A stretch of DNA of 64,000 bases from an uncultured Lachnospiraceae bacterium (GTDB taxonomy: Bacteria > Bacillota > Clostridia > Lachnospirales > Lachnospiraceae), in the NCBI GenBank assembly GCA_947243855.1, contig CAMXIK010000007.1, positions 1-64,000 on the forward strand, in the 5' to 3' direction. Numbering within the stretch: the first letter of the stretch is position 1; every line of letters begins with the position of its first letter. The notes beneath the pieces were generated by a model, which made no database searches, had not been told where the DNA came from, and saw only the letters and a list, made by a program, of their open reading frames with translations. Shown here in pieces: positions 1-64,000 of this stretch. Position numbers and translations under genes: made by a program.

Positions 1-709
1 ACACAGGTTCACCCCCGCCTACGCGGGGAAAAGTATAAGACTGACATTGGGGGGGTGCAGATACAGTAGGTTCACCCCCGCCTACGCGGGGAAAAGGGTG
101 CTGTCCAGAACTATTTTTTCTATCCGTCCGGTTCACCCCCGCCTACGCGGGGAAAAGGGATCGGGCAAATGGAAAACCAGACTTCTTTAAGGTTCACCCC
201 CGCCTACGCGGGGAAAAGTTCAGGATCAGGCGTATCTGGTTCAGATAGGCAGGTTCACCCCCGCCTACGCGGGGAAAAGTACCTCCGCACGGTTTAATAC
301 GTTCCCGCTCTCGGGTTCACCCCCGCCTACGCGGGGAAAAGGTACATCTATGAGTGATAAAGAAAAAAGAAATAGGTTCACCCCCGCCTACGCGGGGAAA
401 AGGGATCGGGCAAATGGAAAACCAGACTTCTTTAAGGTTCACCCCCGCCTACGCGGGGAAAAGAGCGAAAGCGGCATATCTGCCGGAATGTATGTAGGTT
501 CACCCCCGCCTACGCGGGGAAAAGCTTCTCCCTGTGCTTCTTTATCTCCACATCAAGGGTTCACCCCCGCCTACGCGGGGAAAAGGATGTCCATCCATGT
601 ATGTGGATCTCCTCACAAAGGTTCACCCCCGCCTACGCGGGGAAAAGTCCAACATAGCCATGCAAGAAGCCATAGTATGAAGGTTCACCCCCGCCTACGC
701 GGGGAAAAG
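1..709 (-). CRISPR. Type I-E CRISPR array, 12 identical repeats visible, open at left edge
   Basis: Twelve identical 28-nt repeats start at 6, 69, 130, 191, 252, 314, 375, 436, 497, 558, 620 and 682. On the plus strand they begin GGTTCACCCCCGCC. The 11 complete spacers are 33-35 nt. Read on the minus strand the repeat has the usual I-E form: a CCCCGC stem, its GCGGGG partner and a GTGAACC end that would supply the crRNA 5' handle. The array is therefore probably transcribed leftward, like the cas genes, with the leader-proximal end next to cas2 and older spacers beyond base 1. Spacers 158-190 and 403-435 are identical. The lack of any decayed repeat in view suggests that the true distal end is outside the window. 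Confidence 0.97.
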
Positions 710-747
710 ACTAAAAAAGAACCCTAAATATAAGCGCTTTTGTATTT

Positions 748-2590
<1,843 letters not shown>

Positions 2591-3205
2591 TTATACCCTT
2601 ACGATCGTCATAAGACCTTGTCCATACGCCTTTTCTCTTCCAATCCCCTTACAAAGCGTCTCCCTAAATTTTTCGGCGTCTGATATTGTCAGCATACCTT
2701 CAAATGTCACAGATAGCAAACGGATATTTGCCGACTTATCCCCATCCTTTTTACTAAAGCTATACCACTTTGACCACACTGTCTGAAATTCATTATCCTC
2801 TAACAAAAACCCACATCGCTCCGCCCTGTCCATCAGCCACTTTTTTTGATATTCAGGTGTAACATGAGCCATTATCTTACCATGAGATTTCGAAATCGTT
2901 GGATTTGCCGTTAGCTTGAAACGCCATTTCATACCGTCCGAAACTCTGTTGAGAAGAATTGCATAATCTTTTGTCTCATACACACCCGCATAACCAAACT
3001 GTCCCACAAAATGTTCTAGGTTTGGTATCTCTTCACTCAAAATCAACATATATTTTTTCCCATTTAGATCATCTATTCTCCAAAGACGGCGAGCTCTGCC
3101 TCCGCTGAAGGACTCCTCAATCGCACCATGAAACTTGCTTGGAGATACAAGCGCTTTCATCGTCTTCCGCAATCCTATATTAAGCTCGATCCGTGATAAA
3201 TACAT
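2591..3205 (-). CDS. cas6e: Cas6e (Cse3) pre-crRNA endoribonuclease
   Basis: Protein of 204 aa that cuts the repeat hairpin in pre-crRNA and stays bound to the 3' stem as part of Cascade. H26 in FHGAIE is at the position of the catalytic histidine of Cas6e proteins. The C-terminal glycine-rich segment GREKAYGQGL (about 189-198) is the usual RNA-binding loop. The start at 3205 has GAGGTG 5 nt upstream. It lies 4 nt after the cas5e stop. The matching substrate is the GC-rich stem in the array repeat. Confidence 0.95.
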   Translation of the reverse strand: MYLSRIELNIGLRKTMKALVSPSKFHGAIEESFSGGRARRLWRIDDLNGKKYMLILSEEIPNLEHFVGQFGYAGVYETKDYAILLNRVSDGMKWRFKLTANPTISKSHGKIMAHVTPEYQKKWLMDRAERCGFLLEDNEFQTVWSKWYSFSKKDGDKSANIRLLSVTFEGMLTISDAEKFRETLCKGIGREKAYGQGLMTIVRV

Positions 3206-3209
3206 AATT

Positions 3210-3860
3210 TCACCTCAATTCCGACATAGCATCATGTTCTGATGGATTTTGATTCAGCTCCACATAAAATTCTTTGACCTTACGATAACCATAGATTCGT
3301 TTTTGCGGGTCAAAAGATACCGGCACATCCTGCGCCATTCCTGCCTGCAAATCATTCGTTTCTATTTGTATCCGTATGGTTTTTTCTCTATTTTCACAGA
3401 CGGATGGTTCTTCAATCAACGCTTCTTCAAGCGTCTTATGGCGAATCCCAATCACGATTGGCGGCGTTGGCGGACAAGACCGTCTTCCTAAAAAAAGTGG
3501 AAAACAAGGATTCTGCAAAGCATTTTCCAACTCCTCAATTATTTTTTCATTCCCTTCAAGTCCTGCTAAAAAAACAGCATCCGAAAGGTAATGCCGATAC
3601 GTTACATAAGAATCCTTTCCCTTTTGGGTTCTGGCAATATGAAAGTCAGTTATATGCTCTCCCTCACGATCTGCACGGACGCCAAATTTCAAATCAGTAA
3701 GTTTCGTCAAATCTGCATTTCTCTCCCATCCCAACGCCGCTGCCAACATTCCCACGACACCACTTTTGGTCGGCATTTTTTCAGTTGTTCTTGTCTCAAA
3801 TTTTGAACTATTCCCCCACGACTGCAAGGGCGCCGCAAGTCTTAAAAGCAATGTGGACAT
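3210..3860 (-). CDS. cas5e: Cas5e Cascade subunit
   Basis: Protein of 217 aa that caps the 5' handle of the crRNA in Cascade. The N-terminus STLLLRLAAPLQSWG and the following GVVGMLAAALGW are typical of Cas5e. The ORF track begins at an upstream GTG (3875), but the ATG at 3860 has GAGGG 8 nt upstream and gives the family-typical N-terminus, so I chose it. That start lies 1 nt after the cas7e stop (3862), which suggests translational coupling. Confidence 0.93.
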   Translation of the reverse strand: MSTLLLRLAAPLQSWGNSSKFETRTTEKMPTKSGVVGMLAAALGWERNADLTKLTDLKFGVRADREGEHITDFHIARTQKGKDSYVTYRHYLSDAVFLAGLEGNEKIIEELENALQNPCFPLFLGRRSCPPTPPIVIGIRHKTLEEALIEEPSVCENREKTIRIQIETNDLQAGMAQDVPVSFDPQKRIYGYRKVKEFYVELNQNPSEHDAMSELR

Positions 3861-3861
3861 A

Positions 3862-4911
3862 CTATTTACCCTCACTTTCAGACAAATTCTCCTTCACCGC
3901 CGTATCTAATGCAAGAAAAATCTGAGCAAGATTGCCGTCCTCAAATGTCCAACTTTTTTCAGGAGCGCACGCGTAATTTTTATATACTTTTTGAGAATAT
4001 TCTTTTAATGCCTTTTCAGACATTTCAACATAACCGCCCTCTTTTCCTGAAACCGGCTTTTCAAAAGCGCCGCAAAGATTGATCGGCTGATCCTTTCTTA
4101 GTGTTATATAAATATAATCTGGAACCGTACGATTGGCAAATGTATTCTGTTTCCCTGTAGGCATAGATTTAATAAAAGATTCAATAAACCCTTGCACTAC
4201 ATCAGGTGTACGTTCGCCAAGCTGCTTATAAAGTTCTTTGACATTCACTGTCGCATATCTATAAAGCGTTGCAGAAGTAAACTCAACCGTCCCTAAATGC
4301 CCTGCGCCGGCTTCATTATCGCTTATCAAATCGTCAACAGCCGTAAAATAATCGTACTCATTGTGAACCGTATGCGTAGATATCGCATGCGCGACCTGAA
4401 CTGCCGCATCAATATTTAACCCTGCGTCGGCTGCTACCATACGTCCAAATAATGCCATATCAACAGACGGAGATTCCTTAACTGCCGCTTGATATTCCTT
4501 TTTATCGCCGCATCCTTCAATTGCCAGCTTTGCTAATGCCTTGGCCTGCGCCATACTAAAAAACATTAGCACGTCTGTTTTATTCTCTTTATTGGACTTT
4601 ACACCTATGTAATCCAACGCCTTGGATGCAAGTTTTAATGCCTTTTCATCATCTACGCTATCGTCAATCCTCTTAATCTCCTCAGCAATCATCTGGGGAA
4701 TCTTTTTCGTGCGAACGCCGATCTCTTCCTGATTAAAAATCTCTTCAAACATCTTCCTCATCTCATATTTCCATGCCTGCGAAGAAACTCTCGCTCTCAC
4801 CGTTCCGCCATACTTAGCAGTTTTAGGGCTTCCGGTATCGTCGCGGTTTACACAGCTCGGGGGAACATTTTGCAAAACATGAATGTCTACATACAAATTA
4901 TTTCTTGTCAT
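3862..4911 (-). CDS. cas7e: Cas7e (Cse4/CasC) Cascade backbone subunit
   Basis: Backbone protein of Cascade, present in several copies along the crRNA. It is 349 aa from the ATG at 4911. I preferred this to the track start at 4935 because GGAAG lies 6-7 nt upstream and the protein then begins TRNNLYVDIHVLQNVPPS, as in the family. Further Cas7e features are NRDDTGSPKTAKYGG and RARVSSQAWK in the N-terminal third. The start overlaps the end of cse2 by 14 nt. Confidence 0.95.
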   Translation of the reverse strand: MTRNNLYVDIHVLQNVPPSCVNRDDTGSPKTAKYGGTVRARVSSQAWKYEMRKMFEEIFNQEEIGVRTKKIPQMIAEEIKRIDDSVDDEKALKLASKALDYIGVKSNKENKTDVLMFFSMAQAKALAKLAIEGCGDKKEYQAAVKESPSVDMALFGRMVAADAGLNIDAAVQVAHAISTHTVHNEYDYFTAVDDLISDNEAGAGHLGTVEFTSATLYRYATVNVKELYKQLGERTPDVVQGFIESFIKSMPTGKQNTFANRTVPDYIYITLRKDQPINLCGAFEKPVSGKEGGYVEMSEKALKEYSQKVYKNYACAPEKSWTFEDGNLAQIFLALDTAVKENLSESEGK

Positions 4912-5491
4912 CGTTCTCTTCCTTTCCGTTTTCATTTGTTTTTATTTTTCGGTAAAAATCCTGTCCCCATTTCAGCCGTATCCTATCTACATACTTTTCA
5001 GACTGAAACAGAAACAGATCTTTTGCAAGATCAACATAATCCAATGGTATATCCTTCGCACTGAGCAATCTAACCAGCGTTTTCAATCGATACGCCAATT
5101 CTTCCATATCATCAGACTGTGCTGCCAGACTAAGTTTAAATCTAATACGTTCTTCCTCCTCATCACTATGTACAAGTTTTCTTGCCGAGCATCCCAACGA
5201 GTTGTCTTTCCCCTGCAAATTCACCGACTCGGAATGCCCCTGCTGGTGAAGAGCAAAAAGCGTCAGAGCCGTATAAATTGCCCACTCTGCACGAGTTGGA
5301 TCGCATCCTTTACTCATCAGTTCTTCCGGAAGTGTTTGCAAAAATATCCCCCACAATTCCGGAAGCTCTCCCGGACTTTTACCAATGCCTCTACGAAGTT
5401 GCGCAAGCTGTCCCTTGGCTTCTCCCGCATTCAAATTACCTGTCAATAAAAATAATCGTCCTCTCACATATTCCCCAACCGCATTAACCAC
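4898..5491 (-). CDS. casB: Cse2 (CasB/Cas11e) Cascade small subunit
   Basis: Predicted small subunit of I-E Cascade, 197 aa and largely helical, that stabilises the R-loop. The central region (RAEWAIYTALTLFALHQQG) matches the Cse2 core, and position between cas8e and cas7e supports the call. The GTG start at 5491 follows a strong GAGGAGGTGA. The highly charged C-terminus (GKEENDDKK) overlaps the start of cas7e. Cse2 proteins diverge quickly, so gene order carries part of this assignment. Confidence 0.9.
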   Translation of the reverse strand: MVNAVGEYVRGRLFLLTGNLNAGEAKGQLAQLRRGIGKSPGELPELWGIFLQTLPEELMSKGCDPTRAEWAIYTALTLFALHQQGHSESVNLQGKDNSLGCSARKLVHSDEEEERIRFKLSLAAQSDDMEELAYRLKTLVRLLSAKDIPLDYVDLAKDLFLFQSEKYVDRIRLKWGQDFYRKIKTNENGKEENDDKK

Positions 5492-5507
5492 TGTATCACC
5501 TCCTCAA

Positions 5508-7112
5508 TTATGCGTCTTTTAATGAGTTCAATTCGTACTCAAAACGATTCATCGCTTTCGCAACAGAATATCCTTTTTCAGAACTTCCCAAGATTGCTGT
5601 CGAAACAGTCTGCTTCACAATCTCTTTTCCTAAATCTTCCGCAACACTAAAGCAAATATCTCTCCACGCTCTCTCTTTCTGCTCCACATCATCCGTCTCC
5701 GGTATAATCATACAAAGCCATTTTCGAAACGGTGCATCCACACGATTATAAAACTCCGCTTTCCATTTATTTGCATAAACTTTGGCAGGACATTTCTCTT
5801 CTTTTGGAATATAATCTCCTCCTTCTGCAACATTTACATCTTTAGCAAAGTTCCATACTTTTTCGGAAACACTATCACAAAATGCAACGCAATTAACGAT
5901 GCTGTTCTGCCAACTATGATTCATATTCGAAATTAACGCCGCATGCATTTGAATGGAATCGGAAAATACATTGACTACAAAAAAGTCCTTATCTCCATAT
6001 TGTATCGATGCAATTTTTACATTCAAAGAATGATCTTTTAGTATATCCTCACTCTCCAATTTATCCACCCATGAAATAACACCCGGGCGATGCACATTTT
6101 CTCTGATTTGAAGGAATGAAGAAAAATTTCTCCAGAACTGTTTTGATGGATTATGCCTGCGAGGCACAAATATTTCATTCCTTTTTCGATCCGCCTGTCT
6201 CCAAATTGTCATTGGCTCGATAAACGCATTTTCTCTTTCAAAGAAATCTCCTCCAAGTAAATGATATCCTGTTACGTATTCTCCTTTTCTAGTTAAATAT
6301 AGTCTTCTTGATTGCAATGTATATAGTGCAGATAAATTATCGGGCAGAGGAATCTCTATTCGTTCTCCATCAGCGACTCCGTCGCGTTCCCAAACCGGTT
6401 TTTCTTCTCCCCACAGTTCTCCATGTTCATTTAACAAAACCATATTTAACATAAGGGTTTCAAAAAGGGTATTCCCTGAAACACTGATAAGTCCCAATTT
6501 CCCAAGCCAGCCGACTCCAGGAGACGGCAACTTTGTGCCGGTCAGTTTAGACTCGCTGGATGGTTTTGCCGAAGTATCATCATAAGCGTTCACATAAATA
6601 AGCCACCTCGCCGCCTCCGAAAAATCTACGGTTTCCTTCCTTTGTCCGCTCACACTAGAAAACAAACGAATTTTGTTACTGCTCTCAGATAAATTTCCGT
6701 TTAATTTTGCCGCTGTATAAGCTGTCCCAATTTTCGCGCGCTCACACTGAAAAAACGGTCTTTCAGGATGAAACAAATAAAATTTTTCCCTCTGTGATTC
6801 CAAATACGCCGTTATCACTTCTGCCGGAAATTTTTTCCTTTCCCACAGTTCCTCCCAGCGATCCAACGCCTCGTCAGGATCATTTAATTTTACCGCATTT
6901 CCATGTCTGTCATATCTTGAAAACACTGTATGTAAAACTGCAAGCAATACCCTCATTACAGCAAAATCCTGCGTAGGAAGCTCACCACACAAATCTCTAT
7001 ATCTGTGCGCGTCTCTAAATACATCCAAAAGAGAAACTTCCGTCATATTACAGTTATCGTCAATCACACATATCCACCGTTCATCAAGCAAATTAAATTC
7101 TTTGTCGCTCAA
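5508..7112 (-). CDS. casA: Cas8e (Cse1/CasA) Cascade large subunit
   Basis: Large subunit of I-E Cascade, 534 aa, that recognises the PAM and recruits Cas3. The N-terminus (FNLLDERWICV) and the following QDFAVMRVLLAVLHTVF are typical of Cse1, and length is normal. The start is TTG at 7112, overlapping the cas3 stop by 4 nt (TTGA), with GGAGGAG upstream in the end of cas3. PAM preference cannot be read from the sequence. Confidence 0.94.
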   Translation of the reverse strand: MSDKEFNLLDERWICVIDDNCNMTEVSLLDVFRDAHRYRDLCGELPTQDFAVMRVLLAVLHTVFSRYDRHGNAVKLNDPDEALDRWEELWERKKFPAEVITAYLESQREKFYLFHPERPFFQCERAKIGTAYTAAKLNGNLSESSNKIRLFSSVSGQRKETVDFSEAARWLIYVNAYDDTSAKPSSESKLTGTKLPSPGVGWLGKLGLISVSGNTLFETLMLNMVLLNEHGELWGEEKPVWERDGVADGERIEIPLPDNLSALYTLQSRRLYLTRKGEYVTGYHLLGGDFFERENAFIEPMTIWRQADRKRNEIFVPRRHNPSKQFWRNFSSFLQIRENVHRPGVISWVDKLESEDILKDHSLNVKIASIQYGDKDFFVVNVFSDSIQMHAALISNMNHSWQNSIVNCVAFCDSVSEKVWNFAKDVNVAEGGDYIPKEEKCPAKVYANKWKAEFYNRVDAPFRKWLCMIIPETDDVEQKERAWRDICFSVAEDLGKEIVKQTVSTAILGSSEKGYSVAKAMNRFEYELNSLKDA

Positions 7113-9787
7113 TTTGTTTTCTCCTCCATCTTTATGTATGCAAGACCGTTATCACGAGAATAGGAAATATGATATCCACACAATTCATTTGTCAGGTTTT
7201 CATTAAGCAACAATACCAGCTCTCCCTTAAGCCAATGCGATTTTTGAAATCCCGTCAAATACCTATCCATCTGTTCCAGTTCTTCTATTGTTCTGTCCAC
7301 GTTCCACACCTGAGAAAATATTGTAGGAAGCCTCAGCTTTTGCTGTGCAATCAAACGACAGTCATTCTCCGGCGGACAAATGTCCGCTAAATATCTTTTC
7401 TCATTCGAGTTCCATGGTAAAAATCCCAGCGTTCCATCCGAATACGCCACCAATATAATGACCTCAATTGATGAAATCCCATCTCGTACAGCCGCCAATG
7501 CTTTATCCTCGTTATCTCCCACACTGTTTTCCAACCAATCGTGAAGGTTATTTTGCCGTCTACTGTCTCTTGGCGGAGACATTAAAAAGGCTTTTGCACG
7601 TTGCTCTTTTTTTTGAATTAAATTCTTATAGTCAGCAAATGCTTCTTTTCCCTCTTTCTCATTAGGAATGACTTCCCGATATGTTTCACAAATTAAACTG
7701 TCAATGTCTTTAGGAATAACAATGCTGTCAGGCAGCAGCTCTCTCGTTCGCAAAAGAAGCCATTTGGTATAAATATGCTCCGATTCTGTGTTGAGTTCTT
7801 TCACTCCCAAAACGATACACTTTGCACTGTTATAGTTAAAAGGCCTGTCCTGACGTTCATGACGGTGCATCCTGCCAATCCTTTGAAGCAGAAGATCCAT
7901 CGGACATAAATCCGTTATCAACAAATCGAAATCAATATCCAACGACTGTTCAAGGACCTGTGTTCCAATTACAATAGTCCCTTTTCTCATCGAAAAATCA
8001 GATTTTTTCCCAACCGCTTTTTTCAAAGCATCTTCTTTCTCTATTCGATCGGAAATGATAAATTGTGCATGATAAATAATCACTTTTGCTCCAACAATCT
8101 CCCGTGCCAATTCCGCAAAACGCTGTGCTCTGGAAACCGTATTGCAGATAATACCAGCACACGCCCCTGCCTTTACCACACACTTTATTTCTTCAATGAT
8201 ATCTTCCTCTGCCATTGAAACTATCTGAATTTTTTTCTCAGAAGATGTCAGAGATAACCCTTTCGTTCTCACCTGTTCTCCATCAGTATAAGTAAGTCGC
8301 GGATAGGGAATCGCATTTACTTCATCATCTTGCTGTGTCCGTCTCAAATATGCATTAATAAGCTCCTGCCGTCTGTTTGCCGGGAGTGTCGCCGATAACA
8401 GAATAACCGGGATTTTGTATTCATGCAGCCATGCCAACGCCCTGTCAAGGTATTGATTCATATAAGCGTCGTACGCATGGCATTCGTCTACGATAACAAC
8501 CTTTTGAGACAGTCCCAAATGTAACAACATCGCATGTTTCTTCTTTAAAACTGACATCAACAGACGATCAACTGTTCCAACTACAAAATCTGATAAAAGC
8601 GATTGCTTACTCCCCATAAAAAAAGCATGTACAATCAGCCCGCTTTCCTCTCCTCCGTCTTCATCAATGCACGGAATACTTTTTTGCATATTTACGAATG
8701 TAGGTTGAAATTCCGCGTTGCCATGCGCCAGATTTATGCTGTGAAATGCCTCCGAGGACTGTAGTTTTGCCCACTGCGCCACACGTTCAAAAATACCATT
8801 AGCCGTTGCCTGTGTAGGCAATCCAAAAAAAATCCCCGTTTTTTCAAATCTATTCGCCAAAATTTCGGCTACCGAAAGAGCTGCCTCCGTTTTTCCAATC
8901 CCCATCGGCGCTTCCAAAATAAACAGCCCTGGTGATTTTACATCTTCAACTGTTTCAATAACCGACTTTTGTATTTCATTCATGAAGAATCCAAAACGTT
9001 CATTAAAATCCTCTTCAAAAATACGTTCCTGTTCCGGCTCCCATACTTCAGGCAGACCCATTCTATCCAAGGCAGTTTCAAAACGTTTATCGGGATATTC
9101 ACTCTCAGACAAAATCTGATCTTCATCTATTAATTCAAACTTAGACTGATCGCTGGCCAACCAGTCCGCCATGATGAGCAATCCAGATAACAGTATCTGC
9201 GTTCTTTTATTCAGCTTTATCATTTCAGACACATCAGAAAATCCCGCTCTCTCAAGTGAAAACGCTCCCCATTCTTTGTAGAAATTCTCCCAAACGATAT
9301 GCTGTTGGGGACTCCCGAAAAAATGCTTTTGATAATTGTCTATGTGATTTTTCACATCTTCTGCCGGCATGCCGTGATGTGCCCCGACGATAGATGCAAA
9401 TTCATTAGGGAATCCCATGTAAAGCAATATTGCCTCGCCACACTTTGCGTGGTGAGAATATTTCTTATTAATAAAGTCCGAGTATTCTGGCACATGGATA
9501 CCATAATGCTCAAATACTGTCCTTCTTTCCGGCAGCGATTCTAATATCTTAGCCTGAAACAGCGGCGAAATTTTTCCAATGTCATGAAGATATGCAAGAA
9601 GTATCCCTGTTTTCTTTAAGTCCTCAAACGACATTCCACATATCTGCGCCAGCCCTTGATATCTTTTATGCAGCAAATATTTCATAACATTTGCAGTATC
9701 TTTCGCATGCATCCAAAGAGGAAGCCAGTTGTTGCTCTCATAAGCAGATTTAGCGATAATCAGTTTTATTGCATTCGAAAGTTGCAA
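7109..9787 (-). CDS. cas3: Cas3 HD nuclease-helicase, type I-E
   Basis: Effector nuclease-helicase of 892 aa that unwinds and degrades DNA after Cascade binding. The HD domain (about 1-250) shows H27, HDIGK (68-72), SHHAKCGEA (111-119) and GAHHG (135-139). The SF2 helicase follows with Walker A APMGIGKT (293-300), DECH box (434-437), SATLP (465-469) and motif VI QRIGRMHRH (635-643). All catalytic positions look intact. The start is TTG at 9787 with GAGAGG 8 nt upstream; an in-frame stop lies just ahead, so no longer form is possible. It begins 36 nt after the toxin stop with no clear promoter between. Confidence 0.96.
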   Translation of the reverse strand: MQLSNAIKLIIAKSAYESNNWLPLWMHAKDTANVMKYLLHKRYQGLAQICGMSFEDLKKTGILLAYLHDIGKISPLFQAKILESLPERRTVFEHYGIHVPEYSDFINKKYSHHAKCGEAILLYMGFPNEFASIVGAHHGMPAEDVKNHIDNYQKHFFGSPQQHIVWENFYKEWGAFSLERAGFSDVSEMIKLNKRTQILLSGLLIMADWLASDQSKFELIDEDQILSESEYPDKRFETALDRMGLPEVWEPEQERIFEEDFNERFGFFMNEIQKSVIETVEDVKSPGLFILEAPMGIGKTEAALSVAEILANRFEKTGIFFGLPTQATANGIFERVAQWAKLQSSEAFHSINLAHGNAEFQPTFVNMQKSIPCIDEDGGEESGLIVHAFFMGSKQSLLSDFVVGTVDRLLMSVLKKKHAMLLHLGLSQKVVIVDECHAYDAYMNQYLDRALAWLHEYKIPVILLSATLPANRRQELINAYLRRTQQDDEVNAIPYPRLTYTDGEQVRTKGLSLTSSEKKIQIVSMAEEDIIEEIKCVVKAGACAGIICNTVSRAQRFAELAREIVGAKVIIYHAQFIISDRIEKEDALKKAVGKKSDFSMRKGTIVIGTQVLEQSLDIDFDLLITDLCPMDLLLQRIGRMHRHERQDRPFNYNSAKCIVLGVKELNTESEHIYTKWLLLRTRELLPDSIVIPKDIDSLICETYREVIPNEKEGKEAFADYKNLIQKKEQRAKAFLMSPPRDSRRQNNLHDWLENSVGDNEDKALAAVRDGISSIEVIILVAYSDGTLGFLPWNSNEKRYLADICPPENDCRLIAQQKLRLPTIFSQVWNVDRTIEELEQMDRYLTGFQKSHWLKGELVLLLNENLTNELCGYHISYSRDNGLAYIKMEEKTN

Positions 9788-9823
9788 ATTCTTTTCCTCT
9801 CTTCATTTGCCATATGGAAAACG

Positions 9824-10120
9824 CTACTTTTGTTTCCAGTATTGCTTTAACTGCTCGTAAAAGTTCTCCCTCGTTCCGGCCATGATAACGACAATCACCT
9901 TGTCCGCTGTATACTCTACCGTGTAAGCAAGTTCATAGTTTGTTTTATTATAATAAATGTCGTACCCATATATACCGGCCAAATCTCCGGTTTTCACCTC
10001 GCCAACCGTATGATCTTTCCGAATTTTGTCCACCGCTTCCTGATATAACGACTTTAATCTTTTGTCTTTTATTTTTTTTATGAATTTAGCAGCCGGCGGA
10101 AGAAAGACCACTTCTGTCAT
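9824..10120 (-). CDS. RelE/ParE-family toxin of a type II TA pair
   Basis: Small basic protein of 98 aa with the RelE-fold pattern: VVFLPPAAKFIKKIKDK near the N-terminus, a central GDLAGIYGYDIYYNKTNYELAYTVE strand region, and a C-terminal ending in EQLKQYWKQK. RelE-type toxins are usually ribosome-dependent mRNA interferases, and ParE relatives poison gyrase; which applies here is not visible. The ATG overlaps the antitoxin stop by 4 nt (ATGA). cas3 begins 36 nt downstream in the same direction, so the toxin is probably co-transcribed with the cas genes. Confidence 0.85.
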   Translation of the reverse strand: MTEVVFLPPAAKFIKKIKDKRLKSLYQEAVDKIRKDHTVGEVKTGDLAGIYGYDIYYNKTNYELAYTVEYTADKVIVVIMAGTRENFYEQLKQYWKQK

Positions 10121-10497
10121 CCCTCATCCTCCATACCAAAAACATCGTTATAAGAAGCAAAAGGACTTTCTGCTGTCGCCGCGCGTTTCGCCTCCTCAAG
10201 CATTCCCTCCACCGCCGGGCGAACCTGACTTTGCGCTTCTTTAAACCGAAAAAGCAGTTCATCGCCGCTATATCCCTGTTTAATTAAATCCGCCAATATC
10301 TGTTCCGCAAATTCTCCCCCTGCGCTTGTCTTTACGGGACGTATCACCAATTCATTTCCACGAATCATGCACTCCGCTTCCGTATCAAATCCTAATGTAG
10401 AAAAAAATTTTTGAGGAATCGTGATCTGCCGTTTTGCCGAAATAGCGATTTTTTTCATTTCCATAACGGGTTTCTCTCTCATCATTGCCACTGACAT
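10117..10497 (-). CDS. AbrB/MazE-fold antitoxin, first gene of the TA-cas transcription unit
   Basis: Protein of 126 aa. The N-terminal swapped-hairpin AbrB domain is visible as IAISAKRQITIPQKFFSTLG and NELVIRPVK (about 16-55). A helical acidic C-terminal half would bind and neutralise the toxin. The ATG at 10497 has GGAGAG 8 nt upstream; internal ATGs at residues 12 and 14 have poorer spacing. Such antitoxins usually repress their own promoter. An inverted repeat lies at the likely transcription start just upstream, which fits. The promoter is the nearest strong one upstream of cas3. Confidence 0.85.
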   Translation of the reverse strand: MSVAMMREKPVMEMKKIAISAKRQITIPQKFFSTLGFDTEAECMIRGNELVIRPVKTSAGGEFAEQILADLIKQGYSGDELLFRFKEAQSQVRPAVEGMLEEAKRAATAESPFASYNDVFGMEDEG

Positions 10498-10526
10498 TAT
10501 TTATTCTCTCCATATTCTACACAATT

Positions 10527-10554
10527 CAAAGAAAAAATATTCTTGGTTTCTTTG
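10527..10554 (-). promoter_or_regulatory. Inverted repeat, likely TA operator
   Basis: CAAAGAAA and TTTCTTTG form 8-nt arms separated by 12 nt. The site begins 3 nt below the -10 box of the TA promoter, over the expected start of transcription. A TA complex bound here would block initiation. Its role as an operator is inferred from position. Confidence 0.6.
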
Positions 10555-10557
10555 ATT

Positions 10558-10586
10558 ATTATATCTAACTTCTCCCTTTTCGTCAA
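10558..10586 (-). promoter_or_regulatory. Sigma-A promoter of the TA-cas operon
   Basis: Minus-strand TTGACG (10581-10586), a 17-nt spacer, and TATAAT (10558-10563). This near-consensus promoter lies between the spoIVA terminator and the antitoxin gene. I see no comparable promoter between here and cas3. Confidence 0.85.
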
Positions 10587-10591
10587 CTAAA

Positions 10592-10628
10592 TAGAAAAAG
10601 CCGAGAACCTTTCTCAGATTCCCGGCTT
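10592..10628 (-). terminator. Terminator of spoIVA
   Basis: On the minus strand AAGCCGGGAA pairs with TTCTCGGCTT (one mismatch) around an inner GA-rich loop, followed by TTTCTATTT. It isolates the TA-cas promoter from spoIVA transcription. Confidence 0.8.
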
Positions 10629-10632
10629 ACCT

Positions 10633-10655
10633 CAGCCCGCGCCCATTCGCAAAAC
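10633..10655 (-). repeat. Dispersed intergenic repeat, copy 1
   Basis: About 22 nt (minus strand GTTTTGCGAATGGGCGCGG plus CTG) also found at 34984-35005. Copy 1 has one extra G in the GCGGGCTG part. It sits between the spoIVA stop and its terminator. Confidence 0.6.
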
Positions 10656-10663
10656 TCACACAG

Positions 10664-12151
10664 TTAGATGATGATACACACCATTCCTCCATTACAATCG
10701 TTCACAATCTTCTGCATGGTCTCCTGCAGCTTCACCTGACTCTCCTCATTAATCATGGAAATCTTACCCGTAATGCCGTCGTTGACAAGCTGCTCCACGG
10801 TCTTTCCAAAAATATTGGTCTCCCAGATTCCCTCCTCGCCGGTATCCGCATCCGAAATAAATTGAATCAGATCCCTCGCTTGTTCCTCGGTTCCTACAAT
10901 AGGCGATATCTCCGTCTCTATGCTGGCCTTGATCATATGTATGCTGGGACTCTCGGCTTTGATCTTTACGCCAAACTTATTGCCTTGTTTAATCAGCTCC
11001 GGTTTTTCCAGCACAATCTCTTCCCGATCGGGCATCACCACGCCGTAACCCTTGTAACGTACCGCCTCCAAAGCATGCAGTACCTTCACATACTCCCGCT
11101 TCATCTTCGCCATCTCACGCAGGGTTGCAAGAAGCTGGTATTCGCTGCCGATATTTTCACCAACAAGCTCACTCAACATTTCGTAATAATAGGCGTCATC
11201 CACGTCAAGCACGATCCGCACACTGCCGTCAGACATATTGATGCCGTCCAGCTTGCATTTTTTAATGTATTCGCTCTCCACAGAAAACCGGTCCGCCGTA
11301 ATATCGCGGATATGGTTTAAATCCGCCATCAGCTCTTTGAGTTTACCGATGATATCCTGCTTCATCTTATGATCGCAGGGAAGCATCTCCACCCACTTGG
11401 GCATATAAAATTCAATCATGGTGAGCGGAAATTCGTAGAGGATGTTTTCCATGATGTGATTGATATCCTCTTTTTTCAACTGCTCACAGTTAATGGGCAT
11501 CACCGTGACCTGATACTTTTCGCTGATCTCGTCAGCCAAATTCCTTGTCTCCTCCGCATATGGCTTCTCGGAGTTTAAGAGCACAATATAAGGTTTTCCA
11601 AGCGCCTGCAGCTCCTTGATCGTTCGCTCCTCGGCTTCCAGAAAGCTCTCTCTCGGCAGTTCCCCGAAGGAACCGTCGCAGGTCACCACAATGCCAATTG
11701 TAGAATGATCCCGGATTACCTTTCTGGTGCCGATCTCCGCCGCTTTGGTAAAAGGAATCTCCTCCATGGACCATGGCGTTTTTACCATACGCTCCTCGTC
11801 CTTTTCCATATGGCCGCTGGCGCCGTCCACCATATAGCCCACGCAGTCGATCAGGCGCACCTTCACGTCAATGTCCGCCCCCAGCTTCACATGGGCCGCC
11901 TCCTTGGGGATAAACTTCGGTTCCGTCGTGGTGATGGTCTTCCCGCCGGCGCTCTGGGGCATTTCATCCTGCGCCCGCTCTTTCTCATGCTCATCCTCCA
12001 TATAGGGAAGCACCAAAAGATTCATAAAACGCTTAATGAAAGTAGACTTTCCCGTTCTGACCGGACCTACTACGCCCAGATAGATTTCGCCCCCCGTTCT
12101 GCGCTGTATATCTTTATACAAGTCATATGTACTATTCTGTAAGATATCCAT
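10664..12151 (-). CDS. spoIVA: SpoIVA, spore coat-anchoring ATPase
   Basis: Spore morphogenetic protein of 495 aa that polymerises on the forespore outer membrane as the base of the coat. Length is close to the Bacillus protein. The N-terminus carries GGEIYLGVVGPVRTGKSTF with Walker A near residues 29-37, and a later DCVGYMVDGA. The C-terminus ends in a short hydrophobic MVCIII, as is typical. Two adjacent ATGs follow AGGAGGA; the second (12151) has better spacing. Upstream at 12181-12210 a CATATACA with a GGTATA 16 nt away loosely resembles a sigma-E promoter, which would fit mother-cell expression. Confidence 0.95.
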   Translation of the reverse strand: MDILQNSTYDLYKDIQRRTGGEIYLGVVGPVRTGKSTFIKRFMNLLVLPYMEDEHEKERAQDEMPQSAGGKTITTTEPKFIPKEAAHVKLGADIDVKVRLIDCVGYMVDGASGHMEKDEERMVKTPWSMEEIPFTKAAEIGTRKVIRDHSTIGIVVTCDGSFGELPRESFLEAEERTIKELQALGKPYIVLLNSEKPYAEETRNLADEISEKYQVTVMPINCEQLKKEDINHIMENILYEFPLTMIEFYMPKWVEMLPCDHKMKQDIIGKLKELMADLNHIRDITADRFSVESEYIKKCKLDGINMSDGSVRIVLDVDDAYYYEMLSELVGENIGSEYQLLATLREMAKMKREYVKVLHALEAVRYKGYGVVMPDREEIVLEKPELIKQGNKFGVKIKAESPSIHMIKASIETEISPIVGTEEQARDLIQFISDADTGEEGIWETNIFGKTVEQLVNDGITGKISMINEESQVKLQETMQKIVNDCNGGMVCIII

Positions 12152-12180
12152 CATAAAATCCTCCTGCTTATACTGGTAAA

Positions 12181-12210
12181 TGTATATGCAGAAGGATTCC
12201 AGTCTATACC
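12181..12210 (-). promoter_or_regulatory. Possible sigma-E-like promoter for spoIVA
   Basis: Minus strand GGTATA (12205-12210), 16 nt, CATATACA (12181-12188). It resembles a sigma-E -10 (CATACA-type) but the -35 match is partial. spoIVA is sigma-E controlled in Bacillus, which is the main reason for noting it. Confidence 0.3.
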
Positions 12211-12243
12211 GTTTTATATAAATCCATACGAAGAATGCCTCTT

Positions 12244-13311
12244 TTACTGCTTCAGCTTATGAAAAATAATGCAGTTAGGCTGTTCCACTTTAATCTCTTT
12301 ACCGTTCATCACAAGAAGCCCGTTCTTTAAGTCCACTGTGAAGAAAGTCATTGTGTCCGATTCGTGGTTTAAGGAAACAAGATGCCTGTTATCTGGGAAC
12401 AGATTCGCATCCTTGGGATAATCCCCGCTGATCGGCAGGCACAAAATCTTAGACAGCATCCCCGTCTTCTGATCGACACTATAGATCGTCGCACTGTTGT
12501 CCCCCGCATTGGAACTTACCACATATTTAAAATCCTCCGAAATGTTAAGGGCACTGGCAGCGGAACCGCCCGCATGATAATCATTCAATGTGGAAATCGT
12601 CTGAATTTTCTCAAACTCCGGAATACCGTGTTTCTCTTCATAAGTGTAGACATCAATGTAATTTTTCAACTCGTGGACAATATAGAGAATATGCCCGTCC
12701 TTTGAAAATTTCAAATGGCGGGGCGCGGACTCTTGCTCACTGCGGATCATATCAATGGGCTTTAATGTGCCCCTCTCGTGATCCACGCGGTATACATTTA
12801 CATGGTCAAGTCCCAGGTCCGCGGCACACAAATAATGGTTATCTCTTGTCATCTTCACGCAGTTCACATGGGGCCTGAAATTCCGCTCCGCAATACTGCC
12901 CAGCCCTTTGTGGTAAACTTCATCCGTAATCTCACCGATCCCGCCGTCCTCCCGCAGACGCAGCACCGTAATTTTCCCGTCATGGTAGCCGCCCACAAAA
13001 AGGAGTTTGTCTTCATAATCCGTGGACAGATAACACCCTCTCATGCCATTGATCGTACCCTCGTTTATGACCTCCAGATCTCCGCCCGGCAGTATCTTAT
13101 AAGCTTCCACCCCGAAATCCGTGATCGAATACAGATATTTCTCATTGTGAGAAATAGAAATATAGGAGGAGTTCGTGATCTCCACCTGATTTTTCTCCGT
13201 CATTCTGCCGTTCTTCATATCCACATCATAAATTTTAATGCCGTAATTATCCTCTTTTGCCGTCGTGTAAGTGGACACATAAGCCACATATTTATCCTGA
13301 CCCATCGCCAT
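12244..13311 (-). CDS. Lactonase-family seven-bladed beta-propeller protein
   Basis: Protein of about 355 aa, of the lactonase (6-phosphogluconolactonase YbhE-type) beta-propeller family. Family features are YVSTYT at the N-terminus, the repeated blade pattern (NEKYLYSI, EDKLLFVGGYHDGKI, DHVNVYRVD), RHLKFSKDGHILYIVHE, and the late CLPISGDYPKDANLFPDNRHL. Some members hydrolyse 6-phosphogluconolactone, but many are uncharacterised. Three close in-frame ATGs exist; the second (13311) has AAAGGG 7 nt upstream. It is followed by spoIVA after 93 nt with no clear terminator. Confidence 0.82.
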   Translation of the reverse strand: MAMGQDKYVAYVSTYTTAKEDNYGIKIYDVDMKNGRMTEKNQVEITNSSYISISHNEKYLYSITDFGVEAYKILPGGDLEVINEGTINGMRGCYLSTDYEDKLLFVGGYHDGKITVLRLREDGGIGEITDEVYHKGLGSIAERNFRPHVNCVKMTRDNHYLCAADLGLDHVNVYRVDHERGTLKPIDMIRSEQESAPRHLKFSKDGHILYIVHELKNYIDVYTYEEKHGIPEFEKIQTISTLNDYHAGGSAASALNISEDFKYVVSSNAGDNSATIYSVDQKTGMLSKILCLPISGDYPKDANLFPDNRHLVSLNHESDTMTFFTVDLKNGLLVMNGKEIKVEQPNCIIFHKLKQ

Positions 13312-13428
13312 AACCATACCCTTTCTCAGATTTAGCTTCTCTTATGTCCTGAAATAGTTATACCTATTTTAGCATATTATTCCACTCTTGTTAATCCTTA
13401 AATTCTGATATTATTTTACATTTTCCCA

Positions 13429-13456
13429 TTGACATACCTCCCCGTTCTTGTATAAT
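13429..13456 (+). promoter_or_regulatory. Sigma-A promoter of the cupin regulator-pot operon
   Basis: TTGACA (13429-13434), 16-nt spacer, TATAAT (13451-13456). Both hexamers are consensus. Confidence 0.88.
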
Positions 13457-13470
13457 GGAATGCAGTGTAC

Positions 13471-13497
13471 GTTTAGTTTTAGTAAACTTTTAGTTTA
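13471..13497 (+). promoter_or_regulatory. Overlapping inverted repeats, likely regulator operator
   Basis: GTTTA-N7-TAAAC (13471-13487) overlaps TAAACT-ttt-AGTTTA (13483-13497), just downstream of the -10 box. The likely ligand is the HTH-cupin protein encoded next. Function is inferred. Confidence 0.55.
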
Positions 13498-13531
13498 TTT
13501 TTACTGAGTTTTTTTGAGAAACGGGGGACTT

Positions 13532-14092
13532 ATGGACAATACATCCGCCCGGATGGATCTGGGCAACAAACTAAAAGAATTGCGAAACAAAAAAGGATTG
13601 ACACAAGAGGAGCTGGCCGACCGCTGTGAACTTTCCAAGGGCTTTATCAGCCAGTTGGAAAACGACCTAACTTCCCCCTCCATCGCTACGTTAATGGATA
13701 TTTTACAGTGTCTTGGCACCAGCCTGAAAGAGTTCTTTTGCGACGCGGATGACGAACAGATCGTGTTTGGCAAAGAAGATTTCTTTGAAAAAATAGACGC
13801 CGATCTCCATAACAAGGTGGAGTGGATCATTCCAAACGCCCAGAAAAACAAGATGGAACCCATCCGCGTTACCTTAGAAAAAGACGGTTCCACCTATCCA
13901 GACCTTCCCCACGAAGGAGAAGAATTCGGCTATGTGCTGTCCGGTTCCATCACGATTGTGATCGGTAACCGCACGGTCAAGGCCGCCAAAGGGGAGGCTT
14001 TCTATTTCACCCCGAACTCGGAACACTACATCCGGACAAACGGAAAGAGCGGCGCCGTATTTTTATGGGTCAGCACCCCGCCAAACTTCTAG
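13532..14092 (+). CDS. XRE-cupin transcriptional regulator of the pot operon
   Basis: Regulator of 186 aa: an N-terminal HTH_XRE ([23 protein letters not shown], about 10-63) and a C-terminal cupin ([19 protein letters not shown] to FTPNSEHYI). Relatives of this architecture, such as PuuR-like proteins, control polyamine genes. Here it lies 67 nt ahead of potA on the same strand, which supports that link. The ATG at 13532 follows GGGGG; the longer track start at 13514 lacks an SD. It probably represses its own promoter and the transporter in response to polyamines. Confidence 0.88.
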
Positions 14093-14159
14093 CAGAATCG
14101 AAAATTTTTCGAGCGAACACTGCGCATACAAAAACACGGATATCGGAGGACTTACTCTC

Positions 14160-15233
14160 GTGAATAAAGAACTGATTCAACTGATTAATATATCGAAATC
14201 CTTTGACGGACAGATGGTTCTGGATGAGTTAAATTTAAATATCCATGAGAACGAATTTGTCACGCTGTTAGGACCCAGCGGCTGCGGCAAAACAACGACG
14301 CTCCGTATTCTTGGAGGTTTTACCAATCCCGACAAAGGACGTGTTGTTTTTGACGGACAGGATATCACTAACATTCCGCCCAATAAAAGGCAGTTAAACA
14401 CTGTCTTTCAGAAATATGCGCTCTTTACCCATATGACTATCGCTGAAAACATTGCTTTTGGCCTGAAAATAAAGAAGAAATCCAAAAGCTACATAGACGA
14501 TAAAATCCGTTATGCACTAAAACTGGTCAATCTGGAAGGCTACGAAAACCGTATGCCCGACTCTCTAAGCGGCGGACAACAACAGCGGATCGCCATCGCC
14601 CGTGCCATCGTCAACGAGCCCAAGGTACTCCTTTTAGACGAGCCATTGGGCGCCCTTGACTTAAAGCTGCGGCAGGAAATGCAGTATGAACTGATCCGCA
14701 TGAAAAACGAACTTGGTATCACCTTCGTATACGTTACCCACGATCAGGAGGAAGCCCTCACCATGTCCGACACCGTCGTGGTTATGAATCAAGGTTATAT
14801 TCAGCAGATCGGCAGTCCGGAATCCATCTACAACGAACCGGAAAACGCGTTTGTGGCGGATTTTATCGGAGACAGCAATATCATCCCCGCCACCATGATT
14901 GAAGATAAATTGGTCGATATTCTCGGCACACGCTTTGCCTGCGTGGACACGGGGTTTGGCAACAACCGTCCTGTGGATGTGGTAATCCGCCCGGAGGACG
15001 TCATTCTGGTCGAGCCGTCGGAGGGCATCATTCAGGGCGTGGTCACACATCTGATCTTTAAAGGCGTTCACTATGAAATGGAAGTGCAGGCCTGCGGCTT
15101 TGAATGGCTGGTACAGTCCACGACTCTCTTCCCCGTAGGAAAAGAGGTGGGTATTCAGGTAGACCCGTTCAATATTCAGATCATGAACAAACCGGAATCT
15201 GAAGACGAGGAGGCGGTAACTCTTGACATCTAA
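14160..15233 (+). CDS. potA: PotA, spermidine/putrescine ABC transporter ATPase
   Basis: ATPase of 357 aa energising polyamine import. Walker [10 protein letters not shown] (about 38-46), signature LSGGQQQR, Walker [12 protein letters not shown] and the H-loop THDQEEA are intact. A TOBE-like C-terminal domain (about 240-350) is typical of PotA. It starts with GTG at 14160, with GGAGG 10 nt upstream. It overlaps potB by 11 nt. Confidence 0.95.
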
Positions 15234-16041
15234 AAGCAAATGGCTGTCGGCCCCCTATCTGCTCTGGTCCGCCGTATTTATCATCATTCCTTTATGTATG
15301 GTATTTTACTACGGTCTGACTGACAAAACGGGCGCCTTCACCCTTGACAATATCATTGCCATCACCACGGCTGGACACGCAAAGTCGCTCCGGCTTGCTC
15401 TCCTGCTTTCGCTGGCAAGTACCATCGTCTGTTTCCTTCTGGCTTATCCGCTGGCGATGATCCTTGCCAACATGAAGGTAAAGCGGCATAACTTCATTAT
15501 CTTGATCTTTATTCTGCCCATGTGGATGAACTTCCTTCTTCGCACCTTGGCATGGCAGACTTTGCTCGAAAAGAATGGGGTGATTAACCATGTCCTTTCC
15601 TTCTTTCATCTGCCTGCTTTAAAGATCATCAATACGCCGGCGGCAATCATTCTCGGCATGGTATACAACTTCCTGCCCTTTATGATCCTGCCCCTTTATA
15701 ACGCTTTGGCCAAAATCGACACAAACGTAATCAATGCCGCCCACGATCTGGGTGCAAACCATTTTTATACGCTTACCCGCATTATTCTGCCCCTTTCCAT
15801 TCCGGGCATTATCAGCGGCATTACCATGGTGTTTATTCCGGCGCTCACCACCTTTGTGATCAGTTCGCTCCTCGGCGGCGGCAAGCTTCTTCTCATCGGC
15901 GACGTAATTGAACAGGAATTTACACGGATGTCCAACTGGCACCTCGGCAGCGGTCTGTCCATGGTGTTAATGATATTTATCCTAATTAATATGATTTTAT
16001 CCTCTATTTTCGATAAAGAAGGGGAGGGCTCCATGCTATGA
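15223..16041 (+). CDS. potB: PotB, polyamine ABC transporter permease
   Basis: Permease of 272 aa with about six membrane segments and the EAA-like loop [26 protein letters not shown] (about 166-192), which contacts PotA. The TTG start at 15223 follows GAGGAGG inside the end of potA. The stop overlaps the potC ATG by 4 nt (ATGA). It forms the inner-membrane channel with PotC. Confidence 0.93.
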
Positions 16042-16820
16042 AATCCGTTATGAAAAAAATATACATAGCCCTAATTATTCTTTTCCTGTACGCTCCCATC
16101 GGAACCCTGATCGTACTTTCTTTTAATGCGAGTAAAACGAGAGCGAAATGGGGCGGCTTTACCTTTAGGTGGTATGTCTCCCTGTTCCAGAACGAGGAAA
16201 TTCTGCGAGCGCTTTTTAACACCCTGCTCATCGCGTTTCTGTCTTCTTTTGCTGCCACCGTCATCGGCACTGTGGCCTGCATTGCCATGATGGCTATGAA
16301 GCGCAGGACAAAATCCATCCTCATGGGAATCACCAACATCCCCATGCTGAATGCGGATATCGTCACCGGCATTTCCCTGATGCTGCTTTATATCAGCCTC
16401 GGTATTCGGTTCGGCATTGGAACTATCCTGTTGTCGCATATTACCTTTAACATCCCCTATGTGATTTTAAGCGTGATGCCCCGTGTACGTCAATTGAATA
16501 TAAGCACCTACGAAGCGGCCCTTGATCTTGGCGCTTCCCACGTAAACGCCTTTTTTAAGGTCGTATTTCCGGATTTGCTGCCCGGCATCCTCTCCGGCTT
16601 TTTAATGGCGTTCACGATGTCTTTGGACGATTTCATCATCACTCATTTTACAAAAGGCGTGGGCGTGGACACCCTGTCCACAAAGATCTACACCGAAATC
16701 AAAAAGGGCATTAAACCGGAAATGTACGCGCTCTCCGCCCTTATTTTTATCACCGTTCTGACATTGCTTGTTTTGATCAACCTGTCTCCAACAGACAAGA
16801 ATAAAAAAAGAAGCGAATAG
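16038..16820 (+). CDS. potC: PotC, polyamine ABC transporter permease
   Basis: Second permease, 260 aa, with about six membrane segments. The N-terminal IYIALIILFLYAPIGTLIVLSFNASK and the loop YEAALDLGASHVNAFFKVVFPDLLPGI are typical of PotC. The ATG at 16038 follows GGGAGGGC at a workable distance and is coupled to potB. potD starts 26 nt downstream. Confidence 0.93.
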   Translation: MKSVMKKIYIALIILFLYAPIGTLIVLSFNASKTRAKWGGFTFRWYVSLFQNEEILRALFNTLLIAFLSSFAATVIGTVACIAMMAMKRRTKSILMGITNIPMLNADIVTGISLMLLYISLGIRFGIGTILLSHITFNIPYVILSVMPRVRQLNISTYEAALDLGASHVNAFFKVVFPDLLPGILSGFLMAFTMSLDDFIITHFTKGVGVDTLSTKIYTEIKKGIKPEMYALSALIFITVLTLLVLINLSPTDKNKKRSE

Positions 16821-16846
16821 TTTTAGAAGCGAGGAAGACGGAAGAC

Positions 16847-17926
16847 ATGAAAAATAAAAAAAACGATCAAGTTAAAAAGACAATGTGCGCGCTGCTTCTG
16901 CTCTCAATGACGGCATTTTGCGGCTGCGGCTCCGCTGAAAAGGGCGTAAACGGTCAGGTCATTGTCTACAACTGGGGCGAATATATTGATCCGGAAACCA
17001 TCCGTATGTTTGAAGAAGAATATGGTATTAAAGTCATTTACGACGAATTTGAAACCAACGAAAGCATGTACCCCAAAGTGGAGTCCGGCGCTGTGGCTTA
17101 CGATATTGCCTGCCCTTCCGACTACATGATCAGCCGCATGATCCAGAATGGGATGCTTTCTGAACTGGATTTCAGCAAAATGCCCAATGTGAAGAAAAAC
17201 ATCGGCGCACAATACTTTGAGCAGTCAAAAGGCTTTGATCCCGATAACAAATATGCCGTCCCCTACTGCTGGGGCACTGTGGGCATTCTCTACAACAAAA
17301 CCATGGTGGAGGAACCGATCACCCGCTGGGAACAGCTCTGGGATGAAAAATATGCCGATAATATTCTCATGCAGGACTCCGTCCGGGATGCTTTTATGGT
17401 AGCCGAAAAATTGAATGGTAATTCCATGAATACCCTCGACCCCGAGGAGCTGGAAGCGGCAAAAGATCTGTTGATCGAGCAGAAACCTCTGATTCAGGCT
17501 TACGTGGTAGATCAGGTGCGGGATAAAATGATCGGCGCAGAGGCGGCGATCGGGGTGATCTATTCTGGCGAGGCCATCTACACTCAGCGGGAAAATCCCG
17601 ATCTGGTGTATGTGATTCCCGAAGAGGGAACCAACGTGTGGATCGATTCTTGGGTGATTTTAAAAAATGCGCCGAACAAAGAAAACGCCGAAAAGTTTAT
17701 AGATTTTATGTGCCGGGAAGATATCGCCCTTATGAACTTTGATTATATCACCTACTCCACTCCAAATGAGGCAGCAAGGGCGCTGATCGAAGACGAGGCT
17801 GTCCGTAACTCCGAGATCGCCTTTCCCGATCTGTCTCTGTATGATAATCTGGAAACTTACGTATATCTTGGCGAGGAAGGGGATTCTCTTTATAATGAGC
17901 TGTGGAAGGAAGTGAAGGCGTATTGA
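16847..17926 (+). CDS. potD: PotD, polyamine-binding lipoprotein
   Basis: Extracellular binding protein of 359 aa that delivers spermidine or putrescine to PotBC. The N-terminus is a lipoprotein signal: basic KNKKNDQVKK, hydrophobic ALLLLSMTAF, then cysteines (FCGCGS), one of which would be lipidated. The mature start VIVYNWGEYIDPETI is characteristic of PotD. Conserved ligand-site features (AVPYCWGTVGILYNK, IDSWVILKNAPN) are present. It closes the operon. Confidence 0.94.
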   Translation: MKNKKNDQVKKTMCALLLLSMTAFCGCGSAEKGVNGQVIVYNWGEYIDPETIRMFEEEYGIKVIYDEFETNESMYPKVESGAVAYDIACPSDYMISRMIQNGMLSELDFSKMPNVKKNIGAQYFEQSKGFDPDNKYAVPYCWGTVGILYNKTMVEEPITRWEQLWDEKYADNILMQDSVRDAFMVAEKLNGNSMNTLDPEELEAAKDLLIEQKPLIQAYVVDQVRDKMIGAEAAIGVIYSGEAIYTQRENPDLVYVIPEEGTNVWIDSWVILKNAPNKENAEKFIDFMCREDIALMNFDYITYSTPNEAARALIEDEAVRNSEIAFPDLSLYDNLETYVYLGEEGDSLYNELWKEVKAY

Positions 17927-17948
17927 GCAGGGATGTTGCATCCCTGCT
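17926..17948 (+). terminator. Perfect hairpin at the end of potD
   Basis: AGCAGGGATG and CATCCCTGCT form a 10-bp stem with a 3-nt loop beginning at the last base of the potD stop codon. No U-tract follows on the plus strand, so it is either an atypical terminator or a 3'-end stabiliser. Confidence 0.5.
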
Positions 17949-17963
17949 GTGTGATGAATAACT

Positions 17964-18195
17964 TCACTCCACACCTCCAAACATTAGTGCGATTTCACGA
18001 TTCATTTCATCAAAATCATAATTATGGTCATATAAATCCTGTCCTTTTGCTATACCAATTCTTTTATGATTTATTGTATCTTCCTTTTCTAATAAAATCT
18101 GATTGTATAAAGCGATTCATCATGTCCAACAAAAACTGTAAATTATCTTCTGACAAACTATTCACTTTCTGAACCACTTGTTCTTGTAATGTCAT
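17964..18195 (-). pseudogene. Frameshifted antitoxin-like gene remnant
   Basis: A minus-strand frame starts at ATG 18195 behind GGTGGG and reads MTLQEQVVQKVNSLSEDNLQ...FIQSDF, then hits a stop. One base out, the frame continues as LEKEDTINHKRIGIAKGQDLYDHNYDFDEMNREIALMFGGVE and stops at 17964. Joined, this is about 77 aa with the look of small helical antitoxins (an ED.LQ helix and a DFDEMNREIA..FG tail) that precede PIN or RelE toxins. No toxin follows: the next gene is the convergent potD. It is probably a decayed TA module. The frame break lies near TTTTATTAG. A sequencing error is also possible. Confidence 0.6.
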
Positions 18196-18200
18196 TAAAT

Positions 18201-18558
18201 CACCCACCTTTTGTCAATAATCATATTCTAAAATATATATTCTTCGATTCTAAAAAAACTCATAGTTAGTATCTGTATATATTATTTTACCGCCCTGACA
18301 CTCATGATACAACTTGGATTTTACTATTTTAAAGAAAAAAAACAAAAAAGGAATATCCATGCCACAGCACCTGACATTCCCTCTTCATGGTTGATTTTTT
18401 CATTGTCTGCCAACCCACAGCACCTATATCCGAAAAACATCTATCAATTCTTTATATTTGTAACATTATGATTCCCCTTAGACCAATTAGCCAACGGCAA
18501 CACTTTTCTATAAAGCACATAAGCGTCGATCTCTTCGTCTTCTCGTTCCTCACATAAT
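18201..18558. other. Gene-poor AT-rich spacer
   Basis: No intact gene is visible. It holds the repeated terminator at 18334-18386. Between 18444 and 18560, minus strand, a frame without a start encodes a short acidic peptide (EEREDEEIDAYVLYRK) that may be a remnant C-terminus. Confidence 0.5.
18334..18386 (-). terminator. Repeated terminator element, copy 1
   Basis: Minus strand GGAATGTC pairs with GATATTCC over an inner GTGC/GCAT stem, followed by a U-rich tract. The 37-nt core differs at only 2 positions from copy 2 at 23777-23813. One difference keeps pairing in the stem (U-A versus U-G). Confidence 0.7.
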
Positions 18559-19074
18559 TCATTTTTTCTTTGTCATAGAAACGATTGCACACACCACGCA
18601 AATCAAGCACCAAAACGCCCAAATTCTAAGATCACTATAACTTCCAGCAAGTGCAAATCCAATAAGAACTCCAAGTCCATAAAGGACAATTAAAGCAATA
18701 TCGCCGCCTTTTCCGCCTTTTCTTGTCGCTACAGATACAATACCACCAGATAAAAGCATAATAGCAACAATAATTCCCGCGCTTCCGCTTACCTCTCCAT
18801 TATTTGACAATGCATTTCCCAAGCCCGCAGCACATGATTGGAACGATACTAATATAAATAAAACCATAGATAAAATCCCTGAAACCAACTTCCATGTTGC
18901 AAGCGGCGCACCGCCAGCTTTGCTTCCTTTTGATACTGTATTAGCATTGGAAGCTGCTACATCTGATGAAGCCGAAAGTTTCATTACATAGCCGCATTTT
19001 GGACATTTTACTGCCTGCCCCGCTTGCACTCCTGATATTAGATTTTGACATTTTGGACATTTTACACTTGCCAT
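18559..19074 (-). CDS. Zinc-ribbon membrane protein of unknown function
   Basis: Protein of 171 aa not assigned to a characterised family. The N-terminus has two CxxC pairs (VKCPKCQN at about 5 and VKCPKCGYVM at about 23), forming a zinc ribbon. A serine/alanine-rich linker follows, then about four hydrophobic segments from residue 60, ending in KKK. Zinc-ribbon plus membrane proteins of this type are common in Firmicutes. The start at 19074 has GGGAGG upstream. It lies 48 nt after the DUF4352 gene in the same direction. Confidence 0.75.
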   Translation of the reverse strand: MASVKCPKCQNLISGVQAGQAVKCPKCGYVMKLSASSDVAASNANTVSKGSKAGGAPLATWKLVSGILSMVLFILVSFQSCAAGLGNALSNNGEVSGSAGIIVAIMLLSGGIVSVATRKGGKGGDIALIVLYGLGVLIGFALAGSYSDLRIWAFWCLICVVCAIVSMTKKK

Positions 19075-19122
19075 TTTAAGATTCCTCCCTTATGTATTGT
19101 TTTACCATTTTCCTTTTATCTC

Positions 19123-19713
19123 CTATCTATCAAAAACAAAACTAAATTCCGTATCTCCGAAATAATTGTCCTTATAGAATATCTCCATTTCTTTCCAATC
19201 AGATGGTAATTCTAAAGGAATACATGCTCTCATTCTTCCTCCTTGCACAATATCTCCTGTCAAAAGCTCTAAATTAAGTTCTGTCATAGAAAAAATCGCA
19301 CTAGAGCTTGATTCAACATTGTATCCGTCACAATAATACAAAAATGGAGTCCATGTATCCATCGTTACTTTTTCGTTCCTTCCATTGTATATCTCAAATT
19401 CTGGAAAAACAAAAACCTTCCCATCTGCGGGACTATTATATTCTGTTCCACTTGATTCTGTATATCCTAAAAATATCAACTCCAATCCGTTGCAATTCGC
19501 TGTTTCCCCTTTCTTATAAACTCTATTACTATTATTCTTATCAGTTTTATTTTCTTCCGACCTGCTTTTTTCTGGCTGAATCGACACGGGTTCATTTGAT
19601 TGTACAACCATTTCTCCACCCTGCCCTGTTTCGTTATCATCATTGATCCAATAAGGCGTTATTTTATCTCGCTTTTCGCTCGCAGTTTTATCCTTCACTG
19701 ATTCCACCGCCAC
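19123..19713 (-). CDS. DUF4352-like secreted domain, 3' part of a likely split gene
   Basis: Reading frame of up to 196 aa. The first 65 residues are a hydrophilic linker. The rest (YKKGETANCNGLELIFLGY to FGDTEFSFVFDR) resembles the immunoglobulin-like DUF4352 domain found on surface lipoproteins or membrane-anchored proteins. It has no signal peptide of its own and only a weak SD before GTG 19713. The frame is open further upstream (REGWTPEQATEEV), in a different phase from the preceding membrane-segment ORF, which suggests one gene broken by a frameshift. Confidence 0.6.
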   Translation of the reverse strand: MAVESVKDKTASEKRDKITPYWINDDNETGQGGEMVVQSNEPVSIQPEKSRSEENKTDKNNSNRVYKKGETANCNGLELIFLGYTESSGTEYNSPADGKVFVFPEFEIYNGRNEKVTMDTWTPFLYYCDGYNVESSSSAIFSMTELNLELLTGDIVQGGRMRACIPLELPSDWKEMEIFYKDNYFGDTEFSFVFDR

Positions 19714-19913
19714 TTCTTCCGTCGCCTGCTCCGGTGTCCATCCTTCCCTATGAAAAGTCCCATGATTGATGTTTTACTATCCATGTAGCTTTCGATCATA
19801 CCGACAATTCCTAACACGAATCCGACAGCGCACGGCACAATCCCTATGTACCAATAAGACGATAAAGTCCCGAAAGTTCCAAAAATTAACGAAAGAATAC
19901 CCAATATGTCCAT
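19695..19913 (-). CDS. Small membrane protein, 5' part of the split DUF4352 gene
   Basis: Short protein of 72 aa from ATG 19913, with GAGGAG upstream; the track start at 19970 lies inside the promoter. Two hydrophobic segments (ILGILSLIFGTFGTL and YIGIVPCAVGFVLGIVGMI) resemble the N-terminal membrane region of DUF4190/DUF4352 proteins. The last 15 residues (HRSRRRKKWRWNQ) look like out-of-frame translation. It overlaps the DUF4352 frame by 19 nt. It is either a pseudogene half or a coupled two-gene arrangement. Confidence 0.6.
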   Translation of the reverse strand: MDILGILSLIFGTFGTLSSYWYIGIVPCAVGFVLGIVGMIESYMDSKTSIMGLFIGKDGHRSRRRKKWRWNQ

Positions 19914-19941
19914 CACATTCTCCTCTGTTTTCTCTTTCTCT

Positions 19942-19970
19942 ATGATACCAACAATATTTTTTGTAGTCAA
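19942..19970 (-). promoter_or_regulatory. Sigma-A promoter of the DUF4352 gene cluster
   Basis: Minus strand TTGACT (19965-19970), 17-nt spacer, TATCAT (19942-19947). The -35 overlaps the palindrome at 19969-20001 by two bases. Confidence 0.8.
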
Positions 19971-20001
19971 CTATTAGTTATATTTATTATAACTAATAGT
20001 T
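19969..20001. promoter_or_regulatory. Perfect 14-bp-arm palindrome, likely XRE operator
   Basis: AACTATTAGTTATA, 5 nt, TATAACTAATAGTT: two perfect arms. The site abuts the leftward promoter and lies upstream of the rightward XRE gene. This is the arrangement of a divergent operator for the repressor encoded next. Confidence 0.75.
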
Positions 20002-20060
20002 TGTTATAACTTCCTCCACTTATAGGTAAAATAGAAGAAAAGCGCAAATGGAGTATCACT

Positions 20061-20390
20061 ATGAATCGTATTGCATTGGGAAAACGGCTGCGTGAAGAAC
20101 GCTTACACAGCGGCCTCACACAAGAACAGGTAGCCGAAGCTGTCAATGTTTCAACTACCTATATCGGTTTGATCGAGCACGGCGAACGCTCCGTCACATT
20201 GGATAAGCTGATCGCACTTTCCCAGTGTTTCCATGTAAGCGTCGATTATTTGCTGCAGGATGATATCCCTCTCACTAATTCCATTCAGGAAAAACAGCTT
20301 CTATCCCTATGGCATACCGCCACGGAACAGGAACGCGAAACGATTCTGTCCGTGATCAGGTCTATCGTCCATCCGTCACAACAAAAATGA
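20061..20390 (+). CDS. XRE-family repressor
   Basis: DNA-binding protein of 109 aa. Residues 5-65 are an HTH_XRE domain (LGKRLREERLHSGLTQEQVAEAVNVSTTYIGLIEHGERS), followed by a short helical tail for dimerisation. The ATG at 20061 has a modest SD. It is divergent from the zinc-ribbon/DUF4352 cluster with a perfect palindrome between them, so it probably represses itself, that cluster, or both. A tandem hairpin terminator follows. Confidence 0.85.
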   Translation: MNRIALGKRLREERLHSGLTQEQVAEAVNVSTTYIGLIEHGERSVTLDKLIALSQCFHVSVDYLLQDDIPLTNSIQEKQLLSLWHTATEQERETILSVIRSIVHPSQQK

Positions 20391-20457
20391 CTTTGCCTAC
20401 ACATATAGTATAAGCAAAGCCATTTTATTTTTGGTCTGCTCTCAGCAGACAATTTTT
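20388..20457 (+). terminator. Tandem hairpins after the XRE gene
   Basis: TGACTTTGC pairs with GCAAAGCCA (one mismatch) and is followed by TTTTATTTTT. A second hairpin, GTCTGCT-ctc-AGCAGAC (20434-20450), is followed by AATTTTT. Both work in the plus direction; the first also has A-rich flanks that could serve the convergent kinase gene. Confidence 0.7.
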
Positions 20458-21574
20458 ATAGAACTGGCAAACCCACTACCAAACTTTTTACATAATTTTC
20501 TATTACAATACCCCTTTCAAAAATAATCATTCCCAAAACAATCCGAATTATGATTCTGAGCATCCGCGGTAATTTCCGCAAAATCGGCATTTTCCTATCC
20601 CAATCTGCCACATTGACAATAACCAATACTGTTACCCATATATAAAGTAATACCGCAAGCGATTCAAGCAAAAATATTTCCGCAGATACCGTATATGGTT
20701 CCAAAAAAATGTAAGTAGAAAGAAGCATCATCCCGTATCCAACAGAAGCCACAATATTTTTCCATAAAATACCCGTTCGAAATCCCGGCAGCCCCCTTAC
20801 GCAGCTTCCTCTCTTCTGAATCACATTTTTTATCCGCTTTCCTACCGTGTTTTCTTCTTCGATTCCAAGCGCTTTCTTTAATTCCGAAACCGTTTGAAAA
20901 CGTTTTTCCGGATCTATCTCCGTGCACTTTTTTATAATATGTGCAAATGGAACCATCTTACATTGTTGCTGCCCTGTTTGATCTCCTGTAAGCATCTCAT
21001 TCATCAAAATCCCTAACGCATAAATATCTGTGCGAACATCTGACTGCATAAATCCAAATTGTTCCGGTGCTGCATACCCTGCTGTCCCCAGAATTGTCGT
21101 ATCTCTCTTTTGATCCGCTTTCACTTCTCTTGCAATTCCAAAATCAATTATTTTTGCTACGCCATCTATCGACAGCAGTATATTATCCGGATTCAAATCT
21201 CTATGTATCATCCCCTGTCTATGAACTGCATCTAATGCCAAACATAATTCGCCAATCACCGGTACAACTTCATTCGGCTCAAGTGCACCCCTCTCCTCCA
21301 TATATTCCCTAAGTGTCAAACCACTGATATATTCTTCTATTACAATACCTTTTTCCCCGTTTGATACAACCTCAAAAATTTTAGCTAAATGATTGTTCTG
21401 CATGCCCCGCAATCTCTCATACAGAAACGCTGCATCAGAAGTTACATACTTTTTTACCGCGATTTTTCCATTCCTTTTATCTTTTACTAAAAAAGTCTGT
21501 CCATCCTCTTTCCCAAGAGCCGTTAAGGTTTCATATTGCTCTTCCAGATATTGCATCCGTAAGTTCTCAGACAT
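20456..21574 (-). CDS. Membrane-bound Hanks-type Ser/Thr protein kinase
   Basis: Kinase of 372 aa. The catalytic domain (about 14-235) has the ATP lysine near 41-42 (AVKKYV), HRDLNPDN (124-131), DFG (144-146) and APEQ (169-172), so it looks active. Instead of PASTA domains, the C-terminal part has about three hydrophobic segments (270-370). The glycine-rich loop is reduced. It is divergent from the HTH gene at 21657, with 82 nt between the two; similar kinase/HTH pairs occur in Lachnospiraceae. Substrates are unknown. Confidence 0.88.
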   Translation of the reverse strand: MSENLRMQYLEEQYETLTALGKEDGQTFLVKDKRNGKIAVKKYVTSDAAFLYERLRGMQNNHLAKIFEVVSNGEKGIVIEEYISGLTLREYMEERGALEPNEVVPVIGELCLALDAVHRQGMIHRDLNPDNILLSIDGVAKIIDFGIAREVKADQKRDTTILGTAGYAAPEQFGFMQSDVRTDIYALGILMNEMLTGDQTGQQQCKMVPFAHIIKKCTEIDPEKRFQTVSELKKALGIEEENTVGKRIKNVIQKRGSCVRGLPGFRTGILWKNIVASVGYGMMLLSTYIFLEPYTVSAEIFLLESLAVLLYIWVTVLVIVNVADWDRKMPILRKLPRMLRIIIRIVLGMIIFERGIVIENYVKSLVVGLPVL

Positions 21575-21656
21575 TGACTTTTCTCCTGTTCCTCTTTAAT
21601 ATGATTAGTATACCACAGCGTCATGTTTTTGACCGTAAAAGTGAGGGATTGTTGTC

Positions 21657-22091
21657 ATGAAAAAAACAACTGGTGAATTATTGGAACTATTAAAAAATGA
21701 ATCTACTCTGGAACACTATATGGAAACAGTCTCCGACAACCTCATAAAGCAAATCCCTCTCTCTGATTGTCTAAATAAGCTCGTCGAAGAAAAGGGGCTT
21801 ACAAAAGCGGAAATCATCAGTCAATCCGGATTAGAGAGAAAATATGCCTATCAGATTTTTGACGGTCATAAAAATCCCAACCGGGACAGGGTTCTTGCTC
21901 TGTGTCTTGCCATGCGGCTTACTGCGGAGGAGACACAGCAATTGTTAAAACAAACTGGCTATTCCCCGCTGTACGCCAGACTCAAACTGGACAGCGTTAT
22001 TCTGTTCTGTCTTCAACACTCTTTATCCGCAATGGATGCCAACGATCTTCTCTATGAAATAGGAGAACCGCTCTTAACGCTTACCAACTAA
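21657..22091 (+). CDS. HTH protein paired with the Ser/Thr kinase
   Basis: Helical protein of 144 aa with an XRE-like HTH in the middle (LVEEKGLTKAEIISQSGLERKYAYQIFDGHKNPNRDRVLALCLAM, about 41-86). It is flanked by a helical N-terminus and a tail (VILFCLQHSLSAMDANDLLYEIGE). I recognise this as a family widespread in Lachnospiraceae and often found next to protein kinases. It may regulate the divergent kinase gene or be its phosphorylation target; neither is shown. The ATG at 21657 follows GAGGG at about 9 nt. Confidence 0.75.
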   Translation: MKKTTGELLELLKNESTLEHYMETVSDNLIKQIPLSDCLNKLVEEKGLTKAEIISQSGLERKYAYQIFDGHKNPNRDRVLALCLAMRLTAEETQQLLKQTGYSPLYARLKLDSVILFCLQHSLSAMDANDLLYEIGEPLLTLTN

Positions 22092-22157
22092 TTTTGCCTC
22101 TTTCATTTGAGTATTTTGATATCCATTTCATTACTACCAATCATAATAACCATTTCA

Positions 22158-22562
22158 TTAGATAAATAAATACTGCTCGCAGAAATTTTTTGCTGTCACA
22201 ATCTGAATGTTTTCATATTCTTTTATTACCAAAAGATCTTTATCACCGCTAACAATATATAAAGCATGGGAGTCCCTTGCACATTCCAAAAATTTATTAT
22301 CATCAGGATCTCGGCATATTTCAACCAGAGTAGTCGGCTCAATAATTTCCATAGCTTTAATCAGCGGACCTAAAATTGCCTTATTAATATGTCCTTGCTT
22401 TTCATCAATCATTTCTTGTACAATTTCCTCATATTCGCTAATAATCTCTGCCGTAGCACATGCAGTTATTTTCTGACCAACCACAGCGCTAAGAATTTTT
22501 CTTGGAAATCCGCCAAAAAACACACCGGAAATCAGTACATTCGTGTCTATTACAATTCTCAT
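22158..22562 (-). CDS. PIN-domain toxin (COG1569-type)
   Basis: Putative RNase toxin of 134 aa. PIN-domain acidic residues are visible: VIDTNVLISG (D6), a central SEYEEIVQE, CRDPDDNKFLECA, and SGDKDLL near the C-terminus. This is the PIN subfamily annotated as the toxin of a type II pair. Its ATG overlaps the stop of the upstream AbrB antitoxin by 4 nt. Confidence 0.88.
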   Translation of the reverse strand: MRIVIDTNVLISGVFFGGFPRKILSAVVGQKITACATAEIISEYEEIVQEMIDEKQGHINKAILGPLIKAMEIIEPTTLVEICRDPDDNKFLECARDSHALYIVSGDKDLLVIKEYENIQIVTAKNFCEQYLFI

Positions 22563-22825
22563 ACGCGTTTCTTCTTTCTAACTGATTTAACAATATTATC
22601 AACATCATTTTCATGATATCCAACCGACAGCGCCCACTTTTGAGCCTCGTCCAGTGAAGCCTCAAATTCTTCCGCAGAAGGAATTTTTAAAGTCTTGAGC
22701 ATGATAACATCTCCTGAAGTATAAGCGACCAGTTTATCGCCAGTATCAATCGAAAGAAGCTTTCGGATACTAACTGGCAGGGAAATCTGCCCTTTGGAAG
22801 AAACGGTTAATATTTGTGTACTCAT
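22559..22825 (-). CDS. AbrB/SpoVT-like antitoxin
   Basis: Antitoxin of 88 aa with an N-terminal AbrB DNA-binding domain (LTVSSKGQISLPVSIRKLLSIDTGDKLVAY) and an acidic helical tail (SAEEFEASLDEAQKWAL). AAAGGAG lies 9 nt before the ATG. A promoter and a palindrome sit directly upstream, consistent with autoregulation. It uses the same DNA-binding fold as the antitoxin upstream of cas3, but the two are clearly different in sequence and toxin partner. Confidence 0.88.
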   Translation of the reverse strand: MSTQILTVSSKGQISLPVSIRKLLSIDTGDKLVAYTSGDVIMLKTLKIPSAEEFEASLDEAQKWALSVGYHENDVDNIVKSVRKKKRV

Positions 22826-22844
22826 TTTTATGTGCTCCTTTCTT

Positions 22845-22859
22845 GTAAGAATTTCTTAC
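22845..22859. promoter_or_regulatory. Palindrome at the PIN/AbrB start site
   Basis: GTAAGAA-t-TTCTTAC: 7-bp arms around one base, 4 nt downstream of the -10 box. It is the likely TA operator. Confidence 0.6.
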
Positions 22860-22863
22860 TTAT

Positions 22864-22892
22864 ATTATGCCATCATATTAAAAGATATACAA
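22864..22892 (-). promoter_or_regulatory. Promoter of the PIN/AbrB pair
   Basis: Minus strand TTGTAT (22887-22892), 17-nt spacer, CATAAT (22864-22869). Confidence 0.65.
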
Positions 22893-22901
22893 CAGAAACT
22901 A

Positions 22902-23051
22902 TTAAAAACTATTTATCTTTATTTCGGCCTCTTTCACATCTTCGATCGTTTTTATTTCCCCGACCTTCGACGCAATCCAAAAATAATACTTCTTCCCGTC
23001 CTTTTCATCGATCAGAATAACCTCGTCTACTTTCTCAGAATTAATTGTCAT
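22902..23051 (-). CDS. Unrecognised 49-aa ORF
   Basis: This frame is below the ORF-track cutoff. It begins MTINSEKVDEVILIDEKDGKKYYFW and ends KEAEIKINSF, with a balanced charged and hydrophobic composition. The ATG lies 9 nt after the stop of the membrane-protein gene, which suggests coupling, but the gap is T-rich with no SD. It could be a real small protein or the remnant tail of a larger gene. No family recognised. Confidence 0.4.
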   Translation of the reverse strand: MTINSEKVDEVILIDEKDGKKYYFWIASKVGEIKTIEDVKEAEIKINSF

Positions 23052-23060
23052 AAAAAAAAT

Positions 23061-23747
23061 TTAATCATCAGTAGATACGCCCCATGCTGGTGCTATTAAC
23101 TTATCATAGCTTCCGCGTTGTATTCCCATTGAATATGCCATATCTTCTCTAACGGTCTCCTCTGCCGTATATTTGTCATCATATACATATGTACACGTGC
23201 TTCCAAGACCATAATACAAACCATCCTGCTTGAGAAAAGCAAATTCAACAATATTTTCTTCATTTTCCCTAAAATAAACAAATGCGTTTTCTCGTGTCTG
23301 CATGCGGTAGATTTCTTCCAGTTTATCAAAATTACATTTTTTCTTTCTTTTTTTGATACTATTTACCAGAGCAGTTTCTATATCGTCATACCCTTTCGTG
23401 TCAGTTTCAAGATAACAGGCATACCTATGATTTCCCGGAAAAGTATTTGCAATATCAACTATTTGTATCGTGCTGTCATGTAAAGATATCATTGACACGA
23501 TTAATACGATAACCAGAATACCTGTCATAACAATGTCTGATACCGTCACTTTCGGAACTGCTATTTTTTCGCTTTTTAGTAACATTACAAAAAACAGAAA
23601 AAATACGACGGCTAAAACCTGATCGAATAGATTCCGGACTTTGATAGCCTCTATATTCTTTATTAAGGTATTGCTTACTGCTCCCCAAAGTATGCATAGC
23701 AGTATTGCAAGTACGAGAGCCCTTAACCCTTTTACCCTGTTTTTCAT
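23061..23747 (-). CDS. Membrane-anchored protein of unknown function
   Basis: Protein of 228 aa from ATG 23747, which has GGAG 6 nt upstream. The track start at 23855 reads through the repeated terminator element and is not the real start. Three hydrophobic segments fill residues 7 to about 90 (ALVLAILLCILWG, VLAVVFFLFFVMLL, IVMTGILVIVLIVSMI). A soluble, probably extracytoplasmic domain of about 135 residues follows (YACYLETDTKGYDDIE to WGVSTDD). I do not recognise a family. Confidence 0.65.
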   Translation of the reverse strand: MKNRVKGLRALVLAILLCILWGAVSNTLIKNIEAIKVRNLFDQVLAVVFFLFFVMLLKSEKIAVPKVTVSDIVMTGILVIVLIVSMISLHDSTIQIVDIANTFPGNHRYACYLETDTKGYDDIETALVNSIKKRKKKCNFDKLEEIYRMQTRENAFVYFRENEENIVEFAFLKQDGLYYGLGSTCTYVYDDKYTAEETVREDMAYSMGIQRGSYDKLIAPAWGVSTDD

Positions 23748-23768
23748 TTCTTCTCCAACACTCTTATT

Positions 23769-23813
23769 AAAAAAAAGGAACATCCATGCCGCAGCACCTG
23801 ACATTCCCTCTTC
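23769..23813 (-). terminator. Repeated terminator element, copy 2
   Basis: Minus strand GGAATGTC pairs with GATGTTCC over an inner GTGC/GCAT stem and is followed by eight T. It terminates the DUF4358 lipoprotein gene. Its core is almost identical to that at 18350-18386. Confidence 0.8.
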
Positions 23814-23876
23814 GTAGTTACTTATTTGTCTGCAAAAGACCTCCGCCGTCTGCACCCAAACAGCATTTTCATCCCT

Positions 23877-24368
23877 TTACAAATTCTGAAACGCCGTATT
23901 CATTGCATACGCCTCGTCCTTCCCGCTCATGATAAAGAAAATCACATTCCCGCGGCTCTCGATCAGGGTGGTTTCCGCGCTGACGCAGACCCACTTATCC
24001 GGGTCGGCCTTATCCTTCAAGAGCTGTTTGGCCGTCTCCACATCCGCCTCGTCCACCCGAAGCAGCACGCACTGGTACGCCTTAGAGGACATCATCGGCA
24101 TGGATACCACGCCCTCCGTGTAAGTAATCTCGTCCGTTCCAAGAATGTAGCTCTCCAAATCATCCGTGATCTCGACAGTCTCAAAACCGTCCAGACTCTC
24201 CCGGAAACCGGCGTCAAGATCTGCCTTTTCATAGAGAGACGCCATGATATCTGTCAACGCTCCCTCCAAATTATCGGAAGACTCCTTTTTATCCCCACAG
24301 GCGGTACAGAATAAACCCGCCAATAAAATCAAAAGTCCTGTCAAACATACGGTTCTCTTCTTCAACAT
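23877..24368 (-). CDS. DUF4358 lipoprotein
   Basis: Secreted lipoprotein of 163 aa. The signal is KKRTVCLTGLLILLAGLFCTACG with a TAC-G type lipobox (C24). The mature part (LTDIMASLYEKAD, ILGTDEITYTEGVVSMPMMSSKAYQCVLLRV, IESRGNVIFFIMS) matches DUF4358 proteins, which are common in Clostridia and of unknown role. The end is marked by the repeated terminator element. Confidence 0.82.
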   Translation of the reverse strand: MLKKRTVCLTGLLILLAGLFCTACGDKKESSDNLEGALTDIMASLYEKADLDAGFRESLDGFETVEITDDLESYILGTDEITYTEGVVSMPMMSSKAYQCVLLRVDEADVETAKQLLKDKADPDKWVCVSAETTLIESRGNVIFFIMSGKDEAYAMNTAFQNL

Positions 24369-24513
24369 ATTTCTCTGTTCTCCTCTTCTCGCCCGGTTTC
24401 AGCAATCTGTCCTGTCGGCCGCTGCATTCTTCCTCACTGTCTTATTTTCTCCCATTTTTCCGCATTTATCCCCAAGCTGTTCCTTCCCTTTATCAGGAAA
24501 ATGCACCTTGTTC

Positions 24514-25107
24514 TCAGCTTCCCTTTTTATCGGATAAAAGAGGTTTAATTGTCTTGTAAATCTTACTGGATTTTTTGTTGTCCGCGCTGGGATATTTTTT
24601 CATTAACGCATTCATAATGCCCTGCTTCGTCTTATACTGCTGTATGGTTTTTAAGACGTCGTCCACAGTTACATCGTCATTTTCCCGAAGAATCTCCGTT
24701 AAGGTCTCCTGCAGCTTCTTTTTCAGTTCCAACGTCTCCTGATCATGGCTTCGTCCCATAATATCCGCAATCAACGTCACCGAAACGCCTCTGCTTTTCC
24801 AATAACCGCTTAGAATCTCAAATCCCTTGTCTTTGCTGACAATATAATAACTGTCCGCGGCCTTGTTTGCAATCAAAAATCCCAATTGCGTGGCAAGTTG
24901 AAAATCCAGCGCATTTTTACTTCCCACATCCACCTTGCAAAGCTCGATATCCGCCTTGGATTCCATAATTTTTTTATGCTGCTCGAAGGTAATACTGTCC
25001 GCGTTTTTACTGTATAAAATGCAGACATGATCCTCCGCTTCCAGTTTGTGGATGCCATCCAATCCGTCTTTTTTTACATTTTCAAAATCTACCAAATAAT
25101 AACCCAT
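24514..25107 (-). CDS. PIN-like (NYN-type) nuclease-domain protein
   Basis: Protein of 197 aa. The N-terminal 120 residues carry PIN-like acidic positions: YLVDFENVK (D7, E9), SKNALDFQLATQLG and YYIVSKDKGFE. This pattern is seen in PIN-like domains near NYN/LabA nucleases. A helical, charged tail follows (ETLELKKKLQETL), ending in SKIYKTIKPLLSD. It is probably an RNase; its target is unknown. It has no adjacent antitoxin, so a TA role is not supported. Confidence 0.72.
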   Translation of the reverse strand: MGYYLVDFENVKKDGLDGIHKLEAEDHVCILYSKNADSITFEQHKKIMESKADIELCKVDVGSKNALDFQLATQLGFLIANKAADSYYIVSKDKGFEILSGYWKSRGVSVTLIADIMGRSHDQETLELKKKLQETLTEILRENDDVTVDDVLKTIQQYKTKQGIMNALMKKYPSADNKKSSKIYKTIKPLLSDKKGS

Positions 25108-25162
25108 CTTTTCTCTTTCTCACCTTTCGGTGTCTGCATACCGCTTCCAGCTTTCCAAGCTC

Positions 25163-26020
25163 TCAGGCTTTCGCTTCTCCCAGCTTATCCTGAAAGAATG
25201 CAATAATTCTCTGCCAAAGCTCCTCTTGGAAAAAGGGCATATCCGCATGGTCCGCTCCCTCTAACACCAGAAGCTTTACCTCTGCGCCCGCTTCCTCCAG
25301 CTTATCATGCAGGATTTCTCCCTGAGAAAAGGGAACGGTGTGATCGTTATCGCCGTGAATAATCAGAAACGGCGGGGCGTCCTTCGTCACAAAACTTACC
25401 GGACAGATTTTAAGCGCCTCTTCTTGATTTAACATGACGTTTTTACCAAGCAGCAACGATTCCATAGAAGCCGCCGCCTCCGCCGGGGAAGCATATTTAA
25501 ATCCAGTCACGTCTGAAGGCGGATACCAAGGACAGGCCGCCTGCACTTTACTGGAATACTCCGTAAACGCGCCCACGTCGAAAGACGGATCATCCGCCAA
25601 CGCCGCCATAGCCGCAAGATAACCGCCTGCCGACTCACCCATCACGCCAAACCGTTCCGGATCAATATTGTAACGTCCGCTCAATGCTTTCAAATACCGG
25701 ATTCCAGCCTTCACATCCATAAGCTGAATCGGAAAAGCTCCCTCGTTCGTGGTACGGTACTCCACGCTCGCTACCACAAAACCGCTTCTGGCAAGCTCCG
25801 CCAGATACGCCAGATGCGCGGAACGATCCAGCCGAATCCATGCGCCGCCACATATCCACACGACACAGGGATATTTCTTTGTCTTATCCTCCGGATAAAT
25901 AATATCCATTTTCAAATCTCGTCTGGTGTGATCAAACCATGCGTCCACCTGTGCAAAAGTGATGCCTGTCACCACCGAATACTGCGGCGCCTTCACCTTA
26001 ATTTTAAGTTTTTCCTTCAT
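25163..26020 (-). CDS. Alpha/beta-hydrolase, esterase/lipase family
   Basis: Hydrolase of 285 aa related to BD-FAE/carboxylesterase-type enzymes. The oxyanion-hole segment is VVWICGGAWIR, the nucleophile elbow is GESAGGY (serine near 132), the acid is in IHGDNDHTVPF, and the histidine is in GADHADMPFF. No signal peptide is seen, so it is probably cytoplasmic. Two ATGs are close; the second (26020) has GGGGGAA at a good distance. The substrate is unknown. Confidence 0.85.
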   Translation of the reverse strand: MKEKLKIKVKAPQYSVVTGITFAQVDAWFDHTRRDLKMDIIYPEDKTKKYPCVVWICGGAWIRLDRSAHLAYLAELARSGFVVASVEYRTTNEGAFPIQLMDVKAGIRYLKALSGRYNIDPERFGVMGESAGGYLAAMAALADDPSFDVGAFTEYSSKVQAACPWYPPSDVTGFKYASPAEAAASMESLLLGKNVMLNQEEALKICPVSFVTKDAPPFLIIHGDNDHTVPFSQGEILHDKLEEAGAEVKLLVLEGADHADMPFFQEELWQRIIAFFQDKLGEAKA

Positions 26021-26041
26021 AAACATTTCCCCCGATCATTT

Positions 26042-28237
26042 CTATGTATTGCTATGTATCTTCTCCTGCGGCATCCAATGCATCATCAACCGCTCCAATT
26101 TCGTCTGATCAATCGGTTTCGCCAAAAAATCGTCAAACCCGGCCGCCAGATACTGCTCCTTCGCTCCCATAATCGCGTTCGCCGTCAGCATGATAACCGG
26201 CGTGTCCTTACAGAGATTCTCCTCCATCTCTTTCATATGCTGCATGGTTTCCATGCCATCCATTTCCGGCATCATATGATCAAGAAAAATCAGATCATAG
26301 TGCTTTTGTCTGATATGATCCAAGCACTCTCTTCCGCTTCCCACGTCCGTGATCTGCACCTTCGTCTGTTTTAAGAGTCCGCAAAATACTCTCCTATTTA
26401 CGCGGTTATCGTCCACAAGAAGAATTTCAGCCTCCGGCGACGTAAAGCTTGCATGGTAATTGTGTTCTCTGGCCGCTTTTTTCGCCCGCTCCTGAAAGTT
26501 ACCGATAGGTTCCGCATCTACAATGCCCTGCCGCAGTGCGAAGAAGAAGCGGCTGCCTTCCCCGTAAACGCTTTCCACCCGCAAATCGGTATCCATCAGT
26601 TTCAACAACTGCAGGGAGATGTTCATACCAAGGCCCGTACCTTCCACATCGCGGTTTTTTTCCTCGTCCAGACGTTCAAAGGCGGAAAACAGCTTCGGAA
26701 TCTCTTCCTGCCTGATACCGATACCCGTATCCCTGACCGTAAAATGCAAGATCACATCCGCGCCGCTTCGTTCACCGGCCACCTCGAATGTCACTGTCCC
26801 CTTGCGGGTATATTTTACCGCATTGGTCAGCAGATTGATCAGTACCTGCCTAATACGAATATCGTCGCCGTAGATCTTTGACGGAAGCTCTGGATCTACA
26901 TTCACCTCAAAGCGCAGTCCTTTCTCATGAGCGCGCAGGGAAAATATATTATACAGATCGTTTAGCATGCTGTTTAGCTCGTATTCCGTAGGCACAATTT
27001 CCATCTTACCCGATTCTATCTTGGAAAAATCCAAAATATCGTTGATAATCCCCAAAAGCGCGTGGGCGGAAGTTTTGATGTCCATGGAATATTTTTTCAC
27101 ATCCTCCTGCGAGGATTCCCGCAGCACCATTTCATTCATGCCGATCACCGCATTGATCGGCGTCCTGATCTCATGGGAAACCCTTGCAAGAAACTCTGAT
27201 TTCGCTTTGTTCGCTTTCTCCGCATTTGCCTTTAAAATCTGCATCTGCTCAAGCTGTCTTTTGCTTTGCGTCATATCCACAAATACAATCGAATACCCAA
27301 CCAGCATACGGTTATTCCAAATTTTATTGGCGTGTACCTCAAATGTATGATTGCAGGTTACATACTCAAAATAGTTGTTGGCTCCAAAAACTTCCTTTAA
27401 ATTTTCCCTGCAGACCTGTTCCCCTTTTCTGAAATGAGAAAGACTCTGAAACAACTCCTTCGCCTTGTCGTTCGCTTCTACGAATCCACTATCCACATCC
27501 ACAATCAACACGGCTTCGTCCATGGTTTTTATAATATCTTCGTGTGCCGTAACGGTAATGTCAAATATATGATAAAATACAATCACAACTCCGAATGAAA
27601 TAATACTCAGGGCTTCACAGGCCGGCACCGCATCATAGCCCTCAATCCACTGAAACATACTGCACAAAAATCCGGGAATCGGAAAAATACTGCATATCCC
27701 CAGCGCAATCAGATTGATATTCTGTTTCCCATTCCGCAGTCTCTTATTTGCCAGCATTGTCATAACAAAACAGCCAATCATATGAATAAACATATGCAGC
27801 AAAAATATGTAATGCAGCGGCCCTTTCTCCAAAATCAGGTGCGGAAACATCCCCTCCGTCACAAAGGATACTCTCGAATAATAAATAGGCGTGTAGCGAT
27901 AGCCCCAGATGCACAAAAGCACCAGTCCATCCAGTGAAAACATCAGCGCCTCAAGCTTAGCCGGAATATGGAAACCACAGTATCTGGCCACAAAGATAAA
28001 CAGGAAGGTACTTATAAACGCCCCGCCCATAAACTCCACACGCACGGCAGTCATCGCCTCACTGATATTTCTGGAAAGCAGTTCCAACAAATATCCGGCA
28101 TTTTGAATCGCGCCAAAAAAGCCGACACACAGCATCAGTTTGGAAAGCGCATTTTCACGTTGTCTCGTCATGATGATTACGAAGCAAAAGCATCCCAGAA
28201 CCATCAGCATCTGGAAGCCTACCAAAAAACTGTACAT
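26042..28237 (-). CDS. Hybrid sensor histidine kinase/response regulator with 7TM-like input
   Basis: Signal protein of 731 aa. Residues 1-230 hold about seven hydrophobic segments resembling the histidine-kinase N-terminal 7TM region. A PAS-like part follows (VDSGFVEANDKAKEL). HisKA has the phospho-histidine in SHEIRTPINAV. HATPase has the N box (LLTNAVKYT), DTGIG and GTGLGMN. A C-terminal receiver has LLVDDNRVNRR and the phospho-acceptor in LIFLDHMMPEMDG. No separate response regulator lies next to it, so output may pass through phosphotransfer elsewhere. The ORF starts at ATG 28237. Confidence 0.9.
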   Translation of the reverse strand: MYSFLVGFQMLMVLGCFCFVIIMTRQRENALSKLMLCVGFFGAIQNAGYLLELLSRNISEAMTAVRVEFMGGAFISTFLFIFVARYCGFHIPAKLEALMFSLDGLVLLCIWGYRYTPIYYSRVSFVTEGMFPHLILEKGPLHYIFLLHMFIHMIGCFVMTMLANKRLRNGKQNINLIALGICSIFPIPGFLCSMFQWIEGYDAVPACEALSIISFGVVIVFYHIFDITVTAHEDIIKTMDEAVLIVDVDSGFVEANDKAKELFQSLSHFRKGEQVCRENLKEVFGANNYFEYVTCNHTFEVHANKIWNNRMLVGYSIVFVDMTQSKRQLEQMQILKANAEKANKAKSEFLARVSHEIRTPINAVIGMNEMVLRESSQEDVKKYSMDIKTSAHALLGIINDILDFSKIESGKMEIVPTEYELNSMLNDLYNIFSLRAHEKGLRFEVNVDPELPSKIYGDDIRIRQVLINLLTNAVKYTRKGTVTFEVAGERSGADVILHFTVRDTGIGIRQEEIPKLFSAFERLDEEKNRDVEGTGLGMNISLQLLKLMDTDLRVESVYGEGSRFFFALRQGIVDAEPIGNFQERAKKAAREHNYHASFTSPEAEILLVDDNRVNRRVFCGLLKQTKVQITDVGSGRECLDHIRQKHYDLIFLDHMMPEMDGMETMQHMKEMEENLCKDTPVIMLTANAIMGAKEQYLAAGFDDFLAKPIDQTKLERLMMHWMPQEKIHSNT

Positions 28238-28256
28238 AATATCCTCTCATCCTATA

Positions 28257-28289
28257 AAAGCAGCCATGCGTTCCCGCACAGCTGCTTTC
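28257..28289 (-). terminator. Terminator of the coat-protein gene
   Basis: Minus strand AAAGCAGC-t-GTGCG pairs with CGCAT-g-GCTGCTTT around a GGAA tetraloop, followed by TATAGG. It separates the coat gene from the histidine kinase. Confidence 0.75.
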
Positions 28290-28313
28290 CGCGGTTATTG
28301 CTCTCTTACGCCC

Positions 28314-28772
28314 TTAAGCCATGGCGTTTGCCTGTTTATACTTGTAAAGCATCTCCGCATGATTCTGCTCCTCAATCTGTATGTCGGCCAAAAGCTTCCT
28401 CAATCCAGAATTGTCACAGGAAAACACATTGGTATTGTACTCTCCCGACACCAGCTTTTCCGTACCGATACAGTCCGTAGCAAGGAAACAGTCATGTTCC
28501 TTGTCGCCCGCATTCGCGCCGTCTTTGTATGTCCCTTTGGGCGCATAATCTCTTCCCTGCGAATCGTTACAGTCACACTCCGGCACATTGCCGTGGAGGG
28601 CCTGCCCAATCGACTGAAAATGCTTCTGTTCATCCCTCTGGAGGGTACGGAACAGGCTCTGCAGCTCCGTATCCTTCGCCTGTGCGGCGTATTTCTCATA
28701 CTTGGTAATACAGGATTTCTCCTGTGTCTGCAAATCACGCAGCGCGGTCGTCTCTTTTTCTGTCAATATCAT
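28314..28772 (-). CDS. CotF-like spore coat protein
   Basis: Protein of 152 aa from ATG 28772, which has GGAG 8 nt upstream. The helical ferritin-like start (LTEKETTALRDLQTQEKSCITKYEKYAAQA) and the late IEEQNHAEMLYKYKQ helix resemble Clostridia proteins annotated as spore coat protein (CotF-like). A cysteine-bearing middle (PECDCNDSQGRDY) separates the helices. A sigma-A-like promoter lies upstream, which is unusual for a strictly sporulation-controlled gene. Confidence 0.7.
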   Translation of the reverse strand: MILTEKETTALRDLQTQEKSCITKYEKYAAQAKDTELQSLFRTLQRDEQKHFQSIGQALHGNVPECDCNDSQGRDYAPKGTYKDGANAGDKEHDCFLATDCIGTEKLVSGEYNTNVFSCDNSGLRKLLADIQIEEQNHAEMLYKYKQANAMA

Positions 28773-28893
28773 GGTCAATACTCCTTTCTTTGGGCGGTAC
28801 AGCAGTATGCAGTCCTCCATACACTCTCTGCCGTCCTCTGATACCGAGTATTGCCATTTCCCTCAAAAACCATTCATGAACACTATAGCATTT

Positions 28894-28922
28894 ATTATAC
28901 ACGCTTCCGCTGGGGAAAACAA
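28894..28922 (-). promoter_or_regulatory. Promoter upstream of the coat-protein gene
   Basis: Minus strand TTGTTT (28917-28922), 17-nt spacer, TATAAT (28894-28899). Confidence 0.65.
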
Positions 28923-28938
28923 GGAAATACTTGCTTTC

Positions 28939-29373
28939 TCACAGTTCTTTCGCCTTATGGAATTGCTGAATAAACCCTTTTGCTCCGGGCTGACTAACGT
29001 CAAAATAAATGTTATGCTTTTCTCCCTGCGGCTCGTGATAGCTGATCACCAAAAAATTCTTTTTCACTTTTTTCTGGTTTTCCCCTGTCGGCAAAAAACC
29101 GACAAGCGCGCCGAGAATCCCAGTAATGAGCAGACTTGCCGCCGATACCGCCCCGTTGTCCGAGCTGTCCTGTTGCATTCTGATATCGTCAACCTCTCTC
29201 AGCACAAACTCAAAATAAGTTTCATATGTCCCGTCATAATTATCCTCCAACACATACAAATGCTGCGCCGTCAGCACAATCAGACACTCGCAGTCTGGAT
29301 AGCTGTCATTGGGAGGTATCAGTCTCGCGCCAAATGTGTCTATTACCTTTTGTCCTCTGTATTCCTGTTCCAT
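28939..29373 (-). CDS. Uncharacterised protein with one hydrophobic segment
   Basis: Protein of 144 aa not assigned to a family. The first half (CECLIVLTAQHLYVLEDNYDGTYETYFEFVLREVDDIRM) looks like a beta-rich PH-like fold. A hydrophobic stretch follows (AASLLITGILGALVGFL, about 80-96), and then another beta-rich part. The start at 29373 is an ATG with AGAGGAC upstream. It lies 63 nt after the DUF4153 gene on the same strand and may be in its operon. Confidence 0.65.
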   Translation of the reverse strand: MEQEYRGQKVIDTFGARLIPPNDSYPDCECLIVLTAQHLYVLEDNYDGTYETYFEFVLREVDDIRMQQDSSDNGAVSAASLLITGILGALVGFLPTGENQKKVKKNFLVISYHEPQGEKHNIYFDVSQPGAKGFIQQFHKAKEL

Positions 29374-29436
29374 CGCTCTCAGTCCTCTCTTTTTTATCTT
29401 TTGTAACTCATACCCTGCATAGGCTGCTTTCTATCA

Positions 29437-31239
29437 TCACTCCAGAAGCATTCCAGAAATATTCACCGACTCAATTTCAAAATACGCTTCCCCGTCCTTG
29501 ATCCCCTCCTTATACCGTACTTCAAAATGATTCAAATATAACACCCTGCCATCCGCAAGCAAAATCTCTTGATAAGGCTTCATGGCAGCGCTGATTTCCT
29601 CATTTTCCGCATCGGGATGCTCCTTTTCATAAGCCATACACCGATCGGCAAAATCGCTCAGATCCGCTATGACCGTCTCCTCTGCACCGCCCTCTCTTTT
29701 ATAAAAACGAAAAGCGGAAAAATCCACAGGAAGCCTCTCCTCCTCTTTTGCCCTGCTATATCCTTCATCCTGATTCAGCATATCGAAACGGCTGTACCCG
29801 GCCACATCCAGACCGCCCACCATCTGGCAGCAGTGAATCCTATGGCTCTCCAACTGCGTATAGGTCTCCATATTCATGCCCGTCGCCGACAGCTTTTCTG
29901 CAAAACTCTCCTCATAGATATCGTACTGCTCCACCAAATCCGCCATTTCCGGTTTATATAACAAATATTTGTAAGCTCCCTTTAACCTCTGCGCTTCTAT
30001 CTCAGTGATACTCCCCTCTGTCAGCAGCTTATTATAATACATCTCCAAAAAGGTTCTCTGCCATCTGTCGGACAGGCTGTTACTGTTGATACCCGGCACA
30101 AGAAAAGCAATCGCCACGCACACTCCCAGAACCAAAAGCACGCGCTCCATATTTTCCTTCCAAAAATACCAGATTGCCAAAACCGCAATCTCAACCGCCA
30201 CCATACCCATCCCCAGATACCGGCTGGGCGTCATGCCGTGCTCATAAATCCGCACGCCCATGGCATAGATCTGTACAGGAATCAGCGGCAGCAGACCGTA
30301 AGGCAGCTTTTGCACAATGCGCATATACCTGGAATCGTCCCAGTAATAATGATCCATCACCCATACCGGCATGCCAAAGCAAAACAACCCCGTCACAATG
30401 CCAAATAATTCATTGGACGGTATCTCCCACAATAAAAGAATTTTAATCAGATAGGCATACACAATCATCATCGCAAAGATTGTCAGACTGGTAATCACAT
30501 CACGCAGCAGATATTTTCCCGGCGACTCGTCTATCTCACTGTCCATATTGTGAAGCGCCGTGATACAGCACGGCACATAATACAATCCCGTCACCATGAT
30601 CGTCCCCGTAGTGGCAAAGCTCCCTATCCCGCTGTCCACAAACAAGATGTCCACCACGGAAAGGGCTAATGCCACGCCGATGGACAATACGATATAAACC
30701 GCTGTTATCACACAAAAATTCGCCAGAACATGCAGCAAATATTCTGCAAATTCAACGCCGCTTTTCCTGTGGCAAAAGTAGACCGTACCCAAAAGTAAAA
30801 GCAGCACATAGCCCCATGCAAACTGTTCGGCCCATCTGCTGACCGTACTGCCGGGCATAGGGAAATTCCGCACCGTTTCTTCAATCGATTTGGCATAGAT
30901 ACAAAAACTAGTAAGCGGCGCAATCACAGCGGCTGAAAGAAAGCACACAAGTCTGGCAGTTTTCGCCCGTCTCTCTTTCTGCGCATAGGGCAGAATGCTT
31001 TCCGTGAACATGGCCCCACAGATAAAAAGCAGCAATCCGACCGCGATCTCCCCTGAATAATCAAAACATTTTGAGATCAGCAGCTCTTTTCTCACCTCAT
31101 AATCGAAGAGATAGAGAAATTCATCGACCGCCCCATAAATTGTAAGAAGCGCCACCGCGATGACCGTCACTCTGTAGTCTGCATAAGCCCGCAGAAGCCT
31201 TTTCCATATCTCAATCAGTTTTTCCTTGAGTAATTTCAT
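29437..31239 (-). CDS. DUF4153-type polytopic membrane protein
   Basis: Membrane protein of 600 aa. About 11-12 hydrophobic segments lie between residues 25 and 400, with a soluble C-terminal domain of about 190 residues. The pattern FGMPVWVMDHYY followed by LPYGLLPLIPVQIYAMGVRIYEHGMTPSRYLG is typical of DUF4153 proteins, whose function is unknown. ATG 31239 follows GAGG at 6 nt; the track start is a GTG four codons earlier. It is divergent from the PAS-GGDEF-EAL gene. Confidence 0.78.
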   Translation of the reverse strand: MKLLKEKLIEIWKRLLRAYADYRVTVIAVALLTIYGAVDEFLYLFDYEVRKELLISKCFDYSGEIAVGLLLFICGAMFTESILPYAQKERRAKTARLVCFLSAAVIAPLTSFCIYAKSIEETVRNFPMPGSTVSRWAEQFAWGYVLLLLLGTVYFCHRKSGVEFAEYLLHVLANFCVITAVYIVLSIGVALALSVVDILFVDSGIGSFATTGTIMVTGLYYVPCCITALHNMDSEIDESPGKYLLRDVITSLTIFAMMIVYAYLIKILLLWEIPSNELFGIVTGLFCFGMPVWVMDHYYWDDSRYMRIVQKLPYGLLPLIPVQIYAMGVRIYEHGMTPSRYLGMGMVAVEIAVLAIWYFWKENMERVLLVLGVCVAIAFLVPGINSNSLSDRWQRTFLEMYYNKLLTEGSITEIEAQRLKGAYKYLLYKPEMADLVEQYDIYEESFAEKLSATGMNMETYTQLESHRIHCCQMVGGLDVAGYSRFDMLNQDEGYSRAKEEERLPVDFSAFRFYKREGGAEETVIADLSDFADRCMAYEKEHPDAENEEISAAMKPYQEILLADGRVLYLNHFEVRYKEGIKDGEAYFEIESVNISGMLLE

Positions 31240-31295
31240 CTTGTTCCTCACTTATTTTCGCATTTCTCTACTTCTTTTTTCTGATTCACAGTTCC

Positions 31296-31319
31296 ATTTT
31301 ACCAAAATTATGGTAAAAT
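31296..31319. promoter_or_regulatory. Palindrome between divergent genes
   Basis: ATTTTACCA, 6 nt, TGGTAAAAT. The 9-bp arms contain TAAAAT sequences that could be -10 elements in both directions. It is a possible shared operator. Confidence 0.4.
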
Positions 31320-31380
31320 AGTACCATTAAAATAAAAATGTTTTTTCATCTTTTTACTTTTCCGAAAGGAGTCCTTGCAT

Positions 31381-33024
31381 ATGGCGAAAAATATTTTAGA
31401 AAACGAATTGTTTGAGTCCTTTGCAAACGCTTCCGACAATATTTATATTTATGTGTGTGATATGCAAAAAGACCTGTCCAGATGGTCTAAAAACATTGTA
31501 GACTATTTTAATCTGGAAGGAGAATACATAGAAGGCGCCGGACCTAAATGGATGGCGCATATCCATCCCGACGACCGGGCTGCGTATCTCCAAGATATTG
31601 AAGCAGTCTTTTCCGGCGCATCCAGCCGTCATAGCTGCCAGTACCGTGCGAAAAACAAATACGGCGATTATGTATGGTTAGAGTGTAAGGGCAGCGTTAT
31701 TTCCGATGAAAATGGAAAACCTCTGTTTTTTGCAGGCCTTATGACACGGCTGGACAACCAGAATAAGTATGACCCGCTCACCCATCTGCTGACAAGCTAT
31801 GAAATGCAGAAATATGATTTTTCCGCCGGGAGCGGCGCCATTCTCCTTCTCGGTATCAACGGATTTCGAAAGATCAACAACACGAACGGGTTCCTTTACG
31901 GCAACAAAGTATTGGTAGCCTTATCCGAATGCCTTGAAAAACTGACTGACAAGGACGACCGGATTTACCGTCTTCAGGGAGACGAGTTTATGATTCTCTC
32001 GCCTAACGGTTCCAAGGCCCAATTAAGCCGCCTCTTTGTAAAAATCAACGACTATTGTATGAATATCCGGGGATTGAAAAGCTTTTCCGTCTCTGCGGGT
32101 CTGGTTTCCTATCCCGAAGACGGAACAGATTTTAATACCCTAATGAGCAATCTGGAACACTCGCTTGAGTATGCCAAAGAACAGAAACAAGGATGGATTG
32201 CCGAATTTTCTGAAAAGATTTCTCAGCGTCACCTCCGCACTGGATTACTCCACGAAGCGTTGACCAAAAGCATCCATCATAATTTTGAGGGCTTCGAACT
32301 GTATTTCCAGCCTATTCTTGATGCAAAAACAAAAAAGATTGTTGAATGTGAATCTTTACTGCGTTGGAAAACTTCTGAAATACAGGACGCCGCTCCCTAT
32401 GAATTTATCAAAATTTTAGAAGACAGCGGAGAAATCCGGGAAGTCGGTACATGGGTCATGGAGGAGGCTCTGCGGCATGCCGCGATGTGGCAGAAAAAAT
32501 ATCAAAATATCAGCGTAAGTTTTAACGTCTCCTATATTCAGCTTTTAGACGGGGAGTTTATTGACAGACTGATTGCGAGAGCGCAGGAATTGCAGGTAGA
32601 CCCACGGCTTGTCATGGTAGAACTCACGGAGAGCTGTAACGCCGACGATACCAAAATGCTCTCCCGCCAATTTCACAAACTTCAAAAACTTGGATTTAAA
32701 ATTGCCATGGACGATTTCGGAACCGAATACGCTTCCTTCGGACTGCTTCACGACGTCGCCATGGACGTCCTGAAAATAGACCAGAAGTTTGTGCGCGGCC
32801 TGATCCGCGAAGGAAATATGACGGACATGGCCATTATCGAAAACGTGGTAAATATGTGCCGGCAGCTTTCGATCCAGACCGTAGCCGAAGGCATCGAAAC
32901 AGAAGAGATTCAGGATATCATCCGCAGCATTGGCGTTTCCTTCCTACAAGGGTATCTCTATTCCAAGCCTGTTCCAGCCAGTGAATTTGAGCGGATGGTT
33001 GAGGCGGAGCGGAACTATATTTAA
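31381..33024 (+). CDS. PAS-GGDEF(degenerate)-EAL protein, likely c-di-GMP phosphodiesterase
   Basis: Protein of 547 aa. PAS domain residues 10-120 (MAHIHPDDRAAYLQ, YRAKNKYGDYVWLECKG). GGDEF-like domain 125-270: the signature reads RLQGDEF and the metal-site strand is LLGINGFRKIN without the usual Asp, so cyclase activity is unlikely. EAL domain 285-540: ESLLRW in place of EALxRW, with the catalytic N, E (ELTES), DDFG, LKIDQKF, AEGIETE and LQGY positions kept. Hydrolysis of c-di-GMP is plausible. ATG 31381 follows AAAGGAG at 9 nt. Confidence 0.85.
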   Translation: MAKNILENELFESFANASDNIYIYVCDMQKDLSRWSKNIVDYFNLEGEYIEGAGPKWMAHIHPDDRAAYLQDIEAVFSGASSRHSCQYRAKNKYGDYVWLECKGSVISDENGKPLFFAGLMTRLDNQNKYDPLTHLLTSYEMQKYDFSAGSGAILLLGINGFRKINNTNGFLYGNKVLVALSECLEKLTDKDDRIYRLQGDEFMILSPNGSKAQLSRLFVKINDYCMNIRGLKSFSVSAGLVSYPEDGTDFNTLMSNLEHSLEYAKEQKQGWIAEFSEKISQRHLRTGLLHEALTKSIHHNFEGFELYFQPILDAKTKKIVECESLLRWKTSEIQDAAPYEFIKILEDSGEIREVGTWVMEEALRHAAMWQKKYQNISVSFNVSYIQLLDGEFIDRLIARAQELQVDPRLVMVELTESCNADDTKMLSRQFHKLQKLGFKIAMDDFGTEYASFGLLHDVAMDVLKIDQKFVRGLIREGNMTDMAIIENVVNMCRQLSIQTVAEGIETEEIQDIIRSIGVSFLQGYLYSKPVPASEFERMVEAERNYI

Positions 33025-33048
33025 TTTTCCTCTAAAATAATTTATGTT

Positions 33049-33082
33049 GGAAAAAGGATGGCTAATGCCATCCTTTTTCCCT
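33049..33082. terminator. Bidirectional terminator
   Basis: GGAAAAAGGATGGC, 4 nt, GCCATCCTTTTTCC: a perfect 14-bp stem with U-rich ends in both directions. It lies between the convergent EAL gene and the GGGtGRT gene. Confidence 0.88.
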
Positions 33083-33111
33083 TTCTATTCTTACCAAATA
33101 TTTTTTTAATA

Positions 33112-34122
33112 TTAGAACTTCCCAGCCTTCGCAGCTTCCTCAATCGAAACCGCAACAGCCACAGTAGCGCCTACCATCGGGTTGTTACCCATACCGATCA
33201 GACCCATCATCTCTACGTGTGCCGGAACGGAAGAAGAACCCGCGAACTGTGCGTCGGAGTGCATACGGCCAAGCGTATCCGTAAAGCCGTAGGATGCAGG
33301 ACCTGCAGCCATGTTATCGGGATGAAGGGTACGTCCTGTGCCGCCGCCGGAAGCAACGGAGAAATACTTCTTACCCGCCTCTGTTCTCTCTTTCTTATAT
33401 GTACCTGCTACCGGATGCTGGAATCTAGTAGGATTGGTGGAGTTACCAGTGATGGATACGTCCACATTCTCCTTCCACATGATTGCCACGCCTTCGGGTA
33501 CGGAGTTTGCGCCGTAGCAGTTTACCTTGGAACGAAGTCCCTCGGAATAAGGGGTTCTGCTCACTTCCTTTACCTCGTTGGTATAAGGATCGTACTCAGT
33601 CTCCACAAAAGTGAAACCGTTAATTCTGGAAATGATCTTAGCCGCATCTTTTCCAAGACCGTTCAGGATAACGCGCAGAGGTTTCTGACGAACCTTGTTA
33701 GCCTTCTCAGCAATACCAATTGCGCCCTCTGCCGCCGCAAAGGACTCATGGCCTGCCAAAAATGCGAAGCAGTCGGTCTCCTCCTCAAGGAGCATCTTAC
33801 CTAAGTTACCATGGCCCAGACCAACCTTACGGGTGTCCGCCACGGAACCGGGAATACAGAATGCCTGTAAGCCCTCGCCGATCGCTGCCGCTGCGTCAGC
33901 CGCTTTCTTGCAGCCCTTCTTGATCGCGATTGCCGCGCCTACGGTATATGCCCAGCATGCGTTCTCAAAACAGATAGGCTGGATCTTCTTCACCTGCTCA
34001 TATACATCCAAGCCGGCGTCTTTTGTAATTTTCTCGGCTTCTTCGATAGAAGAAATGCCATAGCTGCTCAATACGGAATTGATTTTATCAATTCTTCTTT
34101 CATATGATTCAAATAAAGCCAT
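33112..34122 (-). CDS. GGGtGRT-family protein
   Basis: Protein of 336 aa that bears the name motif SGGGTGRTLHPD (about 270). Other conserved-looking parts are CFENACWAYTVGAAIAIKKG, CFAFLAGHESFAAAEGAIGIAEKAN and a glycine-rich end (GLIGMGNNPMVGATVAVAVS). The family is widespread in anaerobic Firmicutes with no known activity. It typically occurs beside a NifU-like iron-sulfur scaffold gene, as here, where it follows that gene by 30 nt. A role in a metal-cofactor process is an inference. It starts at ATG 34122 with GGAGGAG upstream. Confidence 0.85.
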   Translation of the reverse strand: MALFESYERRIDKINSVLSSYGISSIEEAEKITKDAGLDVYEQVKKIQPICFENACWAYTVGAAIAIKKGCKKAADAAAAIGEGLQAFCIPGSVADTRKVGLGHGNLGKMLLEEETDCFAFLAGHESFAAAEGAIGIAEKANKVRQKPLRVILNGLGKDAAKIISRINGFTFVETEYDPYTNEVKEVSRTPYSEGLRSKVNCYGANSVPEGVAIMWKENVDVSITGNSTNPTRFQHPVAGTYKKERTEAGKKYFSVASGGGTGRTLHPDNMAAGPASYGFTDTLGRMHSDAQFAGSSSVPAHVEMMGLIGMGNNPMVGATVAVAVSIEEAAKAGKF

Positions 34123-34152
34123 CTTATCTTCTCCTCCTGTTTATATTTTGTA

Positions 34153-34845
34153 TCACTCGCATCTAGGATCAATGATCTTTACAGCGTCGTCCACACGACC
34201 GTACTGGCCGCAAGCCTTCTCATACGCTGTGTTGGGGTCGTCGCCCTTCTTGATGAAGTCGGTCATCTTGCCAAGACTTACGAACTTGTAGCCGATAATT
34301 TCATCGTTAGCATCCAAAGCGATACCGGTCACATAGCCCTCAGCCATCTCCAGATAACGGGGACCTTTCTTGAGCGTGCCGTACATCGTGCCCACCTGAC
34401 TTCTCAGTCCCTTACCAAGATCCTCAAGACCTGCGCCTACCGGAAGTCCATCCTCGGAGAATGCAGACTGTGTACGTCCGTATACAATCTGTAAGAACAG
34501 CTCTCTCATAGCAGTGTTGATCGCATCACACACCAGATCCGTGTTGAGCGCTTCCATAACCGTAAGACCCGGAAGGATCTCGGAAGCCATAGCTGCGGAG
34601 TGCGTCATACCGGAACATCCGATGGTCTCCACAAGAGCCTCCTGAATGATTCCCTCCTTCACATTCAGGGTCAGCTTACATGCGCCCTGCTGAGGAGCAC
34701 ACCAGCCTACGCCGTGTGTCAGGCCGGAAATATCCTTTACTTCCTTCGCCTGCACCCACTTTGCTTCCTCAGGGATAGGAGCACAGCCATGATGAACGCC
34801 CTGTGCCACTGTACACATTTCTTCAACTTCTTTTGAATAGATCAT
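34153..34845 (-). CDS. NifU-like iron-sulfur cluster scaffold protein
   Basis: Protein of 230 aa related to the NifU/IscU N-terminal scaffold fold. Cysteine-bearing segments that could hold a cluster are VGWCAPQQGACKL, VETIGCSGMTHSAAM and TDLVCDAIN. The usual IscU triad is rearranged and a C-terminal extension is present, so it belongs to the subfamily that accompanies GGGtGRT proteins. ATG 34845 follows AAAGGAG. It is transcribed ahead of the GGGtGRT gene. Confidence 0.82.
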   Translation of the reverse strand: MIYSKEVEEMCTVAQGVHHGCAPIPEEAKWVQAKEVKDISGLTHGVGWCAPQQGACKLTLNVKEGIIQEALVETIGCSGMTHSAAMASEILPGLTVMEALNTDLVCDAINTAMRELFLQIVYGRTQSAFSEDGLPVGAGLEDLGKGLRSQVGTMYGTLKKGPRYLEMAEGYVTGIALDANDEIIGYKFVSLGKMTDFIKKGDDPNTAYEKACGQYGRVDDAVKIIDPRCE

Positions 34846-34983
34846 GTGATAACTCCTTTCGATTATGTATTAATTATTTGATAACAGGCTCAAAACGCCT
34901 GTCATAACCGCCAGTCTCATTGTCTCATATCAGAGCAAAAAAATCCAGATGTTTTTCTCCTGTTTTCAATTTCCGTAACAGTT

Positions 34984-35005
34984 CAGCCGCGCCCATTCGC
35001 AAAAC
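34984..35005 (-). repeat. Dispersed intergenic repeat, copy 2
   Basis: The same sequence as at 10633-10655 minus one G. Here it is enclosed in a hairpin whose arms are AGTTCAGCC and GGCTGAACT, downstream of the PAS-GGDEF gene. Confidence 0.6.
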
Positions 35006-35029
35006 CGCAGCTTCATTCTGGCTGAACTT

Positions 35030-37228
35030 TTACCCCATGAAATACTCCGATATATCAAAGCTGTTCAAAAGGGCAAGCCCGTTCTCCTCCCTGCATTCCA
35101 GCCAGCTTGCGCTGCACCTCGTCCAGCTTCTGAGCGAGTAATTAAAGATCTCTTCCGTGCAGCGGCAATGGGAATCGTTTTTATCGAGATTCCGCAGAAT
35201 ACAATTTTCACAGGGCGTATCCCTGTTCTGCAGCGCCTTATAGCAGACGTCGCCGATTTTTACATGAGGCGAATCCACCACCACTTTTTTATTGATAAAA
35301 GTAATCTCGTAATTATCTGGATTCACCACATAGACAAAGCTGTCCATATTGTCGAAAACTGCAATCTGCGCCACAAAATTCTGCATTCTGTCCATCAAGC
35401 CGATCTGCAGAATATTGGCCTCCATCAGCCGGAACAAAGAACGGATTTCCGCCATCTGGCTCTTTGACAGCTCCATCTGCACGTCCTCATGGTTTTCAAA
35501 GACAATCGCCCCTTGAAACTCTCCTTTGGAAGTAAGCGGATAATAGAGCATACTCTTAATGCCTTCCGCCTGAAAATAGTCGTGCATCTCCTCCGCCGTC
35601 AGATCATAATCATGAATCATCGTCAAGCTGGGGAAGGAGGCGTAAAGGATCTCGTTTACCACGCGCTTCAAGTCGTAATGTTCATCCGCTTCCTTGCCCG
35701 TTGCATACTGTTTTACCGTAAATTGGATATTGCGTGAGATAGGAAGGGAATCGTTTCCGCAGATATACCCTCTGTGGAACTGATATTTTGCCGTCATCAG
35801 CTCTATCGAAGAACGAAGCGCGGATTCCAGCACCTTATCCTCAAAGAGAATCTGCATGACCTGATCCTCTATGTTTCTGTCATAGTCTAACGTCTTCGTC
35901 ATATCATAACCGACTTTTCTGTTGGCATGATACACCGTCGTGCTGGCCGCATGGTAAACACGGTAACCATCCTTACCGTTAGCCTTAACCGTATAGACGG
36001 CCCTGTCCGCTTTCTCAAAAAGCTCTTCGTAAGTCTTTCCGTGGTACGGATAAACGGCAACGCCTACACTGCAGGTCACATGAATCGGCTGTCCCTCAAA
36101 TTCAAGCTCATAGTTTACCTTCTTTACAATATTCCCAGCCATTTCGTCCGCATCCGAAATGGAATCCAGATTTCTCATATATACCAGAAACTCGTCGCCG
36201 CCGATACGTCCAATGACATCCCCGCCTTTAAACATTTCCTTCAATGCCTCGGCCGTCTTCTCCAAAAGCTGGTCGCCATTGGCATGCCCAAGAAGATCAT
36301 TGGCTTCCTTAAAGTTATCCAGATCGATAATCATCAACGCGCTCAATACATTTTCATTCGTATCTTCTAATGCGCTGTGTATCAACTGCTCCGTAGCGCC
36401 CTGATTGTAAATGCCCGTCAACGCGTCCTTCTCCGCCCGCAGAAGGAGCTCCATTTCCTTCAGCTTCTTCTCGTTGATATTAATCATACGGCCCACAATA
36501 CGGGTCACATAGCCTTCCGCACCCAAAAGGGATGTCAGATTGGCCTGATACCACGTATAATCATCGTCAAAGCGCCGAATTCGAAACTCTATCGTATCGT
36601 GTTTGGGAGATTTTAGCAGGCTTTCCAAAACTGCTTTGTAATATGCCACATCCTCCTTATAAATGGTAGAAGCGTCAAACCGCTGCATATATCTGCTGTG
36701 TATCTCGTCCTTAGCCATGCCATATTCGTCATTGGAGCGGATGATCATAACGTCCGTTCTCGCATTGTAATCGATGATCTTCTCGCCTTCCGCCTCAGAC
36801 AAAATGTGCAGACGCTCCGCCTGTCTTTGCAGCTCCTCCTCCACACTCTTTCTCTCGGTCACATCCTCAATAATCGCGACAATGGTGTATTTTTTGCCCT
36901 CTCTGGCATAAAGATTCCCCCTGACATGAACCCAGCGCAGTCCGCCGCTTCCCGTCACGGTACGAAATTCTGTATTCACCACACCGTCGTCTTTCAACAC
37001 ATCCCTGATGGCCTGTTTATACGTCGGAATATCTTCCGGTATGATGCTTCGCTCTATTTTCTCCAGATACCGCATCCCCTGTACCTTAGAATAGCCCAGC
37101 ATACGGAAAAAACCGTCGTTAATATAAAGCGGAGTCATTTCCCCCTCTTCATACTCGAAAAAACAGATCCCGGCTATTACATTGTCGATCATCGAGCAAA
37201 AGTTTTCAAAACTTAAATCAATCGCCAT
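35030..37228 (-). CDS. PAS-GGDEF diguanylate cyclase with a C-terminal sensor region
   Basis: Signal protein of 732 aa. PAS 1 is at residues 5-130 (FFRMLGYSKVQGM, LRWVHVRGNLY) and a second PAS-like part at 140-265. The GGDEF domain (about 280-430) is intact: MIIDLDNFKEANDLLGHANGD and RIGGDEF, so it should make c-di-GMP. No clear RxxD inhibitory site lies ahead of GGDEF. The last 280 residues contain a GAF-like part and a cysteine-rich end (CYKALQNRDTPCENCIL, HCRC) that may be a redox or metal sensor. It is the only intact GGDEF among the three such proteins in the window. Confidence 0.85.
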   Translation of the reverse strand: MAIDLSFENFCSMIDNVIAGICFFEYEEGEMTPLYINDGFFRMLGYSKVQGMRYLEKIERSIIPEDIPTYKQAIRDVLKDDGVVNTEFRTVTGSGGLRWVHVRGNLYAREGKKYTIVAIIEDVTERKSVEEELQRQAERLHILSEAEGEKIIDYNARTDVMIIRSNDEYGMAKDEIHSRYMQRFDASTIYKEDVAYYKAVLESLLKSPKHDTIEFRIRRFDDDYTWYQANLTSLLGAEGYVTRIVGRMININEKKLKEMELLLRAEKDALTGIYNQGATEQLIHSALEDTNENVLSALMIIDLDNFKEANDLLGHANGDQLLEKTAEALKEMFKGGDVIGRIGGDEFLVYMRNLDSISDADEMAGNIVKKVNYELEFEGQPIHVTCSVGVAVYPYHGKTYEELFEKADRAVYTVKANGKDGYRVYHAASTTVYHANRKVGYDMTKTLDYDRNIEDQVMQILFEDKVLESALRSSIELMTAKYQFHRGYICGNDSLPISRNIQFTVKQYATGKEADEHYDLKRVVNEILYASFPSLTMIHDYDLTAEEMHDYFQAEGIKSMLYYPLTSKGEFQGAIVFENHEDVQMELSKSQMAEIRSLFRLMEANILQIGLMDRMQNFVAQIAVFDNMDSFVYVVNPDNYEITFINKKVVVDSPHVKIGDVCYKALQNRDTPCENCILRNLDKNDSHCRCTEEIFNYSLRSWTRCSASWLECREENGLALLNSFDISEYFMG

Positions 37229-37284
37229 ACGCCCATCCTCAAACCTTATTTCTCTGCACGTTTATCATTCTTTTCGTTCTACCG

Positions 37285-37959
37285 CTATTGTTTCCCGGCT
37301 ATCTCGCCCTGTCTCTTATAAATGCTGTCTGCCGGAATCACGCCCCGCACCATGGATGTGGGATAAATATTCGTGTTTTTCCCAATCACCGTGCCGGGAT
37401 TTAAAACGGAATTACATCCCACTTCCACGTGATCTCCCAACATGGCGCCAAATTTTTTCAAACCGGTCTCACATCTTTCCTCACCGGCCTTTACCACCAC
37501 CAGCGTCTTATCGCTCTTCACATTGGAAGTGATCGAACCTGCACCCATATGAGCCTTAAACCCAAGGATACTGTCCCCCACATAATTGTAATGGGGCACC
37601 TGAACCTTATTGAAAAGAACTACATTCTTCAGTTCGGTGGAGTTGCCGACAACCGCTCCCTTGCCAACGATCGCGCTGCCCCTGATAAATGCGCAGTGAC
37701 GGACTTCCGCCTCCTCGTCGATGATGGCAGGCCCGCCGATGTAAGCGCTTGGAAACACCTTCGCGCTTCTGGCAATCCAGATATTGCCTTCCCTTCTCTC
37801 ATACGTGTCCTCTGGAAGCGTTTCCCCCAGCGCCACAATAAAATCCTTGATTTTCGGAAGCGCTTCCCATGGATAGGTGAGCCCTTCAAATAATTCCCGT
37901 GCAATCGTCTCCTCCAACGTGTAGAGGGCGGCAATCGCGGCATCCTGCAATCCGATCAT
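37285..37959 (-). CDS. Left-handed beta-helix hexapeptide-repeat protein
   Basis: Protein of 224 aa. From about residue 60 it has hexapeptide repeats (IWIARSAKVFPSAYIGGPAIIDEEAEVRHCAFIRGSAIVG), forming a left-handed beta-helix as in acyl- or nucleotidyl-sugar enzymes. Relatives are often labelled UDP-N-acetylglucosamine pyrophosphorylase, but the uridylyltransferase domain is absent. It may be an acetyltransferase-like or carrier domain protein. It follows topB with 6 nt between them. Confidence 0.72.
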   Translation of the reverse strand: MIGLQDAAIAALYTLEETIARELFEGLTYPWEALPKIKDFIVALGETLPEDTYERREGNIWIARSAKVFPSAYIGGPAIIDEEAEVRHCAFIRGSAIVGKGAVVGNSTELKNVVLFNKVQVPHYNYVGDSILGFKAHMGAGSITSNVKSDKTLVVVKAGEERCETGLKKFGAMLGDHVEVGCNSVLNPGTVIGKNTNIYPTSMVRGVIPADSIYKRQGEIAGKQ

Positions 37960-37965
37960 CTTCTT

Positions 37966-39999
37966 TTACCCCTTCTCCTTTTTTCCACCCTTATAAAACT
38001 GCGACGCATATTGAAACCTATGGTAGAGCGCGCTCTGATTCGCCATCTGCTTGACCGTGTTCGTTCTTCTGGTGACAAAATCATCCAATTTCCCCATATA
38101 CTCCTCTTCCGTGATCTCCCCGGAAGCCACTAACGTGAGACCTTTCTCCCAGCTCGCGGTAAGTCTCGGATCAAGAAGAGGTTTAATGGAACCCGCAACC
38201 ACCTCGTAAATCATCTCCCCCAAAAGCGTAGGCGTGATAATTTGCGTCTTTTTATTTAAATTCAAATATTTGATATGTACCAGCTTTTTCAAAATCTCCG
38301 CTCTGGTGGCGGAAGTGCCGATACCACTTCCCTTGATCTGCGCCCGCAGTTCCTCATCCTCGATAAACTGTCCGGCATTTTCCATTGTGAGAATCATCGT
38401 CCCGGAGTTATAGCGCTTTGGCGGGGAAGTCTCCCCCTCCTTTTTCTCCAGCGCCTTTTTTTCGAGAAAAGAGCCTTTTTTCAGCGCTCCCAGAGCCTGC
38501 ATGAAGTCCGCGTCCGCCACTGCGCCCTGCTCCTCTTCATTCCTCTCCTCTCCAGTATACTCCTCTGCCCGCTTTCTTGCAAAAGAATTTTGCGCAACTT
38601 CGAGATATCCCTGCTGTATCTGCACCTTAAAGCTTGAAATAAAGGTTTCTCCCCGCAATTTGGCCGTCAGCGTAATCTTCTGGTAGACCGCCGCCGGGTA
38701 AAATATACTCAAAAACCGTCTGGCTATGATCTCATAAACCTTGGCCGACGCAGGATGCAGGCCGTTTAATGCCGAAAGCCCCTGCCCTGTCGGAATAATC
38801 GCATAGTGATCCGTAATCTGTTTATCATTCACATATCTGGTTTTTGCGATTCCCTTATATTGTTCCTCCGAAAGAATTTTTGACGCATAGGACGCTGTCG
38901 GCTGATAGTTCTGCAAGCCCTTGATATTTTTAGTAATCTCCTTGGCAACTGCCGTGGAAAGGACTCTCGCATCCGTTCGGGGATAGGTGGTCAGCTTTTT
39001 CTCATAAAGCTCCTGCGCAATCCTTAGCGTCTCGTCCGGACTGATCTTAAAGAGCTTAGAGCAATCGTTTTGTAATTCCGCCAAATTGTACAGAAGGGGC
39101 GGATTCTTTGTCTCCTTCTTTCTCTCTATCTTCTCGACAACAGGCTGTTCCTCCGGATTTTCCTGCAAAAAAGCCAGAAACTCGTCCGCGTCCGCCTCCT
39201 GTAAAAAACCGTTATCCTTGTAGAGCTTGGGCGACTGAAAATATCTTGACCCTTCCGCCGCCTTCCACTCTAATACGCAGTCGTTTCCCGCTATGCCCGC
39301 CTGTAAAAGAATACGGTAAAACGGAATCTTTACAAATTCCCTGATTTCCCGCTCTCTGTTGACCACCATACCGAGCACGCAGGTCATAACCCGCCCTACG
39401 GACACCACCGCTTTATCTGCGTTTAGGTAGCTTTTAATAGAATAGCTGTATTTCAAAGTCAGCGCCCGGGAAAAATTAATACCCATCAGGTAATCTTCCT
39501 TTGCCCGCAGATAGGCCGCATGGGAAAGGTTATCGTAAGCCGAAAGGTCTTTGGCCTCCCGAATGCCACGTAAAATTTCCTCTTCCGTCTGGGAATCGAT
39601 CCAAACGCGTCTCCTATTTTTCCCTTCCACGCCCGCCTGCTGTTCCACCAGACGGTAGATATATTCGCCCTCACGCCCGGAGTCGGTGCAGACATAGATC
39701 GTCTCCACATCCTCCCTGTTCAAAAGACCGCTCACAATGCCAAACTGCTTCTTTACGCTGTCAATGACCTCGTACTTAAACTCTTCCGGAATGAAGGGGA
39801 TCGTATCAAGAGACCATTTTTTGTATTTCTCGTCATAGGCCTCTGGGTAACTCATGGTCACCAGATGACCCACGCACCACGTCACAACCGCTTCCTCGGA
39901 CTCCATGTAGCCGTCGCGGTTCTTCATATTATATTTTAAAGCCTTTGCGAACTCTTTGGCCACGCTGGGCTTCTCCGCAATAAACAAATTCTTTCCCAT
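37966..39999 (-). CDS. topB: DNA topoisomerase III
   Basis: Type IA topoisomerase of 677 aa that relaxes or decatenates DNA. The Toprim domain starts GKNLFIAEKPSVAKEFA; its acidic motif appears in YVCTDSGREGEYIYRLV. The active-site tyrosine is in KKLTTYPRTDARVLS. Length fits TopB, and no zinc fingers are seen at the end. ATG 39999 has GAGAAG 4 nt upstream; the track start is an earlier GTG. It lies between the DUF234-type ATPase and the beta-helix gene. Both gaps are short, so the three may be co-transcribed. Confidence 0.92.
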   Translation of the reverse strand: MGKNLFIAEKPSVAKEFAKALKYNMKNRDGYMESEEAVVTWCVGHLVTMSYPEAYDEKYKKWSLDTIPFIPEEFKYEVIDSVKKQFGIVSGLLNREDVETIYVCTDSGREGEYIYRLVEQQAGVEGKNRRRVWIDSQTEEEILRGIREAKDLSAYDNLSHAAYLRAKEDYLMGINFSRALTLKYSYSIKSYLNADKAVVSVGRVMTCVLGMVVNREREIREFVKIPFYRILLQAGIAGNDCVLEWKAAEGSRYFQSPKLYKDNGFLQEADADEFLAFLQENPEEQPVVEKIERKKETKNPPLLYNLAELQNDCSKLFKISPDETLRIAQELYEKKLTTYPRTDARVLSTAVAKEITKNIKGLQNYQPTASYASKILSEEQYKGIAKTRYVNDKQITDHYAIIPTGQGLSALNGLHPASAKVYEIIARRFLSIFYPAAVYQKITLTAKLRGETFISSFKVQIQQGYLEVAQNSFARKRAEEYTGEERNEEEQGAVADADFMQALGALKKGSFLEKKALEKKEGETSPPKRYNSGTMILTMENAGQFIEDEELRAQIKGSGIGTSATRAEILKKLVHIKYLNLNKKTQIITPTLLGEMIYEVVAGSIKPLLDPRLTASWEKGLTLVASGEITEEEYMGKLDDFVTRRTNTVKQMANQSALYHRFQYASQFYKGGKKEKG

Positions 40000-40015
40000 A
40001 CTTCTTCTCACGCTT

Positions 40016-41377
40016 TTATAAATCCGAAATCTGCACCAGTTTCAGATTTGATTTCATTTTGGCCTCCAGATTTAGGCGTTCATCAAACCGGAAAGCCGTA
40101 TACATATAGACGTAATCCGCACTTATCTTTGCTTTTTTCGCATAGAGGAGAAGGTTCTCATAATCTTCGTAGGTCATGGGTTTCTCCCAATTACACAGAC
40201 CGATCAGCGTACGCCCTTCCTCATCCTGCGCAATGATATCCAAAGAACCCACCTTGCCAATCCACTCGCCGATCGCACCGCAGTCGATGGGAAGCCTGTG
40301 ACGCTCTCCGAGTCCGGACAAATGCTGCCTGCACACCTGTTTGAAATAGCCGGACACATAGCGTCTGAAATCCCGCATAATATAATGGTTATAGAACTCT
40401 CCCACCGAAAGCATCTGTAAATCGCTCAGATGGGGATACATATAAGTATAATAAAAATCCACAAACGGATGGCTGATTCGATAGATCCCCTTCTGTACAT
40501 TTTCCTTGCCCGCCGTGTCATAAGAAAATACTTTCTCCACCAATTCCAGCTCAATCAGATTTTTCAGATATACGCTGATCTTCGCCCTTGAAAACTCCGT
40601 GTGGAGATAGAGGTCGTTTAACTTGTGATCTCCCGCCGCTATAGAGGCCATGATCGTATTATAAACGCCCGGCTCCCTAAGCTGCTCCGTAAGAATCCGC
40701 TCTCCCTCCTCGAAGAGAAAACTGTTACAGTCGAGAATGTTGCGGCAGATATTCTGCTGAATCGTAAGCCTGTCGTCAAACTGATTCCAAAGGCCGGGAA
40801 TCCCCCCTAAAATGGAATAGGCTTCCACACACTCCTCTATACGGAAATTCGGAAAACGCGCCACCAGATCGGCAAAGGGCATTTCCTTAATTTTAAGCAG
40901 GCCCGAAAGCTCGTAAGCCGCCTCCCCAATCCGGGTAATCATACTGTTTTCAATCCATCCGATCGAAGAACTGACAAGAATCACCATCACGTCGTCCCGG
41001 TTCCATTGGCTGTGCACAAAAGCCACCAGATCTTTCATAAAAGAATCGCTGGCCCGGACGATGTTTTGAAATTCGTCGATGACCAAAACCTTCTTGCCTG
41101 TAACCCGATGGGCAATCTTCTCAAAAATCTCCTGAAAAGAGGGGAATTTATCTGTGATATAACCGTCATGGACAAGCTGTCTCCCCCACTGATACGCCTG
41201 TTCCCTCTCCGAGCAGGCTCTGGCAAGGTAATAATATCCGGGCCGGTCCCTCATAAATTCCTTTACAAGAGCCGTCTTCCCGATATGCTTCTGCCCGTAA
41301 ACAATCAAAATCTGACTGCCGTCCCGGTCATAATAATTATTCAGATATCCAAGTTCTGTTGTTCTGCCAAGTAACAT
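40016..41377 (-). CDS. AAA ATPase with C-terminal DUF234-type domain
   Basis: Protein of 453 aa of the archaeal-type ATPase family. Walker A is GQKHIGKT (about 29-36), Walker B is VLVIDEFQNI, and a sensor-like serine lies in MVILVSSS. A winged-helix region follows (FSRAKISVYLKNLIELELVEKV). The C-terminal third (GEWIGKVGSLDIIAQDEEGRTLIGLCNW) resembles the DUF234 nuclease-like domain. Function is unknown in bacteria. It lies just upstream of topB on the same strand. Confidence 0.82.
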   Translation of the reverse strand: MLLGRTTELGYLNNYYDRDGSQILIVYGQKHIGKTALVKEFMRDRPGYYYLARACSEREQAYQWGRQLVHDGYITDKFPSFQEIFEKIAHRVTGKKVLVIDEFQNIVRASDSFMKDLVAFVHSQWNRDDVMVILVSSSIGWIENSMITRIGEAAYELSGLLKIKEMPFADLVARFPNFRIEECVEAYSILGGIPGLWNQFDDRLTIQQNICRNILDCNSFLFEEGERILTEQLREPGVYNTIMASIAAGDHKLNDLYLHTEFSRAKISVYLKNLIELELVEKVFSYDTAGKENVQKGIYRISHPFVDFYYTYMYPHLSDLQMLSVGEFYNHYIMRDFRRYVSGYFKQVCRQHLSGLGERHRLPIDCGAIGEWIGKVGSLDIIAQDEEGRTLIGLCNWEKPMTYEDYENLLLYAKKAKISADYVYMYTAFRFDERLNLEAKMKSNLKLVQISDL

Positions 41378-41394
41378 AGTTCACGCCTGCCTCA

Positions 41395-43140
41395 TCATAC
41401 CTTTGCCGTCAAATCCGCCAGCAGATCTTCGATCTCTTCGGCCGGCATCGGTCTGCCTAAATAGTATCCCTGAATAATATCGCACCCAAGTTCCTTCAGA
41501 TACTGGAACTGTCCCTCCGTCTCCACGCCTTCCGCTATCGTTTCATAGCCAAGCCGTTTCACCATGTAGATAATCGACTCCGTAATAATCTTTGTATTAA
41601 CGTCCGTAAGCAGCGTATCCACAAACGTCTTATCAATTTTCAACGTATCGATGGGCAGTCCCTTCAAATAGGACAGGGAGGAAAATCCCGTACCGAAATC
41701 ATCCAGAGATATTTTAACCCCGATTTCTCTCAATTCGTCCAAACGTTTGCTTATGGTTTCAAAATCCTCTATCAAAATGGTCTCCGTGACCTCAATCTCG
41801 ATCTCATCGGGTTCTACCTCGTATTGTTCTAAAATCTGCAGGAGGCTTTCAATAAAATCCTTCTGCTTACACTGTACCGCAGAGACATTCAACGATAAAA
41901 TCAATGGGTAGTGATATTTTTTCCTCCACCCCACATAGGTCTGCACACTCTTTTCAATCACCCAGTTCCCGATCGGCACAATCGTTCCATTCTTTTCCGC
42001 AATGGGAATGAAAACCGCCGGACTGATCATATCCCCTTTATTATCCTTCCAGCGAATCAGCGCCTCTACCCCGCGAAGCCTTCTATCCTCAGCCACATAC
42101 TGGGGTTGGAAATGCATCGTAAAGTTCTGCTCAAACACAACCTCTTTCAGCTTTGTCTGAATGGTCACTGTCTGCAAAAACTCCTCCAAGATCGCCCCGT
42201 CAAAATACTGAATCTTATCCTTGCCCTGACTCTTAGCCTTAAACATAACAATCTCTGCGCAGTTAATCAGCTCAAGTGTTCCCGTAGCCGCCTCCGGATA
42301 TTCGGAAACGCCGACAGACACCGTCATGGTAACCTCCTGCCCGTCCATCAATCTAAACGGTTTTTCCAGACGCTTCTTGATAACCTGATAAATGGTCTCC
42401 ACACTTCTTGCGCCGCAGGGATCATAAATAGCAATACAGTAAATATCCGTGCTGAAATGGGAGATCACCACATGATCGCTCATCAGATCAGACAAATACT
42501 GCCCGAACAACTGCACCAAATCATCGCCTGCAATCAACCCCATACCGTCGTTGACCCTGCGAAAATCGTCAAAGTCAACAAACATCACCGCAACCTTACA
42601 TTTCTCCTTTTCCGCCTGCCGCAGAAATTCTCCCAAAAGTCTCACAAAATAATTGCGGTTATAAAGCCCTGTCATCAAATCATAATAGGCCATGTATGCA
42701 AGTTCATCCTTCTGGGCGTTCAGCTTTGTTACATCCTTAAACCGGACAATTTTATCCGTAGGATTCCCATCGGCGCCGTATACGATATTCACTTCCACCT
42801 CGATACAAAGATGACTCTCTTTCAGGCGAATCTCAAAGTTCTGCCTTTCCCTATTCTGTTTTTCAATAAACAACCCTTCCCTGAGCGGAATCGAGTATTG
42901 CTCCTCCACGCTGTCATACAGTCTGGACAAATCCTTCATATCCGAAATCGGAAAATCAAAAAAGTGCCCCCAGTTTGCTAACGTTCTAACCCGGTCCTCT
43001 TTGTAGTTATAGTAAATAAATGCACTGTTTGAAGTCTCGCAAAGCAGACGAAACATCTTTTCGTCATCACGCAGCTGCTGATACTCCTGCCCAATCAGTG
43101 TTGTCTCGTTCCCCTTCTCTCTTTCTTTCGTATCCACCAC
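41395..43140 (-). CDS. GGDEF(degenerate)-EAL phosphodiesterase
   Basis: Protein of 581 aa. The N-terminal 145 residues look PAS-like. The GGDEF-like domain (about 150-310) keeps MFVDFDDFRRVNDG but has HFSTDIYCI where RxGGDEF should be, so it cannot be a cyclase. The EAL domain (about 325-575) is intact: EALIRW, EVTET, LDDFGTGFSSLSYL, LKIDKTFV, AEGVETE, QGYYLGRPMP. It should hydrolyse c-di-GMP. The degenerate GGDEF may bind GTP as a regulator, as in other composite proteins. Confidence 0.87.
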   Translation of the reverse strand: MVDTKEREKGNETTLIGQEYQQLRDDEKMFRLLCETSNSAFIYYNYKEDRVRTLANWGHFFDFPISDMKDLSRLYDSVEEQYSIPLREGLFIEKQNRERQNFEIRLKESHLCIEVEVNIVYGADGNPTDKIVRFKDVTKLNAQKDELAYMAYYDLMTGLYNRNYFVRLLGEFLRQAEKEKCKVAVMFVDFDDFRRVNDGMGLIAGDDLVQLFGQYLSDLMSDHVVISHFSTDIYCIAIYDPCGARSVETIYQVIKKRLEKPFRLMDGQEVTMTVSVGVSEYPEAATGTLELINCAEIVMFKAKSQGKDKIQYFDGAILEEFLQTVTIQTKLKEVVFEQNFTMHFQPQYVAEDRRLRGVEALIRWKDNKGDMISPAVFIPIAEKNGTIVPIGNWVIEKSVQTYVGWRKKYHYPLILSLNVSAVQCKQKDFIESLLQILEQYEVEPDEIEIEVTETILIEDFETISKRLDELREIGVKISLDDFGTGFSSLSYLKGLPIDTLKIDKTFVDTLLTDVNTKIITESIIYMVKRLGYETIAEGVETEGQFQYLKELGCDIIQGYYLGRPMPAEEIEDLLADLTAKV

Positions 43141-43209
43141 AATACCTATCCGCCGCCCCCTTCTGACGGCGCCTCCCCCTATATTTTTTCTTTATACCCT
43201 CATCCCTCT

Positions 43210-44295
43210 TTACTTCTTCGTAATATATCCCTTCGCTTTTAACGTCTCCGCACACAGCACCGCACCCCCTGCGGCCCCACGCACGGTATTGTGGGAAAGC
43301 CCCACGAACTTCCAATCGTAAACGCTGTCTTCACGGATTCGTCCCACGCTGATGCCCATTCCGTTTTCATAATCCACATCCAGCTTCACCTGCGGACGGT
43401 TATCCTCCTCCATCACCTGAATAAACTGCTTCGGCGCGCTGGGAAGCTGCAATTCCTGCGGCAGTCCCTTAAAGTTTACCAGCTTCTCCACAAGCTGTTC
43501 CTTTGTGGGCTTTTTCCTGAATTTCACAAACACGGCCGCCGTGTGGCCGTTCAATACCGGAACGCGGATACATTGACAAGTGATCACCGGACTTACTGCC
43601 GGAACGATCTCTCCGTTCTCCACTTTGCCCCAAATGCGCAGAGGCTCTTTCTCACTCTTTTCCTCCTCGCCGCCAATGTAGGGAATCACATTCTCCACCA
43701 TCTCCGGCCAATCCTTAAAGGTCTTGCCTGCGCCAGAGATCGCCTGATAGGTGGTAGCCACTACCTCGTAAGGCTCAAACTCCTTCCACGCAGTGAGCAC
43801 CGGCGCATAACTCTGGATCGAACAATTAGGCTTCACAGCAATAAAGCCGCGCTTCGTGCCAAGCCGTTTCTTCTGCGACTCTATCACGTCGAAGTGTTCC
43901 GGATTGATCTCCGGCACCACCATGGGCACATCCGGCGTCCAGCGGTGGGCGCTGTTGTTGGAAACTACCGGCGTCTCCGTCTTTGCATACTCTTCCTCGA
44001 TCTTCTTGATCTCGTCCTTGGTCATGTCCACTGCGGAAAACACAAAATCCACTTCCGCCGCCACCTGATCGACCTCATTCACATTTTTCACGATAATCTT
44101 TTTTACCGCCTCCGGCATGGGCGTATCCATCTTCCATCTGCCGCCCACCGCCTCCTGATAGGTTTTGCCCGCAGAACGGGGACTTGCCGCGATTGTGGTC
44201 ACCTCAAACCAAGGATGGTTCTCCAAAAGGGCGATGAACCGCTGTCCAACCATGCCAGTGCCGCCTAAAATTCCTACTTTTAACTTGTCGCTCAT
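43210..44295 (-). CDS. asd: Aspartate-semialdehyde dehydrogenase
   Basis: Enzyme of 361 aa that reduces aspartyl phosphate to aspartate semialdehyde in lysine, threonine and methionine synthesis. It is of the archaeal/fungal-like class: GILGGTGMVGQRF binds NADP and the catalytic cysteine is in KPNCSIQS. The active-site histidine probably lies in LNGHTAAVFVKF. The ATG overlaps the argH stop by 4 nt. Confidence 0.94.
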   Translation of the reverse strand: MSDKLKVGILGGTGMVGQRFIALLENHPWFEVTTIAASPRSAGKTYQEAVGGRWKMDTPMPEAVKKIIVKNVNEVDQVAAEVDFVFSAVDMTKDEIKKIEEEYAKTETPVVSNNSAHRWTPDVPMVVPEINPEHFDVIESQKKRLGTKRGFIAVKPNCSIQSYAPVLTAWKEFEPYEVVATTYQAISGAGKTFKDWPEMVENVIPYIGGEEEKSEKEPLRIWGKVENGEIVPAVSPVITCQCIRVPVLNGHTAAVFVKFRKKPTKEQLVEKLVNFKGLPQELQLPSAPKQFIQVMEEDNRPQVKLDVDYENGMGISVGRIREDSVYDWKFVGLSHNTVRGAAGGAVLCAETLKAKGYITKK

Positions 44296-45740
44296 TTTTT
44301 AATGTCCTCCCTATATAATGTCTCGTTCAGTCTCCCGCCGAACATGTCATCCTCATCCTGCCAATCTTTTGAAAGATATTCCCTGTGCATCCGTATGACC
44401 TCCTGCATCGCTTTAGGCCCCGGCGCACCGATCGTCAGCCGTTTTTCCACGCAGGTCTTTAAGCTGACCGCCCCGTATACATCCTCCTCAAAGACAGGGC
44501 TGATCTCCTTAAGCTCCTCGATAGACAGATCTTCAATACTGCAATTCTTATCAATACAATATAAGACTAGCCGCCCGATGATACCGTGGGCGTCCCGGAA
44601 CGGAACTCCCTTTCCCACCAGATAATCCGCCGCGTCGGTGGCATTGGTAAATCCCGCCATGGCGCTCTTTTCCATCACATCCCGGTTAAACTTCATGGTA
44701 CGGACCATACCCTCAAACAAGGCAAGACACCCCTTCGCCGTGTCGATGGCGTCAAAAGTCAGCTCCTTGTCCTCCTGCATATCCTTATTATAGGCAAGAG
44801 GAATCCCCTTCATGGTGGTCAACATTGACATGAGCGCGCCGTAAACCCGCCCAGTCTTACCACGCACCAGTTCCGCAATATCCGGATTTTTCTTCTGGGG
44901 CATAATGCTGCTCCCCGTGGAATAAGCGTCGTCGATCTCCACAAAACGGTACTCGTTGGAGTTCCAGATAATAATCTCCTCGCAAAAGCGGCTCAGGTGC
45001 ATCATAATCGTGGAAAGAGCCGCCAGAAACTCAATCACATAATCCCGGTCGGACACCGAATCCATACTGTTTAAGGTCGGTCCCTCAAATCCCAGCAGCG
45101 ACGCCGTATAATTTCTGTCTAGTGGATATGTCGTTCCCGCAAGGGCTCCCGCCCCAAGCGGACAATAGTTCATCCGGTAAAAAATATCCTTAAGCCGCGA
45201 CCGGTCCCGCTTAAACATCTCAAAATAAGCGCCTGCGTGATGCGCCAGCGTTACTGGCTGAGCCTTCTGCAGATGGGTAAAACCGGGCATGTACGTCTCC
45301 GTATTGTCTTCCATCATCTTTAACAGCGTGGTCAAAAGCTCTTTCAGCAGCCCGTCCGTTTGGAGCACTTCCAGCCTGATATAGAGCCGCATATCAAGCG
45401 CGACCTGATCGTTCCGGCTCCTGCCCGTGTGCAGTTTTTTGCCGGCATCCCCAATCCTCTCTATCAGATTGGCCTCCACAAAGCTGTGAATATCCTCATA
45501 CTCTTCCGTAATCGCAAGTTTTCCGGCCTCCACATCCTCCCGTATTCCGGTAAGACCTTTTAAGATCGCATCCTTCTCTTCCTTTTTCAAAATTCCCTGT
45601 TTCGCCAGCATAATTACATGGGCAATGCTGCCCTCGATATCCTGCTGCAGGAATTTCTGATCAAAAGAGATGGAGGCGTTAAAGTTATATACAAGCTGAT
45701 CCGTCTCTTTCGTAAAACGGCCGCCCCACAACTGTGCCAT
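44292..45740 (-). CDS. argH: Argininosuccinate lyase
   Basis: Last enzyme of arginine synthesis, 482 aa, cleaving argininosuccinate to arginine and fumarate. The family signature GSSIMPQKKNPDIAE is present, as are LWGGRF at the start and TGRSRNDQVALD. ATG 45740 has GGAGG 7 nt upstream; the track start 24 codons earlier is close to the promoter and unlikely. Pairing with asd in one transcript is unusual, but both draw on aspartate metabolism. Confidence 0.95.
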   Translation of the reverse strand: MAQLWGGRFTKETDQLVYNFNASISFDQKFLQQDIEGSIAHVIMLAKQGILKKEEKDAILKGLTGIREDVEAGKLAITEEYEDIHSFVEANLIERIGDAGKKLHTGRSRNDQVALDMRLYIRLEVLQTDGLLKELLTTLLKMMEDNTETYMPGFTHLQKAQPVTLAHHAGAYFEMFKRDRSRLKDIFYRMNYCPLGAGALAGTTYPLDRNYTASLLGFEGPTLNSMDSVSDRDYVIEFLAALSTIMMHLSRFCEEIIIWNSNEYRFVEIDDAYSTGSSIMPQKKNPDIAELVRGKTGRVYGALMSMLTTMKGIPLAYNKDMQEDKELTFDAIDTAKGCLALFEGMVRTMKFNRDVMEKSAMAGFTNATDAADYLVGKGVPFRDAHGIIGRLVLYCIDKNCSIEDLSIEELKEISPVFEEDVYGAVSLKTCVEKRLTIGAPGPKAMQEVIRMHREYLSKDWQDEDDMFGGRLNETLYREDIKK

Positions 45741-45802
45741 GGCAGAACCTCCATTTGCTGTATCATCCCTATCTTTCATGCGTTTAATTAAATCTAAATT
45801 TG

Positions 45803-45831
45803 ATGATACCATAAATTGGATTTCTTTTCAA
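45803..45831 (-). promoter_or_regulatory. Sigma-A promoter of argH-asd
   Basis: Minus strand TTGAAA (45826-45831), 17-nt spacer, TATCAT (45803-45808). Confidence 0.75.
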
Positions 45832-45947
45832 TCAAAACACATATTTTCTTCCCTGTCATAAAATATTCTATACTCGTAGTAAACGACCCATAAGATTTCG
45901 GTTCACGAAAAATATGATGTCGTTAACTACATAAGGAGCGATTTTCT

Positions 45948-46736
45948 ATGCAGCCAATACTATCTCTGCGGGATGTTTCCTACTCCTACCACAATTTGAA
46001 GGGGGAAACCCCCGCGCTTTCACACATCAACTTACAAGTTTCGGAAGGAAGCTTCGTCGCGGTCGTAGGACCCAGCGGCTGCGGAAAGTCCACGCTTCTT
46101 TCCCTGATTTCCGGACTGCTTCCTCCAGAGGACGGTGAAATTCTCTACCGGGGACTATCCTCCAGAGACTACTGCGCAGACTCCGCCCTGAAAATCGGCT
46201 ACATGCTGCAAAGAGACCATCTCTTTGAATGGCGCACAGTCTATCAAAATTTGATCCTCGGTTTGGAACTCACTCACAATCTCACAAAGGAAAACACCGA
46301 TTATATCCTGAAGCTTCTCAATGATTACGGGCTTTACAGTTTTAAGGACAAAAAGCCCTCCGAACTCTCCGGCGGTATGCGGCAGCGCGCGGCGCTAATC
46401 CGCACCATGGCGATCCGCCCCGATCTCCTCCTTCTAGACGAACCATTCAGCGCTCTGGATTTTCAAACCCGCCTCTTTGTCTCCGCCGATATCGCAAACA
46501 TTATCCGAAAAACAGGAAAAACCGCTCTCCTCATCACACACGATCTCTCCGAGGCAATCACTTTGGCGGACCGCGTCATCGTTCTTTCCAAACGTCCGGC
46601 CAGTGTAAAACGGGAAATGTCGATTCTCTATGAAATCAGCAGGGAAGACCCCCTTGCCATTCGGAGCACCGCCGCTTATCAGGAATATTTTAATCAACTA
46701 TGGGAGGTATTGACAGATGGGAAAACAACGGTCTAA
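45948..46736 (+). CDS. ABC transporter ATPase, NitT/TauT type
   Basis: ATPase of 262 aa related to SsuB/TauB. Walker A GPSGCGKST, signature LSGGMRQR, Walker B LLLLDEPFSALD and H-loop ITHDLSEA are intact. AAGGAG lies 9 nt before the ATG. It overlaps the permease by 20 nt. No substrate-binding protein gene is adjacent, so the substrate (sulfonate, nitrate, pyrimidine precursor or other) cannot be told. Confidence 0.9.
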   Translation: MQPILSLRDVSYSYHNLKGETPALSHINLQVSEGSFVAVVGPSGCGKSTLLSLISGLLPPEDGEILYRGLSSRDYCADSALKIGYMLQRDHLFEWRTVYQNLILGLELTHNLTKENTDYILKLLNDYGLYSFKDKKPSELSGGMRQRAALIRTMAIRPDLLLLDEPFSALDFQTRLFVSADIANIIRKTGKTALLITHDLSEAITLADRVIVLSKRPASVKREMSILYEISREDPLAIRSTAAYQEYFNQLWEVLTDGKTTV

Positions 46737-47538
46737 TACACAGCCGCCAGTCTCCGAGCGTCAGCAGAATTTCCTGCGCGCCCACCACAGACACCACCAC
46801 AGAATCACATGCGGAAGATTTCTTCTCCTCTTTTGCTTTCTCGGCTTCTGGGAGACCGCTTCCCGAATGGCATGGATTGACAGCTTCTTTTTCAGCAGTC
46901 CATCCGGTATCATACAGTATCTTGGGCAGATGCTCACAGACGGCTCCTTCTTTACCCACACCGGCATCACCCTGTTTGAGACCATCGCCAGTTTTGTTTT
47001 GGTCACCGTCCTAAGTCTTGTCAGCGCAACGCTCCTCTGGTATCAAAACAGCCTCTCCGAAATTCTGGAACCCTATCTTGTGGTTTTAAACGCCCTTCCG
47101 AAATCCGCCCTCGCCCCCCTGCTTATCGTGTGGCTGGGCACCGGAGCAAACACCATCATTGTGGCCGGTATTTCCGTTGCCGTCTTCGGTTCTATCATAA
47201 GCCTATACACCGGCTTTTGTCAGGTAGACCCGGAAATGTGCAAACTGATCTACACACTGGGCGGCAGCCGGAAGGATGCGCTTGCCAAAGTAATCCTGCC
47301 AAGCTCCGTTCCCCTTATTTTAAGCAGCATGAAGGTCAACATCGGCTTATCTCTGGTAGGTGTTATCATCGGTGAATTTCTGGCCGCAAGGAGAGGTCTC
47401 GGCTATCTGATCATCTACGGCTCGCAGGTATTCCAGCTTAACATGGTGATTACTTCCATTATTATCCTGTGCGCCATCGCCATGCTGTTTTATAAACTAA
47501 TTCAGAGTGCGGAGCATTATTACCGGAAAAAGGCATGA
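46717..47538 (+). CDS. ABC transporter permease, NitT/TauT type
   Basis: Permease of 273 aa with about six membrane segments after a polar, histidine-rich N-terminus (RAHHRHHHR). LNALPKSALAPLLIVWLGTG and the EAA-like loop YTLGGSRKDALAKVILPSSVPLI are typical of SsuC/TauC permeases. It partners the ATPase just upstream. A strong terminator follows at once, so no third gene belongs to the unit. Confidence 0.9.
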   Translation: MGKQRSNTQPPVSERQQNFLRAHHRHHHRITCGRFLLLFCFLGFWETASRMAWIDSFFFSSPSGIIQYLGQMLTDGSFFTHTGITLFETIASFVLVTVLSLVSATLLWYQNSLSEILEPYLVVLNALPKSALAPLLIVWLGTGANTIIVAGISVAVFGSIISLYTGFCQVDPEMCKLIYTLGGSRKDALAKVILPSSVPLILSSMKVNIGLSLVGVIIGEFLAARRGLGYLIIYGSQVFQLNMVITSIIILCAIAMLFYKLIQSAEHYYRKKA

Positions 47539-47548
47539 GAAATTGTAA

Positions 47549-47588
47549 AAAAGTGGAGACAGTCCGCCCATAAACTGTCTCCACTTTT
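47549..47588. terminator. Bidirectional terminator
   Basis: AAAAGTGGAGACAGT, 10-nt loop, ACTGTCTCCACTTTT. It lies between the convergent ABC permease and GtrII genes. Confidence 0.88.
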
Positions 47589-47629
47589 GATTTTCCTATT
47601 TCATTCTGCTCTATTTGTGGCTCAGTCCC

Positions 47630-49186
47630 TTATTCGACAAACTTCACCACAATCCCCTCATTCACCACCTTGATCGAGCCGTCGTCCGGATAGCAGTTCA
47701 TCGTCTTTATCTCCGGCAGCTGCCACCACTCCTCATCATTCACGTAAAAATCTGGCTCATAGCCAAGGTGATACCGTAAATATCGCTCCCACGCATAGTC
47801 GTTTACCAGACGTCTCTGATCATAATCAAATCCGTCAAAGGCAATCCCGTCAAACCAATCCGAATGAAAAAACGACTGATCTTCCGTCCAATACGGAAAT
47901 CCAAGCAGTACCACCGGATATTCATCCCGATACCCGTCTACGCTCTTAATCCGCGTCACCAATGTTTGATACCATGCGGTTGTCTGTTCCTGTACAAAAT
48001 TCATTTTTAAATAGGCCGCATTATCAATGGAGACATAGGCCGTGATAAAGAAAACCAGCACACAGCCAAGCGCATAGTTCCATGCTTTTATCCCTCGAGT
48101 AGCAGCGTCTTTCGTCTCCTGCTTTGCTTCCCGCCTTACCCGCTCCATCACGCACACCGGAAAGATAAAAACAAAAACCAGCGAATATACCATAAGGGTA
48201 TGAACGCGCAGACTATCCTCCGTCGAAAAGAAGTTAACCAGATAAGCCGCGATCGGAAAAAGCGCCGTAAGAAATAACGCCCACGCTTTCACAATTCTGG
48301 CGCGCTTCGATTGATACAAGCCAGCCAATACGCCTATGACCGTAAGCACAATCACTGCCTTTACTCCATGAGAGAGAAAGTGTGTGCCATTAATCCCGGT
48401 ATAACCCCCTCCCAAAAAGTCGTGATAAGTTCCCAACACTTTACCTGGCAGCTTCGCGATCTCATAGGTTCCATTCATTCCCTGATAGGAGGAAAGCTCC
48501 GTGTCCGTCAGCTTTAACGCCAACTGATTCACGATAAAATATAACGCAAGACCCCCTAAAAGAGTCCCAGCATAAAGAAACGCCTCTTTCATATGATCCG
48601 CAAAAGACCGTTCCGGATACTCTAATACATGATCGATCAGCAGCACTACGATCAAAGAAGCGCATACCGCCAAAGACGCCTGATAAATGCCCGTGCTTAA
48701 AGCCATCAAAAAAACAGCCGCGGCGCATCTTTTCGCAGTGTGCCGGCGCGACACCAGATAGACCGACAAGCTTATCAAAAAATAGGCGAAAAAATAAGGG
48801 GCCGCCGTAAACATAAACGCAAAGGTACTGGCAACAACCGGAAACGCCGCCATGATTCCCCCTGTCAAGATCATTCCCTTCCTGCTGTCAATGTGTAAAA
48901 TCTCGCACACAAGCACAGCGCTCATACCAATAAGAACAAGGGAAAGGCTGCCCATAAAAAGCGGCGTGGAGCACCATCCAAGGCCAGTGGCTCTGCTTAA
49001 CCAAGCTATGATCTCTAAGCCCCATCTGCCAAGATCCATCGTTGCTCCCAAGTTAAACAGCACATGAATGTCATCATGATAAGATATTTTATTCATCATC
49101 ATAAATCCATGTGCGAGCAATCCCACAAGCACTACTGTCAAAAATGCCAGTCTTTTGGAGAGAAACACTTTCTTCCATTCCTCCAT
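47630..49186 (-). CDS. GtrII-like membrane glucosyltransferase
   Basis: Polytopic protein of 518 aa with about ten hydrophobic segments and a soluble C-terminal domain (from about 400). Early acidic residues in SYHDDIHVLFN resemble the catalytic loop of GtrII glucosyltransferases, which add glucose from a lipid carrier to a surface polymer. I assign it to that family on overall layout plus this motif. Its acceptor is unknown. It lies downstream of nrdG with 18 nt between, though the link is probably only positional. Confidence 0.75.
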   Translation of the reverse strand: MEEWKKVFLSKRLAFLTVVLVGLLAHGFMMMNKISYHDDIHVLFNLGATMDLGRWGLEIIAWLSRATGLGWCSTPLFMGSLSLVLIGMSAVLVCEILHIDSRKGMILTGGIMAAFPVVASTFAFMFTAAPYFFAYFLISLSVYLVSRRHTAKRCAAAVFLMALSTGIYQASLAVCASLIVVLLIDHVLEYPERSFADHMKEAFLYAGTLLGGLALYFIVNQLALKLTDTELSSYQGMNGTYEIAKLPGKVLGTYHDFLGGGYTGINGTHFLSHGVKAVIVLTVIGVLAGLYQSKRARIVKAWALFLTALFPIAAYLVNFFSTEDSLRVHTLMVYSLVFVFIFPVCVMERVRREAKQETKDAATRGIKAWNYALGCVLVFFITAYVSIDNAAYLKMNFVQEQTTAWYQTLVTRIKSVDGYRDEYPVVLLGFPYWTEDQSFFHSDWFDGIAFDGFDYDQRRLVNDYAWERYLRYHLGYEPDFYVNDEEWWQLPEIKTMNCYPDDGSIKVVNEGIVVKFVE

Positions 49187-49204
49187 CTTGCATTTCCCTC
49201 CTTT

Positions 49205-49729
49205 TTATTCCGCTTCCCACAGCGCGGTCCTGCCCTGCTTAAGGGACTCCTGCACATCAATGATTCTCTGGTTTGACGATCCCCTAAATTGCAGGCTGAT
49301 ATCCTTCCTTGCCAGAATAAATTCCCCGTCCACAAGCACATCCAGATAAGAGAGAAACTCCCTCATCGGTTCCCACCGCACACAGAATCTTTCCAAAATA
49401 TCCTTTTCATACAAATACCCTGAATAACACCAGATATTTTTTTTAGGATATTTTTCTTTCACTGCACGCAGAAGCGGTAAAAGCGCCTCTCTGTTTCCCG
49501 GTTCAAGAGGCTCTCCCCCCAGCAGGGTCAATCCCTCGATATAGTCCGGCCCGAGCATTTCTAGGATTCTCTCTGCGGTATCCTCCGTAAAAGGTTCCCC
49601 ATACTGAAAATCCCAAGTCTCCTCGTTAAAGCAGCCCTCGCAGTGATGGGTGCAGCCGCTGACAAAGAGCGTCACCCGTACCCCCGGCCCGTTTGCAATA
49701 TCACAGTTTTTGATAACAGAATAATTCAT
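49205..49729 (-). CDS. nrdG: Anaerobic ribonucleotide reductase activase
   Basis: Radical SAM activase of 174 aa that installs the glycyl radical on NrdD. The cluster motif is CTHHCEGC (CxxxCxxC), and LTLLGGEPLEP is the usual SAM-binding GGEP. It overlaps the nrdD stop by 4 nt and is co-transcribed with it. Confidence 0.94.
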   Translation of the reverse strand: MNYSVIKNCDIANGPGVRVTLFVSGCTHHCEGCFNEETWDFQYGEPFTEDTAERILEMLGPDYIEGLTLLGGEPLEPGNREALLPLLRAVKEKYPKKNIWCYSGYLYEKDILERFCVRWEPMREFLSYLDVLVDGEFILARKDISLQFRGSSNQRIIDVQESLKQGRTALWEAE

Positions 49730-51888
49730 AAATGAAGAACTCTTTCTTTAATCTCCTGCGTGCGGCCCTGATTCCAGAACTGCGTCCCAATATAACCGCA
49801 GGTACGTCTGGCCACATTCATCTTATTCTGATCCGTGTTGCCGCAGTTGGGGCATTTCCAAACCAGTTTACCGTCCCCATTCTCCACAATCTGCATTTCC
49901 CCGTGGTAATCACAGGCTTGACAGTAATCGCTCTTGGTATTCAATTCCGCGTACATAATATTGTCGTAAATATACTGCATCACCGAAAGTACGGCATCCA
50001 GATTATTTTCCATATTAGGCACTTCCACATAGCTGATGGCCCCGCCGGGCGAAAGCTCTTGGAACTGCGCCTCGAATTTCAGCTTGTCAAAGGCGTTGAT
50101 TTCCTCCGTCACATGCACATGGTAGCTGTTAGTAATATAATTCTTATCCGTCACGCCCTCAATCACGCCGAAACGCTTCTGCAGACATTTCGAAAACTTA
50201 TAAGTGGTAGATTCCAACGGCGTACCATAGAGACTGAAATCAATATTCGTCTCCTCCCGCCATTCATGACAGGCGTTATTTAAATATTGCATCACTTTCA
50301 GGGCAAAAGGCGTTGCTTCCGGGTCCGTATGGCTCTTACCCGTCATATATCGGGTACACTCGCAAAGCCCCGCATAGCCAAGGGAAATCGTTGAATACCC
50401 TCCATAGAGGAGTTTGTCGATCTTCTCCCCTTTCTTAAGCCTTGCCAACGCCCCGTTCTGCCACAAAATCGGCGACACATCCGAGAGCGTTCCCTTCAAC
50501 CGGTTATGCCTCGCCATCAGCGCCCGTTTACACAGATCGAGACGCTCGTCCATAATTTCCCAGAACCGCTCCATATCCCGCCCGGAAGAACAGGCCACGT
50601 CCACCAAATTTAAGGTGACTACCCCCTGATTAAATCTGCCGTAGAACTTTGGCTGATCATTCTCGTCATGATAGACCGTAAGGAAGGAACGGCATCCCAT
50701 GCAGGTATAGCAGTTTCCGTCCTTTAACTGCTTCATGATTTTCTCAGAAATATAATCCGGCACCATACGCTTCGCCGTACACTCCGCCGCCAGCTTTGTC
50801 AAATACCAGTATTTTGTGCCCTCGCGGATGTTATCCTCCTCCAACACGTAAATCAGCTTCGGAAAAGCCGGCGTAATATAAACGCCCTTTTCATTCTTGA
50901 CACCGCGTATCCGCTGATTCAGCATCTCCTCTATGATCATCGCCAGATCGTCCCGAAGCCTGCCCTCCGGCACCTCGTCGATGTACATAAATACCGTAAT
51001 AAAAGGCGCCTGCCCGTTGGTGGTCATAAGGGTGATCACCTGATACTGGATAATCTGCACGCCTTGTTTGATCTCATCCTTCACACGCCGCTCAGCAATA
51101 TCATTGATCTGCTCGTCCGTAGCGGCAATGCCCATCTCCTTCATCTCTTCCCGCACCTTCCTGCGGAACTTTTCGCGGCTCACATTGACAAACGGAGCCA
51201 GATGGGAAAGGGTAATGCTCTGCCCGCCGTACTGACAGCTCGCAATCTGCGCAATACTCTGGGTCGCCACATTACAGGCAGTCGAAAAGCTTTTGGGGGT
51301 ATCAATCATAGTTTCGCTAATTACGGTGCCATTTTGCAGCATGTCCTCCAAATTGACCAGACAGCAGTTATGCATATGCTGGGCAAAATAATCCGCATCA
51401 TGAAAATGAATCACTCCCTGTTCATGGGCCTCCACAATGTCCGGCGCAAGCAGAAAACGCTTTGTGATATCTTTGCTCACTTCTCCCGCCATATAATCCC
51501 TCTGCACACTGTTGACCGTGGGATTTTTATTGGAATTTTCCTGCTTGACCTCCTCGTTATTGCACTCTAAAAGGCTTAAAATCTGTTCATCCGTAGAGTT
51601 TGATTTCCGGACAAGCGCCCTCTTATAGCGATACGTAATGTAATTTCTGGAAATGGTGTAAGCCCGGTATTTCATAAGCTGGTTTTCCACCATATCCTGA
51701 ATCTCTTCCACGCTGGGTGCCCTTCTCATCTCCCCGCAATGGTCGGCTACCACCGAAGCAATCTCGTCGATCTCCGTCTCCGACAGCCGATCTTCCTCCC
51801 TGACGCTGTTATTCGCCTTTTTGATCGCTGCAATAATCTTTTTCAGATCAAAATTGACCTCCACACCGCTTCTCTTAATAATTTTCAT
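49726..51888 (-). CDS. nrdD: Anaerobic (class III) ribonucleoside-triphosphate reductase
   Basis: Enzyme of 720 aa making dNTPs without oxygen. An N-terminal ATP-cone (IIKRSGVEVNFDLKKI, 1-90) gives allosteric control. The C-terminal zinc site is CQACDYHG plus WKCPNCGN, and the glycyl radical loop is RRTCGYIGTQFW. The start is ATG 51888. The promoter upstream carries two NrdR-like boxes, so it is probably repressed by NrdR when dATP is high. Confidence 0.96.
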   Translation of the reverse strand: MKIIKRSGVEVNFDLKKIIAAIKKANNSVREEDRLSETEIDEIASVVADHCGEMRRAPSVEEIQDMVENQLMKYRAYTISRNYITYRYKRALVRKSNSTDEQILSLLECNNEEVKQENSNKNPTVNSVQRDYMAGEVSKDITKRFLLAPDIVEAHEQGVIHFHDADYFAQHMHNCCLVNLEDMLQNGTVISETMIDTPKSFSTACNVATQSIAQIASCQYGGQSITLSHLAPFVNVSREKFRRKVREEMKEMGIAATDEQINDIAERRVKDEIKQGVQIIQYQVITLMTTNGQAPFITVFMYIDEVPEGRLRDDLAMIIEEMLNQRIRGVKNEKGVYITPAFPKLIYVLEEDNIREGTKYWYLTKLAAECTAKRMVPDYISEKIMKQLKDGNCYTCMGCRSFLTVYHDENDQPKFYGRFNQGVVTLNLVDVACSSGRDMERFWEIMDERLDLCKRALMARHNRLKGTLSDVSPILWQNGALARLKKGEKIDKLLYGGYSTISLGYAGLCECTRYMTGKSHTDPEATPFALKVMQYLNNACHEWREETNIDFSLYGTPLESTTYKFSKCLQKRFGVIEGVTDKNYITNSYHVHVTEEINAFDKLKFEAQFQELSPGGAISYVEVPNMENNLDAVLSVMQYIYDNIMYAELNTKSDYCQACDYHGEMQIVENGDGKLVWKCPNCGNTDQNKMNVARRTCGYIGTQFWNQGRTQEIKERVLHL

Positions 51889-51923
51889 TCAAATAACGCC
51901 CCCATATCCTCTTCTCTATCAAT

Positions 51924-51994
51924 ACACTACATCATGTATGTCAATCCAACGCTGCGCATACTACATATTGTATCACGTAAAGATATTATGTCAA
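51924..51994 (-). promoter_or_regulatory. nrdDG promoter with two NrdR-type boxes
   Basis: Minus strand TTGACA (51989-51994), 16 nt, TACAAT (51967-51972). ATACAATATGTAGTAT (51958-51973) overlaps the -10, and ATACATGATGTAGTGT (51924-51939) lies 34 bp away. Both match the ACAcwATATATwGTGT form of NrdR boxes, and paired boxes about three turns apart are the usual arrangement. Confidence 0.75.
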
Positions 51995-52095
51995 GTTGTT
52001 GTGGTATTTATTTTTAGAAAATCTTAAGAAAGATTTTTGATTGACTTAGTCGGTTTATATAATGGAATGTCTTTTCATTTTTCAAAAAAAATCTC

Positions 52096-52124
52096 TTGCC
52101 AAATGATCCGTTCCATCATATAAT
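52096..52124 (+). promoter_or_regulatory. Promoter of tRNA-Thr
   Basis: TTGCCA (52096-52101), 17-nt spacer, TATAAT (52119-52124), about 20 nt ahead of the tRNA. Confidence 0.82.
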
Positions 52125-52144
52125 AGTCATTGTTGTAGGATTAT

Positions 52145-52217
52145 GCTGGAATAGCGCAGTTGGTAGCGCAACTGATTCGTAATCAGTAGGTCGAGGGTTC
52201 GAGTCCCTTTTCCAGCT
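52145..52217 (+). tRNA. tRNA-Thr (anticodon CGT)
   Basis: Complete 73-nt cloverleaf without an encoded CCA. Acceptor GCTGGAA pairs with TTCCAGC; the D arm is GCGC/GCGC; the anticodon stem is ACTGA/TCAGT with loop TTCGTAA, giving anticodon CGT for ACG codons; the T arm is GAGGG-TTCGAGT-CCCTT. It has its own promoter and terminator. Confidence 0.95.
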
Positions 52218-52247
52218 TAAAAGGCTTCGCAGATGCGAAGCCTTTTT
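52217..52247 (+). terminator. Terminator of tRNA-Thr
   Basis: AAAAGGCTTCGCA and TGCGAAGCCTTTT form a near-perfect hairpin with a T-run. It also ends the convergent mscS transcript. Confidence 0.88.
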
Positions 52248-52260
52248 CCATATAACGCGC

Positions 52261-53151
52261 TTATCTCATATGCACATCCATCTGCGGAAAAGGAATGCCG
52301 ATCCCGGCTTCCTCCAGCGCATACTTCACCTTCTCGGTAAGACGCCACTTTGTTTCCCAGAACAACTCGTTCGTACTATAGCAGCGCAAATTCAAAACCA
52401 CGCTGCTGTCCCCCAGTTCCTCTACAAACACCAGCTTCTCCTGATCCTGTAAAACGCCGGGATCTTCCTCCAGCACTTTCAAGAGGACTTCCTTGGCCTT
52501 GCGGATATCCGCATCGTAAGAAATCCCCACCTTAATATTCATCCTGCGGTTGTCAACCGTACTCATATTCAAGATATTGCCGTTAGCAAGCGTCCCGTTC
52601 GGCACTACCACCATATGACGATCCGGCGTAATCAGTCTCGTATAAAAGAGCTGTACCTCTTCCACTGTTCCCTCATTACCCGCACTGTCCTTGATGTAAT
52701 CTCCGATCTTAAAAGGATGCAGGAGTAAAATCAGCACGCCCCCTGCAAAGTTGGAAAGGCTTCCCTGTACCGCCAGACCGATCGCCACGCCGGCAGACCC
52801 GACCAAAGCCACTACGCTGGTAGCATCCAGACCAAAGGAGGACGCAATCATGAAGAGCAGCAGCATATAGAGCACCGCCTTGACAAAAGAGTCCAAAAAA
52901 CGGCTCACGCCCACATCCACGCCACGTCTTTCAAAGGATTTTCTAAGAATCCTGCGAATCAGCTTGATCAGTTGTACGCCGACAAAGAACACCACTAGCG
53001 CCAAAAGCACTCTGACCCCCAACCGAATCAACGTATCCGGCAGTTCCTGCAAGTATCGCTCTACCAATCCCACTTGCAGCTCATCCGACGCAATGTATCC
53101 GATCTCCTCAATCTCCGCCTGTATTGCCTGTTCTTCCACGCTTTTCTCCAC
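52261..53151 (-). CDS. MscS-family mechanosensitive channel
   Basis: Channel protein of 296 aa that releases solutes on osmotic downshift. Three membrane helices lie between residues 40 and 155. The pore-lining TM3 reads VALVGSAGVAIGLAVQGSLSNFAGGVLILL, with the Ala/Gly packing of MscS. The beta domain (FKIGDYIKDSAGNEGTVEEV) and a cytoplasmic cage follow. Its start lies 44 nt inside the glgB tail. A later in-frame start is possible, since the first 25 residues are polar. Confidence 0.92.
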   Translation of the reverse strand: MEKSVEEQAIQAEIEEIGYIASDELQVGLVERYLQELPDTLIRLGVRVLLALVVFFVGVQLIKLIRRILRKSFERRGVDVGVSRFLDSFVKAVLYMLLLFMIASSFGLDATSVVALVGSAGVAIGLAVQGSLSNFAGGVLILLLHPFKIGDYIKDSAGNEGTVEEVQLFYTRLITPDRHMVVVPNGTLANGNILNMSTVDNRRMNIKVGISYDADIRKAKEVLLKVLEEDPGVLQDQEKLVFVEELGDSSVVLNLRCYSTNELFWETKWRLTEKVKYALEEAGIGIPFPQMDVHMR

Positions 53152-55654
53152 CCTCTGCCTTTTTCTTCGAAACAGCCCTTGATTTCTTTGTCAATTCCTG
53201 CAGCTTTTCTGCGGCTGCCTGCGCCTTCTTTTCCAAAAGTTCCGCCGCTTTCGCGCTCTCTTTTGCCTGCAGGGCCGCTTTCTTTGCCAGTTCCTTTGCC
53301 TCGGCCGCCGCTTTCTTTGCCTGTTCCTTCGCCTCCGCGGCTTCCTGCGCCGTGCGCTCCGCCTCTTCCTTCGCCAAGCGCCTCTCTTCCGCCTCTTTCG
53401 CCAGACGGCGTTCTTCCTCGCGTCTGCGCTCGATCTGTGCCTTCTCTTCCTTTGTATAAGGCGTATAAGAGAAAATACTGATACTCAAAGGCGCGCTCAC
53501 CATATCGATGGCGTAGGGTTTGCCATCCCACTCCGCCTCAATCGTATGACAAATATCCCGGTTCAGGATACCGCTTCCGCCATACGCCGGATCATCGGTG
53601 TTAAAGACCTCCTGATATTTTCCTTCACAAGGAACGCCCACACGAAACTCCTGCCTTGCATCGGCAAAATTCGCCACTACCACCAGCATATCGCCAACAT
53701 CGTCCGTTTTCCTAATATAAGACAACATACAAGCGTTCGGCGTAATACAGTTGATCCACTCAAAACCTTCCCATGAATTGTCTTTTCGGTAGAGTGCCGG
53801 GGAAGACGTATAGAACCGATTCAACGCCGCCACCATCTGGTTCAGCTTCTTGTGATCCTCATTCTCCAAAAGCTCCCATTCAACCGCACGTTTCTCATTA
53901 AATTCGTCGTATTCCCCAATATCCTGCCCCATAAACAGAAGTTTCTTGCCGGGATGGGTCATGTGGTAAGCAAAAGTCAGCCGCAGATTGGCAAACTGCT
54001 TCTCCCGTTCCCCGGGCATCCTGCCAAGGAGCGTACCCTTCCCATGCACCACTTCATCGTGGGATAGCACAAGCATAAATTTCTCGCTGTAGGCGTAAAT
54101 CATGCTGAAAGTCAAATCGTTATGTCTTCCCGACCGGAAGAAGGGATCTGTCGTAATATAGCCCAGATAATCGTTCATAAAGCCCATATTCCACTTTAAG
54201 TCAAAGCCGAGGCCGTCGTCGTCGAGCGCGCCCGTCACCTTCGGCCATGCCGTGGACTCCTCCGCAATCATGAGCACACCGGGATTTCTTTTCTTCATAA
54301 TAGAGTTTAAGTGCTTTAAAAGTTCTACCGCCTCCAGATTTTCATGACCGCCGTAGATATTAGCCACCCACTCCCCATCGTTTTTCCCATAATCCAGATA
54401 GAGCATAGAAGCCACCGCGTCAATGCGGATGCCGTCCGCGTGATACTTCTCCACCCAGTACAGAGCATTGGCAATCAAATAATTGCGCACCTGCGGACGA
54501 CCGTAATTATAGATCAGCGTTCCCCAATGCGGATGAAATCCTTGTCTGGGATCATGATGCTCGTAAAGACAAGTGCCGTCAAAGGAGGAAAGACCGTAAG
54601 TGTCTCTGGGAAAATGCGCGGGCACCCAGTCAAGAATCACACCGATTCCAGCCTTGTGCATTTCATCCATAAAATACATAAAATCCTCCGGCGTGCCATA
54701 ACGCGCGGTTGGCGCATAATAACCAATCACCTGATAGCCCCATGATTCGTCTAAGGGATGCTCCATCACCGGCATCAGTTCAATATGGGTATAGCCCATC
54801 TTCTTCACATAGTCGATCACCTTCGGCGCAAGCTCCCTGTAGGTATAAAATTCCCGGCCATCAGAAGGCTTCTCAAAGGAGCCTAAATAGACTTCATAAA
54901 CGCTCATAGGTTTATCTTCCGCCTGCAAGGCTGCACGTTCCTTCAGCCATTTGCCGTCCTTCCAAGCGAATCCGCTGATATCGCGAACCACAGAAGCGCT
55001 CTCCGGCCGAAGCTGTGCCCCGAAACCATACGGGTCCGCCTTCATAAATACCAGCCCGCTCTTCACCTTAATTTCATATTTATAACAGTCCCCCTCCTTC
55101 ACATCGGGGATGAAGATCTCAAATATACCGGAATCCCAAAGCCGCCTCATCTGATGGGTTCTGCCGTCCCAGCCGTTAAAATCCCCCACCACGCTGACGC
55201 GCAGGGCGTTAGGCGCCCAAACTGCAAAATAAGTTCCCGCTATTCCATCCACAACGCCCAGATGCGCGCCCAGAACATCATAAGCGTTATAATGAATGCC
55301 CGCCTCAAATTTCTCCGTATCCTTCTTCGTTATCTGCGGCGCAAAATTATAAGCGTCACGCACTTTCTTAAGGCTTCCGTTTTCGGCCTCCACCACATAT
55401 TCGTAGGCCGGAATCGTTTTCCCCGGCAAAAGCAGTGCAAAATAGCCCTCCTCGTCGGCTTCCTCCATCCGATAGCTCTTATCCCCCTCTAAAAGCTGGA
55501 GCCGCACGCTTTTCGCTCCGGGCTGGAACGTCTGCACCAGCACGGAACTTCCCGCCACATGCGCGCCCAGAATGTCATGGGGATGATCCGACTCCGAATA
55601 GACGATCTCCTCAATTTGCGCCCAGTTCATCAGCTTATATAATCTTTTATTCAT
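53108..55654 (-). CDS. glgB: 1,4-alpha-glucan branching enzyme with a coiled-coil tail
   Basis: Glycogen branching enzyme of 848 aa. CBM48-type modules fill the N-terminal 230 residues (GAHLGVVDGIAGTYFAVWAPNALRVSVVGDFNGWDGR). The GH13 barrel shows MPVMEHP, DGIRIDAVASMLY (nucleophile Asp), AEESTAWP (acid) and LSHDEVVHGKG. The normal enzyme ends near residue 735 (SISIFSYTPY). A further 113 residues form an Ala/Lys/Glu/Arg-rich tail (AKKAAAEAKELAKKAA) predicted as a long helix, ending in a glycine-rich tip that overlaps mscS by 44 nt. The tail is unusual for GlgB. Confidence 0.94.
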   Translation of the reverse strand: MNKRLYKLMNWAQIEEIVYSESDHPHDILGAHVAGSSVLVQTFQPGAKSVRLQLLEGDKSYRMEEADEEGYFALLLPGKTIPAYEYVVEAENGSLKKVRDAYNFAPQITKKDTEKFEAGIHYNAYDVLGAHLGVVDGIAGTYFAVWAPNALRVSVVGDFNGWDGRTHQMRRLWDSGIFEIFIPDVKEGDCYKYEIKVKSGLVFMKADPYGFGAQLRPESASVVRDISGFAWKDGKWLKERAALQAEDKPMSVYEVYLGSFEKPSDGREFYTYRELAPKVIDYVKKMGYTHIELMPVMEHPLDESWGYQVIGYYAPTARYGTPEDFMYFMDEMHKAGIGVILDWVPAHFPRDTYGLSSFDGTCLYEHHDPRQGFHPHWGTLIYNYGRPQVRNYLIANALYWVEKYHADGIRIDAVASMLYLDYGKNDGEWVANIYGGHENLEAVELLKHLNSIMKKRNPGVLMIAEESTAWPKVTGALDDDGLGFDLKWNMGFMNDYLGYITTDPFFRSGRHNDLTFSMIYAYSEKFMLVLSHDEVVHGKGTLLGRMPGEREKQFANLRLTFAYHMTHPGKKLLFMGQDIGEYDEFNEKRAVEWELLENEDHKKLNQMVAALNRFYTSSPALYRKDNSWEGFEWINCITPNACMLSYIRKTDDVGDMLVVVANFADARQEFRVGVPCEGKYQEVFNTDDPAYGGSGILNRDICHTIEAEWDGKPYAIDMVSAPLSISIFSYTPYTKEEKAQIERRREEERRLAKEAEERRLAKEEAERTAQEAAEAKEQAKKAAAEAKELAKKAALQAKESAKAAELLEKKAQAAAEKLQELTKKSRAVSKKKAEGGEKRGRTGNTGGD

Positions 55655-55680
55655 CCGCAGTTCCTCTGCCTTTCTATAAT

Positions 55681-56925
55681 TTATATTCTTTCAATCCGGT
55701 GGATCAGCAGGCCGCTTCTCAGCTTTGGCTCAAACCATGTAGATTTCGGAGGCATCAGCTTTCCCGCATCCGAGACGGCAAAAAGCTCGTGAATATCCGT
55801 GGGAAACATGGCAAAAGCCACCTTAGCATCCGTATGAACCCGCCGTTCCAGTTCCTTAAGGCCTCTGATCCCGCCCACAAAATCTATCCGGGTATCCACC
55901 TTCGGGTCCATAATGCCAAAAACCGGTTCTAACACATATTTTTGTAAAACCGCCACATCCAGATCCTCCACCGGATCTCCTGTATAACAATCGTTATTGA
56001 TAACAAGACGATACCAGTCACCCTGATAATACATGCCGATCTCGCCTTTTCGTTTCGGATGATAGGGTTCTTTTCCCTGCTTTTCCACCGCGAAAGACCG
56101 GGCGATTTTCTCCAAAAACGTACTCTCGTCAAAGTTCTTTTCCGGCTTCACCACCCGGTTATAATCCATAATCATGAGCTGATCGTCTGGAAACAACACG
56201 GAAAGGAAATAATTAAACTCCTCTTTTCCTGTATAACCCGGGAAGGCCGTCCGCCTTTTTTGGGAGACACGCACCGCCGACGCGCACCTATGATGCCCAT
56301 CCGCGATATAAATTTCGCCTACCTTGGAAAAAGCCTCCTGAATCCGCCGCACGGCCTCTTCCTCGTCAATGACCCAAAGCCTGTGCGTGATGCCGTCCGT
56401 GGCCGTAAAATCATAAACCGGCTCGCCCGCCATCGCACGTTTTACCTCCCGCTCAATTTCCTCTCTTCTGCGGTATGCCAAAAAAATCGGCCCAGTCTGG
56501 GCGCTGCAGACATCCACATGACGGATACGGTCAGCCTCCTTGTCGGCGCGGGTATTCTCGTGCTTCTTAATCACCTGTTTCTCATAATCGTCCACCGAAG
56601 CGCAGGCGCCGATGCCCACTTGGGATCTGCCCTCCATCACAAGTTCATAGACATAATATGCCGCTTTGGACTCCTGTATGAAAAGCCCCTCCTCTATCAT
56701 CTGGTCAAGCATTTCCCTTGCCTTTTCATACACTTCGGGCGCATACATATCGTAGTCTGCCGCAAATTGCGTCTCCGGCCTGTCTATCCGAAGAAAGCTA
56801 TAGCCGTCCCCCTTCACAGCCTCCCTCGCCTCTTCCCTGCTGTAAACATCATACGGGAGCGCCGCGATTTTCTCTGCAAGGTCAGCCCTTGGCCGGACCG
56901 CCTGAAATGGAATAATATTCGCCAT
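55681..56925 (-). CDS. DUF1015-family protein beside the serine genes
   Basis: Protein of 414 aa of DUF1015. Family features are IIPFQAVRP at the start, ALPYDVYSREEAR, and the central ADGHHRCASA (about 209-218). The DGHHR segment resembles the active-site strand of the ParB/sulfiredoxin fold, which includes free-serine kinases; that relationship is inference. It lies upstream of glgB by 26 nt and near serA and serC. No activity is known to me. The start is ATG 56925 with GGAAGGGAT upstream. Confidence 0.85.
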   Translation of the reverse strand: MANIIPFQAVRPRADLAEKIAALPYDVYSREEAREAVKGDGYSFLRIDRPETQFAADYDMYAPEVYEKAREMLDQMIEEGLFIQESKAAYYVYELVMEGRSQVGIGACASVDDYEKQVIKKHENTRADKEADRIRHVDVCSAQTGPIFLAYRRREEIEREVKRAMAGEPVYDFTATDGITHRLWVIDEEEAVRRIQEAFSKVGEIYIADGHHRCASAVRVSQKRRTAFPGYTGKEEFNYFLSVLFPDDQLMIMDYNRVVKPEKNFDESTFLEKIARSFAVEKQGKEPYHPKRKGEIGMYYQGDWYRLVINNDCYTGDPVEDLDVAVLQKYVLEPVFGIMDPKVDTRIDFVGGIRGLKELERRVHTDAKVAFAMFPTDIHELFAVSDAGKLMPPKSTWFEPKLRSGLLIHRIERI

Positions 56926-57044
56926 AAGTAATCCCTTCCTCCCGCCTGCGCAGGACGTATGTATTTATTTTAACAAATTCCACTGTGCACCACAAGAACT
57001 TTGTGCTATGATTATAACGATCAAAAAAGAAAGGAAGTGCAGAC

Positions 57045-57329
57045 ATGACAGCAGACGAACAAAAAATTCTCGATAAAATTAACGCTTACGCGGAAACAGC
57101 TTTAGCAGACATCGATCCCCAGAAAACCCGAATTTCTTTTCAGTTGGAGGCTTTGAAACCCGTTATGGAGGAAATCGCAAAAGAAACGGGCAAATCTGTG
57201 GAGGATATCTTCATCCTTTACATGGATCTGGCCAGCGAAGCCGCCGTGGAGGCGGACAAAAAACTCCAAGCCGCCCTTGACGACGAGGAGGGAGCCGACT
57301 TTTCCTCTATTGCAAACCGGCTGAATTAA
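57045..57329 (+). CDS. Small helical protein of unknown function
   Basis: Acidic protein of 94 aa, probably all helical (EQKILDKINAYAETALADID, PVMEEIAKETGKSVEDIF, SEAAVEADKKLQAALDDE). It starts at ATG 57045 with AAAGGAAG upstream and is divergent from the DUF1015 gene with 119 nt between. It has its own terminator. I do not recognise a family. Confidence 0.65.
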   Translation: MTADEQKILDKINAYAETALADIDPQKTRISFQLEALKPVMEEIAKETGKSVEDIFILYMDLASEAAVEADKKLQAALDDEEGADFSSIANRLN

Positions 57330-57353
57330 TGATATTTGTAAGAAGCGCATAAG

Positions 57354-57388
57354 AAGGCCCGTCGGAAATCTCCCGGCGGGCCTTTCAT
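57354..57388. terminator. Terminator between the small gene and serA
   Basis: AAGGCCCGTCGG and CCGGCGGGCCTT form a 12-bp stem with one G-T pair and a T-rich end. It serves the small gene and the convergent serA. Confidence 0.82.
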
Positions 57389-57407
57389 TATTCCATGCAA
57401 ACGCTTG

Positions 57408-58577
57408 TTATTTTACAACCCTCACGCGGAACACCCCGTCTATCGACTGGAGTTTTTCGATAATCTCCTTGGAAGCGGGCTGCTCGATATCCAGCATGGT
57501 GTAAGCCACCTCTCCCCTTGACTTGTTCGTCATATCGGAGATATTGATATTGTTGTCGCCAAAGCAGGCGGTAAACTTCGTGATCATGTTGGCGATATTC
57601 TTGTGGAAAATCGCCACACGGCCTGCCTGTTCGCAAATGCCCATATCGCACTTCGGATAGTTTACGCTGTTGGCAATATTACCGTTTTCCAGATAATTTT
57701 TCAATTCCTTGACCGCCATCACCGCACAATTATCCTCAGACTCCTCCGTGGACGCGCCAAGGTGCGGAATCACAATACATCCTTCCTGCCCCGCCGTCGT
57801 GGCATTCGGGAAATCGGACACATATTTTCTCACCTTTCCAGCCTTAATGCTCTCCAAAACTGCTTTCTCGTCCACGAGAAGATCCCTTGCAAAGTTTAAG
57901 AGAATGACGCCATCCTTCATCTGGTCAAGCGCTTCTTTATTAATCATACCCTTGGTGGCATCCATCAACGGCACGTGGATGGTGATGATATCGCACTCCT
58001 GATAGATATCCTCTACATGAATCACATGCTTAACATCGCGGCTTAAATTCCATGCCGCATCCACGGAAACATAGGGATCATAGCCGTAAACTTCCATACC
58101 GAGGTGTTTTGCCACATTGGCCACCCTGACGCCGATCGCGCCAAGACCGATAATGCCCAGCTTCTTGCCCTCGATCTCCGTACCCGCAAAATTCTTCTTG
58201 GCTTTCTCGGCATTCTTGCCTACGTTCTCATCCGTCTGGTTCTCTTTCACCCACTCGATACCGCCCACAACGTCGCGGGAAGCCAGAAGCATACCTGCAA
58301 TGACAAGCTCCTTCACGCCGTTCGCGTTGGCGCCGGGGGTATTGAACACCACGATGCCCTTCTCTGCGCACTTGTCGAGGGGAATATTATTGACGCCAGC
58401 CCCCGCCCTCGCGATTGCCAAAAGGTTTTCGGGCAGCTCCATATCGTGCATGACGGCGCTTCTTACCAGAATGCCGTCCGCCTCCTCGATTTTCTCCGTC
58501 TTTTCATACTGATCGCTGAATTTCTCCAATCCCACCTGCGCAATGGGATTCAAACAATGATACTTAAACATTTGCAT
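57408..58577 (-). CDS. serA: D-3-phosphoglycerate dehydrogenase
   Basis: First enzyme of serine synthesis, 389 aa, oxidising 3-phosphoglycerate. The NAD site is LGIIGLGAIGVRVA (about 139-152). Catalytic Arg, Glu and His lie in NFARDLLVDE and CIVIPHLGASTEES. A C-terminal ACT domain (about 315-389) suggests feedback control by serine. It follows serC by 52 nt on the same strand. Confidence 0.94.
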   Translation of the reverse strand: MQMFKYHCLNPIAQVGLEKFSDQYEKTEKIEEADGILVRSAVMHDMELPENLLAIARAGAGVNNIPLDKCAEKGIVVFNTPGANANGVKELVIAGMLLASRDVVGGIEWVKENQTDENVGKNAEKAKKNFAGTEIEGKKLGIIGLGAIGVRVANVAKHLGMEVYGYDPYVSVDAAWNLSRDVKHVIHVEDIYQECDIITIHVPLMDATKGMINKEALDQMKDGVILLNFARDLLVDEKAVLESIKAGKVRKYVSDFPNATTAGQEGCIVIPHLGASTEESEDNCAVMAVKELKNYLENGNIANSVNYPKCDMGICEQAGRVAIFHKNIANMITKFTACFGDNNINISDMTNKSRGEVAYTMLDIEQPASKEIIEKLQSIDGVFRVRVVK

Positions 58578-58629
58578 TGCCTTCCTTTACTCGTTTATTA
58601 AATCACATATGTTATTATAATAATGCCGT

Positions 58630-59712
58630 TCAGGCGTTTTCTTTTTCGAAATCTCTCATAAAGGCAACCAGCTTCTCCACGCCTTCCACTGGCATCGCGT
58701 TATAGATGCTGGCGCGCATACCGCCTACGGTTCTGTGGCCTTTCAGATTCACAAATCCGGCCGCCGTCGCTTCCTTGATAAACTTAGCGTCCGTCTCCTC
58801 GTTTCCTGTCACAAAAGGTACGTTCATCAGGGAGCGGTCTTCTTTTCTCACCGTGCCCTTAAACAGACTGCTCTCATCCAAGAAATCATAAAGAATTTTG
58901 GCCTTCTTCTCGTTTAAAGCCTTCATGGCTTCCAAACCGCCGTTTTTCAACAGCCACTTGAACACCTTGCCGCAGATATAAATACCGTAGCAGGGCGGCG
59001 TATTGTAAAGCGAATCGTTATCCGCATGCACTTTAAACTTCATCATGGTAGGCGTACCTGGCAGCGTCTCCTCTGTCAAAAGATCCTCCCTGATAATCAC
59101 CACCTGCGTGCCCGCTGGGCCTACATTTTTCTGCACGCCCGCATAGATCAAACCGTATTTGGTCACATCCATGGGCTCTGACAAAAAGCAGGAAGACACG
59201 TCGGAAACCAGAATCTTTCCCTTGGTGTTCGGCAGCGTATGGTATTTGGTGCCATAGATCGTATTGTTCTCACAAATATAAACATAATCCATATCATCCG
59301 TTATGGGAAGATCAGAACAATCCGGAATGTAAGAAAACGTCTCATCCGCAGAGGACGCAAGCTCCACCGCTTCCCCGTAAATCTTTGCCTCGGCAAACGC
59401 CTTCTTTGCCCACTGGCCGGTCAGGATATAACCCGCCTTGCGGTTCTTCATCAGATTCATCGGCACGGACGCAAACAAAAGACTGGCGCCGCCCTGTAAA
59501 AACAATACCTTATAGTTATCCGGAATGTTTAAAAGCGTGCGAAGATCCGCTTCCGCCTCCTTAATGATCGTGTCATACACCTTCGACCGATGGCTCATCT
59601 CCATGACCGACATTCCCGATCCCTTGTAATCGAGCATTTCTTCCGCAGCTTCCTTCAACACTTCTTCCGGCAAAACCGCGGGACCCGCTGAAAAATTATA
59701 GACTCTGGACAC
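58630..59712 (-). CDS. serC: Phosphoserine aminotransferase
   Basis: PLP enzyme of 360 aa making O-phosphoserine. YNFSAGPAVLP at the N-terminus and YAGVQKNVGPAG (PLP lysine) are typical. The GTG start at 59712 has GGAGG 8 nt upstream and gives the family length; the track start 15 codons earlier lacks support. It is transcribed ahead of serA. No serB is visible in the window. Confidence 0.95.
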   Translation of the reverse strand: MSRVYNFSAGPAVLPEEVLKEAAEEMLDYKGSGMSVMEMSHRSKVYDTIIKEAEADLRTLLNIPDNYKVLFLQGGASLLFASVPMNLMKNRKAGYILTGQWAKKAFAEAKIYGEAVELASSADETFSYIPDCSDLPITDDMDYVYICENNTIYGTKYHTLPNTKGKILVSDVSSCFLSEPMDVTKYGLIYAGVQKNVGPAGTQVVIIREDLLTEETLPGTPTMMKFKVHADNDSLYNTPPCYGIYICGKVFKWLLKNGGLEAMKALNEKKAKILYDFLDESSLFKGTVRKEDRSLMNVPFVTGNEETDAKFIKEATAAGFVNLKGHRTVGGMRASIYNAMPVEGVEKLVAFMRDFEKENA

Positions 59713-59796
59713 TGTTATCTCCTCCCGTTTTTCCTCGTTTCCATTTTCAAAAACCAAAGTTCATTTTACGCTTTTCGCGCGCTTTCGTCAATTACT

Positions 59797-61194
59797 TTAA
59801 TAAAACATAATAACCGGCGTCCCTACCTCCGCCATATCGAAAAGCTGCTCCATCGCCGCACGGGGCGTATTGATGCAGCCGTGGGAACCGTTTGTCTGAT
59901 AGATCGTCCCGCCAAACTTCCCACGCCAAGCCGCGTCGTGGATACCGATATTGCCCTTTACCGGCATCCAGAAATCCACATGAGAGGCATAATTTGGGCC
60001 GCGCAGAATACGGTTTTTTTGTTTCGCGTACACAAAATTAACGCCGGAGGGCGTTCCCATTCTACGGGACGTGTTTCCTGTCACGATAGGCGTATCAATC
60101 TGGAGAACGCCGTCCACGTAATAGTACATCTTCTGCTCTCCCATATCCACTTCTATGTAGGTGGAGCCGATATCTTCCTTCCCCTGTTCCCATGCTTCCT
60201 GCGTATAAACCGGCCTGTGAACCTCGTTTTTCTTATCGTGAAAGGCCTGCGTCAAATAGTCCACTTCCGCCTTTTTGTCAATCTTGTTACCATAAAGGCC
60301 GCCCTCCACCGTCACCAGATCCCCTCTGGTGGACAGAAACTGCCTGCTGGCTCCCACCGTATCATACTCGGCCGCCAACGCTTCCACAAAATCTTCGATT
60401 GCATTCTCCTTTAACTGCAGTTCTCCCGATTCGTCAAACAAAAAACGGCCGTTCTCATCCGTTGCAATCCAGTCGCATACCACGGAAGCATCCACTGGAA
60501 CTTCATCCGCCCCCATCTGGTAAACGATGCCGCACTGCTGAAAGCGCGCCAGTTTCTCCCAAAGCTCCAACGTCTCCTGCATCTGCGCCGTCAGTTCCAA
60601 ATTGTGATAACATCCGGCTTCCACAAGGGACACCTCCGTTTGGGAATCCTCAACCGCCGCAAGCACCGCGCCTCTAGCCTGCTCTAACGCGAGAACGTCT
60701 ACCCGCTCATTGACCAGCGCATAGCCTTGGGCTGTGCGGACAATCTCCACCCTGCGGTCTTTCTCCTTTTTTTCCTCCCGGCAGAAAGGCAGCGCCGCAA
60801 AGCACGCTTCAAATGCGTCGTGGTCATAGGATACCACCGGCGCAAGCTCTACCTGATGTTTTCCTAACAGACTGTCCACCCACATCCATGGATTCTGTCG
60901 TTTCTGATAGATCTCAAGCGCCTTCCTAAAATCAAATTGATAGGAAATCTCTTCTGCGGTTATCACATAGCTGTTGCCGTCCTTATCCGTCACGGTAACG
61001 CCTTCATATGAGAAGTCCTTTGCAAGCTCCTCGTTTACCTCCTGAATGCTCTTTCCGGTACAATAAACCCCGTTAATCCATGTCCCGTAGGTAAACGCGT
61101 TGCGGTAGTAAACGGCAAGCCCGACATAAACTGCCATCAGACTGACAGCGGCAATGCCAAACATGACCGCCATATGCTTTAGTAGTCTCTTCAT
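59797..61194 (-). CDS. Membrane-anchored L,D-transpeptidase
   Basis: Cell-wall enzyme of 465 aa. One N-terminal membrane anchor (HMAVMFGIAAVSLMAVYVGLAVYY) is followed by two putative peptidoglycan-binding domains, then a YkuD domain with the catalytic segment GSHGCINTP (Cys near 441) and a preceding IGIHDAAW. It should form 3-3 peptide cross-links or attach proteins to the wall. It begins 5 nt after the ilvB stop, so it is probably co-transcribed with ilv genes. Confidence 0.92.
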   Translation of the reverse strand: MKRLLKHMAVMFGIAAVSLMAVYVGLAVYYRNAFTYGTWINGVYCTGKSIQEVNEELAKDFSYEGVTVTDKDGNSYVITAEEISYQFDFRKALEIYQKRQNPWMWVDSLLGKHQVELAPVVSYDHDAFEACFAALPFCREEKKEKDRRVEIVRTAQGYALVNERVDVLALEQARGAVLAAVEDSQTEVSLVEAGCYHNLELTAQMQETLELWEKLARFQQCGIVYQMGADEVPVDASVVCDWIATDENGRFLFDESGELQLKENAIEDFVEALAAEYDTVGASRQFLSTRGDLVTVEGGLYGNKIDKKAEVDYLTQAFHDKKNEVHRPVYTQEAWEQGKEDIGSTYIEVDMGEQKMYYYVDGVLQIDTPIVTGNTSRRMGTPSGVNFVYAKQKNRILRGPNYASHVDFWMPVKGNIGIHDAAWRGKFGGTIYQTNGSHGCINTPRAAMEQLFDMAEVGTPVIMFY

Positions 61195-61199
61195 AACAA

Positions 61200-62888
61200 T
61201 CAGCTCTTCTGTTCGCGCGCCTCCAGATCTCCTGCATCAAAGGCATCACTGATCGGCGCCCCCGCAGGCACCATAGGGAATACCTTGTCGTCCTTCGGTA
61301 TGATACAATTTAATAACACTGGTTTCTTTAAAGCGACCGCCTTCTCGATGGCAGGCGCGACCTCTTCCTTTTTCGTCACCAAAATAGCCTCGCAGCCAAG
61401 TCCCTCCGCCACTTTGCAGAAATCCACGCCGTCGTCGAGAACCGTGTGGGAATACCGCTGTCCGTAGAACAAAGTCTGCCACTGTCTCACCATACCAAGC
61501 ACATGGTTATTGATGACCACCTGAATAATTGGTATATTATAGCGGCTGGCGGTTGCCAGTTCGTTCATATTCATGCGGAAACACCCGTCGCCCGCAATGT
61601 TGATGCAGATTTTATCGGGCTGGCCCATCTTCGCGCCGATACACGCGCCAAGGCCGTAACCCATCGTACCGAGGCCGCCGGAAGTAAGAAGTGTCCGCGG
61701 CGCGCTGTAGCGGTAATACTGTGCCGCCCACATCTGATGCTGCCCTACGTCCGTGGTGATAATGGCCTCCCCCTTTGTCACCCGGTCGATCTCCTCCATA
61801 ATATAGGGACAGGAAAGCACGCTCTCATCATAGCTTAACGGATATTTCTCTTTCAGCTCTGCGATATGCGCCATCCATTCTTCGTGATTCTGCGCCACCA
61901 AGCGTCCGTTCAGTTTGGAAAGGACTTCTTTTAAATCCCCCACCAAAGAAACGTCGGTCTTGATATTTTTATTGATCTCCGCCGCGTCCACGTCTATATG
62001 CAGCACCTTCGCATGCTCTGCAAACTTTTGTGGATTCCCCACCACACGGTCGGAAAAACGCGCTCCCAGCGCAATCAGAAGATCGCATTCGCTGACGCCG
62101 AAGTTGGAGGTTTTAGTGCCGTGCATACCGATCATTCCCGTGTATCTCTCATCGTGCCCGTCGACCACGCCTTTTCCCATCAACGTATCGCAGACAGGCG
62201 CATCCAAGAGTTTTGCAAACTCTCTTACTTCCTTGTACGCCTCGGAGATCACCGCGCCGCCGCCCACATAGATAAAGGGCTTCTTTGCGCTCTCCAAAAG
62301 CTTCACGGCTTCCGCCAGCTCTTCCTCTGTGTACCGCCCTGTCTTCTCCACATTCTCTGGAAGTTTTTTCTCATAATCGCAGCTATTCGCCGTCACGTCC
62401 TTCGTGATATCCACGAGAACCGGCCCCGGCCGGCCGCTCCTAGCGATCGTAAACGCCTTCCTGAGCGTATCCGCCAGAATATTCACATCCTTTACGATAT
62501 AATTATGCTTAGTAATCGGCATGGTGATTCCCGCGATATCCACCTCCTGAAAAGAGTCCTTTCCCAGAAGAGGCAGATTCACATTACAAGTGATCGCCAC
62601 CATGGGCACCGAATCCATATATGCCGTAGCGATACCCGTCACCAGATTGGTCGCGCCCGGCCCGCTGGTCGCCAGACAAACGCCTACCTTTCCCGTAGCT
62701 CTCGCATAACCGTCCGCCGCGTGGGCCGCCCCCTGCTCATGGGACGACAAAATATGAGTAATCTCATCGCTGTGCTGATACAGAGCATCGTACACATTCA
62801 AAATCGTGCCGCCGGGGTAACCAAACACCGTGTCAACTCCCTGCTCTTTGAGACATTCCACTACAATCTGCGCACCTGTCAAAACCAT
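61200..62888 (-). CDS. ilvB: Acetolactate synthase large subunit
   Basis: ThDP enzyme of 562 aa for branched-chain amino-acid synthesis. The catalytic Glu is in SSHEQGAAHAADGYAR (about 50). The ThDP/Mg site is GDGCFRMNMNELATASRYNIPI. FAD-domain and LGARFSDRVVG signatures are present. The start at 62888 follows GGAGG and lies 12 nt after the ilvD stop. No small regulatory subunit gene is seen downstream. Confidence 0.94.
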   Translation of the reverse strand: MVLTGAQIVVECLKEQGVDTVFGYPGGTILNVYDALYQHSDEITHILSSHEQGAAHAADGYARATGKVGVCLATSGPGATNLVTGIATAYMDSVPMVAITCNVNLPLLGKDSFQEVDIAGITMPITKHNYIVKDVNILADTLRKAFTIARSGRPGPVLVDITKDVTANSCDYEKKLPENVEKTGRYTEEELAEAVKLLESAKKPFIYVGGGAVISEAYKEVREFAKLLDAPVCDTLMGKGVVDGHDERYTGMIGMHGTKTSNFGVSECDLLIALGARFSDRVVGNPQKFAEHAKVLHIDVDAAEINKNIKTDVSLVGDLKEVLSKLNGRLVAQNHEEWMAHIAELKEKYPLSYDESVLSCPYIMEEIDRVTKGEAIITTDVGQHQMWAAQYYRYSAPRTLLTSGGLGTMGYGLGACIGAKMGQPDKICINIAGDGCFRMNMNELATASRYNIPIIQVVINNHVLGMVRQWQTLFYGQRYSHTVLDDGVDFCKVAEGLGCEAILVTKKEEVAPAIEKAVALKKPVLLNCIIPKDDKVFPMVPAGAPISDAFDAGDLEAREQKS

Positions 62889-62900
62889 GTCTTATCCTCC

Positions 62901-64000
62901 TTACTTCGCCTTCGGAATCTCCAAAATCGCGCCCCTGTTGCCGCTGGTCACCATTTCTCTGTACCTTGCGAGATAACCGCTGGTCACCTTGGGTTCCCTT
63001 GGCTGCCACTTCGCACGCCTCGCCGCCAATTCCTCATCAGACACCTTGACATCCAGTTTCATATTCGGAATATCGATGCTGATGATATCGCCCTCTTCCA
63101 CTAAGGCAATGGGGCCTCCCACAGCCGCCTCCGGCGACACATGACCGATGGATGCGCCTCTGGATGCGCCGGAAAAACGTCCGTCTGTGATTAACGCCAC
63201 GCTGGAGCCTAATCCCATACCGGCAATAGCCGAGGTAGGATTTAACATTTCCCGCATGCCCGGGCCGCCCTTGGGGCCTTCATAACGGATCACCACCACG
63301 TCTCCGGCCACGATTTTACCACCTTTGATCGCGTCGATCGCGTCCTCCTCGCACTCAAACACGCGGGCCGGCCCTTCGTGCACCATCATCTCCTCCACCA
63401 CGGCGGAACGCTTTACCACGCTGCCGTCGGGCGCAAGATTGCCCTTCAACACGGCAAGACCGCCTGTCTTACTGTAAGGATTCTCCACCGTCCGAATAAC
63501 ATCTGTATTTTTATTAACCGCATTCTTGATATTTTCCCCGATCGTCTCCCCCGTGACGGTCATGCAGTCCGTATGAAGCAGGCCGATGTCCGCCAGCTCC
63601 TTCATCACCGCGTAGACGCCGCCAGCCTCGTTCAGATCTTCCATATAGGTCGGGCCCGCCGGCGCCAGGTGGCACACGTTGGGCGTCTTTTCGCTGATCT
63701 CGTTGGCAAAGGAAATGTCAAAATCAAAACCGATCTCATGGGCGATCGCCGGCAGATGCAGCATAGAGTTTGTGGAACAGCCAAGCGCCATATCCACCGT
63801 CAGCGCATTTAAAACAGCGTCCTTTGTCATGATATCCCTCGGCCTGATATTCTTTTCGAGCAGCTTCATCACCGCCATACCCGCATGCTTCGCCAGCTTG
63901 ATACGCTCGGAATAGACGGCGGGAATGGTGCCGTTACCGCGAAGTCCCATGCCCAGCGCCTCGGTGAGACAGTTCATGGAATTGGCCGTATACATACCAG
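62901..64000 (-). CDS. ilvD: Dihydroxy-acid dehydratase, 5' end beyond the window
   Basis: The C-terminal 366 or so residues of IlvD, the Fe-S dehydratase before transamination in valine and isoleucine synthesis. [30 protein letters not shown] and [21 protein letters not shown] are family signatures. The frame is open to base 64000, so the track start at 63995 is only an internal ATG. It is followed directly by ilvB. Confidence 0.95.

Follow-up and report, generated by a model that had tools for sequence, protein, structure and literature searches.

On the minus strand of the window (the whole stretch of 64,000 nucleotides from an uncultured Lachnospiraceae bacterium analysed here), the promoter that precedes a type II toxin–antitoxin (TA) module and a type I-E CRISPR-Cas operon overlaps an array of short repeats that is conserved, together with this position, across homologous loci. 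Judged from these homologues, the element is probably the autoregulatory operator of the module, which is composed of an AbrB/MazE-like antitoxin and a ParE-like toxin, and would act by blocking RNA polymerase at the start of transcription. We put forward more tentatively, as a possibility that could well prove wrong, that through this 8-bp direct-repeat operator a type II antitoxin also governs how strongly a complete type I-E cas operon is expressed.

The promoter and its inverted repeat

The promoter comprises a -35 box, TTGACG (10581..10586, minus strand), and a -10 box, TATAAT (10558..10563, minus strand), both assigned from the sequence and a promoter scan and separated by a spacer of 17 nt. 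With a score of 11/12 it is the top sigma-70-type match on both strands of positions 650-10700. The intrinsic terminator of spoIVA (10598..10628, minus strand) lies directly upstream, so that the genes downstream appear to start with a promoter of their own, which this predicted terminator should insulate. Along the minus strand, TATAAT is followed by AAT and then by the two arms of an inverted repeat, CAAAGAAA (10554-10547) and TTTCTTTG (10534-10527), with an N12 spacer between them. A preliminary description of this DNA had reported the inverted repeat, and it is real and exactly placed at 10554-10527; its first arm does start 3 nt past the -10 box, at 10554 after TATAAT at 10563-10558, and the proposed overlap with the start of what looks like the TA-cas transcript is supported. 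The exact CAAAGAAA-N12-TTTCTTTG arrangement occurs a single time in the 3.58-Mb genome, both strands read.

The window contains 48 perfect 8-bp inverted repeats whose spacers are 3-20 nt long, versus 18.5 after shuffling, and shuffled copies of the intergenic region have one or more in 4.9% of cases, those of the leader in 3.7%. Because of this chance of about 4-5%, the inverted repeat alone is weak evidence, and it is significant because relatives conserve the units of which it is made. The same frequency is what speaks for a purely fortuitous inverted repeat in an A-rich leader, an explanation that we regard as barely credible, since the units, their 8-bp period, their register and the spacing of the inverted unit are conserved across many genera.

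An 8-bp unit in register with the -10 box

The homologous loci comprise 80 antitoxin-encoding loci, drawn from genomes of the family and genus as well as from a species-level genome collection, and the operator comparison set consists of 87 distinct regions upstream of the antitoxin. What is conserved among these 87 promoters is an 8-bp unit, ACMARGAA, arranged as a head-to-tail array in register with the -10 box. At least one exact unit is found in 80/87 regions and a tandem pair in 54/87, counts made in the same loci from which the consensus had been read by eye, a circularity that the viral and genome-wide counts given below escape only partly. Pairs of units 8 bp apart were observed 65 times, versus 0 in 200 dinucleotide shuffles. 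Exact units begin 10 nt past the -10 box in 47/78 loci and 18 nt past it in 42/78, with few at other offsets, and the first unit falls into one 8-nt phase class relative to the -10 box in 54/71 loci. Its distance to the start codon is more variable (sd 13.8 versus 4.6 nt), and this combination of a phase kept to the -10 box with a looser distance to the start codon points to a function at the DNA level, at the promoter.

In the window, three units can be placed on the minus strand: direct unit 1, TCAAAGAA (10548..10555), which has one mismatch to ACMARGAA and begins 2 nt past the -10 box; direct unit 2, ACCAAGAA (10540..10547), an exact match that begins 10 nt past it; and an inverted unit, TTCTTTGA (10526..10533), 24 nt past it. 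Direct unit 1 holds most of the left arm of the inverted repeat and the inverted unit most of the right arm, with a spacing that is kept in many homologous loci. Direct unit 2, which the preliminary description had overlooked, is the best conserved part and occupies the most conserved register position among homologues. Relatives commonly carry the same direct/direct/inverted trio moved by one 8-bp step with respect to the window. The number of units ranges from one to seven, the longest arrays being those of Oribacterium (L020 and L100, the latter from O. parvum), in which seven head-to-tail units stand straight after the -10 box and provide a natural test of copy-number effects.

An inverted unit downstream of the direct ones is present, with one mismatch allowed, in 28 loci (about a third), mostly starting 14 or 22 bp from the start of a direct unit. 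In the nearest syntenic relative, L029 (Lachnospiraceae UBA7143), the array reads ACCAAGAA-ACAAGGAA-ACAAAGAA, that is, three direct units without a clean inverted unit, which speaks against the palindrome as the functional unit. The earlier view of an operator-like element belonging to the TA pair is therefore kept, and that of a simple palindrome is replaced by an 8-bp direct array with a downstream inverted unit; on comparison of the homologues, the reported palindrome is one pairing inside this larger array.

The arms can also pair as RNA, and they lie in the predicted leader, so that a hairpin affecting the translation or stability of a TA-cas mRNA could be envisaged; the isolated element has a folding energy of -3.7 kcal/mol. 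The 63-nt leader, however, folds no better than its shuffles (z -0.21), and the stem is not formed in the relative L041. Among the 28 loci with an inverted unit, this unit pairs perfectly with direct unit 1 in 4 and with direct unit 2 in 10, and it is TTCTTTGA in 20 while the direct units alternate between CCAAGAA and CAAAGAA. The spacing of the units is moreover fixed to the -10 box and not to the start codon, and no Rfam match was found at 9700-10800. On these folding and pairing patterns we reject the leader hairpin, which we consider very improbable, and retain the reading of the array as a DNA operator.

Several further features of the arrays were observed. Many relatives (e.g. L031 and L041) have a degenerate unit with the consensus TCTTRGAA at 2-9 nt past the -10 box, often before the first exact unit, and in some loci the degenerate unit forms a second palindrome, TCTTGG-ATA-CCAAGA, together with unit 1. 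GG-type units (ACAAGGAA) tend to be paired with antitoxins that carry KRQFTIP, in what looks like one clade (among L016, L017, L018, L019, L027 and L085), and a threonine at antitoxin position 18 accompanies GG-type units in the KRQFTIP clade and in the separate case of L085. The antitoxin residues tied to GG-type units are possible determinants of specificity, a lead only, given that the covariation of antitoxin and operator has exceptions and that the F variants look like a single clade.

Occurrence of the motif in genomes and viruses

Among 397 genomes of the family, the exact 16-bp tandem motif is present in 13/25 genomes with the antitoxin versus 34/372 of the others (Fisher p = 3e-7). 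All 19 matches in these 13 genomes sit just upstream of an antitoxin gene, and the 34 matches outside antitoxin genomes are close to the number given by a reversed-pattern control (39), that is, at chance level. Thirty loci were examined, and downstream of the 24 matches that are not antitoxin promoters no antitoxin was found; these matches fall mostly inside long open frames. The 12/25 antitoxin genomes that lack the exact motif include the window's own, where the array has one mismatch and where three other one-mismatch matches to the tandem motif occur, and some of the 12 hold only fragments of the antitoxin. A scan of viral contigs for a -10 box followed by the motif gave 15 matches. Three of them (L163, L165 and L171) are near-identical phage loci in which a distant homologue of the antitoxin, with the segment SKNQITIP, is encoded directly behind the motif (E about 1e-33); of the other viral matches most look like chance, and one (L168) is cut off at the contig end. 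By this distribution, the tandem motif marks the promoter of the AbrB-like antitoxin.

The same distribution bears on the question of which protein binds. The array could be the site of another regulator, for instance a global repressor of both TA and cas genes, and since cas operons are often controlled by host regulators and the antitoxin is a putative binder of the array, this alternative has some weight. From a global regulator one would expect further targets, however, and in the antitoxin-bearing genomes of the family the exact motif is found nowhere but at antitoxin promoters; it also travels with the antitoxin in phage contigs. We therefore regard another regulator as unlikely, and continue with the antitoxin as the candidate binding protein.

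The antitoxin and toxin

The antitoxin gene (10117..10497, minus strand) encodes a protein of 126 aa with an AbrB/MazE-like N-terminus that contains the motif KRQITIPQKF, and the SxKRQITIPQKF segment is invariant across 35 aligned antitoxins. Searched against Pfam and NCBIfam, the protein gave no family at cut-off and no Pfam AbrB match, and its sequence profile compares with that of MazE at E 0.15. A structure model of moderate confidence (mean pLDDT 71.5) was obtained, and a fold search placed the DNA-bound domain of AbrB, MazE, VapB and SpoVT among the top matches, with probabilities of up to 0.92 and E values above 0.1. The protein is thus likely to be AbrB/MazE-like, an assignment that is weak by profile and backed by the motif and the ranking of modelled folds. 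The toxin gene (9824..10120, minus strand) encodes 98 aa of the ParE-like toxin family PF15781 (E 1.2e-24) and overlaps the antitoxin stop codon by 4 bp (ATGA). The two genes form an adjacent, co-directional pair with a recognised toxin family, as in type II TA modules, and in most homologous loci the toxin gene is likewise next to that of the antitoxin. Elsewhere in the window, translation of positions 22158-22825 (minus strand) indicates another likely TA pair, in which a 134-aa PIN-like protein (MRIVIDTNVLISG) comes after an 88-aa protein with an AbrB-like motif (TVSSKGQISLPVSIRKLL).

The cas operon and its proposed link to the TA promoter

The gene for type I-E Cas3 (7109..9787, minus strand, with a TTG start as listed) begins 36 nt past the toxin stop codon and is followed, on the same strand, by cas8e (also referred to as cse1; 5508..7112), cas11e (cse2; 4898..5491) and cas7e (cse4; 3862..4935). 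Four more co-directional ORFs of 221, 204, 332 and 291 aa (748..3875, minus strand) fit, by position and size, cas5, cas6, cas1 and cas2, and a CRISPR array of 12 repeats, GGTTCACCCCCGCCTACGCGGGGAAAAG, lies at 6..709. The presence of cas3, cse1, cse2 and cas7e along with a CRISPR array identifies the system as type I-E.

A terminator was looked for in the gap between toxin and cas3 and none was found, nor is there a promoter-like site scoring at least 9/12 on the minus strand between 7349 and 10558. Co-transcription of TA and cas genes from the TA promoter, and with it co-regulation of cas, is therefore plausible from the gene arrangement; control by the operator would extend to cas if the transcript crosses the 36-nt gap, as the gene order suggests. 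The operator may instead control the TA genes only, with a cas promoter located inside the coding region of the toxin or of cas3. Such TA modules are normally free-standing, the close type I-E relatives L130-L132 (60-64% identity) are without TA and have a different sequence ahead of cas3, and the operon does contain weak promoter-like matches, about as dense as expected by chance. Against these points stand the short gap, the lack of a site of at least 9/12 in the interval named above and the conservation of gene order and close spacing of toxin and cas3 in L029. On balance we judge this restricted control unlikely, though much less so than the hairpin or another regulator.

L029, with the order spoIVA-antitoxin-toxin-cas3-cas8-cas7, is the sole other species in which we found TA-cas linkage, and it has it at the same site, next to spoIVA (10664..12154, minus strand, in the window), which serves as the upstream neighbour and landmark of the insertion site; L120, from a genome of the same genus, is apparently the same locus as L029. 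Homology between L029 and the window begins at the -10 box and continues through the operator, the TA genes and cas3. Just upstream of the TA promoter in L029 (5839-5900) lies a fragment that resembles the start of the gene which L206 has next after spoIVA, and this points to an insertion that brought in the TA-cas block; in the other spoIVA neighbourhoods of the same genus examined (up to 1.5 kb) neither TA nor cas3 was found. Within the stretches examined, almost no cas genes lie next to TA homologues. As cas genes are missing next to most of the operator's homologues, regulation of CRISPR is not what it evolved for, and by this comparison it belongs to the TA module.

Proposed mechanism and implications

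The model that we favour has dimers of the antitoxin, either free or complexed with toxin, occupying several ACMARGAA units and the inverted unit from about -4 to +26 relative to the predicted start site; RNA polymerase would thereby be kept from initiating at the promoter. Both the identity of the antitoxin as the protein that binds and the repressive effect of its binding are inferred. As several sites are available, conditional cooperativity at the operator is possible. As this promoter is the sole strong one before cas3, the transcription level of the type I-E cas genes would likewise depend on repression. If this is true, depletion of antitoxin or excess of toxin would raise CRISPR transcription together with that of the toxin, and a TA sensor would be wired straight to adaptive immunity.

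The array offers a clear and testable operator class for a widespread family of AbrB-like/ParE-like TA modules in Clostridia, and a unit phased to the -10 box and present in variable copy number lends itself to work on the assembly of antitoxins on DNA. The TA switch stands ahead of a CRISPR-Cas operon in two related species, so that the state of the module could tune adaptive immunity.

Comparison with known systems

In the open-licence literature we found no description of an 8-bp phased operator of this kind, nor of a type II TA module placed ahead of a cas operon and sharing one promoter with it. The arrangement of the genes resembles a composite AbrB-ParE module proposed in Geobacillus (PMC6929052), in which, compared by description, the gene for a SpoVT/AbrB-type antitoxin likewise lies upstream of, and overlaps, that for a ParE-type toxin in one operon; in the part of that report drawn on for the comparison, neither an operator nor a cas linkage is described (PMC6929052). 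In E. coli mazEF, MazE autoregulates by repression at an ‘alternating palindrome’ (PMC4803016), and the two systems share an AbrB-type antitoxin (in our case as the putative regulator) and a multi-site operator at its own promoter in which several pairings of arms are possible (PMC4803016). The toxin there is MazF and the operator is palindromic, whereas here it is an 8-bp direct array. In the omega-epsilon-zeta TA system of pSM19035, too, the operator is an array of short unit repeats, 7-bp heptads along which dimers of the omega repressor are presumed to polymerise (PMC4803016); in contrast to the regulator proposed here, omega is a ribbon-helix-helix protein and not the antitoxin, its unit and period are different, and it also controls other plasmid genes. 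TA modules coupled to CRISPR in other ways have been described (PMC12737573; Makarova et al. PMC3506569), including CreTA, an RNA toxin and antitoxin under the control of the Cas effector (PMC10097628), which represses them by means of a crRNA-like guide. The locus described here shares with CreTA and the other couplings the tie between a toxin or TA module and a CRISPR-Cas locus, and differs from CreTA in that the pair is a type II pair of proteins, whose own operator would control cas.
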